Shown here piece after piece: positions 1 to 53,059 of a DNA stretch of 53,059 nt (positions are counted from its first letter, which is position 1; every line of letters begins with the position of its first letter). The notes beneath the pieces are model-generated. The model searched no databases and had not been told where the DNA came from. It saw nothing but the letters and a program-made list of their open reading frames with translations. The translations under genes were made by a program, and so were the position numbers. Source of the stretch: an uncultured Bacteroidota bacterium (GTDB lineage: Bacteria; Bacteroidota; Bacteroidia; UKL13-3); NCBI GenBank assembly GCA_903910445.1, contig CAIVZR010000045.1, positions 1 to 53,059 of the forward strand. Reading direction: 5' to 3'.

Positions 1-171
1 ATACTTACCCTGATTCATCGTGAATTATACGCGAAAAGGATGGAATCCAATTCAAATCGTCACCGTCATATTTTCGGCTATAACTCTTATCTGTCTAGAA
101 TTTCAAAGAACTTTTATATATTTTTACCGGACACTACTGATTTGTGATTAATAATAATAAAGTTCCTCCCA

Positions 172-1713
172 ATGAAATCTTTGCAAATCTGCTTTGTAAG
201 CATATTAATTCTTAGCTCTTTTATTCTCCATTCTCAAAATGATTCCATTGGGATGCCAGGAGATTTTCATAACCAAAATGGGTATCAGAGCTTGGGAAAA
301 GATGGCCTTGTTATTTTTTATAGTATGCCATTAGAAGGGACATTTGATGCTAAAATACATTTTGAATACTATGATACTGCCTTTAGACGGCTGGCTGATA
401 CGGTTCTAATACATAACAAAGGCATGGACAGGGTAATGAGTTCATATAGTATCTTGGATAAGAAATTAAATGTTTTGATCTATGATTATGCGCTGTTAGA
501 AACCGAAGAAAGTAACTTCAAATTTTATTCATTCAGTATATCGGAAAAGAAACTTACAATGCATGATGGCAAGTTTACTAAAGGGTTTCATCCCGATCTT
601 TTTTTTGTGAATTCAAAAGCTGGATATATACGTGATGAAGAATATAATTGGTTTCGACTCGACCTCGATGATGCAACGATATCAGATGGCGGCAAAGAGC
701 TAAATGATGCAGATGAATATTATTCACTGTTTGCTAGCACTCAGTTTACAACCTCTGCATTTGTATTTCAAAATAAATCTAACGACAGCAAATGGGGATT
801 TAAATTATTGAATCCTGACGGAAATTCAAATAAGATTATGCTAATTAATTCTGATGCCAAAAACAGCTTGGCATCGTTGGAGTTAATCCAAACAAGTAAT
901 AATATGACTATTGGCGTAGGTACATATTGCGCCAACATTTCAAATAAAGAAGAACGAAAATTCATAAAAATAAAAGCAGAGCAAACCGACTTTCTCGCCA
1001 GTGAAGATGGTTTTTATATAACAGGGATTAAAAAAAATCAACAGCAATATATTAAGTTCTTTCCTATGCCAGGCATTCAATCAGTAATTGATTCAAAGGC
1101 GATTAAAAAAGAGGGTAACACGCTCACAAAAACCAATGTAAAAGTTCATGCTCCGGTAAAAGTAGGCGACAAAATAATCATGGTTGCCGATGTGTACACT
1201 GCAAATTATGTAGTGATAACAACCACCAGTTTTAATTCTCATTATGGCAAGCCCTTATTCAGAGAGGAACCTTATAATCGTAATTCCGGACCAGTTCATA
1301 GAGACGAAAACGCTCTTAATTATACACGGGTATTTAAACTTGAAAAGGAAGAATATAATCGTTCACTCGTTATGGCTTTTGATGAGTTAGGTAATATTGT
1401 ATGGTTGGACTCGCTCGAAATAATTGAAAATCAAGAAACACAGAACTTATTACAAGGAAGCTGTTTTCAGAAATCGACCGACAATATTGGTTATGATATG
1501 TATTACTTTTCGGATGGAAAGATCAATTGTAAATACATAAGTGATAAAGGTATTATTGCAAGCACCAAAACTTCTGATAGAATTGTTATAGAACCCAAGA
1601 TTGGCAAATGGGATAAATCACTTACTTGCTTTCAACTATATGATAATTCTTTTGTAAATTTAGTTTCTAAAGGTGGTAGTTTTAATAAGTATTTTCTGTT
1701 GAAGAAATATTAA
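172..1713 (+). CDS. Secreted protein of unknown function
   Basis: A 513-residue protein that I do not recognise. The first ~21 residues (basic Lys2, hydrophobic stretch, then Ser-Gln-Asn) look like a Sec signal peptide ending near residue 21; there is no lipobox Cys and no later membrane segment. The rest is rich in Asp, Tyr and Asn with alternating polar and hydrophobic runs, which suggests an exported mostly-beta protein, but no catalytic motif is visible. The ATG at 172 is chosen because it places the signal peptide at the N terminus. It has no close partner on its strand; the next gene is convergent. Confidence is high that it is coding and exported, and nil for function. Confidence 0.75.
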   Translation: MKSLQICFVSILILSSFILHSQNDSIGMPGDFHNQNGYQSLGKDGLVIFYSMPLEGTFDAKIHFEYYDTAFRRLADTVLIHNKGMDRVMSSYSILDKKLNVLIYDYALLETEESNFKFYSFSISEKKLTMHDGKFTKGFHPDLFFVNSKAGYIRDEEYNWFRLDLDDATISDGGKELNDADEYYSLFASTQFTTSAFVFQNKSNDSKWGFKLLNPDGNSNKIMLINSDAKNSLASLELIQTSNNMTIGVGTYCANISNKEERKFIKIKAEQTDFLASEDGFYITGIKKNQQQYIKFFPMPGIQSVIDSKAIKKEGNTLTKTNVKVHAPVKVGDKIIMVADVYTANYVVITTTSFNSHYGKPLFREEPYNRNSGPVHRDENALNYTRVFKLEKEEYNRSLVMAFDELGNIVWLDSLEIIENQETQNLLQGSCFQKSTDNIGYDMYYFSDGKINCKYISDKGIIASTKTSDRIVIEPKIGKWDKSLTCFQLYDNSFVNLVSKGGSFNKYFLLKKY

Positions 1714-1856
1714 TCTTAAACTTCCAGAATATTTTTCTTTTACTGTATCCTTCTCGCTCTTATTCCTGAATCAATCAATTGAATCAGTACTTAAAAAAAA
1801 AGGATAATTCTAGAAAGTGAAGTTCACCAATCAATACAATAAATTCAAAAAGCTAA

Positions 1857-2663
1857 TTAGATGAGTCCTCTCAAAATCGTCGCCATTTTAGGCTCGGTAT
1901 TTTTTGCAATACCAATAATTTCTGGTAAGGTAATACGGTGTGGAACGGCTGGAAATGCTTCATCGGTAATTACAGCAACGGCAAATACGGGGAGTCCCAA
2001 ATGATTGGCAGCAATCACTTCCGGTATGGTACTCATCCCCACACAATCGCCTCCAATGATTCGCAGATAACGATATTCGGCTGGGGTTTCTAAATTGGGG
2101 CCTTGCAATCCAACATATACGCCATGATGAAATTTTATTTGATGCTCAATCGCAATCTCCTCGGCCTTTTGTATTAGGCTTTTGGTATAGGGCTCAAACA
2201 TATCCGGGAAACGAGGGCCCAGGGCTTCATTGTTTTTTCCTCTCAATGGATTCTCTGCATGCAGATTAATATGATCGTTGATGAATACCAAATCGCCTGC
2301 CTTGATATCTGGATTTAAACTTCCGGAAATATTAGAAATCAAGAGCTCCTGAATTCCCAACTGCTTCATTACATAAATTGGGAATACCACTTGCTTCATA
2401 GCATAGCCTTCATAAAAATGAAAACGACCTTGCATGATAATTACAGGCACTTCATTTAAGGTTCCTAAAATTAATTTGCCCTGATGCGACTCCACCGTTG
2501 AAACAGCAAAATTGGGGATTTCATGGTAGTCAAAAATACATTCGACTTGTACTTCATTTACCAAAGCACCTAATCCAGTGCCAAGTATAATTCCTTTTTG
2601 AGGGATGAAACTGGTGCGATTTTTTATGTACGCAACTGCGGCGGCAATGTCTTCCTGATTCAT
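1857..2663 (-). CDS. punA: Purine nucleoside phosphorylase (trimeric PNP family)
   Basis: Cytosolic enzyme that phosphorolyses purine (deoxy)ribonucleosides to the base and (deoxy)ribose-1-phosphate in purine salvage. At 268 residues it has the usual length of the trimeric PNP/MTAP family. Visible motifs are the phosphate-binding GTGLG (residues 28-32), MQGRFHFYEGY (77-87), GPNLETPAEYR (188-198) and GGDCVGMSTIPE (204-215). Near residue 233 the sequence reads VITDEAFP; mammalian PNPs have Asn where Asp lies here, so exact base preference is uncertain. Its ATG shares one base with the TAA of the upstream gene (TAATG), indicating translational coupling. Confidence 0.93.
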   Translation of the reverse strand: MNQEDIAAAVAYIKNRTSFIPQKGIILGTGLGALVNEVQVECIFDYHEIPNFAVSTVESHQGKLILGTLNEVPVIIMQGRFHFYEGYAMKQVVFPIYVMKQLGIQELLISNISGSLNPDIKAGDLVFINDHINLHAENPLRGKNNEALGPRFPDMFEPYTKSLIQKAEEIAIEHQIKFHHGVYVGLQGPNLETPAEYRYLRIIGGDCVGMSTIPEVIAANHLGLPVFAVAVITDEAFPAVPHRITLPEIIGIAKNTEPKMATILRGLI

Positions 2664-3052
2664 TAATTAAATACGATGATGGTATGATATACTTGCCCAT
2701 ACTCATCAATCATGACAAGATAATATAAGCCGTTCTCAAAATTGCCACGTTGAATGGTACAAATATAATTCGATGCGATGAATGCTCCTGCACATCCTGC
2801 CAAGGCGCATCCAAAGCCATTTTGATTGGGATAACTTGGGATTTCCCAGGCACTAAACTCATGTCGTTTTTCTCCATTGGTTGTAATTAAAGTAGCATAC
2901 ATTACCTTGCCCTGGGTGGTAGCATAAAACTGCTGATGCGCTGGATTCGGAAAAATTTTATAGGTACTATCAGACACCACGGAGCCAGTTGTTTGTGCCG
3001 ATGAAGCAAAAACAAAAAGAACTAATAGGGCAGAGAATAGTAAACGAATCAT
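2663..3052 (-). CDS. Small secreted protein resembling a type IX sorting domain
   Basis: A 129-residue protein with an N-terminal signal peptide (MIRLLFSALLVLFVFASSAQ) followed almost at once by a segment like the type IX secretion C-terminal sorting domain: an IFPNPA motif near residues 33-38, a TNGEKR turn, and the terminal pattern NGLYYLVMIDEYGQ. No cargo domain precedes it. Between the two halves is a Cys- and Gly-containing insert (GCALAGCAG near residues 81-89) not normal in that domain. It is co-oriented and overlaps by one base with the PNP gene downstream. It could be a remnant, a stand-alone sorting-type protein, or an unrelated beta protein. Coding is likely; the family call is tentative. 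Confidence 0.6.
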   Translation of the reverse strand: MIRLLFSALLVLFVFASSAQTTGSVVSDSTYKIFPNPAHQQFYATTQGKVMYATLITTNGEKRHEFSAWEIPSYPNQNGFGCALAGCAGAFIASNYICTIQRGNFENGLYYLVMIDEYGQVYHTIIVFN

Positions 3053-3057
3053 GATAA

Positions 3058-3065
3058 CAAATTTA
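3058..3065 (-). promoter_or_regulatory. TAnnTTTG promoter element (-7) of the sorting-tail gene
   Basis: The minus strand reads TAAATTTG, matching the Bacteroidota -7 consensus. It ends only five bases before the ATG of the 129-residue gene, so transcription would begin at or next to the start codon. No clear TTG -33 element was identified. Confidence 0.5.
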
Positions 3066-3159
3066 GGAAAAATAATCCATGCTTTTTAAGTCTTAACTCC
3101 AAATTCATCTTGGGAATTAAAATCGACAATTAAAACCGTTGAACAAATATCGCTTTGAA

Positions 3160-3486
3160 CTATTTAATCACCTTGGTTTTCTTACCAATACCAATGGTGA
3201 ACTCTTTCATCATCACCGCCACTTCCTTGTTCATGGTAGCACGTTCATAGGTATCGGCCATGGTCATCATGGTTTGATAAAAGAAGTGATTCATCTCTTC
3301 TACCGACATTTCTTTGGTCCAAAGGTCGATACGCAAAGCGCCCTTTTCTTCTGGATCCCACATGCTCAGCATGATGGCTTTGGTAGGTTTGCGTGGAGCG
3401 CCAGCATCAGTAGCTTCCCAGTCGATGGCATATGGTACTTGCTCGTCATCGAGCGATACGGTGAATTTTATTTCGGATTGTTTCAT
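3160..3486 (-). CDS. gldC: Gliding motility protein GldC
   Basis: Small soluble protein (108 residues) of the GldC family, which supports the gliding/type IX secretion apparatus in Bacteroidota; its exact biochemical role is not settled. Recognised from the characteristic opening MKQSEIKFTVSLDD, then the AIDWEATDAG and KAIMLSMWDP segments, RIDLWTKEMSVEEMN, and the C-terminal helical part with YERAT. The start at 3486 is preferred over an upstream codon at 3519, which would lie in the terminator T-tract and add residues unlike the family. No other gld genes are in the window. Confidence 0.9.
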   Translation of the reverse strand: MKQSEIKFTVSLDDEQVPYAIDWEATDAGAPRKPTKAIMLSMWDPEEKGALRIDLWTKEMSVEEMNHFFYQTMMTMADTYERATMNKEVAVMMKEFTIGIGKKTKVIK

Positions 3487-3493
3487 AAAGCGG

Positions 3494-3501
3494 CAAATAT
3501 A
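3494..3501 (-). promoter_or_regulatory. TAnnTTTG promoter element of gldC
   Basis: TATATTTG on the minus strand, seven bases before the gldC ATG. This spacing implies a leaderless or near-leaderless transcript and supports the start at 3486. Confidence 0.55.
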
Positions 3502-3517
3502 GTTTGAAATTGATGGC

Positions 3518-3551
3518 AAAAAAAAACGTCGCTGGCAAATACCAGCGACGT
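3518..3551 (-). terminator. Intrinsic terminator after the YceI-like gene
   Basis: A perfect 10-bp inverted repeat (ACGTCGCTGG at 3526-3535 with its complement at 3542-3551) with a 6-base loop. On the minus strand it is followed by a run of T, so it should stop transcripts coming from the YceI-like gene just upstream. Confidence 0.9.
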
Positions 3552-3569
3552 GCTAAAAATACGTGCAAA

Positions 3570-4229
3570 CTATTTTTTGGTTGTAACGTCGATGGTAATT
3601 TCCATCAAGTTGTCAATAAATTTATCTTTAATGCTAGCGTCAAACCCTTTTGCATGGAAGTTTACACCCCATTTGGTACGATCGATAGTAAAAGTAGACA
3701 TTATATGAGTAATACCATCAGTAGTAGTAACTGTAGCTGGAATTTCAATACCATTAACTTTTCCACGAATGGTTAAATTTCCTTTGATAGTATAGTTATT
3801 TCCTTCGGTAGCTGTTACTGATGCAATTTCGAAAGTTGATATTGGGAATGAATCAGTAGCGAAGAAATCACCACTTTTTAAGTGACCAATCAATTTTGGC
3901 TTTTTATCCTCTGGAGTCTTGTCATCAGTTACAGTGATTGAGTTCATATCGATAGTAACAGTTCCACCAGCTAATTTTCCATTCTCATCAAATTTTGCTT
4001 CACCCGATGCAATTGAAATATTTCCAATATGGGTTTTCATAGGGTCGGTTCCATGCCATGTGATGGTGCTTGAAGCTAAATCTAAAGCTTGTGTGGTAGC
4101 CGATTTCTTTTCTTCCATCTTATTGGCTTCGCCAGTTGTCGATTCTTTTGATTGGGTTTGGTTATTACATGCGCTGAAACCCAATATGAAAAGCGCGCTT
4201 ACTAATAATGTTGATTTTGTGATATTCAT
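3570..4229 (-). CDS. YceI-like domain lipoprotein
   Basis: A 219-residue exported lipoprotein: basic N terminus, hydrophobic stretch and lipobox LGFSAC with the lipidated Cys at residue 21. A low-complexity Lys/Glu/Thr linker follows (about 25-48), then a YceI/lipocalin-like beta-barrel domain: SSTITWHGTDPMKTHIGN, a VTIDMNSITVTD strand and the C-terminal IDRTKWGVNFH segment are typical. The family binds isoprenoid-type lipids in structurally studied members; the ligand here is unknown. It stands alone with its own terminator. A near-consensus TATATTCG element lies four bases before the ATG. Confidence 0.88.
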   Translation of the reverse strand: MNITKSTLLVSALFILGFSACNNQTQSKESTTGEANKMEEKKSATTQALDLASSTITWHGTDPMKTHIGNISIASGEAKFDENGKLAGGTVTIDMNSITVTDDKTPEDKKPKLIGHLKSGDFFATDSFPISTFEIASVTATEGNNYTIKGNLTIRGKVNGIEIPATVTTTDGITHIMSTFTIDRTKWGVNFHAKGFDASIKDKFIDNLMEITIDVTTKK

Positions 4230-4438
4230 GTGGCGAATATAAATTGGAAGTGCCTAACTTATTGCTTTCTACGGGTATAGTAACGGGGTGTGATGGATAG
4301 TAGCTTCTGAAAATTATAACTGAAATCATATATTTTATTGGATTGTGGCAATTCCTTCAATTCCGATTCCTTAAATTTTAATATTTTTACCGTCTGATTT
4401 ATATTAAATCAATTTCTAAAATATTTTATAAAGCAAAC

Positions 4439-5710
4439 ATGCTACAACTTCAATTTATACGAGAAAACAAGGAAGCAGTGCTTCAGGGCCTTCAAAAGAA
4501 AAACTTTAAGGAACTTAATCTGGTGGATGAAATTATTGCCCTCGACGAGCAAAAGCGTAAAACCCAAACAGAAGCCGAACGGAATAAGAGCGAACTCAAT
4601 GTGATGGCCAAAGAAATTGGTAATCTCATGAAACGCGGTTTGCCAGCCGAGGCAGAAGCCATGAAACAAAAAAGCAGTGCTTCCCGCGATGCTCAAAAAG
4701 CCATGGAAGACAAGCTCGAAGAGTTAGAGAAAAGTTTATATGAGAGTCTGGTGAAACTCCCTAATATGCCACATCCTTCGGTTCCATTTGGAAAAACACC
4801 AGAAGAGAATGAGAATATTTATCAGGAAGGGGAGATCCCTGCCTTGTTTGAAGGTGCTTTGCCACATTGGGAAATCACATCTAAATATGATATCATCGAT
4901 TTTGAAATGGGTAACAAAGTAACGGGTGCTGGATTTCCTTTCTATAAAGGTAAGGGGGCTCGTTTACAACGTGCCTTAATTAATTTCTTTTTAGATGAAG
5001 CGTTGAAAGCTGGATACAATGAAGTGCAACCACCAATTGTTATTAATAAGGAGAGTGGTTTTGGTACTGGTCAGTTGCCCGATAAGGAAGGACAAATGTA
5101 TTATATAGGTATCGACGACCTCTATTTGATTCCTACAGCGGAGGTGCCAATTACCAATATGTATCGCGATGTGATTTTGAAGGAAGAGCAAATGCCAACG
5201 AAAAATGTAGGTTATACTCCTTGTTTCCGCCGGGAAGCAGGAAGCTATGGAGCCCATGTTAGAGGACTCAATCGTTTACATCAATTCGATAAAGTAGAAA
5301 TTGTTCAAATTGCCAAGCCAGAAGATTCTTATGCTACACTCGATACCATGGTTGAACATGTAAAAGGCTTGTTACAAAAACTAGGATTGCCATTCCGTAT
5401 TCTTCGTTTGTGCGGTGGCGATATGAGTTTTAACAGTGCACTTACCTTCGATTTTGAGGTGTATAGTGCAGCTCAACAAAAATGGTTGGAGGTAAGTAGC
5501 GTGAGTAATTTTGAAGCATTTCAAACCAACAGACTGAAATGCAGATATAAAAATGCAGAAGGTAAAAATGTTTTAGCCCATTCATTAAATGGCTCTGCAT
5601 TGGCTTTACCGCGTATCGTAGCAGCACTCTTAGAGAATTATCAGACACCGGAAGGGGTGATTCTTCCTAAAGTATTGCAATCATATTGCGGTTTTGAGTT
5701 GATTAATTAA
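4439..5710 (+). CDS. serS: Seryl-tRNA synthetase
   Basis: Class II aminoacyl-tRNA synthetase that charges tRNA-Ser (and tRNA-Sec where present) with serine in the cytosol. Its 423 residues match bacterial SerRS. The N-terminal ~110 residues form the long antiparallel coiled-coil tRNA-binding arm (Lys/Glu-rich). The catalytic core shows the TAEVPITN segment, motif 2 around PCFRREAGSYG (near residues 262-272) and motif 3 GSALALPRIVAALLENYQ near the C terminus. The ATG at 4439 gives the canonical MLQLQFIRENKE start. The upstream 209-base gap is AT-rich with no clear consensus promoter. Confidence 0.98.
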   Translation: MLQLQFIRENKEAVLQGLQKKNFKELNLVDEIIALDEQKRKTQTEAERNKSELNVMAKEIGNLMKRGLPAEAEAMKQKSSASRDAQKAMEDKLEELEKSLYESLVKLPNMPHPSVPFGKTPEENENIYQEGEIPALFEGALPHWEITSKYDIIDFEMGNKVTGAGFPFYKGKGARLQRALINFFLDEALKAGYNEVQPPIVINKESGFGTGQLPDKEGQMYYIGIDDLYLIPTAEVPITNMYRDVILKEEQMPTKNVGYTPCFRREAGSYGAHVRGLNRLHQFDKVEIVQIAKPEDSYATLDTMVEHVKGLLQKLGLPFRILRLCGGDMSFNSALTFDFEVYSAAQQKWLEVSSVSNFEAFQTNRLKCRYKNAEGKNVLAHSLNGSALALPRIVAALLENYQTPEGVILPKVLQSYCGFELIN

Positions 5711-5758
5711 TTTTTTTTACTTACTTGCACCAAATTTAATTTAAAATCTATCACCTAT

Positions 5759-7288
5759 ATGTCGAACACACCATCATCAGGTCACCCGAAAGGACTGTAC
5801 TTCCTCTTCTTCACAGAAATGTGGGAACGATTCAGTTATTACGGAATGAGAGCAATCTTTATTCTCTTCATGACAAAAATGCTCCTCATGGAAAAAGCCG
5901 ATGCTTCCAATATTTATGGTAGCTATACTGGCTTAGTTTATCTAACTCCATTATTAGGAGGATACCTCAGTGATAAGTTTTTAGGTAACCGCCGCTCTAT
6001 TATGATTGGGGGATTGCTTATGGCCATTGGTCAGTTTTGTATGTTTTTAAGTGCTTCAAGTGCTGGTGGTGCTGCTATCTCAATGATGTGGCTTGGACTT
6101 ACTTCACTAATTATTGGAAATGGGTTTTTCAAACCAAATATCTCTACCATGGTAGGCCAGTTATATCCTGCCAACGATCGCCGTATCGATAGTGCCTTCA
6201 CCATATTTTACATGGGTATCAATCTTGGAGCTTTCTTCTCACCTTTGGTGTGCGGTACCTTAGCCGAAAAGGTAGATTACAAATGGGGCTTCTTAGCAGC
6301 TTGCTTGGGAATGGTTATTAGCTTAATCAGTTTCGCACTCTATCAAAAGAAAATGTTGATTTCTGAAGAAGGAAAAGAGATTGGTTTGCCTGTTAAGAAA
6401 CTTGATCTAACTGCTATACTTACTATTTTAGGTTCAATTGGAATTGTATTCTTCATGTTGAACTTCAAACAAATGTTTAAGACAAATGTTGATATTATAA
6501 GCTATGTTATTTATGGTGCCATGATCGCTATACCTGCTTTAATCTTATCTGATAAGAGTTTGGACTTGAAAGAGAGAAACCGAATTATTGTAATCTTCAT
6601 TTTAGCTTTCTTCGTAATCTTCTTCTGGGGAGCTTTCGAACAAGCAGGTGCATCACTTACCTTATTTGCCGACCAACAAACCAATCGTACCTTGGGTGGA
6701 TGGGAAATGCCAGCTTCATATTTCCAATCAATTAATCCATTAGCCATTATTGCTTTGGCTCCAATATTTACGATCCTTTGGGGATTCTTACACAAACGTA
6801 AATCAGAGCCTTCATCAGCCAAGAAAATGGCCATGGGATTGGCATTGGTTGCCTTAGGTTATGTGGTTATCGCATTCGCCGTTAAAGGTATTGGTGCTGA
6901 AGAAAAAGTAAGTATGTGGTGGTTGGTTGCATTGTATATTATTCATACCATGGGTGAATTATGTTTATCACCTATTGGATTGTCAATGGTATCAAAACTA
7001 TCTCCATTGCGATTGTCTTCATTAATGATGGGAACCTGGTTCTTGGCTAATGCTGCTGCAAATAAATTTGCAGGTACACTAAGTGCTTTAATTCCTCCAG
7101 GTGCTGGAGAAGCTGCTGTTGATGCTTCGAAACCTGTTGTTTATCCATCATTCTTAGGATTTCAAATTACGAACCTATACGAATTCTTCATGTTGTTTAT
7201 CATCATGACCGGCGTTGCTGCAGGTATCTTATTTTTACTAAGTAAAAAATTAGAAGAAATGTCGGCTAATGAGCCACATGCAGCCTAA
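5759..7288 (+). CDS. POT-family proton-coupled peptide transporter (first copy)
   Basis: A 509-residue inner-membrane transporter of the POT/PTR2 family (major facilitator superfamily), importing di- and tripeptides with protons. The E-x-x-E-R signature is present near the N terminus as TEMWERFSYYGMR, the loop motif as GGYLSDKFLGNRRS, and the PTR2 signature as FYMGINLGAFFSPLVCG. About a dozen or more hydrophobic segments follow. It starts 48 bases after serS and could share its transcript; a strong terminator follows it. A second, divergent paralogue lies directly downstream. Substrate range cannot be read from sequence. Confidence 0.95.
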   Translation: MSNTPSSGHPKGLYFLFFTEMWERFSYYGMRAIFILFMTKMLLMEKADASNIYGSYTGLVYLTPLLGGYLSDKFLGNRRSIMIGGLLMAIGQFCMFLSASSAGGAAISMMWLGLTSLIIGNGFFKPNISTMVGQLYPANDRRIDSAFTIFYMGINLGAFFSPLVCGTLAEKVDYKWGFLAACLGMVISLISFALYQKKMLISEEGKEIGLPVKKLDLTAILTILGSIGIVFFMLNFKQMFKTNVDIISYVIYGAMIAIPALILSDKSLDLKERNRIIVIFILAFFVIFFWGAFEQAGASLTLFADQQTNRTLGGWEMPASYFQSINPLAIIALAPIFTILWGFLHKRKSEPSSAKKMAMGLALVALGYVVIAFAVKGIGAEEKVSMWWLVALYIIHTMGELCLSPIGLSMVSKLSPLRLSSLMMGTWFLANAAANKFAGTLSALIPPGAGEAAVDASKPVVYPSFLGFQITNLYEFFMLFIIMTGVAAGILFLLSKKLEEMSANEPHAA

Positions 7289-7307
7289 TTCTTTTATAAC
7301 CTATATT

Positions 7308-7341
7308 AAAAGCCCTGTAATTATTTTTACAGGGCTTTTTT
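7308..7341 (+). terminator. Intrinsic terminator between the two POT transporters
   Basis: A 10-bp perfect stem (AGCCCTGTAA at 7311-7320 with TTACAGGGCT at 7327-7336), six-base loop and a following T run. It separates the two transporter genes transcriptionally, although they are only 68 bases apart. Confidence 0.92.
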
Positions 7342-7356
7342 ATTTATTATTGCTTC

Positions 7357-8859
7357 ATGAACAATTCTGAATATACTTTAGAGCAAATCCAGTCATTTGA
7401 AGGCAAGTACCCAAAACAATTATGGTATTTGTTTTTAACGGAAATGTGGGAACGATTTTGTTTCTATGGAATGCGTGGGGTACTCACCATTTTCATGGCC
7501 GACCAGGTACTCGGACTGGCATTATCTGATAAGGATGCCAATCTTAAATATGGCGCTATTCAAGCCTTTGTATATGCTTTTACTTTTATCGGCGGCATCT
7601 TCGCCGATAAAATTTTAGGATTTAAGAAGTCGCTCTTCTTCGGTGGATTGGTCATGATTTCTGGCAATATTTTGATTGCTCTAGCACCTCAGAATTTTTT
7701 CTATTTAGGAATTACACTTTCAATTATTGGTACTGGTTTCTTCAAACCCAATATCTCTTCTATGGTAGGTGCCTTGTATAAGGAAGGCGATCCGCGCAGA
7801 GATGCAGGCTTCGGACTCTTCTATTCAGGAATAAATATTGGCGCTTTATTGGGAGGTTTCGTTTGTGTGTACTTAGGTACTAACCCTAATTATGGCTGGA
7901 GCTATGCCTTCTTATCGGCTGCCTTCGTCATGATTATTGGCCTAGTAACTTTTGTTTTCACACGCAAATCATTAGGGCCAATTGGTAATTCGCCTATTTT
8001 AGAGGTGCCTAAAAACACCCGACTTACTCGTGAAATTTTGGTATATGGTGGTGCATTGCTTACCATTCCGCTTATTTTCATCATGATAAAAAACACGGAG
8101 TATACCGACTATTTCATGTATACCATTGGCCCTTTGGCATTGGTTTATTTTGTGTACGAGACACTCAAAGAAAAAGAAAAAACGGCAAGAAATAAACTAT
8201 GGGCTGCCATGGTATTTATCATTTTCTCTATTGCATTCTGGGCTTTCTTCGAACAAAGTGGAGGCTCCTTAGCCTTGTTTGCAAAGAATAATCTACACTC
8301 CAGTTTACTTGGATTTGATATCAATCCTAACATTGTAAACAATACATCTAACTCACTTTTTGTAATCATCTTCAGCCCAATACTGGGTTTGGTTTGGCTG
8401 GGTATGGCTAAACGAAAGATTGAGCCCAATACTGTGATTAAATTTGGGGTAGGATTCTTGTTTTTGGCCTTGGCATTTTATGTATTTTATTATACTCGCT
8501 TTTTTGCCGATGCCGAAGGCTTAACTTCATTAAATATTTTCACACTCGCTTATCTTATCATCACGTTTGCTGAATTGGCGTTATCGCCCATTGGCTTATC
8601 CATCATGACTAAATTATCTCCTCAACGTCTTTCAGGAATGATGATGGGATTATGGTTCTTAGCGAGTGCTTACGGACAGTATGCTGCCGGATTATTAGGT
8701 GCAGGAATGTCGAGCCCCGATGAAAATGCTTCACAAGTTACAAAGCTTCAACTTTATACAGAAGGATACCAACAACTCGCCATATATGCTTTAATAGCTG
8801 GCGTACTTCTTATTGCCATTTCACCAATTGTTCGGAAACTCATGCACGAGGTAAAATAA
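7357..8859 (+). CDS. POT-family proton-coupled peptide transporter (second copy)
   Basis: A 500-residue paralogue of the preceding transporter, with the same landmarks: TEMWERFCFYGMR (E-x-x-E-R), GIFADKILGFKKS, GTGFFKPNISSMVG and FYSGINIGALLGGF. The sequences differ throughout the middle and C terminus, so this is an old duplication and not a recent one. The two copies probably differ in substrate or in regulation, since a terminator lies between them. A near-consensus TATTATTG lies four bases before the ATG, which would give this gene its own promoter and a minimal leader. Confidence 0.95.
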   Translation: MNNSEYTLEQIQSFEGKYPKQLWYLFLTEMWERFCFYGMRGVLTIFMADQVLGLALSDKDANLKYGAIQAFVYAFTFIGGIFADKILGFKKSLFFGGLVMISGNILIALAPQNFFYLGITLSIIGTGFFKPNISSMVGALYKEGDPRRDAGFGLFYSGINIGALLGGFVCVYLGTNPNYGWSYAFLSAAFVMIIGLVTFVFTRKSLGPIGNSPILEVPKNTRLTREILVYGGALLTIPLIFIMIKNTEYTDYFMYTIGPLALVYFVYETLKEKEKTARNKLWAAMVFIIFSIAFWAFFEQSGGSLALFAKNNLHSSLLGFDINPNIVNNTSNSLFVIIFSPILGLVWLGMAKRKIEPNTVIKFGVGFLFLALAFYVFYYTRFFADAEGLTSLNIFTLAYLIITFAELALSPIGLSIMTKLSPQRLSGMMMGLWFLASAYGQYAAGLLGAGMSSPDENASQVTKLQLYTEGYQQLAIYALIAGVLLIAISPIVRKLMHEVK

Positions 8860-8932
8860 ACCTCGATTTATTGGTCGTCCTGATTCTTAGTCCATTTGTG
8901 TTTATGCACCACTGCATCTTCATAAATAGACC

Positions 8933-8960
8933 TTGATGGCGCTAAAAGTTCTTATATTTG
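8933..8960 (+). promoter_or_regulatory. Bacteroidota promoter for the polysaccharide export operon
   Basis: A TTG at 8933-8935, a 17-base spacer and TATATTTG at 8953-8960 match the TTG/TAnnTTTG promoter architecture. It ends 11 bases before the ATG at 8972 and overlaps upstream in-frame start codons, which argues that those are not used. Confidence 0.75.
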
Positions 8961-8971
8961 CATACATCAAA

Positions 8972-9706
8972 ATGAGATTAACAATAACGCTTCTACTGTT
9001 TGTTCAACTGCTCTTCCTTTCTTCGTGTAGTTCTTTGAAAGAACTCGTTTATTTTCAAGAAAAGAAAGCTGCTATACCTACATCTAATGTACCAAATTCT
9101 CAAGCTCCTGTTCATATTATTGCCCCTGGAGATATCATCAATTTAATAATCAATACACCTTTACAATCATCTGCAACAATTTTAAATGCCAAGGAAGGCG
9201 CTAACGGTTATCAGGTAAAGGGTGATAGTACCATAGAAATACCGGTGCTAGGAAATATCAAAATTGCTGGTTTAGGTATGATGGTTGCAAAAGATTCAAT
9301 TTTAAGTAGGGCCAAAACTTTTTATAATGAGCCAAGTATCAATCTACAATTGGTGAGTTTCAAAGTAACTGTTTTGGGAGAAGTATTAAATCCAGGATTG
9401 AAAGCCCTGTATATGGAAAATGCCACCTTTCTTGATGCCATCGCATCTTCTGGCGACTTAACCAATTTTGGTAATCGTAGTAATATTAAAGTAATAAGAG
9501 GAAGCAAAGTATTTTATTTGGATCTTACCGAATTAGAAATAATGAAATCGGAAGGCTATTACTTACAATCCAATGATATTGTATATGTGCAGCCATTGAG
9601 AAGAAAAAATACCGTTTCAAATTTATCTACAGCGCTGGCATTCACAAGTTTTGCATCGGTAATAACTACTCTTACCACTACTATTATTCTCCTAACCAAG
9701 AAATAA
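8972..9706 (+). CDS. Wza-like polysaccharide export lipoprotein
   Basis: A 244-residue outer-membrane lipoprotein of the polysaccharide biosynthesis/export (Wza/OPX) family, expected to form or gate the exit channel for a capsule or exopolysaccharide. The signal ends in lipobox FLSSC with lipidated Cys19. The PES domain begins at the IAPGDIINLIINTP strand, and an SLBB-type segment follows (VTVLGEVLNPGLKAL). A C-terminal hydrophobic helix (LAFTSFASVITTLTTTIILL) is typical of Bacteroidota versions. The start is set at 8972, because codons upstream lie in the promoter. Three bases separate it from the Wzc-like gene. Confidence 0.92.
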   Translation: MRLTITLLLFVQLLFLSSCSSLKELVYFQEKKAAIPTSNVPNSQAPVHIIAPGDIINLIINTPLQSSATILNAKEGANGYQVKGDSTIEIPVLGNIKIAGLGMMVAKDSILSRAKTFYNEPSINLQLVSFKVTVLGEVLNPGLKALYMENATFLDAIASSGDLTNFGNRSNIKVIRGSKVFYLDLTELEIMKSEGYYLQSNDIVYVQPLRRKNTVSNLSTALAFTSFASVITTLTTTIILLTKK

Positions 9707-9709
9707 AAT

Positions 9710-12109
9710 ATGTTTGAAGAAGAAAGCGAAAAGGCTAAAAGTATCATTGAAGAAAAATACAATGTACGACCGCTCTTTAATTTAATTGTAGGAAATTGGT
9801 TTTTGTTTATGGCATTTATTGTTACTGCCTTAACCATTGGATACCTAATTAACTACTACTCTATTAATGAGTATAATTTAAGTGCTACCCTTTTACTAAA
9901 AGAAAATACTAGCCGTAGCGCTTCCGATGTAATTAAGGAGGATTTGGGTTTGCCCGATTCAAAGCGACCGCTAACTACCGAATTAAATGTGCTTCGCTCC
10001 CGTACACTTTATAAAGATGTGATTTCTAAACTTGAACTAGACATTACTTATGTTGCTATTGGAAGGGTTCAAGAAACGGAGATGTATCCAGATAATCCTT
10101 TTGTAGTGAAAGGTATAGCCTTAGATAGTGGCACCTACGGAAGATGGTTTATTTTAAATTTAATTGATGATGAAACTTTTGAATTGAAAATCGATAAAGA
10201 ATTCAAAATATATAAATTTGGAGAGACTATTAAGAACTCCATCTTCGATATTAAAATTTTCAAGAATGATTTAGCGTCTGGCAAAAGTTTAAAAAATGCT
10301 TCTCAACGAAATTTCAAATTTGCGTTTAATACCGCCGAATTCTTGGTTGATTATTACAAATCGATGGTAGCTGTAAGTTTGATTAGAGAAACAAGCATCT
10401 TCGAACTTCAAATTAATGATCCAATTCCTCAAAGAGGTATAGATATCCTTAATAAGGTATGCGAAACTTATATTGATTATGGAATTGATGAGAAAAATTT
10501 AATAGCTAATAATACTGTTCGATTTATTGATGAACAGGTGAAAAGCATTTCAGCCCAATTAACTATTGGTCAGGATAGCTTCCAACGTTTCAGAGAGGTA
10601 AAAGGAGTAATCGACCTTAGCGATGAGTCAAAAACGATCTCTACCCAAATTGAGGCACTCGAATCGGAAAAGTTTAAACTCGAAACTGAACAAAAAATCC
10701 TGAATTTTATTTATGATTATATTTTCGCAAATAAGGATCTTGCTAATCTTTCTCCTTCTACAATGGGAATCGGCGATTTAACATTGTCAATTCAGATTCA
10801 AAAACTGCGTGACTTACAATCACAGCGTCAGAGAATGCAATACGAGAGTAAATCGTCAAACCCACAAATGATTGCCCTTGATCAGGAAATTGAAAACGTA
10901 AGGGCTTCATTATTGAATGGAATGTTCAATCTAAAAAAGAACTATCAAATTCATATGAGTAGTTTAGAGGGACAACGACAAAAATATTTATTCTTACTAA
11001 GTCGTATACCTGAGGCGGAACGTAAATTTCTAGATTTGAATCGCAAACTATCTCTAAACGAAAAAATCTATACCTACTTATTAGAGAAGCGTGCCGAAAT
11101 TGGCATCGCAAAAGCAGGTACAATTTCCGATAACAAAGTTCTTGATTCGGCATATTTAAAGGGCATGGTTTCTCCCAATCGCAAAAACAATTTACTGATA
11201 GCTTTTTTCATAGGATTAACCATTCCTTCATTAATCATTTTCCTACGCCAATATTTAGATGATAAGATTCGCAACAAACTGCAAATCGAAAAAAGTACCA
11301 AAGTTCCTTTGATTGGAATTATTAGCCATAGTGAAAAGCCATCTAAGCTGGTGGTACGTGATAATCCTAAATCACAAATTAGTGAAGCATTTAGAAGTAT
11401 TCGAACCAATTTACAGTACTTCACCGTAAAAGATGGTCCGAAAGTTATTGTGGTAACTTCTACCATTGGGGGCGAGGGTAAAACATTCTGTGCAATGAAT
11501 CTTTCTTCTGTAATAAGTTTGGGCGACAAGAAAGTGGTGCTTATTGGATTGGATATGCGTAAACCGAAAATCTTCGATGATTTTCATTTAACGAATAAAG
11601 TTGGCGTTAGTACTTTCTTAATTTCAAAAGCAACTGTAGATGAAATTATTCAGAAAACAGACATTCATAATTTAGATATCATTACTTCTGGCCCGGTACC
11701 TCCAAATCCTTCGGAGTTACTCATGAGCGAAAATTTATTGTTATTACTTGAGAAATTGAAAACTCTTTACGATTATATCGTGATTGATACTGCGCCAGTA
11801 GGATTGGTAACTGATGGTTTGCTGCTCATGAAACATGCTGATATCAATATTTATGTAATGCGTGAAAATTACTCGCGCCTTTTCTTCTTGAATTCAATTA
11901 ATGAAATTCATAAGAATGATACCATCAAGAACTTATGTTTATTACTCAACGATTCAAACCTCAATAACTCGAAATATGGTTATGGATACGGATATGGTTA
12001 CGGCTACGGTTACGGTTATGGAAGTGGGTACGGATATTATGATGAGCGTAAACAACAAAGTTTTTCAAAAAGAATGAGAGATAGAATATTTTCAAACAAA
12101 AAGAGATGA
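9710..12109 (+). CDS. Wzc-like polysaccharide co-polymerase / tyrosine autokinase
   Basis: A 799-residue inner-membrane protein that sets polymer length and drives export in Wzx/Wzy-type pathways, autophosphorylating on a Tyr-rich tail. Domains in order: TM1 about 24-45; periplasmic Wzz domain with long coiled coils (about 260-480); TM2 near 493-513; cytoplasmic BY-kinase with Walker A GGEGKT (587-592), a Walker A'-like LIGLDMRKP and Walker B YIVIDTAPV. The C-terminal Tyr cluster is unusually regular: eight consecutive Tyr-Gly pairs, then Ser-Gly, Tyr-Gly and Tyr-Tyr (residues 756-777), before a basic end. It overlaps the dehydrogenase gene by ATGA. Confidence 0.95.
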   Translation: MFEEESEKAKSIIEEKYNVRPLFNLIVGNWFLFMAFIVTALTIGYLINYYSINEYNLSATLLLKENTSRSASDVIKEDLGLPDSKRPLTTELNVLRSRTLYKDVISKLELDITYVAIGRVQETEMYPDNPFVVKGIALDSGTYGRWFILNLIDDETFELKIDKEFKIYKFGETIKNSIFDIKIFKNDLASGKSLKNASQRNFKFAFNTAEFLVDYYKSMVAVSLIRETSIFELQINDPIPQRGIDILNKVCETYIDYGIDEKNLIANNTVRFIDEQVKSISAQLTIGQDSFQRFREVKGVIDLSDESKTISTQIEALESEKFKLETEQKILNFIYDYIFANKDLANLSPSTMGIGDLTLSIQIQKLRDLQSQRQRMQYESKSSNPQMIALDQEIENVRASLLNGMFNLKKNYQIHMSSLEGQRQKYLFLLSRIPEAERKFLDLNRKLSLNEKIYTYLLEKRAEIGIAKAGTISDNKVLDSAYLKGMVSPNRKNNLLIAFFIGLTIPSLIIFLRQYLDDKIRNKLQIEKSTKVPLIGIISHSEKPSKLVVRDNPKSQISEAFRSIRTNLQYFTVKDGPKVIVVTSTIGGEGKTFCAMNLSSVISLGDKKVVLIGLDMRKPKIFDDFHLTNKVGVSTFLISKATVDEIIQKTDIHNLDIITSGPVPPNPSELLMSENLLLLLEKLKTLYDYIVIDTAPVGLVTDGLLLMKHADINIYVMRENYSRLFFLNSINEIHKNDTIKNLCLLLNDSNLNNSKYGYGYGYGYGYGYGYGSGYGYYDERKQQSFSKRMRDRIFSNKKR
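11975..12040 (+). repeat. Six-base tandem repeat encoding the Tyr-Gly tail
   Basis: Degenerate hexamer repeats of the form TAY-GGN run through this stretch of the Wzc-like gene, in phase with the reading frame: eight Tyr-Gly units, one Ser-Gly, one Tyr-Gly and Tyr-Tyr. Third positions vary, so the array is partly diverged. Changes in repeat number would stay in frame and alter only the number of phosphorylatable tyrosines. Confidence 0.9.
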
Positions 12110-13395
12110 TTAAGGAATTAGAAAGTAAAAAAAAGAAGATTGCAATAATTGGTTTAGGTTATGTGGGTTTGCCCATTGCCCTTGAGTTTGCCAAGAAGTT
12201 TAGTGTAATTGGTTTCGATATTAATGAGGCCCGCATTAAAATGATGCAACAAAAAGTTGATCCAAGTGAAGAATTAACTTCCGAAGATTTTAATGGTTGT
12301 GATATTGTATTTACCAATAAATTGGAGGTGCTTAAGAAAGCTAGTTTCTTTATTGTAGCGGTACCAACCCCAATTGATAGCCACAATCGCCCCGATCTTC
12401 GCCCATTGATTGGTGCAAGTACCTCTGTAGGGAAGGTGCTTAAGAAAGGTGATTATGTGGTATTCGAATCTACCGTATATCCTGGTTGCACTGAAGATGA
12501 TTGTATTCCAATTTTAGAAAAAGAATCGGGATTGAAATTTAAAAAAGATTTCAAGGTAGGCTATTCACCTGAACGTATAAACCCAGGTGATAAAGAACAT
12601 ACCCTTACCAAAATCTTGAAAATTGTTTCAGGTTGTGATAAAGAATCATTGGATATTATTGCCGATGTATATGGGAGTATCGTTACTGCTGGAATTCATA
12701 AAGCCCCAACCATTAAGGTTGCCGAGAGTGCTAAAATTATAGAAAATACGCAACGCGATTTGAATATCGCATTGATGAATGAGCTCTCTATCATTTTCAA
12801 TAAGATGGGAATTAATACCTACGATGTATTAGAAGCTGCGGGAACAAAATGGAATTTCTTGAAATTCTCTCCAGGGTTGGTCGGAGGTCATTGTATAGGT
12901 GTTGACCCATACTATCTTACACATAAAGCTAGCGAAATCGGGTATCATAGTAAGGTAATACTTGCAGGCCGTTATACCAATGATGGGGTAGGTTCTCATA
13001 TTGCCAAGGAGGTAATTCGCCAAATGATTGTGAATGAAATCCTCTTAAAGAAAGCAAAAGTTCTTGTTATGGGTGCTACCTTTAAAGAAAATGTAGCCGA
13101 TATTAGAAATAGTAAAGTGGTGGATATTATTAATGAGTTGAAGACTTATCATTTAAATATTGAAGTGGTAGATCCTCGCGCGAGTGCTGAAGATATTCAT
13201 CATGAATACGGATTTAAATTGGCTAAGAAAATTGGAAAGGATTATGATGCTATCATCGTAGCTGTTTCACATAATGAATACCAAAATTTATCGGATTCTT
13301 ATTTCAAAGGAATATCTAAAAAGAATGCCGTGTTTTTTGATGTGAAAGGAATGTACAAGAACAAGATTCGTTCCTTAACTTATATGAGCCTCTAG
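12106..13395 (+). CDS. Nucleotide-sugar dehydrogenase (UDP-GlcNAc/GalNAc-type 6-dehydrogenase)
   Basis: A 429-residue cytosolic NAD-dependent enzyme of the UDP-glucose/GDP-mannose dehydrogenase superfamily, making a nucleotide sugar uronic acid for polysaccharide assembly. The Rossmann GLGYVGLPIALEF is at the N terminus, FESTVYPG follows, and catalytic Cys263 sits in GGHCIGVDPYYL. The IENTQRDLNIALMNE segment resembles TviB/WbpO-type enzymes acting on UDP-N-acetylhexosamines more than plain UDP-glucose dehydrogenases, but the substrate is inferred. It overlaps the Wzc-like gene by four bases and its 3' end overlaps the convergent methyltransferase by 21 bases. Confidence 0.92.
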   Translation: MIKELESKKKKIAIIGLGYVGLPIALEFAKKFSVIGFDINEARIKMMQQKVDPSEELTSEDFNGCDIVFTNKLEVLKKASFFIVAVPTPIDSHNRPDLRPLIGASTSVGKVLKKGDYVVFESTVYPGCTEDDCIPILEKESGLKFKKDFKVGYSPERINPGDKEHTLTKILKIVSGCDKESLDIIADVYGSIVTAGIHKAPTIKVAESAKIIENTQRDLNIALMNELSIIFNKMGINTYDVLEAAGTKWNFLKFSPGLVGGHCIGVDPYYLTHKASEIGYHSKVILAGRYTNDGVGSHIAKEVIRQMIVNEILLKKAKVLVMGATFKENVADIRNSKVVDIINELKTYHLNIEVVDPRASAEDIHHEYGFKLAKKIGKDYDAIIVAVSHNEYQNLSDSYFKGISKKNAVFFDVKGMYKNKIRSLTYMSL

Positions 13396-14184
13396 GAATC
13401 CATCGAATCGGATGGTGAAATGTTCTTTTTGCATTTCTTTTCTAAAGAATACAATTCCCCAGCGGAATATATCTGCCGTGCATTGTACTCTAGGATGGTT
13501 TTGAATTTCATTCCACGCTTTTTTCATTCCTTCACTCCAGTAGATATCATCGAAAATGAATATCGATTCGTTATGCACCTTGCTTAGGAGCATTTGAAAA
13601 TATCTAATGGTGGCTTCATAACTATGATTCCCATCCACAAAAACCAAATCGAGTGGGGGAAGGGTAGGAAGTAAATTTGGTAATACGCTATCGAAATTCC
13701 CTTCAATAAAATTCACCTGGTTATTTTTAAATTGCTGGTTAAAATACTCACTGGTAAATTTCAACAGTTCTTTGCTTCCTTCAATGGTATTGATTTTGGA
13801 GTTATTTGAATTACCTAATGCATTTTGCATTGCCGCCGTGCCCACACCCAAACAAGTTCCTATTTCGAGTATGTTTTTGCATTGATAGTATCGAACAATC
13901 TGAAATAAGATTTCCATCATCCTTCGATTACTGCTTGCTGTTTTATAAATTTCCTTGACCTTCCGTAGTGTTTTATTTAATGATTTTGAGCCACTTCCTA
14001 AATCCTCTATTTTCAAAACGGTTTCATTTTCTTTTAAATTTTGAATATAGAAATCCAAGGTATTCCATTCGATGGCATTCAAACGAGCATTCAGCACGTC
14101 TTCATTGAATTTGTAAATGAACGGAGAATGCACGCTGTGGCGGTTATTCGACTTAAATAAGTACTTGATGTAATCGAGGAACAT
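13375..14184 (-). CDS. Class I SAM-dependent methyltransferase
   Basis: A 269-residue cytosolic protein. Motif I is seen as NILEIGTCLGVGTAAM (around residues 94-109), the acidic SAM-ribose region as NTIEGSKELLKF, and a LDLVFVDGNHSYEATIRYF segment near 178 typical of the Methyltransf_24/O-methyltransferase-like group. The ~90 N-terminal residues are helical and charged without a recognised motif. The target molecule is unknown; proximity to the polysaccharide operon does not prove a link because it is convergent with it. Its last seven codons overlap the end of the dehydrogenase gene on the other strand. Confidence 0.85.
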   Translation of the reverse strand: MFLDYIKYLFKSNNRHSVHSPFIYKFNEDVLNARLNAIEWNTLDFYIQNLKENETVLKIEDLGSGSKSLNKTLRKVKEIYKTASSNRRMMEILFQIVRYYQCKNILEIGTCLGVGTAAMQNALGNSNNSKINTIEGSKELLKFTSEYFNQQFKNNQVNFIEGNFDSVLPNLLPTLPPLDLVFVDGNHSYEATIRYFQMLLSKVHNESIFIFDDIYWSEGMKKAWNEIQNHPRVQCTADIFRWGIVFFRKEMQKEHFTIRFDGFLEAHIS

Positions 14185-14297
14185 GCTAATTTATTATACA
14201 AATAAATTCATCTTCAATTTGAAAGCAGAATTTAATGTCAGCGAAAATAAGAATTCGTTGGAAATATAAATCCTTTAAAATAGTTTATAGATATCTT

Positions 14298-14645
14298 CTA
14301 TTTTTCAGGAGCACCACCATCAATCCAGCATTTTATCTTTTTACGATCTTCTAAGGAGAGGGAACTATTCTTAGGCATATCCTTGGTATACAAAACTCTT
14401 TGAGCCAAGGTGCCATTTTTCACCCTAGCAAAAATCCCTGCATAGGTAGTATAGTTTCCATTTGGAGAACCTGCATTATGGCAGCCTGAACTGAGGCAAT
14501 GAGCATCGATAATTACTTTTATCGTGGAGTCATAGGTAACAAGCGTGGTGCTACAGTCCAACCCCTTATACTCGTCCTTCTTGCAACAGAACAGGCTGCA
14601 AATAATGATGGTAATAACAATGATTATTTTAGAAACAGTTTGCAC
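14298..14645 (-). CDS. Small cytochrome c-like lipoprotein with CX4CH motif
   Basis: A 115-residue exported lipoprotein (hydrophobic N terminus, lipobox SLFC/C at Cys20-21). It carries Cys50-x4-Cys55-His56, a spaced variant of the CXXCH haem-attachment site, and Met90 in KDMPKNSS, positioned like the distal haem ligand of small class I cytochromes; the C-terminal EDRKKIKCWIDGGAP helix also fits that fold. The start codon is GTG, placed directly after the TAA of the upstream lipoprotein gene. It is the last gene of a four-gene cluster. If haem does not attach, the cysteines could bind metal. Confidence 0.72.
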   Translation of the reverse strand: MQTVSKIIIVITIIICSLFCCKKDEYKGLDCSTTLVTYDSTIKVIIDAHCLSSGCHNAGSPNGNYTTYAGIFARVKNGTLAQRVLYTKDMPKNSSLSLEDRKKIKCWIDGGAPEK

Positions 14646-15041
14646 TTAGTTGTTAGTTTGTACATCAAATTCTTTAATTTCTTTACGTTCACTCCAACCG
14701 ATTGTGGCAGCAACACCTCCTTTTACCGCAACCATGGCAGTACTATCAAACGCAACAGCATATAAATAGTAATTCCCAGGACGCAATTCTTCAACATGAA
14801 CATGGTTATCATCAAGCTCTCCCGAAACTTTCAAGTCGTAATTGGTTGTAGGGTTAGATGGTGCAGTAGTGGCATCAAACTTCACATACAGGGTTGTGGT
14901 ACCAACAATAGGAGTGGTGCCATGATAGATGAGTGCATGGATAGTAGCTTTACCTCCAACATCATTTTTTTTGCAAGCTTGAAATGAGAATGCGAGGGTA
15001 AATAATATTATAATTAAAGTCGACTTTTTAATAGATTGCAT
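14646..15041 (-). CDS. Small lipoprotein of unknown function
   Basis: A 131-residue lipoprotein: MQSIKKST start, hydrophobic stretch, lipobox FSFQAC with Cys23. The mature part resembles a beta-sandwich (KATIHALIYHGTTPIVG, a TTTLYVKFDA strand, and a LRPGNYYLYAVAFDS segment like carboxypeptidase-regulatory or transthyretin-like folds), and it has an HVHVEEL patch with two histidines. The function is unknown. It lies 20 bases after the Met-rich protein gene and abuts the cytochrome-like gene, so co-translation is likely. Confidence 0.72.
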   Translation of the reverse strand: MQSIKKSTLIIILFTLAFSFQACKKNDVGGKATIHALIYHGTTPIVGTTTLYVKFDATTAPSNPTTNYDLKVSGELDDNHVHVEELRPGNYYLYAVAFDSTAMVAVKGGVAATIGWSERKEIKEFDVQTNN

Positions 15042-15061
15042 AATTTGAAATTTTTAATTGT

Positions 15062-16102
15062 TTAAAAAAAATAAGATAAATCTGTGTTGAGATAGTTTTT
15101 AATTGTCATTTGTTTGCCATTTAAGTTTTGGTAAAATGGAATACCATATTCAACTCTAATCCGAAAAGGATGCAATAGTACAATCGTAGAACGATAAGAG
15201 GCACCTATAAATACATTAAGACGTGTACCACCATAATTAATTGAATTTGCTGTGATATCACTTGGGTTATTTAAAAGGATATTCATTCCTTTTATGTTAG
15301 TTGTATGAACCCAATTCACCCGCAAAGAGCTACTCACACCTTCTGTCCATTGATATGCACTCCAAACACAACTTTCAAATTCATTACCAAGCCGATAACC
15401 CAAGGTATTATACCCATTTCGAATATTGGCATTTAGTAATAATCCTATACTTAGTCTGGAGGTCTGATAATTACAATGTAACCCTAAAATCATGTCGTAG
15501 GTGCCTGAGCCAAGTTGCATAGAATAAGGCATTACCTGTTTCGGATACATCGTACTTTGTGCCTCTCCCAACTGACGTATTGAACCTGTAGGCAAACTCA
15601 TCCCCACCGTTGAAATCAAATGAATTTCAGAAGATTTGAAAGTTGAAATCATAAATTGAACTTTCGTATCACTCATGCCGCTGGTGTTCATTCCATGAGT
15701 ATGTATTTTATTACCCATCTTCATTTGCATTTCCATATAGCGAGTATCATATCCTAACATTAGCATCCCCGTAATTTTATCGGTAATTCCCCCCATCAAC
15801 ATGAGCATATACATATTCATATTCATGATTGTTGGTTCGGATGTATATTGTTGCAGTATTTCACCTGAAGCTAATTTTTGGCTACCATTCCTAATACCTA
15901 CCATCGACATATTCATATATTGGCCGGTAATCATCCATTCATTCCTCTTATGTATGTGACCGCTTAATACACCAATGGGTGTTAAGTCGTGGTCACAATC
16001 GCATGCTGAATTGCATACGAGGGTATCTGTTTTTTGTGCAGATACTTGAAGTACAATCAGAAATAAATGAATGAAAATAATTTTGAATAAATTAATTTTC
16101 AT
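15062..16102 (-). CDS. Met/His-rich outer-membrane-like protein, possibly metal-linked
   Basis: A 346-residue exported protein with a signal peptide (cleavage near Ala22-Gln23). The mature N terminus carries a CNSACDCDHD cluster and then GHIHKRNEWMITGQYMNMSM. Further Met-rich strands follow (MNMNMYMLMLM, MEMQMKM, HTHGMNTSGM). The later part alternates like beta-barrel strands and ends in an aromatic residue (SYFF), as outer-membrane barrels do. Met-rich barrels with a GEWM-like opening occur near copper genes in Bacteroidota, from memory of such loci, so a copper or silver role is inferred, not shown. It is third from the end of the minus-strand cluster. Confidence 0.75.
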   Translation of the reverse strand: MKINLFKIIFIHLFLIVLQVSAQKTDTLVCNSACDCDHDLTPIGVLSGHIHKRNEWMITGQYMNMSMVGIRNGSQKLASGEILQQYTSEPTIMNMNMYMLMLMGGITDKITGMLMLGYDTRYMEMQMKMGNKIHTHGMNTSGMSDTKVQFMISTFKSSEIHLISTVGMSLPTGSIRQLGEAQSTMYPKQVMPYSMQLGSGTYDMILGLHCNYQTSRLSIGLLLNANIRNGYNTLGYRLGNEFESCVWSAYQWTEGVSSSLRVNWVHTTNIKGMNILLNNPSDITANSINYGGTRLNVFIGASYRSTIVLLHPFRIRVEYGIPFYQNLNGKQMTIKNYLNTDLSYFF

Positions 16103-16190
16103 TCGATAAAATAATTATGAAATACAAAAGAATGAATGTCACAAAAGCAACCCATTCGAAGGCGTATTTTCGAACCTTAATTTGAAAATT

Positions 16191-16568
16191 TTAACCGATT
16201 AAGTCAGAAAAAGGAGGGGGATGAAATATAAAAGAAGGATTGGAAACTTCATTCTTATTCAAATAACTAAAATGAAGGATATTTATATTTCCAAAACCTT
16301 GAAATTGAAATGGAATAGAGATTTCAAAATAATACGGAACTTCCAGTTGCTTTATTTCCGGAATTGATGAGGCGGGTGAAGCAATTGATTTCATTTCCTT
16401 GGCCAGATAGCATTTCCCATGGCAGGTTGAGTTCTTCACATTCTTGTTTACACACTCCACCTTGGCGATAGTTTCTTCTTGTAAATAAAATGCCATCAAT
16501 AGTGTAACTATCGCCATATTCTGAAATATAACCAACACTAAAAAGGTATATGCAATAGTTTTTTTCAA
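16191..16568 (-). CDS. Small membrane protein with CX9CHGKC motif
   Basis: A 125-residue protein with an N-terminal hydrophobic helix (about 5-29) that is either a membrane anchor or an uncleaved signal, then Cys39, Cys49-His50 and Cys53 in NSTCHGKCYLAKEM. Similar small proteins with a GKCYL motif occur in Bacteroidota near metal or TonB-linked genes, but I know of no assigned function. The only credible start is TTG at 16566-16568: upstream in-frame codons hold no ATG before a stop. It heads the cluster of four envelope genes, 88 bases before the Met-rich protein gene. Confidence 0.65.
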   Translation of the reverse strand: MKKTIAYTFLVLVIFQNMAIVTLLMAFYLQEETIAKVECVNKNVKNSTCHGKCYLAKEMKSIASPASSIPEIKQLEVPYYFEISIPFQFQGFGNINILHFSYLNKNEVSNPSFIFHPPPFSDLIG

Positions 16569-16574
16569 ATGATC

Positions 16575-16597
16575 ATGGAGAATACTAGCATCTCCAT
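16575..16597. promoter_or_regulatory. Inverted repeat in the leader of the Met-rich cluster
   Basis: ATGGAGA (16575-16581) and TCTCCAT (16591-16597) form a perfect 7-bp inverted repeat with a nine-base centre. It lies between the -7-like element and the TTG start of the first cluster gene. It could be an operator for a dimeric repressor or a hairpin near the ribosome-binding site. Confidence 0.45.
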
Positions 16598-16608
16598 TTA
16601 TAACAATT

Positions 16609-16616
16609 CAAAGATA
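16609..16616 (-). promoter_or_regulatory. TAnnTTTG element upstream of the Met-rich cluster
   Basis: TATCTTTG on the minus strand, 40 bases before the TTG start of the first cluster gene. No TTG -33 element is found at the usual distance. Confidence 0.45.
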
Positions 16617-16709
16617 TCAATCCTGGATAGATTTTGAAGCTGTTTTTTATCACCCAAATTAATGGGCAAAAAAATCAATTTTTCATACCTTCGTTTTAAG
16701 AATATTTTA

Positions 16710-16717
16710 TATTTTTG
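16710..16717 (+). promoter_or_regulatory. TAnnTTTG promoter element of the 55-residue gene
   Basis: TATTTTTG ends seven bases before the ATG at 16725, again implying a leaderless or near-leaderless message. It also argues against the upstream in-frame start at 16662. Confidence 0.5.
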
Positions 16718-16724
16718 CGCGTAT

Positions 16725-16892
16725 ATGTCGGAATCAACAAATACCCAATCAAAACCAAAAGGAAAATACTGGCTTATTTTTGTAGCAAGCCTAGTAGTTA
16801 TTACATTAATTACGCTTTACCGCCCAGAAGCATTTTGGCTGCCTATTCCAATTATGGTTACCGCTTTTGCTCTTGCGAACGACTGGTTATAA
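16725..16892 (+). CDS. 55-residue membrane protein
   Basis: A very short protein: a polar, Lys-containing N terminus (MSESTNTQSKPKGKYW), one hydrophobic segment (LIFVASLVVITLITLY), a short break with Pro, and a second hydrophobic stretch (FWLPIPIMVTAFALAN) ending at the C terminus. It is probably a two-helix inner-membrane protein. The function is unknown. It has its own promoter element and is followed by a terminator, so it looks like an independent transcript ahead of leuS. Confidence 0.6.
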   Translation: MSESTNTQSKPKGKYWLIFVASLVVITLITLYRPEAFWLPIPIMVTAFALANDWL

Positions 16893-16960
16893 TTTTTTTA
16901 CCAAAGATTTTTAAATTTTTACGGGTCGATCCCGAAAAATATAAATTATAAATAATTCAC

Positions 16961-16993
16961 AAAGCCGCATCAGCCATGGTTGTTGCGGCTTTT
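16961..16993 (+). terminator. Intrinsic terminator before leuS
   Basis: AAAGCCGCA (16961-16969) pairs with TGCGGCTTT (16984-16992), and the stem ends in a T run. A second, weaker inverted repeat (ATTTTT-CGGG / CCCG-AAAAAT, 16915-16940) precedes it. Together they close the transcript of the 55-residue gene. Confidence 0.75.
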
Positions 16994-17036
16994 GATTTTT
17001 AATAGTTCCTATATCAAGGAATTTAAGTGATGCACT

Positions 17037-19808
17037 ATGATAGATTTCAATTTTAAATCCATTGACAAGAAATGGCAACAGCACTGGTTCGAAAATAAGA
17101 CCTTCAAAACTGGTATTGATGCCAACAAGCCCAAGTATTATGTGCTTGATATGTTTCCGTATCCAAGTGGTGCCGGACTCCATGTGGGTCATCCATTAGG
17201 ATATATTGCCAGTGATATTATGGCTCGTTACAAGCGCCTTCAAGGATTTAACGTGCTTCATCCCATGGGTTTCGATGCCTTTGGATTGCCAGCCGAGCAA
17301 TACGCCATTGAAACAGGAACTCATCCCGCCATCTCTACTCAAAAAAATATTGATCGGTACAAGGAACAACTTAAGAATATCGGCTTTAGTTATGATTGGG
17401 ATCGGGAAATAAGTACTGCTTCTCCCGATTTTTATAAATGGACACAATGGATTTTTACCCAGCTATTCAATAGCTACTTCGATAGAATTGAGAATAAAGC
17501 AAAACCTATTCAACAACTCATCGAAGATTTTAGTGAAACGGGGAACTATACTATCGAATGCCCTGAAGAAAATGCACGTAAATTTAGTGCCGCCGAATGG
17601 AATGAATTTGATGATGAAACCCGACAAATCATTCTGATGGATTATCGTTTGGCTTTCAGTGCATATTCTACTGTAAACTGGTGTGAGGCATTGGGTACCG
17701 TGCTTGCCAACGATGAAGTGATCAATGGTTTGAGTGAACGTGGAGGTCATCCGGTAATAAAAAAGGAGATGCGCCAATGGTTTTTGCGCATCAGCGAATT
17801 TGCCGATCGATTATTGGATGGATTGAATAAGGTAACCTTCAGCGATTCGTTGAAAGAGATGCAACGCAATTGGATTGGAAGAAGTGAAGGTGCTGAATTA
17901 GAATTTAAACTCATCGACCACATGAACGGGGTCAATGTATTTACCACCCGCCCTGATACCATCTTTGGGGTGTCGTTTATGGTTTTGGCTCCCGAGCATG
18001 AATTGGTGAAGTCAATAACTACCGCAGCGCAATTGCCCGAAATAGAAAAATATATTGAATACGTTCAAAGCAGAAGCGATCGTGAACGAATGAGCGAAGT
18101 AAAAAAAGTAACTGGCGCATTCACCGGAGCTTATGTTGAACATCCTTTCACTAAGAAGCCAATCCCAGTATGGATTTCGGAATATGTATTGGCTGGTTAC
18201 GGAACAGGTGCTATTATGGCGGTTCCTTGTGGTGATGAACGTGATTATGCCTTCGCTAAATATTTTAATTTATCAATACCGAATATTTTTGATGGTGTTG
18301 ATATTAGCGAAGAAGCTTATTCAGACAAAAACTTTAAGCTCACCAACTCCGAATTTTTAGATGGACTCGATTATAAGAATGCATTCAATATTGCATTGGA
18401 TAAAATTGTAAAACGAAAGAATGGAAAAAGAAAGGTGAATTTCCGTATGCGTGATGCTGGTTTCAGCAGGCAACGTTATTGGGGCGAACCATTTCCAGTA
18501 GTTTACAAGAACGATATCCCATATTTATTAGACGAAAAAGAATTGCCTGTTAGCTTGCCTGAAGTAGAGAGTTACAAGCCTACCGGAACAGGAGAGGGGC
18601 CACTCGCAACCATTCCTGAATGGGTAAATCGCCACGATGGATCTCGAAGAGAAACCAATACCATGCCCGGTTATGCTGGAAGTAGCTGGTATTTCCTGAG
18701 ATATATGGATGCCAATAATACACAGGAGTTTGCATCGAAAGAAGCAACCCAATATTGGAATCAGGTGGATTTATATGTGGGAGGTGCCGAACACGCTGTG
18801 GGGCATTTGCTCTATAGCCGCATGTGGACTAAGGTATTATTCGATTTACATTATATCAATTTTGATGAGCCATTCAAGAAGTTGGTGAATCAAGGGATGA
18901 TTCAGGGTACCTCGAAATTTATTTATCGTATCAAAAACAAGGAGAACACTTTTGTGTCGAATAATTTAAAACACGAACATGATGTAACTCCATTGCATAT
19001 TGATGTTAATTGTTGCGACGGATTGGAATTGAATATAGAAAAACTCCGCGCCTGGCGTAAGGAATTTGCAGATGCTACTTTTATTTTGGAAGATGGGAAA
19101 TATATCTGCGGTACGCAAGTGGAGAAGATGAGCAAGAGACTCAATAATGTGGTTAACCCTGATGATATCGTTGCGCAGTATGGCACCGATGCATTTCGTA
19201 TGTATGAAATGTTTCTAGGCCCAGTGGAATTAAGCAAACCATGGGATACCAAAGGCATTGAAGGGGTATCTCGTTTCTTGCGAAAATTATGGCGGCTGTT
19301 TTATGATGATAAAGGAAATTTCCTAATTACTACTGATGCTGCCACCGAATCTGAAAACAAAATTTTACATCGTACCATTCGCAAGGCCGAGAAAGATATC
19401 GAATCGCTGGCTTATAATACTTGTGTGAGTTCCTTTATGATTGCAGTGAATGAATTGCAGGAACAAAAATGTTTCAAAAGAGAAATATTAGAACCCCTCT
19501 TAATTTTATTGGCTCCTTTTGCACCACATATCACCGAAGAATTATGGGCTGCCTTGGGACATTCAGGCTCAATTTCATTTGCTAAATTTCCGGTATGCGA
19601 TGAGCGTTTCCTCACCGAAAGCTCATTCACCTATGGCATTTCTATAAATGGAAAGGTGAGAACAGAAATCGTATTTCCGCTTACTGCCACCAACGAAGAA
19701 ATTCAAGAAGAGGTACTGGCCAACGAGATTGTTATGAAATGGCTAGATGGGAAAGCACCTAAGAAAGTGATTATTGTTCCTAAGAAACTGGTTAATGTAG
19801 TGATGTAG
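17037..19808 (+). CDS. leuS: Leucyl-tRNA synthetase
   Basis: Class Ia synthetase charging tRNA-Leu in the cytosol; 923 residues, at the long end of the family because of an insertion near residues 150-195 (from KAKPIQQLIEDF onward) typical of Bacteroidota enzymes. HIGH is HVGH (49-52) within PYPSGAGLHVGHPLGY. The CP1 editing domain includes TTRPDTIFGVSF. KMSKR is at 697-701, and the anticodon-binding helical domain and C-terminal domain follow. The ATG at 17037 gives a start resembling other LeuRS proteins (Met-Ile-Asp-Phe-Asn-Phe). No consensus TAnnTTTG is obvious immediately upstream. Confidence 0.98.
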   Translation: MIDFNFKSIDKKWQQHWFENKTFKTGIDANKPKYYVLDMFPYPSGAGLHVGHPLGYIASDIMARYKRLQGFNVLHPMGFDAFGLPAEQYAIETGTHPAISTQKNIDRYKEQLKNIGFSYDWDREISTASPDFYKWTQWIFTQLFNSYFDRIENKAKPIQQLIEDFSETGNYTIECPEENARKFSAAEWNEFDDETRQIILMDYRLAFSAYSTVNWCEALGTVLANDEVINGLSERGGHPVIKKEMRQWFLRISEFADRLLDGLNKVTFSDSLKEMQRNWIGRSEGAELEFKLIDHMNGVNVFTTRPDTIFGVSFMVLAPEHELVKSITTAAQLPEIEKYIEYVQSRSDRERMSEVKKVTGAFTGAYVEHPFTKKPIPVWISEYVLAGYGTGAIMAVPCGDERDYAFAKYFNLSIPNIFDGVDISEEAYSDKNFKLTNSEFLDGLDYKNAFNIALDKIVKRKNGKRKVNFRMRDAGFSRQRYWGEPFPVVYKNDIPYLLDEKELPVSLPEVESYKPTGTGEGPLATIPEWVNRHDGSRRETNTMPGYAGSSWYFLRYMDANNTQEFASKEATQYWNQVDLYVGGAEHAVGHLLYSRMWTKVLFDLHYINFDEPFKKLVNQGMIQGTSKFIYRIKNKENTFVSNNLKHEHDVTPLHIDVNCCDGLELNIEKLRAWRKEFADATFILEDGKYICGTQVEKMSKRLNNVVNPDDIVAQYGTDAFRMYEMFLGPVELSKPWDTKGIEGVSRFLRKLWRLFYDDKGNFLITTDAATESENKILHRTIRKAEKDIESLAYNTCVSSFMIAVNELQEQKCFKREILEPLLILLAPFAPHITEELWAALGHSGSISFAKFPVCDERFLTESSFTYGISINGKVRTEIVFPLTATNEEIQEEVLANEIVMKWLDGKAPKKVIIVPKKLVNVVM

Positions 19809-19832
19809 TTAAACTGCCCGAATGCCTTTATT

Positions 19833-20366
19833 TTAGGCTATTTCATTGCGTTTCAAAATCCATACTGCATCTTCATCCCACGATACTTTAACTTTATCGT
19901 CGGCACGAGTATCTACTTGTTTGCCAATATAATCGGCTTCTATTGGAAACTCTCTATTGTATCTTCGATCGATTAAAACCAGCAGTTCAACATGCTGTGG
20001 GCGACCAAAATCGTTCAAGGCATCGAGTGCACTTCTAACACTTCGGCCGGTATAAAGTACGTCGTCAACCAAAATTATTTTCTTGCCTTCAATTGTAAAA
20101 TCAATATTTACTTCGTTGGCTTCAATATCCAATTCCTTAGTACGAAAATCGTCACGATAAAAAGTAAAATCGAGTTCCCCGTATAGTATTTCTTTATTGA
20201 TACTCTTCTGTAAAGCATCTCTTAGCTTGCGCGCAAAGTGAACCCCACGAGGTTGTAACCCAATGATGGCCGAATTGCTAAAGTCATCATGATTTTCTAT
20301 GAGCTCATAACACAAGCGCTGTGTAGTGATAGCAATATTGCGGGCATCTAAAAACTTTCTTGACAT
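19833..20366 (-). CDS. pyrR: PyrR-type uracil phosphoribosyltransferase / pyrimidine regulator
   Basis: A 177-residue cytosolic phosphoribosyltransferase-fold protein. The PRPP loop is seen in KKIILVDDVLYTGRSVRSAL (about 95-114), and the GLQPRGVHFARKL and TFYRDDFRTKE segments match PyrR. PyrR proteins attenuate pyrimidine operons by binding mRNA in Bacillota and have UPRTase activity; in Bacteroidota the regulatory role is less clear. The gene is six bases after the EVE-domain gene on the same strand, so the two are probably co-transcribed. No pyr biosynthesis gene is in the window. Confidence 0.93.
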   Translation of the reverse strand: MSRKFLDARNIAITTQRLCYELIENHDDFSNSAIIGLQPRGVHFARKLRDALQKSINKEILYGELDFTFYRDDFRTKELDIEANEVNIDFTIEGKKIILVDDVLYTGRSVRSALDALNDFGRPQHVELLVLIDRRYNREFPIEADYIGKQVDTRADDKVKVSWDEDAVWILKRNEIA

Positions 20367-20372
20367 GATAAT

Positions 20373-20795
20373 TTATTTTTCGTTACTCATTTTAATCACT
20401 TCTTCAAACTCTTCTTGTTTCACCGTTTGAACACTCAATCTACCCAATCGAACCAAATCCATATTGGCCAGTCCAGGATGCGATTTAATTTCATCGAGTG
20501 TTACAGGTCGTTTCAATTTTTTAACCGGTGCTACTTCCACACACACCCAATTGATATGGTCGCCAGTAGGATCTTGGTAAGCTTCTTTTACTACTTTGGC
20601 AATTCCTACAATGGCCTTCCCAATATTACTATGATAATATAATAGTTCATCTCCTACCTTCATATCTCGTAAATTATTACGAGCTCCATAATTTCTTACC
20701 CCAGTCCAGGCTGTCTTTTTATCTATTACCAATTGTTCAAATGGATAAACATCGGGTTCCGATTTAATTAGCCATTTCTTTTTCTCTTTCGACAT
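20373..20795 (-). CDS. EVE-domain protein
   Basis: A 140-residue cytosolic protein consisting of one EVE domain (PUA-like fold, thymocyte nuclear protein 1 family): KKKWLIKSEPDVYPFEQL at the start, WTGVRNYGARNNLRDMKVGD, LLYYHSN, and VGIAKVVKEAYQDPT. EVE domains bind modified bases in DNA or RNA in studied cases. The family's typical length is matched. It precedes pyrR with a six-base gap and has a consensus TAnnTTTG element four bases before its ATG. Confidence 0.93.
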   Translation of the reverse strand: MSKEKKKWLIKSEPDVYPFEQLVIDKKTAWTGVRNYGARNNLRDMKVGDELLYYHSNIGKAIVGIAKVVKEAYQDPTGDHINWVCVEVAPVKKLKRPVTLDEIKSHPGLANMDLVRLGRLSVQTVKQEEFEEVIKMSNEK

Positions 20796-20799
20796 ATTG

Positions 20800-20807
20800 C
20801 AAACCTA
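20800..20807 (-). promoter_or_regulatory. TAnnTTTG promoter element of the EVE/pyrR pair
   Basis: TAGGTTTG on the minus strand, four bases before the ATG of the EVE gene and inside the 28-base gap after the DUF2279 gene. Transcription from here would be essentially leaderless. Confidence 0.5.
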
Positions 20808-20823
20808 CATTAAAATTAGAAAA

Positions 20824-21768
20824 CTAAAAATAAAATGGGTAGAACTTAAGACCATTTTTTTTATCCAGGCTAATCGTAGGTAATGGAACCTTTAATGGGG
20901 CGAGGAATCGGGCAATTAAAAATAGGGTATGATGTTTTTTAATAAATGGAATCTTTTGAAGGCTGATATCAGGTGCAAAATATAAGATTCGATAAGGCTT
21001 GATATTCGAATAATTATAAAGTATCCCTTTTGAAACAAAAATATTGTTGTCGTTCGGATTGCCGGTAAGCATCCCATAGGCACCATATCCCACCGCCAAA
21101 TTGAGCCATGCTGGCCATTTTGAGCTAGGAGCAAAGCCGCTAACATTTACACTCAGCCACCCAGTTAAGGCATTATAATCTTTTAAAACACCGGTTATAT
21201 AATTAGAGCCTAATAATTCAGGACGCAAATGCCTTAAATCACTTTGATGAAAGCTATAACATAGTTTGATTCTTTGCTCATTCCAATAATAGCGCTGTGA
21301 AAGCGCCAAAGATGTTCCTATCATATTGGCGCCCATATCTCCCCAACTAAACCCCCATTTATTGCTATAACCATCCATCACTTCTATCATAGTTTGTACT
21401 CCAAAACCAATAAAACCACCTATCCACATGGCTTTCCTCTTAGGTAATCCCACATAATCCATCAGGTTCATTCCGTTCACCGCTTCCGAATAGCATGAGT
21501 AAGCATGTCCCAGTTTATCCATTTGTTTCCATTCGGAATTATCGTTAAAAAAATGAAATTTACCCGTATTGTAATCTTTGTACCAGGTATTATAAAGCCC
21601 ATATCCCAGTCCTCCATAAAAGAGCCCAATGCCAGTATATACGCCTGCTTCACGCCTTCTAATGGTTTGGCGGGCAAATGTAGCAGAGTCGGTTTGAGAT
21701 AATGCCGAGAAGCCGAGAAGGCAAAATAACAAGAACCAAAAACTTTTTAATTTAGTTTGAATAAGCAA
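20824..21768 (-). CDS. DUF2279 family exported protein
   Basis: A 314-residue protein with a signal peptide (hydrophobic FWFLLFCLLGFSALS, cleavage before about residue 26). The DUF2279/YfiM-like core has DKLGHAYSCYSEAVNG, the KRKAMWIGGFIGFG segment, EVMDGYSNKWGFSWGDMGANMIG and a following barrel-like region. The start codon appears to be TTG: there is no in-frame ATG upstream before a stop, nor one nearby downstream. Function in the envelope is not known. It reads in the same direction as the EVE gene, 28 bases downstream. Confidence 0.88.
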   Translation of the reverse strand: MLIQTKLKSFWFLLFCLLGFSALSQTDSATFARQTIRRREAGVYTGIGLFYGGLGYGLYNTWYKDYNTGKFHFFNDNSEWKQMDKLGHAYSCYSEAVNGMNLMDYVGLPKRKAMWIGGFIGFGVQTMIEVMDGYSNKWGFSWGDMGANMIGTSLALSQRYYWNEQRIKLCYSFHQSDLRHLRPELLGSNYITGVLKDYNALTGWLSVNVSGFAPSSKWPAWLNLAVGYGAYGMLTGNPNDNNIFVSKGILYNYSNIKPYRILYFAPDISLQKIPFIKKHHTLFLIARFLAPLKVPLPTISLDKKNGLKFYPFYF

Positions 21769-21825
21769 CCTTTTGAAGTATTTTAGCGTTTGTAAAAATA
21801 ATCAACCCAACTCATTTACAACTGT

Positions 21826-21833
21826 TATTTTTG
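21826..21833 (+). promoter_or_regulatory. TAnnTTTG promoter element of the lipoprotein/sugar transferase pair
   Basis: TATTTTTG, 36 bases before the ATG at 21870. It covers the TTG at 21831 that could otherwise serve as an upstream start, so the downstream ATG is preferred. Confidence 0.5.
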
Positions 21834-21869
21834 CAGAGAAGTAGGGGAGAGTCTAATTTCTTAATATTG

Positions 21870-22727
21870 ATGATGCGCAAAAATATTGTTTATGTAATTT
21901 TATTGATGATGGCCATTGTTTCCTGTAAGCAAAAAGCCGAAGAACCTTCCTTCTTGAATATTGAAACCTTTACTGTAAAAACGGATAATCTAACCCAAGG
22001 AAGCTCGTTACAAAACATTTCGGAAGCCTTTGTTTATATCAATGATCAAAACGTAGGTGTTTACCATTTGCCTGCTACCATACCATTGGCTATTGCTGGG
22101 TCATATAATATAAAGGTATTCCCAGCAGTGGTTGAGAATGCTATTGCTTCCAATCCTCGTTATTCCTACACTTTCTTAAAAGCTTTTGATACCACTGCCG
22201 TTTTAAAAGCAAATAAATCAATCACCATCAAGCCTACAACAACTTATCAGAGTACGGTGAAGTTTGTGATGATTGAAGATTTCGAAAATATCTTGCCCTT
22301 GTTTGGCAAAACAAGCTATAATAATATTGATACCCTCTTGCGTGACAGCCTTCCTGCCGATAATATTGAAGCAGGGCATTGTGCCTTATTCGATATCAAA
22401 GATGGTTATACCATGGAGTATGCCACTCGCAATGAATATAGCTTACCAACAAGTTCTAGTTCAGAAACATTTGTTGAAATAAATTACCGTTCCGATTTAC
22501 CACTGGCCATTGGCTTATTTATTAATGAACCTACCACCATAATTAAAACAGGGGTAGTTACACTGAACTCAAAAGAAACCTGGTCGAAAGCCTATATCAA
22601 TCTAACCACAGTAGTATCCGTGCACCCAATGGGAACAAAATTCAGGTTGTTTATTGGCGCACAGAATACCACAGGCACGAGTAAAAAAGTATTTGTCGAT
22701 AATATTAAATTGATCCATTTTGAATAA
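21870..22727 (+). CDS. Lipoprotein of unknown function, coupled to a sugar transferase
   Basis: A 285-residue lipoprotein beginning Met-Met-Arg-Lys-Asn, with a hydrophobic core and lipobox MAIVSC near residue 19. The N-terminal half resembles an Ig-like or transthyretin-like module (AFVYINDQNVGVYHLPATIPL), and the C-terminal half (VMIEDFENILPLFGK onward, ending KKVFVDNIKLIHFE) looks like a jelly-roll carbohydrate-binding-like domain. I do not recognise a named family. The gene ends eight bases inside the sugar transferase ORF, so the two are translationally coupled, suggesting a surface-polysaccharide link. Confidence 0.75.
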   Translation: MMRKNIVYVILLMMAIVSCKQKAEEPSFLNIETFTVKTDNLTQGSSLQNISEAFVYINDQNVGVYHLPATIPLAIAGSYNIKVFPAVVENAIASNPRYSYTFLKAFDTTAVLKANKSITIKPTTTYQSTVKFVMIEDFENILPLFGKTSYNNIDTLLRDSLPADNIEAGHCALFDIKDGYTMEYATRNEYSLPTSSSSETFVEINYRSDLPLAIGLFINEPTTIIKTGVVTLNSKETWSKAYINLTTVVSVHPMGTKFRLFIGAQNTTGTSKKVFVDNIKLIHFE

Positions 22728-24135
22728 AGTATTTAAAGTTTTACAATATATTTTGTTTGATATTGTAGCCGCAATGATCACTTGGGGCTTGTTTTTCTGG
22801 TTCCGAAAAAACTATATCGAATCAGCGAAATTCGGATATATCATCCCTGTTGAATTTCAACAAAAGTTTTTTCTCTCAGCATTGCTCTATGCCTTGTATT
22901 GGTTGGTACTCTATTCTCTTGCAGGGCATTACCGCCGTATCTACCGTCGATCGCGTTTATGGGAATTATCCAAAACCATCAATATTGTTGCTATTGGGGT
23001 GGTGGTTTTGTTTTTTGTACTATTGTTGGATGATGAAGTAAATAGTTACCGCGACTATTATAAATCGTTATTGGTATTATTTGGATTGCATTTTTCTATT
23101 ACATCACTTTTTCGATTCATTCAAACCTCAATCACTAAAGCTGCAATTTTGCGACGCGATATTCGTTTCCCTACCTTGATTATTGGCAATGGGAATAAGG
23201 CCTTGAGCTTATACCATGAACTCATGACTACTGGCAAATCTCAAGGCAATTGGGTTAATGGATATGTTACAGCCAATGAAGAAGCTCAAGATATGATGGG
23301 TGCCGTAACAAAAAATTTCGGAAACTACCAGGCATTAACACAACTCATAGCGCAAGAAAAAATTGAAGATGTAATTATTGCCCTCGAAAATCAGGATCAT
23401 GATCACATGGATCCCATCTTCACCATTTTGGAAAATGAGAACGTGAAAGTGAAAATTACTCCCGATATGTATGATATTGTAACAGGAAGTGTGAAGATGA
23501 ATAATGTATGGGGGTCGGCACTCATCGAAGTGAATACCGAGATTATGCCCGAATGGCAAAGGGTATTAAAACGCACCATCGACATTGCATTTGCGGCATT
23601 GGTCTTAATCATTGGGCTCCCATTTTTTATTATAACTGCCATCGCAGTTTGGGCTACTTCTAAAGGCCCTGTGTTTTATAAGCAAGAACGAATTGGACTA
23701 CATAGTAAACCATTTTTCATTCATAAATTCAGAACGATGAAGGTGGATGCGGAGACCGATAAACCGCGACTATCAAGCAAGGAAGATGATCGACGCACCC
23801 GCCTTGGTATCTTCTTACGCAAGGTGCGCCTCGACGAATTACCGCAGTTTTATAATGTATTAATAGGAGAGATGAGTGTTGTTGGGTACCGTCCCGAACG
23901 TCAATATTTTATCGATCAAATTACACAGCTGGCTCCTCATTATAAACATCTTTATAAAATAAAACCAGGAATTACCTCTTGGGGCATGGTGAAATATGGT
24001 TACGCCGAAAATGTAGAACAAATGGTGGAACGCCTTAAATATGATATCCTCTATATTGAGAACATGAGCATTTCAATGGATTTAAAAATCATGTTCTATA
24101 CTGTGCTTATTATGATTCAAGGTCGTGGTAAATAA
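22720..24135 (+). CDS. Undecaprenyl-phosphate sugar phosphotransferase
   Basis: A 471-residue inner-membrane enzyme of the WcaJ/WbaP type that moves a sugar-1-phosphate from a nucleotide sugar to undecaprenyl phosphate, the first step of repeat-unit assembly. There are about five N-terminal membrane segments, a CoA_binding_3-like Rossmann domain (FPTLIIGNGNKALSLY) and a C-terminal catalytic domain from about 280 onward (KRTIDIAFAALVLIIG, GPVFYKQERIGLHSKPF, HKFRTMKVDAE, DELPQFYNVLIGEMS, VGYRPERQ). The start is TTG at 22720, giving an N terminus typical of the family (MNKVFKVLQYILFD). It could serve the export genes 9 kb upstream. Confidence 0.93.
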   Translation: MNKVFKVLQYILFDIVAAMITWGLFFWFRKNYIESAKFGYIIPVEFQQKFFLSALLYALYWLVLYSLAGHYRRIYRRSRLWELSKTINIVAIGVVVLFFVLLLDDEVNSYRDYYKSLLVLFGLHFSITSLFRFIQTSITKAAILRRDIRFPTLIIGNGNKALSLYHELMTTGKSQGNWVNGYVTANEEAQDMMGAVTKNFGNYQALTQLIAQEKIEDVIIALENQDHDHMDPIFTILENENVKVKITPDMYDIVTGSVKMNNVWGSALIEVNTEIMPEWQRVLKRTIDIAFAALVLIIGLPFFIITAIAVWATSKGPVFYKQERIGLHSKPFFIHKFRTMKVDAETDKPRLSSKEDDRRTRLGIFLRKVRLDELPQFYNVLIGEMSVVGYRPERQYFIDQITQLAPHYKHLYKIKPGITSWGMVKYGYAENVEQMVERLKYDILYIENMSISMDLKIMFYTVLIMIQGRGK

Positions 24136-24254
24136 TGAATTCTCCTCTTTATTAAATTCAATCGTGCTTTTTTAAATTTATTTTATGGAATTAATGTATT
24201 CGATGCATCCATTAACTATAACCTGGCTATTAGTTAATATAATATATCTGCATC

Positions 24255-26372
24255 ATGAAAAAATTAATTCTATCATTCCTTACCACTTTACTTTTTCTAA
24301 ACACATTTTCTCAAACCAATGAGATTATAGGAATCGTAAAAAACAACAATACTCAAGCACCACTAAATCAAGTCTCTGTGGTGCTTTTCTTAAATCATCT
24401 ATATCAGGAAACAGCCATAACGGATAGTTGCGGCGAATTCCGATTTACATCTTTACCCTCAGGAAATTATGAGTGTGTGGTACAATTAAACAATTTTGTA
24501 AAAACTAAGGGTGCAATTAAGTTAAGTGGTGATAGTATGATATCATTACTTCAACCCATTATGCTTAAGCCATTAGTTTTTAATGAATATGGATATGATG
24601 ATGCCACTGAAGATAGAGAAGTGGCTGTAGTTGCTTATAAACGCACGGAAAGCGCCAAGGCTGATAAGCATAAAGCAGTGGGAAAACCTGCAACAACCTC
24701 GCCTTCGTTTTTGGGATCATGGGCAAATCAAACAGCCTATTATAAGCAAGGTGTGGTTGTAGTGTCCGGTAATGCTAAAACACTTGCAGTAAAATCATCC
24801 CCCGTTAAACAAGGAGAAATTGGAACCCATGTAAATGGAACCTATGCGATAAAATCACCTCCCGTTAAACAAGGTGAATTTAGAAGAAATGCAAATAATC
24901 AAAACGCGATTGCCGATACCACAATAGGTGTTAATCAAGATAAAATTAGTGCGGAAGCCTATAACGAAATTATTGAAACCCCATTTAAAAGCACCCATAA
25001 GAATTTACTTTCCACCTTTAGTATTGATGTAGATCGTGCAGCGTATTCCAATATGAGAAGGTACTTACAACAAAATTTATTACCTCCAAAAGATGTGGTG
25101 AGAACCGAAGAGCTCTTAAATTATTTCACTTACAACTATCCACAACCGAGTAATGATGCACCATTCTCTATCACCACCGAAATGGCTGAATGCCCATGGA
25201 ATGCGAAACATAAATTGGTTCATATCGGCATTCAAGGTAAAATAATACCAATGGATGCTATCCCTCCAATGAACTTGGTATTCTTGGTTGATGTTAGTGG
25301 TAGTATGCAAACCTATAATAAACTCCCCTTCGTTATTGAATCATTGAAGATGCTTATAGCACAACTAAGAGCCACCGATAAAATTTGTATTGTAACCTAT
25401 GCAGGAATGGATGGTATTGCATTGCCGCCCACTTCGGGTAATGATAAAGTAAAAATTTACGAAGCATTAAATAATTTAAGTGGGGGAGGGGGGACGAATG
25501 GTTCAATGGGTATCATCAGAGCCTACCAAGAAGCCATGAACAATTTTATGAAAGATGGAATCAATCGGGTAATTCTATGTACCGATGGAGATTTTAATAT
25601 TGGGGTAAGTGATAATACCCAATTGGAAAATCTCATCATAGAGAAACGTAAATCAGGTGTATTTCTAAGTGTGCTTGGATTTGGAATGGGAAATTACAAA
25701 GACAATAAAATGGAAACCCTTGCCGATAAAGGGAATGGGAACTATGCCTATATCGATAAATTAGAAGAAGCCAAAAAAGTGTTAGTTCATGAAATGGGTG
25801 GCACCTTATTCACCATTGCCAAGGATGTAAAAATTCAAATGGAATTCAACCCGATGTTTGTTAAAGAATATCGCCTAATCGGATACGAGAACCGCCTCTT
25901 AAAAAATGAAGATTTTGAGAACGATGCCATTGATGCGGGTGATTTAGGTAGCGGACATACCGTTACAGCCATATATGAAATTGTGCCCAATACCGATAAG
26001 ACCTCACAAGGGGTAATGCAATATGATCCAACAGATATTACTCCATCAAAATTAGATGGCGATGAATGGCTATTAGTGAAGATGCGTTACAAGAATCCAA
26101 ATGATTCGATTAGTAAATTATTGGTACACAAATTATCAAATGAACACATCAATAATCCAACAGCCAATTTCTATTATAGTGCCGCTGTGGCAGAGTTTGC
26201 CATGCTAATGCATGAATCAATATACCTCGGTTCAGGTAGCTTCGAACAAGTTGAGCAATTGCTTGATCAATATACAGGCGACGATGGCTTGGGTTATAAG
26301 AAGGAATTTAAAACCTTAGTTGTCACCGCAGCAAAACTCATGAAAGAAAAAAGCATCGTCAAAAAAGATTGA
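24255..26372 (+). CDS. VWA-domain protein with carboxypeptidase-regulatory-like N terminus
   Basis: A 705-residue exported protein: signal peptide (cleavage near Ser19-Gln20), a carboxypeptidase-regulatory-like beta-sandwich (about 22-100), a low-complexity linker with three 20-residue repeats (about 158-217), a YfbK-type N-terminal domain (STFSIDVDRAAYSNMRRYLQ), a VWA domain with MIDAS motif DVSGSM (near 345) and a DUF3520-like C terminus. YfbK-like proteins are common in Bacteroidota; the function is undetermined, with protein binding through the metal site likely. TATATCTG, one mismatch from the -7 consensus, sits four bases before the ATG. The stop lies inside a terminator stem. Confidence 0.92.
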   Translation: MKKLILSFLTTLLFLNTFSQTNEIIGIVKNNNTQAPLNQVSVVLFLNHLYQETAITDSCGEFRFTSLPSGNYECVVQLNNFVKTKGAIKLSGDSMISLLQPIMLKPLVFNEYGYDDATEDREVAVVAYKRTESAKADKHKAVGKPATTSPSFLGSWANQTAYYKQGVVVVSGNAKTLAVKSSPVKQGEIGTHVNGTYAIKSPPVKQGEFRRNANNQNAIADTTIGVNQDKISAEAYNEIIETPFKSTHKNLLSTFSIDVDRAAYSNMRRYLQQNLLPPKDVVRTEELLNYFTYNYPQPSNDAPFSITTEMAECPWNAKHKLVHIGIQGKIIPMDAIPPMNLVFLVDVSGSMQTYNKLPFVIESLKMLIAQLRATDKICIVTYAGMDGIALPPTSGNDKVKIYEALNNLSGGGGTNGSMGIIRAYQEAMNNFMKDGINRVILCTDGDFNIGVSDNTQLENLIIEKRKSGVFLSVLGFGMGNYKDNKMETLADKGNGNYAYIDKLEEAKKVLVHEMGGTLFTIAKDVKIQMEFNPMFVKEYRLIGYENRLLKNEDFENDAIDAGDLGSGHTVTAIYEIVPNTDKTSQGVMQYDPTDITPSKLDGDEWLLVKMRYKNPNDSISKLLVHKLSNEHINNPTANFYYSAAVAEFAMLMHESIYLGSGSFEQVEQLLDQYTGDDGLGYKKEFKTLVVTAAKLMKEKSIVKKD
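24727..24906 (+). repeat. Three tandem 60-base repeats in the VWA gene
   Basis: Two clear copies starting near 24787 and 24847 share long identical blocks (for example CCCGTTAAACAAGG) at a 60-base period; a third, diverged copy precedes them. They encode 20-residue units centred on Pro-Val-Lys-Gln-Gly-Glu between the N-terminal sandwich and the VWA part. Confidence 0.75.
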
Positions 26373-26384
26373 CGATGCTTTTAG
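26347..26384. terminator. Bidirectional terminator between the VWA gene and sppA
   Basis: A 12-bp inverted repeat (AAGCATCGTCAA, 26351-26362, with its complement at 26369-26380) is flanked by A on the left and T on the right, so it can act in both directions. The stop codon of the VWA gene lies within the right arm. Confidence 0.9.
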
Positions 26385-26401
26385 AATAAACTATTGGATA
26401 C

Positions 26402-28144
26402 TTACCACCACATCAATTCCATTCTAATTCCTTGTTTGTGTTGCATAGCTCGCATTTGTTCATAGAAAGAGTATTGGTCGCCCAATTCATTTTTAATTGC
26501 TGCTTTCACCGATGCATCCCCTCCGAAATTTTTAATAAATTCTTTCAATGGATCTTTTAAGGTAGGCATTTCAGTGATACGATAGCTGGTAATATTAGCC
26601 CTTTCAGCTGCCAGTTTAATAGCATCTTGTAATGAACCTATCTTATCTACAAGGCCTAAGTTAAGTGCATCTGAAGCTGCCCATACACGACCTTGAGCAA
26701 TACTATCAATATCAGCCTTGTTCTTGTGGCGTCCATCGGCAACACGGCCAATGAAATTATCATAAGTGCGCTCAATGAATGATTGCAATATTGCTTTTTC
26801 ATCTTCGGTAAATGGACGAGCTACATTACCCAAATCGCTGTATTGCCCAATTTTAACGGTATCAACAGTGAGGCCTAATTTTTCATTGTAAAGCTTTTGC
26901 ATGTTTGGAAATAAACCAAACACACCAATAGAACCAGTAATTGTAGATGGCTCAGCGAAAATAAAAGTGGCAGGAGCGGCGATATAATATCCACCACTGG
27001 CAGCAACATCACCCATACTTACAATCACTGGCTTTTTCTCAGAAGCAAGTTTTACTTCTCTCCAAATGATATCACTCGCCAATGCCGATCCACCTGGTGA
27101 ATTAATACGTAAAACAATCGCTTTTATCTTATCATCGTTGCGGGCTTTGCGAATGGTTTCAGCCAAACGATCGCCACCAATGGTTTGATTATCACCTTCA
27201 CCATCCTGTATTTCACCTTGAGCATAAACTACGGCAATTTTAGAATCGTAATCCCCATCCTTCTTTTTGCCTGGAGCATTTTTATACTGTGAGATATTTA
27301 GGTAATTGATTTTTTCTTTTTCACCAATGCCTAATTTTTCGCGTACCGCTTTTTCGATTTCGTCGGTATAAGCTAACTCATCAACAAGTTTAAGGTTTTT
27401 AGCGTCTTCCGGGCTTCTTACCTTCATCTGATCGGCGATGCTATACAATTCATCAATAGCTATTTTGCGATCGGCAGCAACATAATTCATGAAATTTGAA
27501 TAAACGGCTTCTTTATATTTTCGAATTTGTAATTTATTCTCTTCACTCAAATGCTCTTTAATGAATGGTTCTACAGCACCTTTAAACTTCCCGTGACGGA
27601 TAACTTGTATATCAACCCCAATTTTATCAAGCATTCCTTTGTAAAAAATTGGTTGAGCAGAAGTTCCATTGAATAACATTTCGCCAGTAGGAGTGAGGAA
27701 TATCTTATCAGAAAGGGAGGCCAGGTAATAGTTGCCATTATAATAATAGTCGGCTTTCGAATAAATAAACTTACCTGAAATTTGAAAATCTTTTAGTGCG
27801 CTTCTTATCTCGTCTTTGGTGGCAGCTCCAGCCATAACATTAGAAAGGTCGAGCATGATACCGCTGATATTCGCATCGTCTTTTGCTTTCTTAATATTTT
27901 CAAGCAATTGATTCAATCCGATGGCTGTATTATCATTCCCTTGAAGTTTTGCAAATGGATTATCAGCCGCTCGCTCCAGCACCTCACCTTTAAAATCGAG
28001 CACCAGCACTGTTTTGGCTTTTACATCAACAGCACTCTTCTTGCCCATGCTCGAAGCGATACCAATTAAAATAAAAACAGAAAGAATTCCGAATAAAAAC
28101 AACCCAACAACCGTAGCGAGGGTATACTTGAAAAATTGCAACAT
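26402..28144 (-). CDS. sppA: Signal peptide peptidase SppA, long (67K) type
   Basis: A 580-residue membrane-bound serine/lysine protease that degrades cleaved signal peptides. One N-terminal membrane helix (about 7-31), then two tandem S49 domains. The catalytic Ser is in GDVAASGGYYIAAPA in the second domain; the Lys of the dyad is expected in the KFIYSKADYYY region of the first. The doubled length matches the E. coli-type protein. A 102-base gap separates it from the histidine kinase on the same strand; that gap has a TATCTTTG element and an inverted repeat, so it probably has its own promoter. Confidence 0.95.
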   Translation of the reverse strand: MLQFFKYTLATVVGLFLFGILSVFILIGIASSMGKKSAVDVKAKTVLVLDFKGEVLERAADNPFAKLQGNDNTAIGLNQLLENIKKAKDDANISGIMLDLSNVMAGAATKDEIRSALKDFQISGKFIYSKADYYYNGNYYLASLSDKIFLTPTGEMLFNGTSAQPIFYKGMLDKIGVDIQVIRHGKFKGAVEPFIKEHLSEENKLQIRKYKEAVYSNFMNYVAADRKIAIDELYSIADQMKVRSPEDAKNLKLVDELAYTDEIEKAVREKLGIGEKEKINYLNISQYKNAPGKKKDGDYDSKIAVVYAQGEIQDGEGDNQTIGGDRLAETIRKARNDDKIKAIVLRINSPGGSALASDIIWREVKLASEKKPVIVSMGDVAASGGYYIAAPATFIFAEPSTITGSIGVFGLFPNMQKLYNEKLGLTVDTVKIGQYSDLGNVARPFTEDEKAILQSFIERTYDNFIGRVADGRHKNKADIDSIAQGRVWAASDALNLGLVDKIGSLQDAIKLAAERANITSYRITEMPTLKDPLKEFIKNFGGDASVKAAIKNELGDQYSFYEQMRAMQHKQGIRMELMWW

Positions 28145-28169
28145 GATTTTTAGTTTTTTAGAAGTAATG

Positions 28170-28177
28170 CAAAGATA
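28170..28177 (-). promoter_or_regulatory. TAnnTTTG promoter element of sppA
   Basis: TATCTTTG on the minus strand, 25 bases before the sppA ATG. No TTG was found at the -33 position. Confidence 0.45.
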
Positions 28178-28188
28178 TTTGATTTATT

Positions 28189-28204
28189 GGTGAATGTATT
28201 CACC
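28189..28204. promoter_or_regulatory. Inverted repeat upstream of sppA
   Basis: GGTGAAT-GT-ATTCACC, perfect 7-bp arms with a two-base centre, lying just upstream of the sppA -7 element, where the -33 region would be. The symmetry suggests a dimeric regulator site. No T-run follows, so a terminator is unlikely. Confidence 0.4.
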
Positions 28205-28246
28205 TAAAAGAGGGGAGAAGTAAAAGAGGAGATAAATTTCAATATT

Positions 28247-29515
28247 TTAGATCGATGGAAAGGTAAGGGTGAACTTTGAACCTTTACCCAATTCACTCTC
28301 CACATCAACATTCCCTTTTAAGTTTTTCATCATAATTTTCACATAATTTAATCCGAGTCCAAAGCCTTTCACATCATGAACATTTCCTGTAGGAACACGA
28401 TAAAACTTATCGAATATTTTTTTACGCTGTTCATCGGCGATTCCAATACCATTATCAATAACTGAAATTACCAGACTCGTTGGTGTATTCGAAGTAAAAA
28501 TACGTACTTCTGGATTTTCAATCGAGTACTTTAAGGCATTATCCAAAAGGTTGAAAACGATATTGGTCAAATGCAATTTATCGGTCATGATATTAGAATT
28601 GGTAGCAGCGAGGGTGCAATTAATCACTGCATTCTTATCATGTAAGGTGGGTTGAATATTCTGAATTGAATTCTTAATAATCTCATGCGCATCTACCACT
28701 TCCCATTTTAATTTTATATCATCACGGTCGAGGTGCGCCATTTGCAATACACGCTCAACCTGGTTCTTCAATCGTAATGCTTCTTCCTGAATGATGGTGG
28801 CATAGCTTGCCAGTCGTTCGGGTGTTTTAATAATATTGGGGTTCTTTAAAACGTCGCTTGAGATAGAAATTGTAGAAATAGGCGTCTTGAACTCATGTGT
28901 CATATTATTGATAAAATCCTTTTGTATTGCCGATAAACGCTCCTGACGCAATACGATATAAACAATAATTACGAAGGAGAAAAGCACAATTAAAACGGCA
29001 ACAGTTGAAAAGATCCAAGCTCCCATGCCTGAAATGATATCCGCTTTTTTATCAGGGAAATACACCGAAAAATAGTAGTTGTCATGCTCGTAATTAGGCA
29101 AGTCACGGCGAGGCACAATATCGATCTTCTCCCCTTGTTCATTTAACGCACTTCGATAAACAATCCGGTCGCCTTCACAGTCATAGATAGCATAACTGAA
29201 GGAGGAACGAATGATTCCAAAGAATTCGTTTTTTAAATAATATTCGAGAACATTGGCATTGATTTCATCATTTATATTCACCACGTAATAGTCGCCAGCT
29301 AACTGACGCACGGTGGTTTGTTGAATTTTGCTTTGGTTATTGTTTAGGATAAGAATATCCTCCGCCACTTTTTGTAAAGCTTTCTCTGTTTTGCGTTCAA
29401 ACTCCTCCTTTTCTTGTCGGTATTTCGTCACCACCCAATACAATTGTGTTACAGTAATACCAATAATGGATACTAAGGCTAGTACAATAATGAGTCGGAC
29501 GGTACGTTTGCGCAT
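28247..29515 (-). CDS. Sensor histidine kinase, orphan
   Basis: A 422-residue inner-membrane kinase. TM1 is about 7-29 and TM2 about 166-189, enclosing a ~135-residue extracytoplasmic sensor domain with no recognised fold. HisKA has His207 in MTHEFKTPIS. HATPase motifs: N box NLLDNALKY, G1 VIDNGIGIAD, G2 GFGLGLNYV. No HAMP or PAS domain is evident. No response regulator gene is in the window. It begins two bases after the stop of ytxJ, so the two are coupled; sppA follows downstream. The signal and target are unknown. Confidence 0.93.
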   Translation of the reverse strand: MRKRTVRLIIVLALVSIIGITVTQLYWVVTKYRQEKEEFERKTEKALQKVAEDILILNNNQSKIQQTTVRQLAGDYYVVNINDEINANVLEYYLKNEFFGIIRSSFSYAIYDCEGDRIVYRSALNEQGEKIDIVPRRDLPNYEHDNYYFSVYFPDKKADIISGMGAWIFSTVAVLIVLFSFVIIVYIVLRQERLSAIQKDFINNMTHEFKTPISTISISSDVLKNPNIIKTPERLASYATIIQEEALRLKNQVERVLQMAHLDRDDIKLKWEVVDAHEIIKNSIQNIQPTLHDKNAVINCTLAATNSNIMTDKLHLTNIVFNLLDNALKYSIENPEVRIFTSNTPTSLVISVIDNGIGIADEQRKKIFDKFYRVPTGNVHDVKGFGLGLNYVKIMMKNLKGNVDVESELGKGSKFTLTFPSI

Positions 29516-29517
29516 AA

Positions 29518-29859
29518 TTATGAAGCTAAATTTTGAGTAATTCCGTTTACTGAAATATCATTATGGCTAGTATTATAAATACATTTGCCATTGATGATTA
29601 AGAGCACCTGGGGCGATTCATGTTGCACCTCAAAAACTTCGGCAATATGTGATGAAACCGGGCGAATGGCTATTAAATCAAGAAAATTCAAATCAATCTC
29701 CTTGTTATTTTCATCCCAATTTCTTTCAAATCGTTGTAATGCCATTGAGCTAATACTACATCGTGTACTATGTTTAAAAATAAGTTGAGGTTTTTGATAA
29801 GAGGATTTAATTAAATTATCAATGTCTTGCAGCTTTTCTAGATTATTCCAAGGGGTCAT
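29518..29859 (-). CDS. ytxJ: Bacillithiol-system thioredoxin-like protein YtxJ
   Basis: A 113-residue cytosolic thioredoxin-fold protein. It has a single active-site Cys34 in FKHSTRCSISSMAL, typical of YtxJ (monothiol bacilliredoxin-like), followed by a C-terminal SPQVLLIINGKCIYN strand pair with the cis-Pro region. YtxJ is linked by gene content to bacillithiol-using organisms; no bsh biosynthesis gene is in this window. The start has a consensus TAnnTTTG element seven bases upstream. Its stop is two bases from the kinase start. Confidence 0.9.
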   Translation of the reverse strand: MTPWNNLEKLQDIDNLIKSSYQKPQLIFKHSTRCSISSMALQRFERNWDENNKEIDLNFLDLIAIRPVSSHIAEVFEVQHESPQVLLIINGKCIYNTSHNDISVNGITQNLAS

Positions 29860-29866
29860 ATAACTG

Positions 29867-29874
29867 CAAAATTA
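29867..29874 (-). promoter_or_regulatory. TAnnTTTG promoter element of ytxJ
   Basis: TAATTTTG on the minus strand, seven bases before the ytxJ ATG; one of two divergent elements in the 115-base ytxJ/DUF1573 gap. Confidence 0.5.
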
Positions 29875-29960
29875 ACGAATAAACTGAAGTCATTAGATTT
29901 GATTTTTATTGACAAACAATATTAGATACAATTAACAACCTCCAATTCGGAGCTTTCCAT

Positions 29961-29968
29961 TAAATTTG
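29961..29968 (+). promoter_or_regulatory. TAnnTTTG promoter element of the DUF1573 gene
   Basis: TAAATTTG, six bases before the ATG at 29975. It overlaps a TTG at 29966 that could be read as an earlier start, so the ATG is preferred. Confidence 0.5.
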
Positions 29969-29974
29969 AATTCT

Positions 29975-31045
29975 ATGCATCGTACGGTATTAATAATATT
30001 TTTTTTAATTTTAATGCAATCTGCTTGGACACAAACGCCTCCAAAAGCTACTATTAAATTTGATGAGGAGATGTTTGATTTTGGAAGTGTTGTAATTAGC
30101 GTAAAAACCGCGCACGAATTTTATTTTACGAATACTGGCAAGAAACCAATCAAGTTAAAGAAAGTTACAGCAAGCTGCGGCTGTACAACACCACAATGGG
30201 ATTCCTTACCGGTACTACCTGGCAAGAGAGGTAAGATCATTGTGTTTTTCGAATGCTTCCCACTCGAAAAATCATTTGATAAAACCATTAGCATTGAAAG
30301 CAATGCAGAGCCTAATATACAGGTATTGGAAATTAAAGGACGTTGTGTAGATCCATACAAGACTCAAAAATCGAGGAACACCCTTCCTATCGGCCGTTTA
30401 TTATTTGGACAGACACACGTGAATTTTGATAAGATTTATAATAACGTATCGCTTAAGCAAAAGGAAATAAGTTTTTTTAATAATAGCGATGATACCATCA
30501 AGGTGGATGAATTTCAAACACCAGCGTATTTACTCTGTGCCGCTTCACCAAGTATTATTTTGCCCCATCAAGAAGGCGTCATTTATTTAAACTATAATGC
30601 CACCATGGTAAACGAATTTGGATTCAAATTGGAGAAATTCAAGATGCTTACCAATGACAAAGATTTCCCTGTAAAATGGTTAACTGTGAGTGCAGAGATT
30701 TTAGAGTATTTCGATACCACACATCAAAACAATGCAAACATCTTTTTAAAGGAAAGTAGTTTTGAATTTGGCAAGATCAAAGTAGGGGATATTAAGACAC
30801 ATACTTTTGAAATTAAAAATACAGGAACCGACACCTTGTTTATTCATCAAGTTAAATCTTCATGTGGTTGTACTGAAGCCATATTAAGTAAGGATAAAAT
30901 AGCACCAGGAAAAACCGCTCAGATTAAAGTGATTTTTAATACTGCAGGTGCTACACAAGGAATTAACAATAAACGAATCACTTTAATTTCTACTGATAGA
31001 AAAAACCCAGTTATTTACATTGGTGTAAGTGTTGTGGTGGACTAA
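29975..31045 (+). CDS. DUF1573 protein with two repeats
   Basis: A 356-residue exported protein: signal peptide ending near Trp-Thr-Gln, then two DUF1573 (ASH/MSP-like immunoglobulin) modules. The first has FDFGSVVISVKTAHEFYFTN and the Cys motif ASCGCTTPQW; the second has FEFGKIKVGDIKTHTF and SSCGCTEAIL. A middle segment (about 140-240) looks like a degenerate third module without the Cys motif. DUF1573 proteins are very common in Bacteroidota, usually surface or periplasmic; the function is unsettled. The CGCT motif might bind metal or form a disulfide. It is monocistronic and converges on the TPR gene. Confidence 0.9.
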   Translation: MHRTVLIIFFLILMQSAWTQTPPKATIKFDEEMFDFGSVVISVKTAHEFYFTNTGKKPIKLKKVTASCGCTTPQWDSLPVLPGKRGKIIVFFECFPLEKSFDKTISIESNAEPNIQVLEIKGRCVDPYKTQKSRNTLPIGRLLFGQTHVNFDKIYNNVSLKQKEISFFNNSDDTIKVDEFQTPAYLLCAASPSIILPHQEGVIYLNYNATMVNEFGFKLEKFKMLTNDKDFPVKWLTVSAEILEYFDTTHQNNANIFLKESSFEFGKIKVGDIKTHTFEIKNTGTDTLFIHQVKSSCGCTEAILSKDKIAPGKTAQIKVIFNTAGATQGINNKRITLISTDRKNPVIYIGVSVVVD

Positions 31046-31145
31046 TTATAAATTCCATTAAATCTTTAAAAACCCTATTAATGCTGTATTTCTCAATATT
31101 GCAATTGTCTTATAATTTATATTATGTTAAATAGTATGTTAAAAG

Positions 31146-31170
31146 AAAACCGGAATATATGCTATTCCGG
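31146..31170 (-). terminator. Intrinsic terminator after the TPR gene
   Basis: CCGGAATA (31150-31157) and TATTCCGG (31163-31170) form a perfect 8-bp stem with a five-base loop. On the minus strand a TTTTCTTTT tract follows, so it terminates the TPR gene; in the plus direction the T-run begins seven bases later and it would work less well. Confidence 0.82.
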
Positions 31171-31182
31171 CGCTCCCTTTTT

Positions 31183-32451
31183 TTATTTACCTGAGGCTTT
31201 TAATGAATCAATCTTCTTGCCAATTTCAGAAACCTTTTCCATATTTCTTAATTGAGCATAAGCATATTTTAAATAGTTCAATACATCAATATCATCTCCT
31301 TTAATACTTAATGAAGCATCATAATATTTGATTGCAATATTTAATAGTTCAGTTGCCTGTTTATCTAAATCATCAAACTTCTTCTTTTGCTTTTCGTTGT
31401 CGGTATTTTCACGTTCGTTAATAATTGGAACAGCTTTATTAAAATACATGATACCTAATAAGGTATTTACATCGGCGTCATTTGGATCAATTTCTAAAGA
31501 TTTTTTATAATCAGCTTCCGCTTTGTCTAAATAATCGGTACGTTTAATATCATTCTTGAAAAGACCTTCATAAGTACTTGCACGATAGTAATAATATTTA
31601 GAGTTACTAGGATCGCTTTCAATGGCCTTGGTTAATTTCTCAATTAATTTATCTCCTTGTCGAGTTAAACTATAAAGCACTAATTCTTCTGTAATCAAAT
31701 CTTGATTTTCAGATAATAAGTTTCTTCCAATTTCAACATACTTAATTGCGCTAGCAGTATCACCTTGTTCTTGAAACGCTTTGCTTAAAGTAATATATAC
31801 GTCAGCATCAGCAAAATTTTCATTGGCCAATTTCACCAAATATTTGTTTACCAAAGGCCAGTCCTTTTTAAAATAAGCTACTTTACCAGTGTTCTTCGTT
31901 ACCATATTCTCTGATAACTCGGTATTGGCAGCTTTAATTTTATTTCCTTTATCATAAGGAAAAGCAGTTAGGATTAATTCGAAATAACGAATCGCTGTAG
32001 CAAAACCATTAGGGTCTTTGCCATCATTCTGACGTTGTAAAGCCATCAATCCTTCATTATAAACATAAGGAGCAATTCCTAAAACCTTTCCAGGATCACC
32101 TGCAATCTGTCCTATTGCTGCTTTTGAGAATTTCTCATCACCCGTTTTTAAACAGTTAATATATGATTCCAATGATTTATACGCTGGTTCTGGATCCATT
32201 AATCTTAATGCTTGTCCAACAACGGTGGTGTCGATTGCAATAGCAAAATACACGTCGCCACGGGTATACCACATTTTAGGATTGTTTTTAGTTTCCTCAT
32301 TGGCAGCGGCTAAATCGATATATTTCTTAGCTTCTTTATAATCACGATCGCGTAAGCTAATTTGGGCGGTGGTGATATTTGACTTTTGTGCAGCAGCTAC
32401 AAGTGTAGTAGCCATTGCGATAATTAAAAAAACGTGTTTGAAAAATTTCAT
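31183..32451 (-). CDS. Exported TPR-repeat protein
   Basis: A 422-residue protein: signal peptide (MKFFKHVFLIIAMATTLVAAA, cleavage before Gln22), then a series of helical pairs with TPR character, the clearest being KYYYYRASTYEGLF, YKKSLEIDPNDADVNTLLGIMYFNKA and NIAIKYYDASLSIKGDD. It is probably periplasmic and a protein-protein scaffold; the partner is unknown. The start is placed at 32451 since an upstream in-frame codon (32499) would bury the signal and lie within the promoter element. It stands alone between gyrA and a convergent gene. Confidence 0.88.
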   Translation of the reverse strand: MKFFKHVFLIIAMATTLVAAAQKSNITTAQISLRDRDYKEAKKYIDLAAANEETKNNPKMWYTRGDVYFAIAIDTTVVGQALRLMDPEPAYKSLESYINCLKTGDEKFSKAAIGQIAGDPGKVLGIAPYVYNEGLMALQRQNDGKDPNGFATAIRYFELILTAFPYDKGNKIKAANTELSENMVTKNTGKVAYFKKDWPLVNKYLVKLANENFADADVYITLSKAFQEQGDTASAIKYVEIGRNLLSENQDLITEELVLYSLTRQGDKLIEKLTKAIESDPSNSKYYYYRASTYEGLFKNDIKRTDYLDKAEADYKKSLEIDPNDADVNTLLGIMYFNKAVPIINERENTDNEKQKKKFDDLDKQATELLNIAIKYYDASLSIKGDDIDVLNYLKYAYAQLRNMEKVSEIGKKIDSLKASGK

Positions 32452-32496
32452 TTTATAAATGTGTTTGAAATGATTGATAGCGCTCAAATTAAAATC

Positions 32497-32504
32497 CAAA
32501 TTTA
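32497..32504 (-). promoter_or_regulatory. TAnnTTTG promoter element of the TPR gene
   Basis: TAAATTTG on the minus strand, 45 bases before the ATG at 32451; the leader would be about 40 bases, unlike the ultra-short leaders elsewhere. Confidence 0.45.
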
Positions 32505-32561
32505 CAAATCCTTAAAACATTAACAGTTTTTAATCAGTTAATTGTTCAAAGCTTGCAGTTA

Positions 32562-35126
32562 TTACTCAGTAGGGTTTTCAGGCGATGGGGTTGCATCGGT
32601 ATCATTCATAGCAGTTAAATCCGTTTCTTGATCTACCACAATATCCACCGTTATTGTTCCGTCAATCAACTCCTCCCCTTCTATTTCTCCGGCCGATTCC
32701 AATACAGTTACTGAAGCAATAGAATCCTTATCTTGAAGATTTATTAAACGCACTCCTTGAGTAGCTCTTCCCATTACGCGCATTTCTTTTACAGCCAATC
32801 GAATGGTGATTCCCTTGCGGGTCATAATCATTAAATCGTCGACATCAGAAACATTCTTAATGGTAATCAAACTTCCAGTTTTCTCGGTAGTTTTAAGGGT
32901 TGATACTCCTTTACCACCTCGTCCTGTGATTCTATAGTCTTCTAGGTCGGTACGTTTGCCATAACCATTTTCGCTCACCACCAAAATGGTATCGCTTTGT
33001 TGTTTGATGGCAATCATTCCAACTACATAATCATCAGCATTTTCTAGTGTTACTCCCTTTACACCACTGGCGGTTCTACCCATATCGCGAACTAAATTCT
33101 CGTTGAAGCGAATGGCTTTGCCTGAGCGCTTAGCGATGATGAGTTCGTCGTTACCCGAGGTTAAACGTGCCTCTAATAACATATCTCCTTCACGAATGGT
33201 AATTGCATTAACACCATTAGTACGTGGGCGAGAGTAATCTTCCAACATGGTTTTCTTGATGATACCATTCTTGGTACACATCACCACATAGTTGTTTTTC
33301 ACGTATTCTTCATCGCTCAATTTCTTCACGTTGATATACGCTTTGATTTTATCATCAGCAGGGATGTTCACCATATTTTGAATGGCTCTTCCTTTTCCGC
33401 TCTTCTCCCCTTCTGGAATTTCGTATACTTTGAGCCAGAAACAACGGCCTTGCTCTGTAAATAATAGGAGGTAATTATGTGTTGTAGCAACAAATAAGTA
33501 TTCAACAAAGTCCTCACTCCTATTCGAAACGCCTTTACTTCCTCGTCCACCTCTAGTTTGAGTGCGGTATTCATTAACACTGGTACGTTTTACATATCCC
33601 AAATGAGAGATGGTAATTACCACTGCCTCATCAGCAATTAAATCTTCTATATCTAAATCATCCGCAGTGTATTCGATATGCGAACGACGCTCATCACCAA
33701 ATCGGGTTCTGATATCGAGCAATTCATCTTTAATGATTCCCATACGAATTCCTTCATCCGCTAAGATGGCTTTCAAACTATCGATATACAACATCAACTC
33801 AGCAAACTCAGCGCGTAATTTTTCAATTTCCAAACCAGTTAATACGCGCAAACGCATATCAAGAATGGCTTTCGATTGAATATCGCTCAATTTGAAACGA
33901 GCCATCAACTGTTCTTTGGCTTCGTCTGGAGTTTTTGAATCACGAATAATCTTAATTACCTCATCCAAATTATCTACAGCAATGATCAATCCTTCGAGGA
34001 TATGAGCACGTTTCATCGCTTCATCTAGTTCGTATTGGGTACGACGAATTACTACTTCATGGCGATGCTCTACATAATAATGAATTAATTCTTTCAAGTT
34101 AAGCAACATCGGACGGCCATTAACCAACGCGATATTGTTTACACTGAAAGAAGTTTGTAGCTCAGTATATTTAAATAATTTATTGAGAACAATATTTGCA
34201 ACAGCATCTTTCTTTAAGTCAAAAACGATGCGCATTCCATCACGGTCACTCTCATCTCGAGCAGCACTAAGCCCATCGATGATTTTCTCCGATACCAAAT
34301 TATCAACCTTGCTCAATAAAGTAGCAGGATTTACTTGGTATGGCACTTCCGTGATAATGATTTGCTCTTTCCCGTTTGGTGCAATTTCAAAATTGGTTTT
34401 GGCACGCATCACAATGCGTCCTTTTCCTGTTTCAAATGCCTTTTTCACACCTTCATAACCAAAGATGATCGCCCCTGTAGGGAAATCGGGAGCCTTGATA
34501 AATTTCATCAACTCCTCAATGGTAATATCTTTATTATCGATATAGGCCATAACACCATCGCATACCTCAGTGAGATTATGAGGCGCCATATTGGTGGCCA
34601 TACCTACCGCAATACCACTTGCTCCATTCACCAAAAGGTTAGGAACTTTAGAAGGTAATACTGTGGGCTCCGTTAAGCTATCATCAAAATTCGGACGAAA
34701 ATCAACCGTATTTTTCTCCAAATCAACAAGCATTTCTTCGGCGATTTTACGCATACGAACTTCCGTATAACGCATTGCAGCTGGAGGATCGTCGTCGATG
34801 CTACCAAAGTTTCCTTGCCCATCAACAAACGGATAACGTACACTCCAGCTTTGAGCCAAACGTACCATGGTATCATAAACTGATGAGTCGCCATGGGGGT
34901 GATACTTACCTAAAACTTCCCCCACAATACGGGCTGATTTTTTATATGGTTTGTTGGAAGCCATCCCTAGTTCACTCATGCCATAAAGCACGCGACGGTG
35001 AACCGGTTTCAGACCATCTCGTACATCAGGTAATGCACGCGATACAATAACCGACATCGAATAATCGATGTAGGCGGTCTTCATTTCATCTTCAATGTTA
35101 ATCTGGATAATTTTATCTTCTGCCAT
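32562..35126 (-). CDS. gyrA: DNA gyrase subunit A
   Basis: An 854-residue cytosolic subunit of the A2B2 type II topoisomerase that introduces negative supercoils. The catalytic Tyr is in [10 protein letters not shown]. The quinolone-determining region reads [17 protein letters not shown], with Ser and Asp at the positions equivalent to E. coli Ser83 and Asp87, i.e. the unmutated residues. The GyrA box is [10 protein letters not shown], which marks it as gyrase and not topoisomerase IV. Six beta-pinwheel repeats follow, then an acidic tail. gyrB is not in the window. A good promoter lies about 100 bases upstream. Confidence 0.98.
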
Positions 35127-35226
35127 ACTACTTTACACACTCCATTTTATGGGTCAATTTTCGACTTCAAAAAGGATGCTATTCGGGTTAATAAATTTGA
35201 GATTCTTAAACGGTTTATAAGAGGTT

Positions 35227-35260
35227 CAAAAGTACTAATTTTATTGCGATTTCAGGGCAA
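35227..35260 (-). promoter_or_regulatory. Bacteroidota promoter of gyrA
   Basis: On the minus strand TTG (35258-35260), a 23-base spacer and TACTTTTG (35227-35234). The spacer is at the long end of the accepted range. The gyrA leader would be roughly 95 bases. The rest of the 229-base gap to the permease gene shows nothing recognisable. Confidence 0.6.
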
Positions 35261-35355
35261 AAGATACTAACAATTCAGATGTTAATTGCGAGCGTGAAAT
35301 GAGGCTATTAAATGGACTGATTCTAAGCTAAAAATGGTTATTGAAAATAACCTAA

Positions 35356-36102
35356 TTAAAGCATCAACTGAGCGAGTAAATAATCGCTAAAAAGGATAAG
35401 CTCACAGCTATAAACCACTGCACGCGTACTTGCTTGTCCTACCTCACGTGCCCCACCCGTAACCTGATACCCATGATAGGCCGATACAGAGGTGATAATG
35501 AATGCATAGGTGAAGCTTTTTATGATAGAGAATTGCAAGGTGAAAGTTCGGAAAGAGCTTTGAGCTCCTTCGATAAACTGCTCTGGGGTGAGGATTCCGG
35601 AGAATTTTCCTGCAAAATAACCACCGCTGATACCTAGGAACATGGCTATGATAATGAGGCAAGGAATCATAATTAATCCGGCGATGATTTTTGGTAAGGC
35701 GATATAACCACGTGAATTGATTCCCATCACATCGAGGGCATCAATTTGTTCGGTAACTTTCATGGTTCCAATTTCAGAAGCGATACTTGATCCAATTTTA
35801 CCAGCCAATACCAATGAAGTAATGGTTGGGGCTAATTCTAGGATTACCGAATCGGAAACGATAGAACCAATAACGGTACGTGAAAGCCAATCGGATAGCA
35901 ACTGATAGCCCGTTTGAACGGTGGTAACCGCTCCCGTAAAAATGGAGATAATGGCCACAATGGTAAGAGAACCATTACCAATAATATACATTTCATCGAG
36001 GGTGCGTCGCACATAAACATTCAAATGTTCGGGCCGCGTAAAGATGCCTTTCAAAAACAATAAATATTTCCCGAAATGATTAAAGAATGTGATTAACAGC
36101 AT
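35356..36102 (-). CDS. mlaE: MlaE-family ABC transporter permease
   Basis: A 248-residue inner-membrane permease of the MlaE/TTG2B family, which moves phospholipid or other lipid between membranes with an MlaF-type ATPase and an MCE protein. Recognisable are the IISIFTGAVTTVQTGYQL opening, LAPTITSLVLAGKIGSSIASEIGTMKVTEQIDALDVMG, and the AFIITSVSAYHGYQVTGGAREVGQAST end. Five or so hydrophobic segments are present. No mlaF or mlaD gene adjoins it in the window: upstream is rimM and downstream is gyrA, so the partners must be elsewhere. Confidence 0.93.
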   Translation of the reverse strand: MLLITFFNHFGKYLLFLKGIFTRPEHLNVYVRRTLDEMYIIGNGSLTIVAIISIFTGAVTTVQTGYQLLSDWLSRTVIGSIVSDSVILELAPTITSLVLAGKIGSSIASEIGTMKVTEQIDALDVMGINSRGYIALPKIIAGLIMIPCLIIIAMFLGISGGYFAGKFSGILTPEQFIEGAQSSFRTFTLQFSIIKSFTYAFIITSVSAYHGYQVTGGAREVGQASTRAVVYSCELILFSDYLLAQLML

Positions 36103-36136
36103 GGTTCAATAGTGCTTCAATATTAGTAAAAAAATG

Positions 36137-36643
36137 CTAAACCAACCCATCAGGCAGTTTCATATAAATGGTTTTTTTTGCATCATCAATCGATTCGATA
36201 AGGTCGTCGTGTGCCGGGATGAGTAAGTCGTCTTCGAGCACCAATAGGAATTGCTTCCCATGATTCTCAATATTGATGACGGTGCCAATAAGTTTTCCAG
36301 CATTATAAACCGAGTAGCCAATAAGCAATAAAATATTATCCGTTTTCTTCTTCCGAATTGGCGTTTTTCGTTCTATCGACAATTGATAATTTAGAAAATC
36401 TTCTGCATCGGGTTTCGATGCGATGCTATCCAATTGCACGATGATATCGGTGAGATTGCTCTCTTGTACTTCTTCTAGTTTGAAGGGTACGGGTTTATTG
36501 CGGATATTTAAAAAGCAATAATTTGATTTGTTTAAAATCGATGGGTTATAGCCTTGAATCAAGCGCAATACCATGGCTCCCTGCACTCCGTGGGTTTTCA
36601 CCAGAGAGCCTATTGTGATCAATTTTTTCTGCCTATAAATCAT
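36137..36643 (-). CDS. rimM: Ribosome maturation factor RimM
   Basis: A 168-residue cytosolic factor for 30S subunit maturation. The N-terminal RimM domain has IGSLVKTHGVQGAMVLRL (residues 11-28), and the C-terminal PRC-barrel-like domain has DNILLLIGYSVYNAGKLIGTV and FLLVLEDDLLIPAHDDLIESID. In many genomes it follows rpsP; here it does not, and its neighbours are a cytochrome gene upstream and the MlaE gene 34 bases downstream. Transcription with mlaE is possible. Confidence 0.93.
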   Translation of the reverse strand: MIYRQKKLITIGSLVKTHGVQGAMVLRLIQGYNPSILNKSNYCFLNIRNKPVPFKLEEVQESNLTDIIVQLDSIASKPDAEDFLNYQLSIERKTPIRKKKTDNILLLIGYSVYNAGKLIGTVINIENHGKQFLLVLEDDLLIPAHDDLIESIDDAKKTIYMKLPDGLV

Positions 36644-36736
36644 TTTTTAAAAGGATTGCGAAGTTACATTATTCGCATTGAAAATGTAACGATATTTATA
36701 CTTGGTTACCCACAATTTAAAGAAAATATTGAAGCC

Positions 36737-38671
36737 TTATTTTATTTGAAATTGGGAATACATTGGCAATAAAACAGGGTTCTTTGGGGCTATTTTATAC
36801 AATCGTTTCAAACAAAGAAGAAATTCCTTTCTATTGCCTTGTGCATTGTAAATATCCAAACAATTAATCAAGGCATTCTCCATATCTGGATCAAGCTGCA
36901 AGGCTCGTTGATAATAGCTTAGTGCTTTATTCAAATCGCCTTGTCCTTTATTGCAAATGATAAGGCCTAAGCTATTCCATGCTTCTGGATATTTAGGGTT
37001 GAGATATAATATTTGCTCGAATATTTTTTGCGCCTCCACAATTTTACCCAAATGATATTTTACATTGCCTTGTTTTAATAGGAAAGCGAGCTGCTTAGGT
37101 TTAAGTGAAACGGTTTGGTCAATCCATGATTCAGCTTCCGCATATTTTCCCTGTTTCATATAGGCCTCCCCTACTCGGTAACTTGTCCAGGAATCGCGGA
37201 GCAGCTCTCGATTCAATTTCTGAGAAAAGGAAATTAAATTGGTATAATCCTCTATGAGGTAATAGTAGTGAATCCAAAGTGCATTTTCGTTTGGACATGA
37301 TTGCAAAAAATAAAATGCCGAGTCTAAACAAAGTGATTGCTTGGAATCAAATTTCTCAAAATAGTTCAAATAGGCTTCTGCTTTAGAAACTGCGGTGGGT
37401 TGGCTATTATTGATGCAGGATATACCCGCAAATTTTTGAATTCCTTCAATTTGTTTTTGGGTAATAGGCTTTCTAATATAATGATCGTGAACCGTTACGT
37501 GGGGGATATCGAGGGTGCCATTTTGTGGCATATGGCATTTTACGCAGTCATTATTTGCTTTTGACAATTCGGTTGGAGGAGCAGTACACTTCTTTTCTTG
37601 ATGGCATTTAATACAGGCATTATTAAAAATTTCTTTCCCAGTTACCTTTACACTTACATGCGGGTTATGACAGGTGATACAGGTAAGTTTCAATCCGTTG
37701 CTTCCTTGGACGTCGAGTGTATTGCTCTTCAAAAAACAGGCACTCTTTTGAAGTCTTTCGGCATGAGAAGCCATGATAAATTTCGAATCATCGCCGGTAA
37801 AACGAGGCATATATACATCTTCAATAGTGCTCAGCTTCATGCCAGGGCGAAAATCGGCAAACGATTTACCTTCTTGCAATACGGCATTGCCTTGTAAGTG
37901 GCATCTTTGACAAACATCAATTTGCAGCGCCCATGGTAGTTTTGCAGGGTTCACAATGGTATAATCAATATCTTTTTTGATATCTACCATATTCCCTTTT
38001 TGTTTTTCCTGAACATGCATACTCCCTGGGCCGTGACACCTTTCGCAACTGAGTCCAAGCTCAACTTTATCATATTTATTTAAGCTTTGATCATCAAAAA
38101 CAGGAAGCGAGTTATGGCACGACATACATTCGGGTTCAATGGCGCGACCAAATCTTGAATTATGCCCACCTTCAAAGCCGGGAGGCAAATTCCATTGGCC
38201 CATTTGGGTATAATAAGTTAATGGTGCCTGATATAAAAATCCATTGATATCAAAAATATGAGAGTTGGTATGTTGTCCGCTACCCACGATATATTTAATA
38301 TTCTCAATTCGGCGATGAATCGTGTCCTTTCCAAGCAGGCGGAATTCCATAATTTGCAGGGTATCTCCATTCCATTGTGGGTGATAGTACAAATTAGGTA
38401 AGGTATCGTATACTAAAGTACTGGCATTAAATTTTGCAGATGATTTTTGGTGTGTTGCAAAATCCCACGATTTACCCATTCCTGTTTCCGAAAAGGTATT
38501 GTAAATATCCATATGGCAGCCTTTGCACACTTCCTTCCCAACATAAGTAACAGAAGCCTGATGATTAAGGTATGGCGATTTTTCCGAATCGGATTGGCCA
38601 ATGTGGGAGCAAGAGTAACCGATAATTAAGACAAGGAAAACCAATAAAAAGAGATATGTAATCTTTCGCAT
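36737..38671 (-). CDS. Seven-haem cytochrome c lipoprotein with C-terminal TPRs
   Basis: A 644-residue exported lipoprotein (lipobox IIGYSC, Cys21). Seven CXXCH haem sites are visible: CKGCH 49-53, CMSCH 182-186, CERCH 209-213, CQRCH 254-258, CITCH 331-335, CIKCH 353-357 and CVKCH 376-380, in a cytochrome c554/DmsE-like arrangement. From about 480 to the end are TPR repeats, including WNSLGLIICNKGQ and ALSYYQRALQLDPDMENAL. It probably passes electrons in the periplasm or at the outer membrane; donor and acceptor are unknown. The ATG at 38671 is preferred over an upstream TTG. A small membrane protein gene lies 40 bases upstream on the same strand. Confidence 0.92.
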   Translation of the reverse strand: MRKITYLFLLVFLVLIIGYSCSHIGQSDSEKSPYLNHQASVTYVGKEVCKGCHMDIYNTFSETGMGKSWDFATHQKSSAKFNASTLVYDTLPNLYYHPQWNGDTLQIMEFRLLGKDTIHRRIENIKYIVGSGQHTNSHIFDINGFLYQAPLTYYTQMGQWNLPPGFEGGHNSRFGRAIEPECMSCHNSLPVFDDQSLNKYDKVELGLSCERCHGPGSMHVQEKQKGNMVDIKKDIDYTIVNPAKLPWALQIDVCQRCHLQGNAVLQEGKSFADFRPGMKLSTIEDVYMPRFTGDDSKFIMASHAERLQKSACFLKSNTLDVQGSNGLKLTCITCHNPHVSVKVTGKEIFNNACIKCHQEKKCTAPPTELSKANNDCVKCHMPQNGTLDIPHVTVHDHYIRKPITQKQIEGIQKFAGISCINNSQPTAVSKAEAYLNYFEKFDSKQSLCLDSAFYFLQSCPNENALWIHYYYLIEDYTNLISFSQKLNRELLRDSWTSYRVGEAYMKQGKYAEAESWIDQTVSLKPKQLAFLLKQGNVKYHLGKIVEAQKIFEQILYLNPKYPEAWNSLGLIICNKGQGDLNKALSYYQRALQLDPDMENALINCLDIYNAQGNRKEFLLCLKRLYKIAPKNPVLLPMYSQFQIK

Positions 38672-38711
38672 GAAGAACACAAAGAAAAGCAAATTTCTGT
38701 TGAAAATTAAG

Positions 38712-39122
38712 TTAGTAAATAAACACCATGATGATGAAAAAAATCAGACTAACAGCAAAACGCAACATAATCATTTTGTTAGCAGTTTTCTGAATCTCTT
38801 CGGGGTAAGCGAGGAACCTTTTAACGTATTCTCTGAATCGTGCTTCATTTCCTATCGATTTGCTTACCACATTATATATTGAAAAAAACATCACCAAACC
38901 AAGAATTCTACCTAGCGCCTTACCACTAAGTCCAGGAATCCAGCTTTGGCTATACCAATGAATCTTAAATAATGAACACATTAGAAGGAAACCTGAAATT
39001 GTTACCATTAAGATAATGGCACTAAGAATTACATTTCCATTCAACCGGCCTTTATTACCATCCTTCCCGTTTTTGGAAATTTCGCTGTATTGGCTACCGT
39101 ATAAGGCTTCTAAAAAAATCAT
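38712..39122 (-). CDS. Small membrane protein of unknown function
   Basis: A 136-residue protein with a short charged N terminus (to about 30) and three hydrophobic segments: near 31-52, 68-86 and 114-135, ending in Tyr. The SIYNVVSKSIGNEARFREYVKRFLAY segment between the second and third is amphipathic and basic. I recognise no family. It precedes the seven-haem cytochrome gene by 40 bases on the same strand and could be its partner, but this is inference from position only. Confidence 0.65.
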   Translation of the reverse strand: MIFLEALYGSQYSEISKNGKDGNKGRLNGNVILSAIILMVTISGFLLMCSLFKIHWYSQSWIPGLSGKALGRILGLVMFFSIYNVVSKSIGNEARFREYVKRFLAYPEEIQKTANKMIMLRFAVSLIFFIIMVFIY

Positions 39123-39454
39123 ATTATGTATTACTTAAGGTCGAAAGATAAAAATAATTATGTATTTGTCACGAAAAAATTTCACTGGTTTTAATAATTT
39201 ATGACATTAGTCATGCGAAAGACATGGTTTGAATGCTATCTTTACTTTTTTAGTCATTATTGGTGTTGACTGCTTCAATTGTTTACAATTCTATCTTTTT
39301 GAATTGGGTAAATGGTTGTTATTTGTAGTATATTAATAAAAAATATAAAACTTAGCCTTAATTAAAATAATTCCACATTAAAGCAACCTTTTAAAATCAA
39401 TTCGACAAACACAAAGAAAGTTCGTTTGTAATCTTTTTAATCGAAACTCATATT
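39123..39454. other. Intergenic region (332 bases) between divergent genes
   Basis: AT-rich, no open reading frame of note and no clear TAnnTTTG promoter. The only symmetry seen is ATGAC-ATTA-GTCAT at 39201-39214. The region should hold the divergent promoters for the small membrane protein/cytochrome genes and the serine hydrolase gene. Confidence 0.6.
39201..39214. promoter_or_regulatory. Dyad ATGAC-N4-GTCAT in divergent intergenic region
   Basis: Perfect 5-bp arms around a four-base centre. Its form resembles, without matching, Crp/Fnr-type half-sites. It lies upstream of a cytochrome transcription unit, where redox control would be plausible. Confidence 0.3.
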
Positions 39455-40564
39455 ATGGTAGAATACTTCAAAAAACAATTTCCAGCATATTATTTCCTTA
39501 TTGCCTTACTCTGTACATCGCTAGTATTCTTTTATATGCTAGACAAGAAGGAAAGATCTTTAAAGGAGGTAATGCAACAGAATGGAATTAGTCTTGATGA
39601 AGTAGGTGAAGGTTATTCGGGCACTGGTTCAAGTAATAATGGATTAAATGCAAATAATAATCAAGGCGCTGCTTCTAAACAAAATGCAGCACCGGCATCA
39701 CAAAAAAACGAGAAACGCGTTGTACGTTCTTCAAGCGAAGGTTTTACCCGCCCTATATTATTAATTGAAACCACTACCCCTGCTGCTGAACTTTCAACCT
39801 TGGATAATTCATTAAAGTTAATCATTGACGCTGGCAAACAAAGTGGCAAAGTGCATTCGGCCTCAGTTTATATAAACGATATGGATAATGACAATTGGAT
39901 TGAAGTAAATGATACAGAAGGATATTATCCAGGTAGCTTAATGAAGTTAGCTGTATTTATGTGTTACTTGAAAAAATCGGAAGAACATCCAGAAATATTG
40001 AACAAGCAATTGGTACTCGATAATAATGTGGAAGTGCCTGGACAATCATATAAAGACGTAACCATTAGACCTAATACACCATATAAAGTTAGCGACTTGT
40101 TTTATCCTATGATTGTGCGTTCTGATAATTTTGCAACTTTATTATTGAATCGTGAATTGGATATAGATGAGCTGAACAAATTATTCATGACCCTTGGAGT
40201 AAAAAAGATGGATATGCAAAATATCCGATATACCATTACTGCCAGCGATTACTCTAAATTTATGAGGGTATTGTATAATGCGACCTATTTGAACGTAAAA
40301 AATTCACAATACGCACTTACCTTATTATCTAATTCAACATTCACCAGAGGTCTTACTCGTGAGCTCCCAAGAAATGTAGTAGTTGCTCATAAGTTTGGAG
40401 AAAATGTATCCGGCAATGTGCGTCAATTACATGAGTCAGGAATTGTATATACTGGAGCTCATACCTATCTTATCACAATTATGACCAAAGGCACCAAGGT
40501 TACTGATTTGGCAGATGTAATTAGTGATATTTCTACTCAGGCATATCAATTTTTCAAGCCTTAA
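39455..40564 (+). CDS. Membrane-anchored serine hydrolase, class A beta-lactamase fold
   Basis: A 369-residue protein with one N-terminal hydrophobic segment (about 11-29), a Gly/Asn/Ala-rich linker (50-85), and a penicillin-recognising domain: Ser161-x-x-Lys164 in YYPGSLMKLAVF, Ser222-Asp223-Asn224 in MIVRSDNFAT, and a Lys312-Phe-Gly314 triad in place of KTG. The class A beta-lactamase-type order is kept, but Thr is replaced by Phe in the third motif and no typical ExxLN omega-loop glutamate was spotted, so a peptidase or esterase is as likely as a beta-lactamase. It stands alone; ppk1 converges on it. Confidence 0.85.
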   Translation: MVEYFKKQFPAYYFLIALLCTSLVFFYMLDKKERSLKEVMQQNGISLDEVGEGYSGTGSSNNGLNANNNQGAASKQNAAPASQKNEKRVVRSSSEGFTRPILLIETTTPAAELSTLDNSLKLIIDAGKQSGKVHSASVYINDMDNDNWIEVNDTEGYYPGSLMKLAVFMCYLKKSEEHPEILNKQLVLDNNVEVPGQSYKDVTIRPNTPYKVSDLFYPMIVRSDNFATLLLNRELDIDELNKLFMTLGVKKMDMQNIRYTITASDYSKFMRVLYNATYLNVKNSQYALTLLSNSTFTRGLTRELPRNVVVAHKFGENVSGNVRQLHESGIVYTGAHTYLITIMTKGTKVTDLADVISDISTQAYQFFKP

Positions 40565-40616
40565 TCTCATATTTAGAATTTTGGGTTTGAAATTCCAGCT
40601 TATGAATCGAAATTAC

Positions 40617-42686
40617 TTAGATGGATTTTTCGCCGAATGTCTTCATCAAATCAAATAAAGCGAGTTGAGAATTTATTTGATTATCTGCAGTTGATTCATA
40701 CAATTTATTATAATTAGGCAAATCCATATGTCGGGCTTGCACATTATCGCTCCACTGTAAATCGAAAATCTTTTCAACCTGTTTTTTGATTTTTTTATTC
40801 AAAATAGGTATTGTTGTTTCAACACGCGAATAAAAGTTACGTTCCATCCAGTCGGCACTGGCAATATAAATCTTAGGGTCTTTATTATTACCGAAAATAA
40901 AGAAACGTGAATGCTCAAGATACTTGCCTACAATACTTTTACATTCAATGTTTTTTGAACAAAGTTTATTCTCAGGTACCAAACAACATATACCCCGTAC
41001 AATTAATTTTATTTTCACACCTGCAGCAGAGGCTTTATAAAGTTGTTCGATAACCCCAGTATCCGAAAGGCTATTGAGTTTGATATTTATATAGGCTTCC
41101 TTTCCTTTTTTAGCATTTGCGATTTCATTATCGATAAGTGCCAAAATTTCGGTTCGAAGATTAAAAGGAGCCGCAAGAATAAATGTTGTTTTAGGCTTGT
41201 AATTGCTCGTGGTTAAATACTTGAATATCTCTAAGGCGTCTTTCGTGAGCTTAGTATTTAATGTGAAGAGTGATATATCAGAATATATTTTAGAGGTATC
41301 GGCATTATAGTTACCCGTACCACATTGCAAATAATAAACTGGTTTTTTCTTCTCAATTCTCTTAATGAGGCACATTTTACAATGTACTTTTTGATTAGGC
41401 GAAGTAAAGATAACTCTTGCTCCTGCTTCTTGCATTTTATTAGCCCAATAGATATTATGTTCCTCATCAAATCGCGCCTTGAGTTCCATAATAACGGTTA
41501 CTTGCTTCCCGTTTTTTATAGCGCTAATTAATGCATTGGCAATATTAGAGTTCTTAGCCAAACGATATAAAGTGATTTTTATTTCGGTTACCTGTGGGTC
41601 GAGTGCTGCTTCCCTAATAAACCTTACCGCATAATCAAATGTATGGTAAGGATGCATGATCAAATGATCGTGTTCCCTGATAGCATGCACAATTTTTTGT
41701 GCCTTATCGAATGGTTCGTACGGAACGGATTTCATGTCGGGATAAACCAGCTTTGGTTTATTAACCGATGGAAACCGCATGAAATCTTTGAAATTATGAT
41801 AACGACCACCAGGAATCAAAGCTTGTTCTTTCAAAAGAAACTTCTTCACAAACATGCGTAAAAGCTCATCAGGCATCATCTCATCAAAAACGAAACGAAC
41901 TGGTCTGCCCTTGCTTCTTTGCTTTAGGCTCTTACTCACTTTTACCAACATGCTTTCAAACCCTTCATTCAAAATATCTAATTCTGCATCACGGGTGAGT
42001 TTTACATTGTATGCTTTGAAACTATCAAAATCAAATATATTGAATACATCCTCCAAGCAATAACGAATAATATCATCGAGCATAATGATACGCGTAACTT
42101 TTTTTGATGCCTTGATGGTATAGAAACGGGATATTACTCGAGTAGGTATTTCAATGATGGCATACATTCTATTCAAAGGGTTGCTTTGTTTATAGAGATG
42201 CACAGCAAGGTAAATGCTCTTATCGTTTAACTCAGGGAAGGCATGCTTTTCGTTTAAAACAATAGGGTGAATATGAGGGAGTACTTCTGTTTTGAAATAT
42301 TCTTTTATTTCGGTGGCTTCGGTTTTATTGAGCTGACTATCGTTAATCATCTCAATATTTTCCTTTTTTAGTTCGGCTATTAAACTTTTATATGTTGTTT
42401 CAAATTCATCTTGTAACTGAAAAACCTTTTCCTGAATTTGTTTAAGTATTATTTCAGGATTGTATTTTAAGGCGAAGGTTTTCTTAAGCAAACTCATTCG
42501 TTGGTGAGATGCCACACGAACTCTAAAAAACTCATCCAAGTTATTACTAAAGATACCCAAGAATTTAATCCTTTCAATTAATGGCACATTGGGGTTTTGT
42601 GCTTCTTGTAAAACGCGCTGATTAAAATAAAGCCAGCTTAAATCACGATCAATAAATAATCCCTGCTTATTTTTAGTTACCTCCAT
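40617..42686 (-). CDS. ppk1: Polyphosphate kinase 1
   Basis: A 689-residue cytosolic or membrane-associated enzyme that builds polyphosphate from ATP. N-terminal domain with FIDRDLSWLYFNQRVLQEA, middle head domain, and two catalytic phospholipase-D-like domains: HAIREHDHLIMHPYHTFDYAVRFI, a NQKVHCKMCLI segment carrying the probable phosphohistidine, CGTGNYNADTSKIYSDISLF, and near the end IYIASADWMERNFYSRVE. The length is standard for PPK1. No ppx gene adjoins it. A near-consensus TATTTTCG lies four bases before its ATG. Confidence 0.97.
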   Translation of the reverse strand: MEVTKNKQGLFIDRDLSWLYFNQRVLQEAQNPNVPLIERIKFLGIFSNNLDEFFRVRVASHQRMSLLKKTFALKYNPEIILKQIQEKVFQLQDEFETTYKSLIAELKKENIEMINDSQLNKTEATEIKEYFKTEVLPHIHPIVLNEKHAFPELNDKSIYLAVHLYKQSNPLNRMYAIIEIPTRVISRFYTIKASKKVTRIIMLDDIIRYCLEDVFNIFDFDSFKAYNVKLTRDAELDILNEGFESMLVKVSKSLKQRSKGRPVRFVFDEMMPDELLRMFVKKFLLKEQALIPGGRYHNFKDFMRFPSVNKPKLVYPDMKSVPYEPFDKAQKIVHAIREHDHLIMHPYHTFDYAVRFIREAALDPQVTEIKITLYRLAKNSNIANALISAIKNGKQVTVIMELKARFDEEHNIYWANKMQEAGARVIFTSPNQKVHCKMCLIKRIEKKKPVYYLQCGTGNYNADTSKIYSDISLFTLNTKLTKDALEIFKYLTTSNYKPKTTFILAAPFNLRTEILALIDNEIANAKKGKEAYINIKLNSLSDTGVIEQLYKASAAGVKIKLIVRGICCLVPENKLCSKNIECKSIVGKYLEHSRFFIFGNNKDPKIYIASADWMERNFYSRVETTIPILNKKIKKQVEKIFDLQWSDNVQARHMDLPNYNKLYESTADNQINSQLALFDLMKTFGEKSI

Positions 42687-42795
42687 CCTGCGAAAATAAA
42701 TTATTCTTCTCTTCTTACCATGTTATTTATTTATTAATGTGGCTTCTTTTTTGGAGATATGGCAAGTTTAAAATTTTATGTAAGTTGCGTTCCGT

Positions 42796-43266
42796 ATGAA
42801 AATTACCGTATTGAGTATAGGCAAGACAAAAGAACCGTTTTTAAAGGAAGGACTCGGAATATATTTAGAAAAAATTAAACGTTATTGCCCTTTAGAATGG
42901 ATAGAGATGGAGGATGTAAAAAATGCAGCCTCTTTGCCCAAGGAAGAACTGAAACGTAAGGAATCCAAATTATTTCTAGACAAAATAAAACCTACCGATT
43001 ATATTATAATGCTCGATGAGCATGGGAAAGAGTTTAGCTCCACAAAATTGGCTAACGAATTTCAGGGAGTCATGAATCGAGGAGTATCCAATATGGTGTT
43101 CTTAATTGGTGGTGCTTTTGGTTTTGATGAAAGCATTGAAAAAATCACCCAGAAGAAAATTGCCCTCTCACAACTTACGTTTACGCATCAAATGATACGG
43201 CTTTTATTATCAGAACAAATTTACCGTGTATTTACCATTCTTAATAATGAAAAGTACCATCACTAG
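42796..43266 (+). CDS. rlmH: 23S rRNA (pseudouridine1915-N3)-methyltransferase RlmH
   Basis: A 156-residue SPOUT-class methyltransferase that methylates pseudouridine 1915 in helix 69 of 23S rRNA. Motifs: KITVLSIGKTKEPFLKEG at the start, DYIIMLDEHGKEFSS, the trefoil-knot SAM site MVFLIGGAFGFDE (about 108-120), LSQLTFTHQMIRLLLSEQIYRVFTIL and the invariant NEKYHH at the C terminus. The length matches the family exactly. It is followed 38 bases later by trxB on the same strand. Confidence 0.97.
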   Translation: MKITVLSIGKTKEPFLKEGLGIYLEKIKRYCPLEWIEMEDVKNAASLPKEELKRKESKLFLDKIKPTDYIIMLDEHGKEFSSTKLANEFQGVMNRGVSNMVFLIGGAFGFDESIEKITQKKIALSQLTFTHQMIRLLLSEQIYRVFTILNNEKYHH

Positions 43267-43283
43267 TTAATTCGTATTTATAT

Positions 43284-43291
43284 TATCTTTG
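43284..43291 (+). promoter_or_regulatory. TAnnTTTG promoter element of trxB
   Basis: TATCTTTG, 13 bases before the trxB ATG in the 38-base gap after rlmH. It suggests trxB has its own start in addition to possible read-through. Confidence 0.45.
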
Positions 43292-43304
43292 CCATCTTAT
43301 TAAA

Positions 43305-44240
43305 ATGGAACATATTCAATGCTTAATTATCGGTTCGGGCCCTGCTGGGTATACCGCAGCCGTTTATGCCGCCCGTGCCGATCTGAAACCAGTAATGTAT
43401 GAAGGAATGGAGCCCGGTGGTCAGTTAATGATTACTACAGAAGTGGAAAATTACCCTGGCTTTCCTACAGGAGTGCAAGGCCCGGAGTTGATGGCGCATT
43501 TCAGAGAACAAGCCCTTCGTTTCAAAACAGATGTGCGAATTGGAATGGCGACAAAAGTTGATTTCAATTCAACTCCCAAACGCGTATGGATTGATAATGA
43601 AAAAGAAATCACTGCTGATACCGTAATTATTGCAACAGGTGCAAGTGCCAAATGGTTGGGTTTAGAAAGTGAAATTCGCTTAAGAAATTTAGGTGGAGGT
43701 GTTAGTGCCTGTGCTGTATGCGATGGATTTTTCTATCGTGGCAAAGAGGTGGCAATTGTAGGTGCTGGCGATACAGCATGTGAAGAAGCACATTACTTAT
43801 CAAAACTTTGTACAAAAGTATATATGATTGTTCGTCGCGATCAGTTCAGGGCTTCCAAAGCAATGCAACATCGCGTACAAACTACACCAAATATTGAAAT
43901 TCTATATAGCAGCGAAACGCAAGAAGTACAAGGTGAACATGTGGTAGAAGGTGCATTAATAAAGAATACAATTACGGGAGATGTTCGTCAGATTAAAATT
44001 GATGGATTTTTTGTGGCGATTGGACATCAGCCCAATACTGGAATCTTCAAAGGTTTCATTGATATGGATGAACAAGAATATATTATAACCCAACCCGATA
44101 GCACGAAAACAAATATTGAAGGTGTTTTTGCATGTGGTGATGCTCAGGATAAAATTTATCGTCAGGCTATTACTGCTGCGGGAACAGGATGCATGGCTGC
44201 CCTCGATGCAGAAAGATATTTAGCAGCGAAAGGACACTAA
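43305..44240 (+). CDS. trxB: Thioredoxin reductase
   Basis: A 311-residue cytosolic flavoenzyme that reduces thioredoxin with NADPH. FAD-binding GSGPAGYTAAVYAARA (residues 9-24), redox-active CAVC in SACAVCDGFF, the NADPH-binding VAIVGAGDTACEEAHYL, and the FACGDAQDKIYRQAITAAGTGCMAA flavin motif near the end. Size and motif order match bacterial TrxB. It converges on a Bcp-type peroxiredoxin, with which it may form a peroxide-reducing chain through thioredoxin; thioredoxin itself is not in the window. Confidence 0.97.
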   Translation: MEHIQCLIIGSGPAGYTAAVYAARADLKPVMYEGMEPGGQLMITTEVENYPGFPTGVQGPELMAHFREQALRFKTDVRIGMATKVDFNSTPKRVWIDNEKEITADTVIIATGASAKWLGLESEIRLRNLGGGVSACAVCDGFFYRGKEVAIVGAGDTACEEAHYLSKLCTKVYMIVRRDQFRASKAMQHRVQTTPNIEILYSSETQEVQGEHVVEGALIKNTITGDVRQIKIDGFFVAIGHQPNTGIFKGFIDMDEQEYIITQPDSTKTNIEGVFACGDAQDKIYRQAITAAGTGCMAALDAERYLAAKGH

Positions 44241-44255
44241 AATTTATTCAACATA

Positions 44256-44291
44256 AAAAAAGCCATTCAGAAATTCTGAATGGCTTTTTTA
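44256..44291. terminator. Bidirectional terminator between trxB and the peroxiredoxin
   Basis: A 10-bp perfect stem (AGCCATTCAG 44261-44270, CTGAATGGCT 44276-44285) flanked by an A-run on the left and a T-run on the right. Serves both convergent genes. Confidence 0.93.
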
Positions 44292-44307
44292 TTTTAGAAT
44301 GAATGGA

Positions 44308-44775
44308 TTACATTTTCTCCATTACTGCTCTCATTGCAGCAAAGTTTACTTGCTCACCTGCATTTGCCATTTGCTCAGAATATTGAATGATACCATTACC
44401 ATCAATAATAAAAGCGGAACGTTTCGCTGGTCCATGCATATTTAAAATCCAAACAGGTTCGTATACATCGTATGCTTTGTTTACTTCGTGATTATAATCA
44501 CTTAATAAATCGAATTCTAAATTTTGCTCTGCTTTGAATTTACCTAATGTGAAAGGACTATCAGAACTACATCCTAGAACAACGCAATTTAAATTGTTGT
44601 AAAATGAATAGTCGTCACGAAGTCCACACATTTGTGCAGTACAAACTCCTGTGAATGCAGCTGGGAAAAAATTTAAAACAACAGTTTTTCCAGCAAAATC
44701 AGATAAAGAAACTTCTTTCTTTTCGGTATTGAATAATTTAAAGTCGGGGGCTTTGGTGCCTACTTGAAGTGCCAT
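44308..44775 (-). CDS. Peroxiredoxin, Bcp-like atypical 2-Cys type
   Basis: A 155-residue cytosolic thiol peroxidase. Peroxidatic Cys45 in PAAFTGVCTAQMC, with a second Cys50 five residues on, the spacing seen in Bcp/PrxQ-type enzymes that form an intramolecular disulfide. The APDFKLFNTEKKEVSLSDFAGKTVVLNFFP opening and a C-terminal KRSAFIIDGNGIIQYSE are typical. Regeneration is expected by thioredoxin and TrxB, the convergent neighbour. It lies 20 bases downstream of the NlpC/P60 gene. Confidence 0.93.
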   Translation of the reverse strand: MALQVGTKAPDFKLFNTEKKEVSLSDFAGKTVVLNFFPAAFTGVCTAQMCGLRDDYSFYNNLNCVVLGCSSDSPFTLGKFKAEQNLEFDLLSDYNHEVNKAYDVYEPVWILNMHGPAKRSAFIIDGNGIIQYSEQMANAGEQVNFAAMRAVMEKM

Positions 44776-44795
44776 ATATATAATAATTTAGTTAA

Positions 44796-45575
44796 TTATG
44801 AATTGAAATTTTTGATGCGTTTAATGAATCGCAATTTATGTGTGTATTGTTTTAGATCGGTATTGTAAATTCCATTTTGATCTATTTTATCTATTTTAAC
44901 TTTACCACTTGCATGAATTATTTGTTCGTTATCCAACATAATTCCTACATGAGTAATTTTATCATCAGTTCCAAAAAAGGCCAAATCGCCAATCACGGCC
45001 TCATGAATAAATGTAATGAATTCGCCTTGTGTAGCTTGTTGCCATGCATCGCGTTTCAATCTTACATTCATAATTTTAAAAACCAGCTGAGTGAATCCAC
45101 TGCAATCGATTCCAAAAGGTGTTCTACCTCCCCATCGGTAGGGTGCGTGCAAAAACTGCATTACCGTTTTTTGGAGAAAGGCGATATCGTATTTTTTCTT
45201 TGGGCTAGTAACTCTACCGTTTACATTGAATTTCTCTTTCCCAAGTTTTACAATGAGTCCATCGTAGTTAGGTAGCGAGCTTCCTATTAAAATTGGTATT
45301 TGTCGCTTGTTACTAATGGCAGGCTGCAAAATATCATAACTGCAGGCATGCATTTTTTTTCTATCGCTTTTATAATCAACTGCACTGCAGATTGCATATA
45401 CTGTATTTGAAATCCATCCTTCATAGTCGTCGTAACTGCATTTTATTTTAATCCAGTCTTTGTGCTCATCAAGAACTTCAAAGCTGTCACCAAAGAGCAA
45501 TTCCGACACTTGTTCACTACGATGAGAAGGTTCTTTACGTATAGGTACACAAGAAATATCGCAGATACCGTACAT
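44796..45575 (-). CDS. NlpC/P60 cell-wall endopeptidase with SH3 region
   Basis: A 259-residue protein: N-terminal SH3-like domain (VPIRKEPSHRSEQVSELLFG, then YEGWISNTVYAI) and a C-terminal NlpC/P60 papain-like domain with the catalytic Cys in GIDCSGFTQLVF and His in THVGIML, plus a second His-containing IIHASG. Such enzymes cleave murein peptides. The ATG at 45575 starts the family-typical MYGICDIS; an in-frame GTG at 45614 would add a hydrophobic stretch that might be a signal but lacks basic residues, so it is less likely. Without a signal the protein may act in the cytosol on recycled peptides. Confidence 0.88.
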   Translation of the reverse strand: MYGICDISCVPIRKEPSHRSEQVSELLFGDSFEVLDEHKDWIKIKCSYDDYEGWISNTVYAICSAVDYKSDRKKMHACSYDILQPAISNKRQIPILIGSSLPNYDGLIVKLGKEKFNVNGRVTSPKKKYDIAFLQKTVMQFLHAPYRWGGRTPFGIDCSGFTQLVFKIMNVRLKRDAWQQATQGEFITFIHEAVIGDLAFFGTDDKITHVGIMLDNEQIIHASGKVKIDKIDQNGIYNTDLKQYTHKLRFIKRIKNFNS

Positions 45576-45664
45576 GCTTTCTATAAAAGAAGTAAGGCAT
45601 AAGAAAATGATCACTCCATAAATTTGGAGATGAATTTACTTATGCCTTCTGTCCTTTTAAATTC

Positions 45665-46051
<387 letters not shown>

Positions 46052-46102
46052 TCAAAATCAACAGATAAATTTTCGAATTTAGAATGTGTATAAACTTAGA
46101 AA

Positions 46103-47281
46103 TTATACACGTTCTATAACGAGGGCACTCGCTCCTCCCCCACCATTGCAAATACCGGTAACTCCATATTTCTTTTGGTTTGCAATTAACTGACTAACCA
46201 AAGTACATACGATACGGCTTCCGCTACTTCCCAATGGATGACCTAAGGCCACGGCACCTCCCCAAATATTTACTTTGGCAGGATCTAAATTAAGCTTAGC
46301 AATATTAGCCAAACCAACTACCGCAAATGCTTCATTCAGTTCAAACAAATCCACTTGATCAATATTAATTCCTGCCTTATCCAATGCTTTAGGTATTGCC
46401 AAAGAAGGTGCGGTAGTGAACCATTCTGGGGCTTGAGCGGCATCAGCATAACCAATTATTTTAGCCAATGGTTTCAATCCCAATTCTTTCACTTTTTCAC
46501 CACTCATTAATACCAATGCACTGGCGCCATCATTCATTGTTGAGGCGTTGGCAGCAGTAACAGTTCCGTCTTTTATAAACACTGGACGCAATCCAGGAAT
46601 CTTATCGAAATTAACTTTGTTATAATCTTCATCAGCGCTGATAGTAACGGTTTCTTTACCCTTATTTACTTCTACGCCAACCATTTCATAATTATAATGA
46701 CCAGCAGCATAAGCAGCAGCGGCTCTTTGATAAGATTCAATGGCGAAGGCATCTTGTTGTTCGCGTGTAAAGTTCATTTCTTTAGCACAGAGTTCGGCGC
46801 AATTACCCATGGCGTAATCGTTATATACATCCCATAATCCATCTTTTTGCAATCCATCAACCAACACTCCGTTACCATATTTATAACCACTACGTCCTTT
46901 ATCAATATAGTATGGTACGCTGCTCATATTCTCCATACCACCAGCAACAACGATATCGGCATCACCTAATAAAATGCTTTGTGTTGCAAGCATCAATGCT
47001 TTACTTCCTGATGCACATACTTTATTAATGGTAGTACAAGGAATATTATTTCCCAAACCAGCATAAATAGCTACTTGAGTTGCAGGAGCTTGTCCGAGTG
47101 AGGCTTGCAATACGTTACCCATATACAATTCCTGAACATGAGAAGGTTCAATTCCTGCTCTCTTTACAGCTTCTTTAACCGCAATGGCTCCTAGGCGAGT
47201 TGCAGGAACTCCACTTAGCGACCCCATAAAACTGCCCATTGGTGTGCGGGCTATCGATACGATAAATACTTCTTTTGACAT
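46103..47281 (-). CDS. atoB: Acetyl-CoA C-acetyltransferase (thiolase)
   Basis: A 392-residue cytosolic thiolase that condenses or cleaves acetyl-CoA and acetoacetyl-CoA. Catalytic Cys89 in NKVCASGSKALM, the NEAFAVVGLANI segment, the His of GGAVALGHPLGSSGSRI and the second Cys of GICNGGGGASALVIE. The length fits type II biosynthetic thiolases; use in fatty acid degradation cannot be excluded. It has a good promoter, about 25 bases ahead of the ATG, and faces a divergent glycosyltransferase gene. Confidence 0.95.
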   Translation of the reverse strand: MSKEVFIVSIARTPMGSFMGSLSGVPATRLGAIAVKEAVKRAGIEPSHVQELYMGNVLQASLGQAPATQVAIYAGLGNNIPCTTINKVCASGSKALMLATQSILLGDADIVVAGGMENMSSVPYYIDKGRSGYKYGNGVLVDGLQKDGLWDVYNDYAMGNCAELCAKEMNFTREQQDAFAIESYQRAAAAYAAGHYNYEMVGVEVNKGKETVTISADEDYNKVNFDKIPGLRPVFIKDGTVTAANASTMNDGASALVLMSGEKVKELGLKPLAKIIGYADAAQAPEWFTTAPSLAIPKALDKAGINIDQVDLFELNEAFAVVGLANIAKLNLDPAKVNIWGGAVALGHPLGSSGSRIVCTLVSQLIANQKKYGVTGICNGGGGASALVIERV

Positions 47282-47306
47282 AATAATCGGGTTGATTTTA
47301 GAAGCG

Positions 47307-47336
47307 CAAAAGTATGGAAAACATGTTAATTGCCAA
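47307..47336 (-). promoter_or_regulatory. Bacteroidota promoter of the thiolase gene
   Basis: On the minus strand TTG (47334-47336), a 19-base spacer and TACTTTTG (47307-47314), 25 bases before the ATG; one of the best matches in the window. Confidence 0.72.
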
Positions 47337-47379
47337 CTGATTATTGTTATTTGAAGAGGGATAAGTTAACTTCGCCACA

Positions 47380-48828
47380 ATGCATAACGTTCACCAATTC
47401 TTTCACAAGTATTTTTATGGGATCATGGGCGGCTACTTCCTTGTGCTACTCTACGTTTTTGGGCAGGATCCGTTTTTTGGTGATTCAATAACTTCCACCT
47501 CCCGCCTGGCTACGAATATTTATGAGAATGGAACCATCTTCTATGCGTTTGGAAGTGATCCTGGTCATCCCCCACTCTATTCGCTTTTTATGGCACTGAG
47601 TTGGAAGCTGTTTGGAAAATCACTTTTGGTGAGTCATATTTATGGTATGCTATGTTGTGTATTTTTATTGATGGGTTTCCGAAAGCTATGCAGCCTATAT
47701 CTAAATTCAACCTATACCAATTATGCCACGCTATTGGTGATGGCGCACCCCACCTTTATTACACAAAATGCGATGATGTTGAATACTGCGATGCTCATGG
47801 GATTATTTTTGTTTGGGGTATATTATTTATTGAGTAATAAAGCTTTGTTATTTGTATTGGTTACAAGCATTATGATGCTTACCCATCTGCAAGGGGCCTA
47901 TTTTTTGGCGGCATTCGCTGTTGGTGATTTTTATTTGCATTGGAAGAAATTGGAATGGAAGCAATTCTTTGTCACCCGTTTTTTTGTGTATGCTATTCCA
48001 TTTTCGGTATTTATGCTCTGGATGATTGTTCATTATAAACATGCTGGATGGTGGATTAAATCGCCCGACTTTACCGACACTGCTGAAACAAATTCAATAG
48101 GGCAAATAGTGAAAGGCTTGGTGTATTGTATCTGGCGCTTCATTGATTATGGAATGATTATTCCAATTGTGTTTTATGCCTATTTTCAATGGAAAAGAAA
48201 GTCGGCAACCTTGAACACGCAAGTGTTTTGGGTATTAGTAATAGTAACTTCCATTATTTTAAGTATCACTTTAAAGAACACCATTGCACATCGTTATTTT
48301 TTAGGGCTGGAGTGTTGGTTTTTAATTTTATTCATGAATGTATTACCAACATCTTCTTTACCACAAAGAATAATTTATATCACCACGTTTTTATTTCTCT
48401 GTATTGGAAGTTTTATTTATTATCCTGGCAAAACCATTGCAGATGCTAATATCCAGTATCGTGGTTATTTTGAGATAGATCAGTATGCCATGAAATCGTA
48501 CGATGATACCAGCAAGGTATATAGTAAAGCCCCTATTGCCAATCCATCAAAATTTATTGATTTAGGTTCTGATAACGTTGCCATATTGCGAATTGGTGAA
48601 AATCTGGATAGCTTGCCCATTGTTATTAGCAGTAATATTTGTGCAGAATTCACTCATGAAGAACAAGAAACACTGAGTCATTGGTATGGTCGAAGTTTTG
48701 AGCATGGTGCAGTTTATATGAATTATTATCTGAACCCGAAATTTTATGATAAGCCAGAAGGATGGCAATTACGATCACCTGGTGGCTTAGAACTGTTGAT
48801 TTTGAAATTAAAAAAACAATATAAATAA
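47380..48828 (+). CDS. GT39-like membrane glycosyltransferase
   Basis: A 482-residue polytopic inner-membrane protein. The first periplasmic loop has FFGDSITSTSRLATNIYENG and GHPPLYSLFMAL, the acidic-residue region and GHPP motif of dolichyl/polyprenyl-phosphate mannosyltransferase (PMT/ArnT, GT39) enzymes, which move a lipid-linked sugar to protein or lipid. About nine hydrophobic segments follow, then a soluble C-terminal domain (about 350-482). Donor and acceptor are unknown. A near-consensus TAACTTCG sits five bases before the ATG, and the DUF421 gene follows ten bases after its stop. Confidence 0.82.
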   Translation: MHNVHQFFHKYFYGIMGGYFLVLLYVFGQDPFFGDSITSTSRLATNIYENGTIFYAFGSDPGHPPLYSLFMALSWKLFGKSLLVSHIYGMLCCVFLLMGFRKLCSLYLNSTYTNYATLLVMAHPTFITQNAMMLNTAMLMGLFLFGVYYLLSNKALLFVLVTSIMMLTHLQGAYFLAAFAVGDFYLHWKKLEWKQFFVTRFFVYAIPFSVFMLWMIVHYKHAGWWIKSPDFTDTAETNSIGQIVKGLVYCIWRFIDYGMIIPIVFYAYFQWKRKSATLNTQVFWVLVIVTSIILSITLKNTIAHRYFLGLECWFLILFMNVLPTSSLPQRIIYITTFLFLCIGSFIYYPGKTIADANIQYRGYFEIDQYAMKSYDDTSKVYSKAPIANPSKFIDLGSDNVAILRIGENLDSLPIVISSNICAEFTHEEQETLSHWYGRSFEHGAVYMNYYLNPKFYDKPEGWQLRSPGGLELLILKLKKQYK

Positions 48829-48838
48829 ATCAGGAATC

Positions 48839-49348
48839 ATGGATTACGAAGTCGTTTATAGAAGTGCCGCCGTTTATATCTTTATGGTGGTTGCAATAAG
48901 AGTTGCAGGCAAAAAAGAGTTATCGCAATTATCTACCACCGATTTGGTGTTTATTATACTCATAAGTAATGCAGTTCAAAATGCCATGGTAGGAAATAAC
49001 ACCTCCTTACTGGGTGGTATTATTGCGGCATCCACATTATTTGTTTTGAATTATATCCTCAAATTAGGAATTTTCAATAGTAAATTATTTAAGAAAGCGC
49101 TAGAGGGGGAACCAATATTATTGGTACTTGACGGCGTTTTATTCGAGGAGAATTTAGCTGATGTAAAAATAACCAACTCGGAATTAGAGGAATCGATACG
49201 TGAGCATGGTGCCGAAAATCATACCCATGTGAAACTCGCTATGTTAGAGGTTGATGGTAATATTAGCGTAATTACCATGGATAATAATATGATTAAACAA
49301 ACACATCATAAACGCAAGAAAATGCATAAAGCATTTGCTGGTAATTAA
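48839..49348 (+). CDS. DUF421 (YetF-like) membrane protein
   Basis: A 169-residue protein with about three N-terminal hydrophobic segments (9-25, 42-60, 64-82) and a soluble C-terminal domain. AIRVAGKKELSQLSTTDLVFIILISNAVQNAMVG is the family signature region, and PILLVLDGVLFEENLADVKITNSELEESIREHG follows. DUF421 proteins have been tied to spore or envelope functions in Bacillota, with no molecular role known to me. Ten bases separate it from the glycosyltransferase gene, so they are likely an operon. Confidence 0.9.
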   Translation: MDYEVVYRSAAVYIFMVVAIRVAGKKELSQLSTTDLVFIILISNAVQNAMVGNNTSLLGGIIAASTLFVLNYILKLGIFNSKLFKKALEGEPILLVLDGVLFEENLADVKITNSELEESIREHGAENHTHVKLAMLEVDGNISVITMDNNMIKQTHHKRKKMHKAFAGN

Positions 49349-49351
49349 TAA

Positions 49352-50983
49352 TTATTGATGCGCGACTTCTTGCCCGTTGACAAATGTTTTAAACGGCAAT
49401 GAATTTCTAATTTGAATCAAATCATCGGTTAAAAAATTCATATCATAAATAACGAAGTCGGCATACTTCCCAGTTTCCAAGCTTCCCTTTTCAGCTTCTT
49501 CAAAGTTGGCCGTTGCCGCCCAAATGGTAATTCCTTTCAGTGCATCTTCTCTACTAATTCCTTCAGTCATATTGAATCCATCTTTAGGTTTATTCATTCC
49601 ATCTTTACGACTCACAGCAGCAAAGAAAGTGTATTGAGGATTTAAATATTCAACAGGAAAATCAGTTCCTAATGGAATCCAGTTATTTTGTTTCATCAGG
49701 CTACGATAAGCATAAGCACCCGGCATGCGGCTTTCACCTAAACGAGCCTGTGCCCATCCCATATCGCTGGTGGCATGGGTAGGTTGTACAGAAGGTACAA
49801 TACTATAATCGCCGAAATAATGAAAATCGGCTGGATCTACAATCTGGGCATGTTCAATACGCCATCTCAAATCGTTTTTACCTTTTAAGTAATTGGCGTA
49901 AACACTGCAGATAAATGCATTGGCACTATCACCAATAGCATGGGTATTTAATTGAAACTCGTGCTGAATAGCCCATGCAGCATATTCTTCGAGTTCTGTA
50001 GGTGCGATTAACATGGTTCCAAAATTTCCTGGTTGGTCGCTATATTCCTTTTTCAATCGGGCACCACGACTACCTAAGGCACCATCGGCATACACTTTTA
50101 ATGAGCGTACATCGAGGTAAGGCGTTTTGATTTTTCCTTTCGAATTGAAGAACTCTAAATTTTCTTTTGATGCGGATACCATAGCATAGATGCGCATTTT
50201 CAATTGTCCTGCTTTTTGAAGTGAATCAATAAATAGGATTTGTTTTGGACTTAATCCAGCATCAGCTAAGGAGGTGATTCCTAGTTTGAAACATTCCTCC
50301 TGTGCTTTCATCACCTCTGCTACCATTTGAGATGCTGGTAATTCGGGAATCAATTTTTCGGCTGCTTCCAAGGCTTTATCGAGAATCAATCCTGTTGGTA
50401 CTCCATTTTTAGTAATGATATAAGGTGTATTCTCAAAGGGTTTCAATACTTCGGCAGCCATGTCTAAAAACTTTTGATTCACCAAAGCCGCATGTCCATC
50501 AATACGTTTTAGGAATACTGGCTTATCTCCAAAGAAAGTATTCAATCGTTCGTTGGTTGGGAATTCTTTTTTAGGCCATTCATTTTGATCCCATCCCCTA
50601 CCATAAATAAATGAAGGATTCACACGCTGGTTATAGATGGCTACACGCTCTAATACTTTTTCGAAAGTAACCGTACCTCTTAGTTGGCATTTATATAGGT
50701 CACCAGCATATCCCATAAAATGGCAATGTGCATCAATAAATCCGGGATACACATACTTCTGAAGCAAGTCGATTTTTTCTTTGGAAGCATATTTCTCCAT
50801 TAAGTCTTTGGTTGTTCCTGTCTCCAATATTTTTCCATCTTTCACGGCAAATGCTTCTGTAATTTGCATTTGCGCATTCATGGTGACCACTTTCCCATTA
50901 TAAAAAATGGTGTCGGCTTTCGGTTTGAAATTACATGCTGATAAAAAAATAACAGCGGTGAGTATCGCGAGGTAAGATTTCAT
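49352..50983 (-). CDS. Amidohydrolase family 3 lipoprotein (YtcJ-like)
   Basis: A 543-residue exported lipoprotein (lipobox LSACN, Cys17) with a metal-dependent amidohydrolase domain of the YtcJ/NfdA-like class. Metal-site region FIDAHCHFMGY (residues 82-92), an RIDGHAALVN motif, LNTHAIGD and the WRIEHAQIVDPAD segment, and IPLGTDFPVEYLNP near the C terminus carrying the conserved Asp. The substrate is unknown; an amide or cyclic N-acyl compound is expected outside the cytosol. The ATL gene ends four bases upstream, so these genes are co-transcribed with the Fe-S protein gene. Confidence 0.9.
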   Translation of the reverse strand: MKSYLAILTAVIFLSACNFKPKADTIFYNGKVVTMNAQMQITEAFAVKDGKILETGTTKDLMEKYASKEKIDLLQKYVYPGFIDAHCHFMGYAGDLYKCQLRGTVTFEKVLERVAIYNQRVNPSFIYGRGWDQNEWPKKEFPTNERLNTFFGDKPVFLKRIDGHAALVNQKFLDMAAEVLKPFENTPYIITKNGVPTGLILDKALEAAEKLIPELPASQMVAEVMKAQEECFKLGITSLADAGLSPKQILFIDSLQKAGQLKMRIYAMVSASKENLEFFNSKGKIKTPYLDVRSLKVYADGALGSRGARLKKEYSDQPGNFGTMLIAPTELEEYAAWAIQHEFQLNTHAIGDSANAFICSVYANYLKGKNDLRWRIEHAQIVDPADFHYFGDYSIVPSVQPTHATSDMGWAQARLGESRMPGAYAYRSLMKQNNWIPLGTDFPVEYLNPQYTFFAAVSRKDGMNKPKDGFNMTEGISREDALKGITIWAATANFEEAEKGSLETGKYADFVIYDMNFLTDDLIQIRNSLPFKTFVNGQEVAHQ

Positions 50984-50987
50984 GTAT

Positions 50988-51329
50988 TTAATTTAATTCA
51001 ATATTTGGATCCCAGAACAAGGTGCTAAATTGTTGCACCTGATCATCAATCACTTTAATTTTTTCTTTTTCTAATAACTCCTTCATCCTATCGGGAGCAA
51101 CAAAATGATGTTTGCCAGTGAGTAATCCTTGCCTGTTTACCACCCGATGTGCAGGAACTTTAGGCATCACGGTATGGGCTGCATTCATTGCCCAACCAAC
51201 CATTCGGCTGCTTCCTTTACTTCCTAAATATGCCGCAATGGCTCCGTATGAAGTAACGCGTCCTTTCGGTATTAAACGTACCACCTCATATACATTATCA
51301 AAAAACGAAAAGGTTTGAGCTGAATACAT
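50988..51329 (-). CDS. Alkyltransferase-like (ATL/MGMT-family) DNA-binding protein
   Basis: A 113-residue cytosolic protein with the MGMT C-terminal fold: RLIPKGRVTSYGAIAAYLG (19-36) DNA-binding helix region, SSRMVGWAMNAAH and the active-site motif. Where MGMT has PCHRV, this has Pro59-Ala60-His61-Arg62-Val63, so the alkyl-accepting Cys is replaced by Ala. That is the hallmark of alkyltransferase-like proteins, which flag O6-alkylguanine for nucleotide excision repair. It sits between the Fe-S protein gene (eight bases upstream) and the amidohydrolase gene (four bases downstream). Confidence 0.9.
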   Translation of the reverse strand: MYSAQTFSFFDNVYEVVRLIPKGRVTSYGAIAAYLGSKGSSRMVGWAMNAAHTVMPKVPAHRVVNRQGLLTGKHHFVAPDRMKELLEKEKIKVIDDQVQQFSTLFWDPNIELN

Positions 51330-51337
51330 GGATAGAT

Positions 51338-52123
51338 TTAGAGTCCCAGATTTTCAGAAATTAATTCACTCAAATCCATGATTTGAATAGTATCTTCCTT
51401 ATTAAAATGTTTCACACCATCCTTCACCATCGTCATACAGAATGGGCAATTCACGGCAACTATTTCTGCATTACTTGCAAGTATCTCTTCGGCGCGTTCC
51501 ACATTCACTTCTTTATTTCCTTTTTCGGCTTCTTTAAACATTTGAGCACCGCCGGCACCGCAACATAAGCCATTGCTTTTGCAACGTTTCAGTTCTACCA
51601 GGTCGGCATCCAGCGCAGCCAATACGTCACGAGGTGCCTCATAGATATTGTTGGCACGACCTAAATAGCAGCTATCGTGATAGGTTATTTTTTTTCCTTT
51701 AAATGACCCACCTTCTACTGTCAAACGTCCATCGTTAATGAGTTTCTGAAGGTATTCCGAATGGTGCATTACTTCATAATTTCCACCTAATGACGGATAC
51801 TCATTTTTTAAGGTATTAAAACAATGCGGACAGGTAGTAACAATATTTTTCACCTCGTACATGTTCAGTACCGAGATATTGTTCATGGCCTGAATTTGAA
51901 ATAGAAACTCATTGCCAGCGCGTTTTGCAGGATCACCAGAACAACTCTCTTCCGTACCAAGCACTGCGAACTTCACTCCTGTATGCTGAAGAATCTTAGC
52001 AAAGGAGCGGGTTACTTTTTTGGCTCTATCGTCGAAGCTTCCTGCACATCCCACCCAAAATAGAACTTCTGGGACTTCGCCACTGGCTTGCATTTCAGCC
52101 ATTGTTTTAACATGTAGTGTCAT
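51338..52123 (-). CDS. CCG-domain Fe-S protein (HdrB/GlcF C-terminal type)
   Basis: A 261-residue cytosolic protein with two cysteine-rich CCG domains, as in heterodisulfide reductase HdrB and the C-terminal half of GlcF/LldE-like oxidoreductases. The first has Cys26 (WVGCAGSFDD), ESCSGDPAKRAG and TTCPHCFNTL; the usual CC pair is CS here. The second has DSCYLGRAN, LCCGAGGAQMF and NCPFCM and looks complete. The 4Fe-4S ferredoxin-domain partner expected upstream is absent; the neighbour there is the divergent riboswitch-metH unit. It is the first gene of a three-gene minus-strand run with the ATL and amidohydrolase genes. Confidence 0.88.
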   Translation of the reverse strand: MTLHVKTMAEMQASGEVPEVLFWVGCAGSFDDRAKKVTRSFAKILQHTGVKFAVLGTEESCSGDPAKRAGNEFLFQIQAMNNISVLNMYEVKNIVTTCPHCFNTLKNEYPSLGGNYEVMHHSEYLQKLINDGRLTVEGGSFKGKKITYHDSCYLGRANNIYEAPRDVLAALDADLVELKRCKSNGLCCGAGGAQMFKEAEKGNKEVNVERAEEILASNAEIVAVNCPFCMTMVKDGVKHFNKEDTIQIMDLSELISENLGL

Positions 52124-52277
52124 AACTGGATTTTCAGCAAAGTAATATAAAAATAAGTGAACCAGGAAAGAATAGAATCCACCGAACTCAAGTATATATG
52201 CCTATATCAATTTTGAAAGTGTATAGTTATTTGTTCTATAGAATTTTGGGTATGGATAATCCCCTGCTGAAACTTCA

Positions 52278-52308
52278 TTGTAAATCTCAAACCTATGTTA
52301 TATATTTG
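52278..52308 (+). promoter_or_regulatory. Promoter of the riboswitch-metH transcript
   Basis: TTG (52278-52280), 20-base spacer, TATATTTG (52301-52308). Transcription would begin about six bases on, right at the 5' arm of riboswitch stem P1 (52314), which supports both calls. Confidence 0.7.
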
Positions 52309-52313
52309 CAGCA

Positions 52314-52420
52314 CTTATCCAGAAAGACGGAGGGAATAGGCCCTATGATGTCTTGGCAACCCAACTTGGTGGGTGCTAATTCCTATCTCAGGTTCGCACT
52401 GAACCATGGGAGAAGATAAG
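52314..52420 (+). ncRNA. SAM-I (S-box) riboswitch
   Basis: Binds S-adenosylmethionine and controls the downstream metH. P1 is closed by CTTATC (52314-52319) and GATAAG (52415-52420). The conserved core is plain: AGAAAGACGGAGGGA, then GGCCCTATGATG, TTGGCAACC, and GGTGCTAATTCC, in the order of the S-box consensus, with a P4 hairpin GGTTC/GAACC (52391-52405). The expression platform is the 99 bases that follow. Confidence 0.95.
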
Positions 52421-52513
52421 GTGAATTATCATGATTCTCTTGTAACTTTTTGGGTGAGTAATAAATAAATCTGTGAGCAATTGTTCATGGCTTGAAACAA
52501 TTAATTTATACTC
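52415..52513 (+). promoter_or_regulatory. Putative expression platform of the SAM riboswitch
   Basis: GATAA, the 3' arm of P1, can instead pair with TTATC at 52426-52430, giving a structure exclusive with P1. Further on, GAGTA-(A)-TAAAT (52456-52466) pairs with ATTTA-TACTC (52504-52513), and inside that AATTGTT (52479-52485) pairs with AACAATT (52496-52502), ending seven bases before the metH ATG. There is no GC-rich stem with a T-run, so control of translation is more likely than termination. The pairings are read by eye. Confidence 0.45.
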
Positions 52514-52519
52514 AACAAA

Positions 52520-53059
52520 ATGACTACCGTATCAGCATCCCAAAAATCAGCACTGGAAGCCGCATTAGAGAAAAGAATTCTCATACTTGACGGCGCGATG
52601 GGCACCATGATTCAGCAATATAAATTGGAAGAAGAGGATTATCGTGGCGAGCGTTTTAAGAACTGGCATAAAGATATCAAAGGGAATAACGATTTGCTTT
52701 GTTTGACTCAGCCACATATTATTGAAGCCATTCACAAAGAATATTTGGAAGCAGGTGCCGATATCATCGAAACAAATACCTTCAATTGCCAGGTGGTATC
52801 GCTGGAAGATTACGATATGCAAAGTTTGGCTGCCGAATTAAATTTGGCAGCAGCACAAATTGCCCGCAAAGCAGCTGATGAGTACACCTTAAAAAACCCT
52901 GCCAAGCCTCGCTTTGTGGCAGGTGCTATTGGCCCAATGAATCGTACCCTAAGTTTATCGCCCGATGTAAACCGACCAGAGTTTCGTACCGTGAATTTTG
53001 ATCAGGTGAAGAATGCCTATAAGGAACAAGTTACTGCCTTGATTCAAGGTAATGTTGAT
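52520..53059 (+). CDS. metH: Methionine synthase, N-terminal part (cut by window end)
   Basis: The first 180 codons of an ORF that runs off the window, so its full length and possible splitting into separate genes cannot be judged. The visible part is the homocysteine S-methyltransferase domain: LILDGAMGTMIQ (21-32), ERFKNWHKDIKGNNDLLCLTQP, HKEYLEAGADIIETNTF and FVAGAIGPMNRTLSLSPDVNRP, all MetH-like. MetH transfers a methyl group from 5-methyl-tetrahydrofolate through cobalamin to homocysteine. Control by SAM fits the riboswitch just upstream. Zinc-binding cysteines and the B12 domains lie beyond the window. Confidence 0.93.
   Translation, partial: MTTVSASQKSALEAALEKRILILDGAMGTMIQQYKLEEEDYRGERFKNWHKDIKGNNDLLCLTQPHIIEAIHKEYLEAGADIIETNTFNCQVVSLEDYDMQSLAAELNLAAAQIARKAADEYTLKNPAKPRFVAGAIGPMNRTLSLSPDVNRPEFRTVNFDQVKNAYKEQVTALIQGNVD

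Follow-up and report, generated by a model that had tools for sequence, protein, structure and literature searches.

A predicted Bacteroidota copper operon headed by a probable leader peptide and a Met-rich outer-membrane barrel

Introduction

The closest described counterparts of the locus reported here are two copper systems in which a small ORF stands first. In Rhodobacter capsulatus, the available text on CutF (PMC9973294) describes a short exported protein that heads a copper operon, carries a CxxxC motif and, 45 residues on, a Pro-rich C-terminus, and is followed after a short gap by a multicopper oxidase gene whose ribosome-binding site is shielded by a stem-loop; many of the CutF-like proteins listed there are from Bacteroidota (40% after normalisation of the list and 19% otherwise). 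CruR of Bordetella pertussis (PMC9426467) is, in the text available, a copper-related upstream ORF of the DUF2946 kind with CXXC, a C-terminal RAPP and a kept spacing of 45 residues between them, copper lowering expression; CruR-type operons include PCuAC, SCO and MbnPH-like genes, and the string 'Bacteroid-' does not occur in the main text of that paper.

Little is known of the route by which ionic copper passes the outer membrane. The COG4313 channel Pput2725 (structure 4rl8; PMC4493636) is discussed for hydrophobic substrates in the available text of its report, from which the word 'copper' is absent. Also relevant are the MbnP/MbnH pairs (PF20243 with CCP_MauG; PMC3621798, available text) and the haem domains of PSCyt1 (PF07635) and hydrazine synthase (5c2v). 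Here we compare with these systems a locus in a 53,059-nt contig of an uncultured Bacteroidota bacterium (CAIVZR010000045.1), the whole of which is called the window below. We consider this locus fairly likely to be a copper operon of a kind found widely across Bacteroidota, with a leader peptide as its first ORF.

Results and discussion

A four-gene cluster on the minus strand

The first-pass annotation had described four adjacent minus-strand genes with exported products, and the four ORFs are indeed present at 14298–16568 (Table 1), with intergenic gaps of 88, 20 and 0 nt from the leader side; the cyt115 GTG starts directly after the lipo131 TAA, the abutting junction described there. That annotation ended the cluster at 16620, 52 nt past the start codon of the leader ORF. 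All four ORFs have relatives elsewhere and hence are more than chance, and one transcript may well span them. Single window proteins gave zero matches above cut-off in Pfam and NCBIfam, and MbnP, MbnH, SCO1 and PCuAC are absent from the window cluster.

Ahead of the leader, at 16609–16616, lies one copy of TAnnTTTG, which we take to be the Bacteroidota-type promoter word; it was rejected as promoter evidence because the word occurs 66 times in the window, no more than the 72 expected by chance. Sigma-70-like sites in the window were at chance level only, no terminator-like sites were found and Rfam gave no match.

Table 1. Features of the cluster, listed from the leader side.
Feature	Position	Strand	Description	Basis
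mem125 (probable leader ORF)	16191..16568	(-)	125 aa, TTG start	ORF call, alignment A5
Leader-barrel gap	16103..16190	(-)	88 nt	
Barrel gene	15062..16102	(-)	346 aa, predicted Met-rich outer-membrane beta-barrel	ORF call, AlphaFold2/Foldseek
lipo131	14646..15041	(-)	131-aa lipoprotein	ORF call, family relatives
cyt115	14298..14645	(-)	115-aa lipoprotein, GTG start	ORF call, alignment A3

The first ORF resembles copper-sensing leader peptides

mem125 has a hydrophobic N-terminus, three Cys arranged as C39-x9-C49-xxx-C53 (C49-HGK-C53) and a C-terminal FHPPP followed by six residues. Among 22 aligned members of its family (alignment A5), C39, C49, G51, C53, P117 and P118 are invariant; the Cys39/Cys49-His50/Cys53 set previously proposed as metal ligands therefore holds for the three Cys and fails for the variable His50. 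Mean column identity in this alignment is 30%, and the linkers between CxxxC and PP average 24.6% identity, yet the spacing between these two motifs, measured up to PP and not, as in the CruR paper, up to RAPP, is 63–70 residues in 50 relatives (SD 1.8) and 63 in the window. CxxxC with PP within the last 15 residues was present in 50 of 51 family matches versus 4 of 407 control small ORFs.

When the rules for CutF-like proteins were applied, mem125 and 50 of the 51 family matches were found to be no longer than 150 residues, the mem125 PP was no more than 15 residues from the C-terminus, and the next gene was on the same strand at less than 1000 nt (88 nt in the window). Those rules also ask for a Sec signal peptide cleaved by signal peptidase I, and in mem125 the N-terminus is hydrophobic. 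CutF and mem125 have in common a short product, probably exported in the case of mem125, at the head of the cluster, CxxxC, a Pro-rich C-terminus and a short downstream gap, but the 45-residue Cys-to-Pro spacing of CutF is not matched, the next gene encodes an outer-membrane barrel instead of a multicopper oxidase, and the window gap has no notable fold (z -0.43) and no CutF-type stem-loop. Leader-barrel gaps are often strongly folded, with a mean z of -2.57 for 43 gaps (window included) versus -1.06 for 159 control gaps, although such z values overstate certainty because the relatives are not independent. With CruR, mem125 shares a Cys motif, a C-terminal PP and a kept spacing, and the PCuAC, SCO and MbnPH-like genes of CruR-type operons are also those around mem125 relatives. 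In contrast, its motif is CxxxC, its family spacing is longer, none of the 22 members matches the DUF2946 profile (PF11162), and the family does not align with a set of DUF2946-like leaders (hhalign probability 3.7%). The family may already be in list D of the CutF paper.

An upstream small ORF ending in PP was found for 47 of 66 barrel genes versus 21 of 430 other genes at the same loci (Fisher p 6.6e-34, likewise overstated since the relatives are not independent). Where several candidates existed the PP-ending ORF was preferred, the rule being identical for barrel and control genes, and some control genes were themselves preceded by family leaders. Outside the mem125 family there were 20 PP-ending ORFs, and in 14 the terminal motif was RAPP or RGPP; ten of the 20 were scanned and five matched DUF2946, four above cut-off. 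In other phyla, the barrel is often located behind DUF2946-like or RAPP-ending small ORFs. Also in favour of a leader, the final ~57 codons of this ORF in the same-genus genome G397 are identical in DNA to those of the window, apart from one mismatch at the end of the contig, while the gap and the barrel diverge.

By analogy, mem125 is probably a CutF/CruR-like copper-sensing leader peptide, not a working membrane protein; the kept distance from Cys to Pro-Pro across a poorly conserved linker fits this better than the metal-binding membrane component initially suggested. That all four products function as parts of a metal path, with mem125 as a membrane-bound metal binder and the CX4CH protein carrying electrons, seems unlikely to us: CxxxC with its three invariant Cys is a plausible copper site and the copper context of the relatives, with MbnP and SCO1 as neighbours, is real, but outside the Cys motif and terminal PP mem125 is poorly conserved while the distance between them is kept, and in other phyla the same barrel follows PP-ending small ORFs that cannot be aligned with the mem125 family. 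What those ORFs share goes no further than a metal-type motif plus terminal PP, and a structural partner would hardly be so replaceable.

A predicted Met-lined outer-membrane barrel

The AlphaFold2 model of the barrel (pLDDT 92.1) has 12 long strand elements, the last possibly two, and in Foldseek it matched FapF (5o67, E 1.7e-13) and the COG4313 channel 4rl8 (E 3.1e-13); model and matches agree with the 12-stranded fold of COG4313/PF13557, with TM scores against Pput2725 of 0.56 (query-length) and 0.71 (target-length). The sequence profile reached only E 0.033 against 4rl8 and the window barrel had no match to the PF13557 Pfam profile, which 44 of 76 aligned barrels (from the best 80 loci plus the window) matched at E 0.01 or better. 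The confident barrel model suggests a COG4313/PF13557-like outer-membrane channel.

These 76 barrels (alignment A2) comprise the window and 75 of the best 80 loci from a motif-pattern search, L140 (cut) and L184, L188, L189 and L190 (longer) being omitted. Met was at least 92% conserved at positions 93, 95, 97, 99, 103, 113, 115 and 123, 87–89% at 57, 63, 65 and 67, and 42% at 101. At 57, 63, 93, 95, 97 and 99 this conservation is partly by construction because the search patterns contained those Met, whereas Met 65, 67, 103, 113, 115, 123 and 195 lie outside both patterns. Among 20 barrels fetched by plain protein search, without the motif, MxMxMxM was present in 14 and absent in L039–L044, and twelve Met in three strands were invariant in the 11 sequences, window included, of alignment A1 (L030, L035, L036, L038, L039 and the weak L040–L044 omitted). 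The conserved Met occupy a single face of three strands, probably the one towards the lumen. L042, one of the six without MxMxMxM, still has a family leader on one side and MbnP/MbnH on the other, so this type of locus can do without the Met array. At position 98 (Tyr98) the window barrel also departs from A2, in which 74 of the 76 have His. Of the two features highlighted in the first-pass annotation, the CNSACDCDHD cluster and the Met runs, both are present in the window, but a cluster of at least three Cys before the barrel occurs in only 28 of the 76.

Copper genes around related loci

Domains found above the Pfam cut-off around the relatives were MbnP, SCO1, PCuAC, HMA, the MbnH-like di-haem CCP_MauG and, on the opposite strand, DUF411, and these neighbours support the initial proposal of copper handling at the envelope. 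Of 42 loci, 24 had MbnP and five had SCO1 as the gene after leader and barrel; the window was not counted, and L092–L111 and barrels with no family leader within 400 nt were omitted (in L038 the gap is 1216 nt, and in L025 the contig ends inside the leader). MbnP and MbnH adjoin many relatives and are absent from the window cluster, where lipo131 takes the place of MbnP. Elsewhere in the genome there are three MbnP genes, each adjoining a protein with two CXXCH motifs. To call the cluster an undescribed system was too strong, as its parts fall into established kinds and similar loci are found repeatedly in Bacteroidota. In the literature collection searched, MbnP and Bacteroidetes did not occur together, as whole words, in any one paper.

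The barrel might instead serve a hydrophobic compound, a chelate or another soft metal such as silver, with the copper genes adjoining for some other reason. COG4313 channels are linked to hydrophobic uptake in the available text of PMC4493636, Met can serve as a plain hydrophobic residue, and of eight plasmid records with barrel relatives, the three inspected had them near cytochrome c maturation, feoB or nitrite reductase genes and no clear copper locus around them. We nonetheless judge this improbable given the twelve invariant Met of A1, the MxMxMxM in most of the barrels fetched by plain search, and MbnP or SCO1 as the next gene in 29 of the 42 leader-barrel loci.

The two lipoprotein genes

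The lipo131 family adjoins CXnCH cytochromes and MbnP/MbnH loci. Only sub-cut-off hints, to the purple acid phosphatase N domain and fn3, were obtained for it, and its PDB profile matches, weak and mostly to antibody light chains (best E 0.13), were discarded. The HVHVEE patch noted earlier is present in the window, but among 15 sequences its first His is conserved in 10 and its second in six.

For cyt115, the proposed Cys50-x4-Cys55-His and Met90 were borne out in alignment A3: Cys50, Cys55 and His56 are invariant in all 22 members, position 90 is Met in 17, and a Met-Pro is conserved. The CXnCH spacing is n=4 in 17 of these, n=5 in four and n=2 in one. Profile searches of PDB matched hydrazine synthase alpha (E 1.4e-4) and cytochrome c6 (E 2.8e-4), with the cyt115 CXnCH aligned to CX2CH, PSCyt1 and 5c2v having CXXCH where cyt115 has CX4CH. 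PSCyt1 was matched at E 0.01 or better by nine of the 22 members, and the L026 member scored 21.2 bits against a cut-off of 22; window cyt115 had no match in Pfam, to PSCyt1 or otherwise, and a sub-cut-off NCBIfam one to the LIC11213 lipoprotein (23.4 of 100 bits). Its AlphaFold model (pLDDT 75.3) shows no clear cytochrome fold, the sole structure match being 5c2v at E 3.9. A c-type cytochrome nature, in line with the earlier 'cytochrome-like' label, is backed by sequence and not by the fold model, and from sequence we infer a putative PSCyt1-like c-type cytochrome with a single haem.

A possible mode of operation

By analogy with CutF and CruR, the leader CxxxC would meet copper on the periplasmic side during synthesis and export, copper there would alter the length of the ribosome's stay at the C-terminal Pro-Pro, and this waiting time would set the output of the downstream genes. 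These would include the barrel, as an outer-membrane channel, rich in Met, that passes Cu(I), uptake being likelier than efflux, the small lipoprotein lipo131, and cyt115, which as a monohaem c-type lipoprotein could alter the redox state of the copper or hand on electrons.

What sets this Bacteroidota leader family apart from CutF and CruR is its longer, tightly kept spacing. More tentatively, and with somewhat less than even confidence, we propose that it forms a second class of copper-sensing arrest peptides, with its own 63–70-residue ruler and not recognisably related to DUF2946, for which a Met-lined outer-membrane Cu(I) channel is a frequent customer that has come independently under such leaders in several phyla. 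If so, by the time the ribosome arrives at Pro-Pro, a ruler of this length would have brought the Cys motif past the translocon to the periplasmic side. Present in several phyla and often directly behind copper-type leaders, the Met-rich channel family is a candidate for the passage of ionic copper across the outer membrane, which would give a function to relatives now annotated as 'transporter' or even 'alpha-amylase'.

Gene order within and beyond the genus

Whether the four genes are neighbours in relatives has a mixed answer. Barrel-lipo131-cyt115 is kept in one (G397) of the four other same-genus genomes searched and the lipo131-cyt115 adjacency in three; G396 has mem125-lipo131-cyt115 with no barrel between, and G395 has neither barrel nor lipo131. 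Outside the genus, barrel-lipo131-cyt115 recurs in L114, where MbnP and MbnH follow consecutively, and in L128, where the leader lies three ORFs from the barrel. In L099, MbnP, CCP_MauG, a distant barrel relative, lipo131 and a 487-aa cytochrome-like protein are consecutive.

lipo131 and cyt115 could accordingly be a separate pair with a role of its own, leader and barrel standing in front by chance or recombination. This too we find unlikely. The pair does occur with no intervening barrel in the same genus (L092, L093), and the window and G397 differ more over the barrel-lipo131 stretch than in the flanking genes, but in L092 the leader still lies directly before lipo131-cyt115, at 95 nt, and the three-gene order is found beyond the genus in L114 and L128.

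The cluster and its distribution

The four neighbouring minus-strand genes of the first-pass annotation hold up, and since all four ORFs have relatives elsewhere, all were taken as genes. Searching each protein against Pfam and NCBIfam, as that annotation had suggested, gave no match at the curated cut-off for any of the four (0/4), and names were borrowed from relatives: a leader, an outer-membrane barrel of COG4313/PF13557-like type, a lipoprotein (lipo131) and a cytochrome-like protein (cyt115).

Features of the window
Feature	Positions	Strand	Remarks
Four-gene cluster (125, 346, 131 and 115 aa)	16568-14298	minus	head to tail; gaps of 88, 20 and 0 nt
Ten-codon ORF	16569-16610		MEMLVFSMII, read by eye
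Stretch divergent from G397	about 14550-16180		compared with G397 contig C36 (L025)
651-aa protein	36737-38692		several CxxCH motifs; outside the cluster

At E ≤0.001, and with the own genome included in each tally, the barrel was found in 18/395 phylum-drawn genomes and 6/58 relatives (among five genomes of the genus, only in the own genome and G397), the leader family in 76/198 phylum genomes, lipo131 in 2/198 phylum genomes and 13/58 relatives, and the CXnCH cytochrome family in 56/58 relatives, frequently in multiple copies (four in the own genome). Barrel relatives are encoded in at least 467 stretches of genome contigs, the best 80 of which were used; these belong to Bacteroidota and to records named Proteobacteria, Cyanobacteria, Nitrospira, Planctomycetota and others (many records are MAGs, which makes the phylum names uncertain). 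The expected co-occurrence of the genes in other genomes was found in part: barrel, lipo131 and cyt115 recur together at two loci, L114, where MbnP and MbnH follow and the contig start is too near to reveal a leader, and L128, where the leader and SCO1 lie farther upstream, but in the same-genus genome G396 (L092) the leader directly precedes lipo131-cyt115, with no barrel between. On the other strand beside these G396 genes, L092:10904-12815 encodes a 261-aa protein and one of 371 aa whose C-terminal part is a heavy-metal binding domain (HMBD).

Neighbours of the relatives are of copper type. Pfam matches over cut-off were MbnP (L026, L027, L099), SCO1-SenC with PCuAC (L028), DUF411 (L032, opposite strand), di-haem CCP_MauG (L042, L099) and HMA (L026); at the remaining loci, neighbours were labelled by phmmer against Pfam-named reference proteins. 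Across 42 loci with a family leader before a barrel, the gene following the barrel within 150 nt was MbnP in 24, SCO1 in five, another gene in five and another leader ORF in one, with none in seven; 15 of the 42 had a small CXnCH cytochrome within the same run. At L099, lipo131 adjoins MbnP, CCP_MauG and a 349-aa protein that is akin to the L042 barrel (BLASTP 2e-14) and weakly similar to the window barrel (4e-4 in one single comparison). The window cluster itself is without MbnP, MbnH, SCO1 and PCuAC. The gene cluster is real and its parts recur in copper-type loci; what had been put forward as a candidate for an undescribed system is a novel version of kinds already known. Outside the window, the own genome has three MbnP genes (G000:C4:129781, G000:C25:96846 and G000:C25:132277; L222-L224), each followed by a ~350-aa protein that resembles MbnH in its position and its two CXXCH motifs.

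A probable regulatory leader as first gene

A profile of 22 aligned leader-family members detected 51 ORFs in the fetched loci, of which 50 combine CxxxC with PP in the last 15 residues. The two occur together in four of the 407 remaining small ORFs there, which have CxxxC in 19 cases and the PP in 25. The distance between the two motifs is 63–70 residues (median 66, SD 1.8; 63 in the window leader), with linkers of only 24.6% mean identity, and 45/50 members have C-x9-C-x3-C. In the copper-sensing leader peptides CutF and CruR, by contrast, 45 residues separate the motifs, according to PMC9973294 and PMC9426467. The 22 members gave no match to DUF2946, the Pfam family of CruR, and no meaningful one to anything else in Pfam or NCBIfam; because of the former the leader family is kept outside DUF2946. 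The window leader would work like CutF/CruR, and it follows those CutF-like rules that were testable. Of the earlier description of the 125-aa product, the gene with its Cys motif stands; rather than a membrane component, it is most likely a regulatory leader. The TGA of the ten-codon ORF overlaps the TTG start of the leader, to which it is possibly coupled, and chance may explain the overlap.

Small PP-ending ORFs are frequent before barrels. Among the best 80 of at least 467 stretches, 71 loci had at least 700 nt upstream of the barrel; 57 of these have a same-strand small ORF at a distance of ≤350 nt, 50 of the ORFs being PP-ending (30 of the leader family, 20 non-family). With non-redundant genes, an upstream PP-ending small ORF occurs at 47/66 barrel genes versus 21/430 others. 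RAPP or RGPP ends 14/20 of the non-family ORFs, and some others (L152, L181) look chance-like. DUF2946 matched five of ten non-family ORFs scanned (of 20 in total), four over cut-off; fourteen non-family ORFs, when aligned, have Pro-Pro in common, and family leaders could not be aligned with DUF2946-like ones. Among loci L134-L191, named as other phyla, Met-array barrels are found behind small RAPP/RGPP-ending ORFs, several with a Cys motif 44–48 residues before PP. At L184, L190 and L033, the leader's place upstream of the barrel is taken by a small lipoprotein-like ORF that, we presume, resembles NosL.

Leader-barrel gaps (43 including the window, one 1216-nt gap being left out) had a mean folding z of -2.57, with 32/43 below -1.5, compared to -1.06 and 54/159 for other same-strand gaps in those loci. 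A gap fold is thus common in the family; the window locus itself shows no notable one (z -0.43).

PMC9973294 describes CutF-like proteins as common in Bacteroidota; its supplementary list may therefore include the leader family already. The text passages covered (as distinct from figures) of the CutF, CruR, COG4313 and related literature contain nothing joining this barrel to such leaders. A survey of arrest peptides (PMC10987492) mentions CruR and CutF a single time; it also reports on other proline-ending uORFs of Bacteroidota, found in clusters connected with the secretion machinery.

Barrel and cytochrome-like protein

The AlphaFold2 model of the barrel (pLDDT 92.1) matched FapF (5o67; 1.7e-13) and the COG4313 channel 4rl8 (3.1e-13) in Foldseek, a sequence profile reaching 4rl8 only at E 0.033. 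Conserved Met residues, all at odd positions, lie in strand 1 (57, 63, 65, 67), strand 2 (93, 95, 97, 99, 103) and strand 3 (113, 115, 123). On a scale scoring aromatic residues as hydrophobic, the odd side of strands 1 (-1.64 vs 0.28) and 3 (-0.54 vs 0.84) is more polar than the even side, which suggests that the conserved Met side chains face the lumen. For strand 2 the means give no clear answer and even speak slightly against (odd 0.37, even -0.2), though its lower half fits, the even face being Leu/Phe100, Ala/Leu102 and Tyr104. The window barrel has Tyr98 where the family has His (74/76; L113 is the second exception) and Gly60 where it has Tyr (75/76). Among the 20 relatives collected independently of any motif pattern, 14 have MxMxMxM and six (L039-L044) lack it, so the array marks a subfamily. 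Methylocystis plasmid relatives (NZ_AP027143.1, NZ_CP143315.1, NZ_CP107559.1) are annotated as 'alpha-amylase'.

The CX4CH motif previously noted in cyt115 was borne out, CXnCH being conserved in 22/22 members, mostly with n=4 (17 members), otherwise with n=5 (L132, L146, L148, L157) or, in L115:10943, n=2; farther relatives have CX2CH (L107) or CX3CH (L110). Haem at CX4CH occurs in other cytochromes. In PDB, the cyt115 profile matched hydrazine synthase alpha (1.4e-4) and cytochrome c6 (2.8e-4). Met90, which we take to be the likely sixth ligand as in class I cytochromes, is Met in 17/22 aligned members. The AlphaFold model of cyt115 showed no clear cytochrome fold.

As for direction, SCO1 and PCuAC, which build copper enzymes, and MbnP/MbnH as neighbours favour uptake, and CutF-type control would also fit defence; our judgement leans slightly towards copper transport by the barrel being uptake.

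Comparison within the genus

Relative to G397, the methyltransferase gene beside the cluster is 98.8% identical and the next gene 98.6% (dS ~0.05 for both), the leader codons available are nearly identical and cyt115 is 95.7% identical, with 86.8% for the barrel (dS 0.45) and 83.6% for lipo131 (dS 0.70). The divergent stretch starts just past the leader's stop, and barrel-lipo131 is possibly an allele exchanged by recombination with one edge at that codon. The block is not unique, as other contig stretches also fall to 84–92% against G397 (e.g. 7501-8250).
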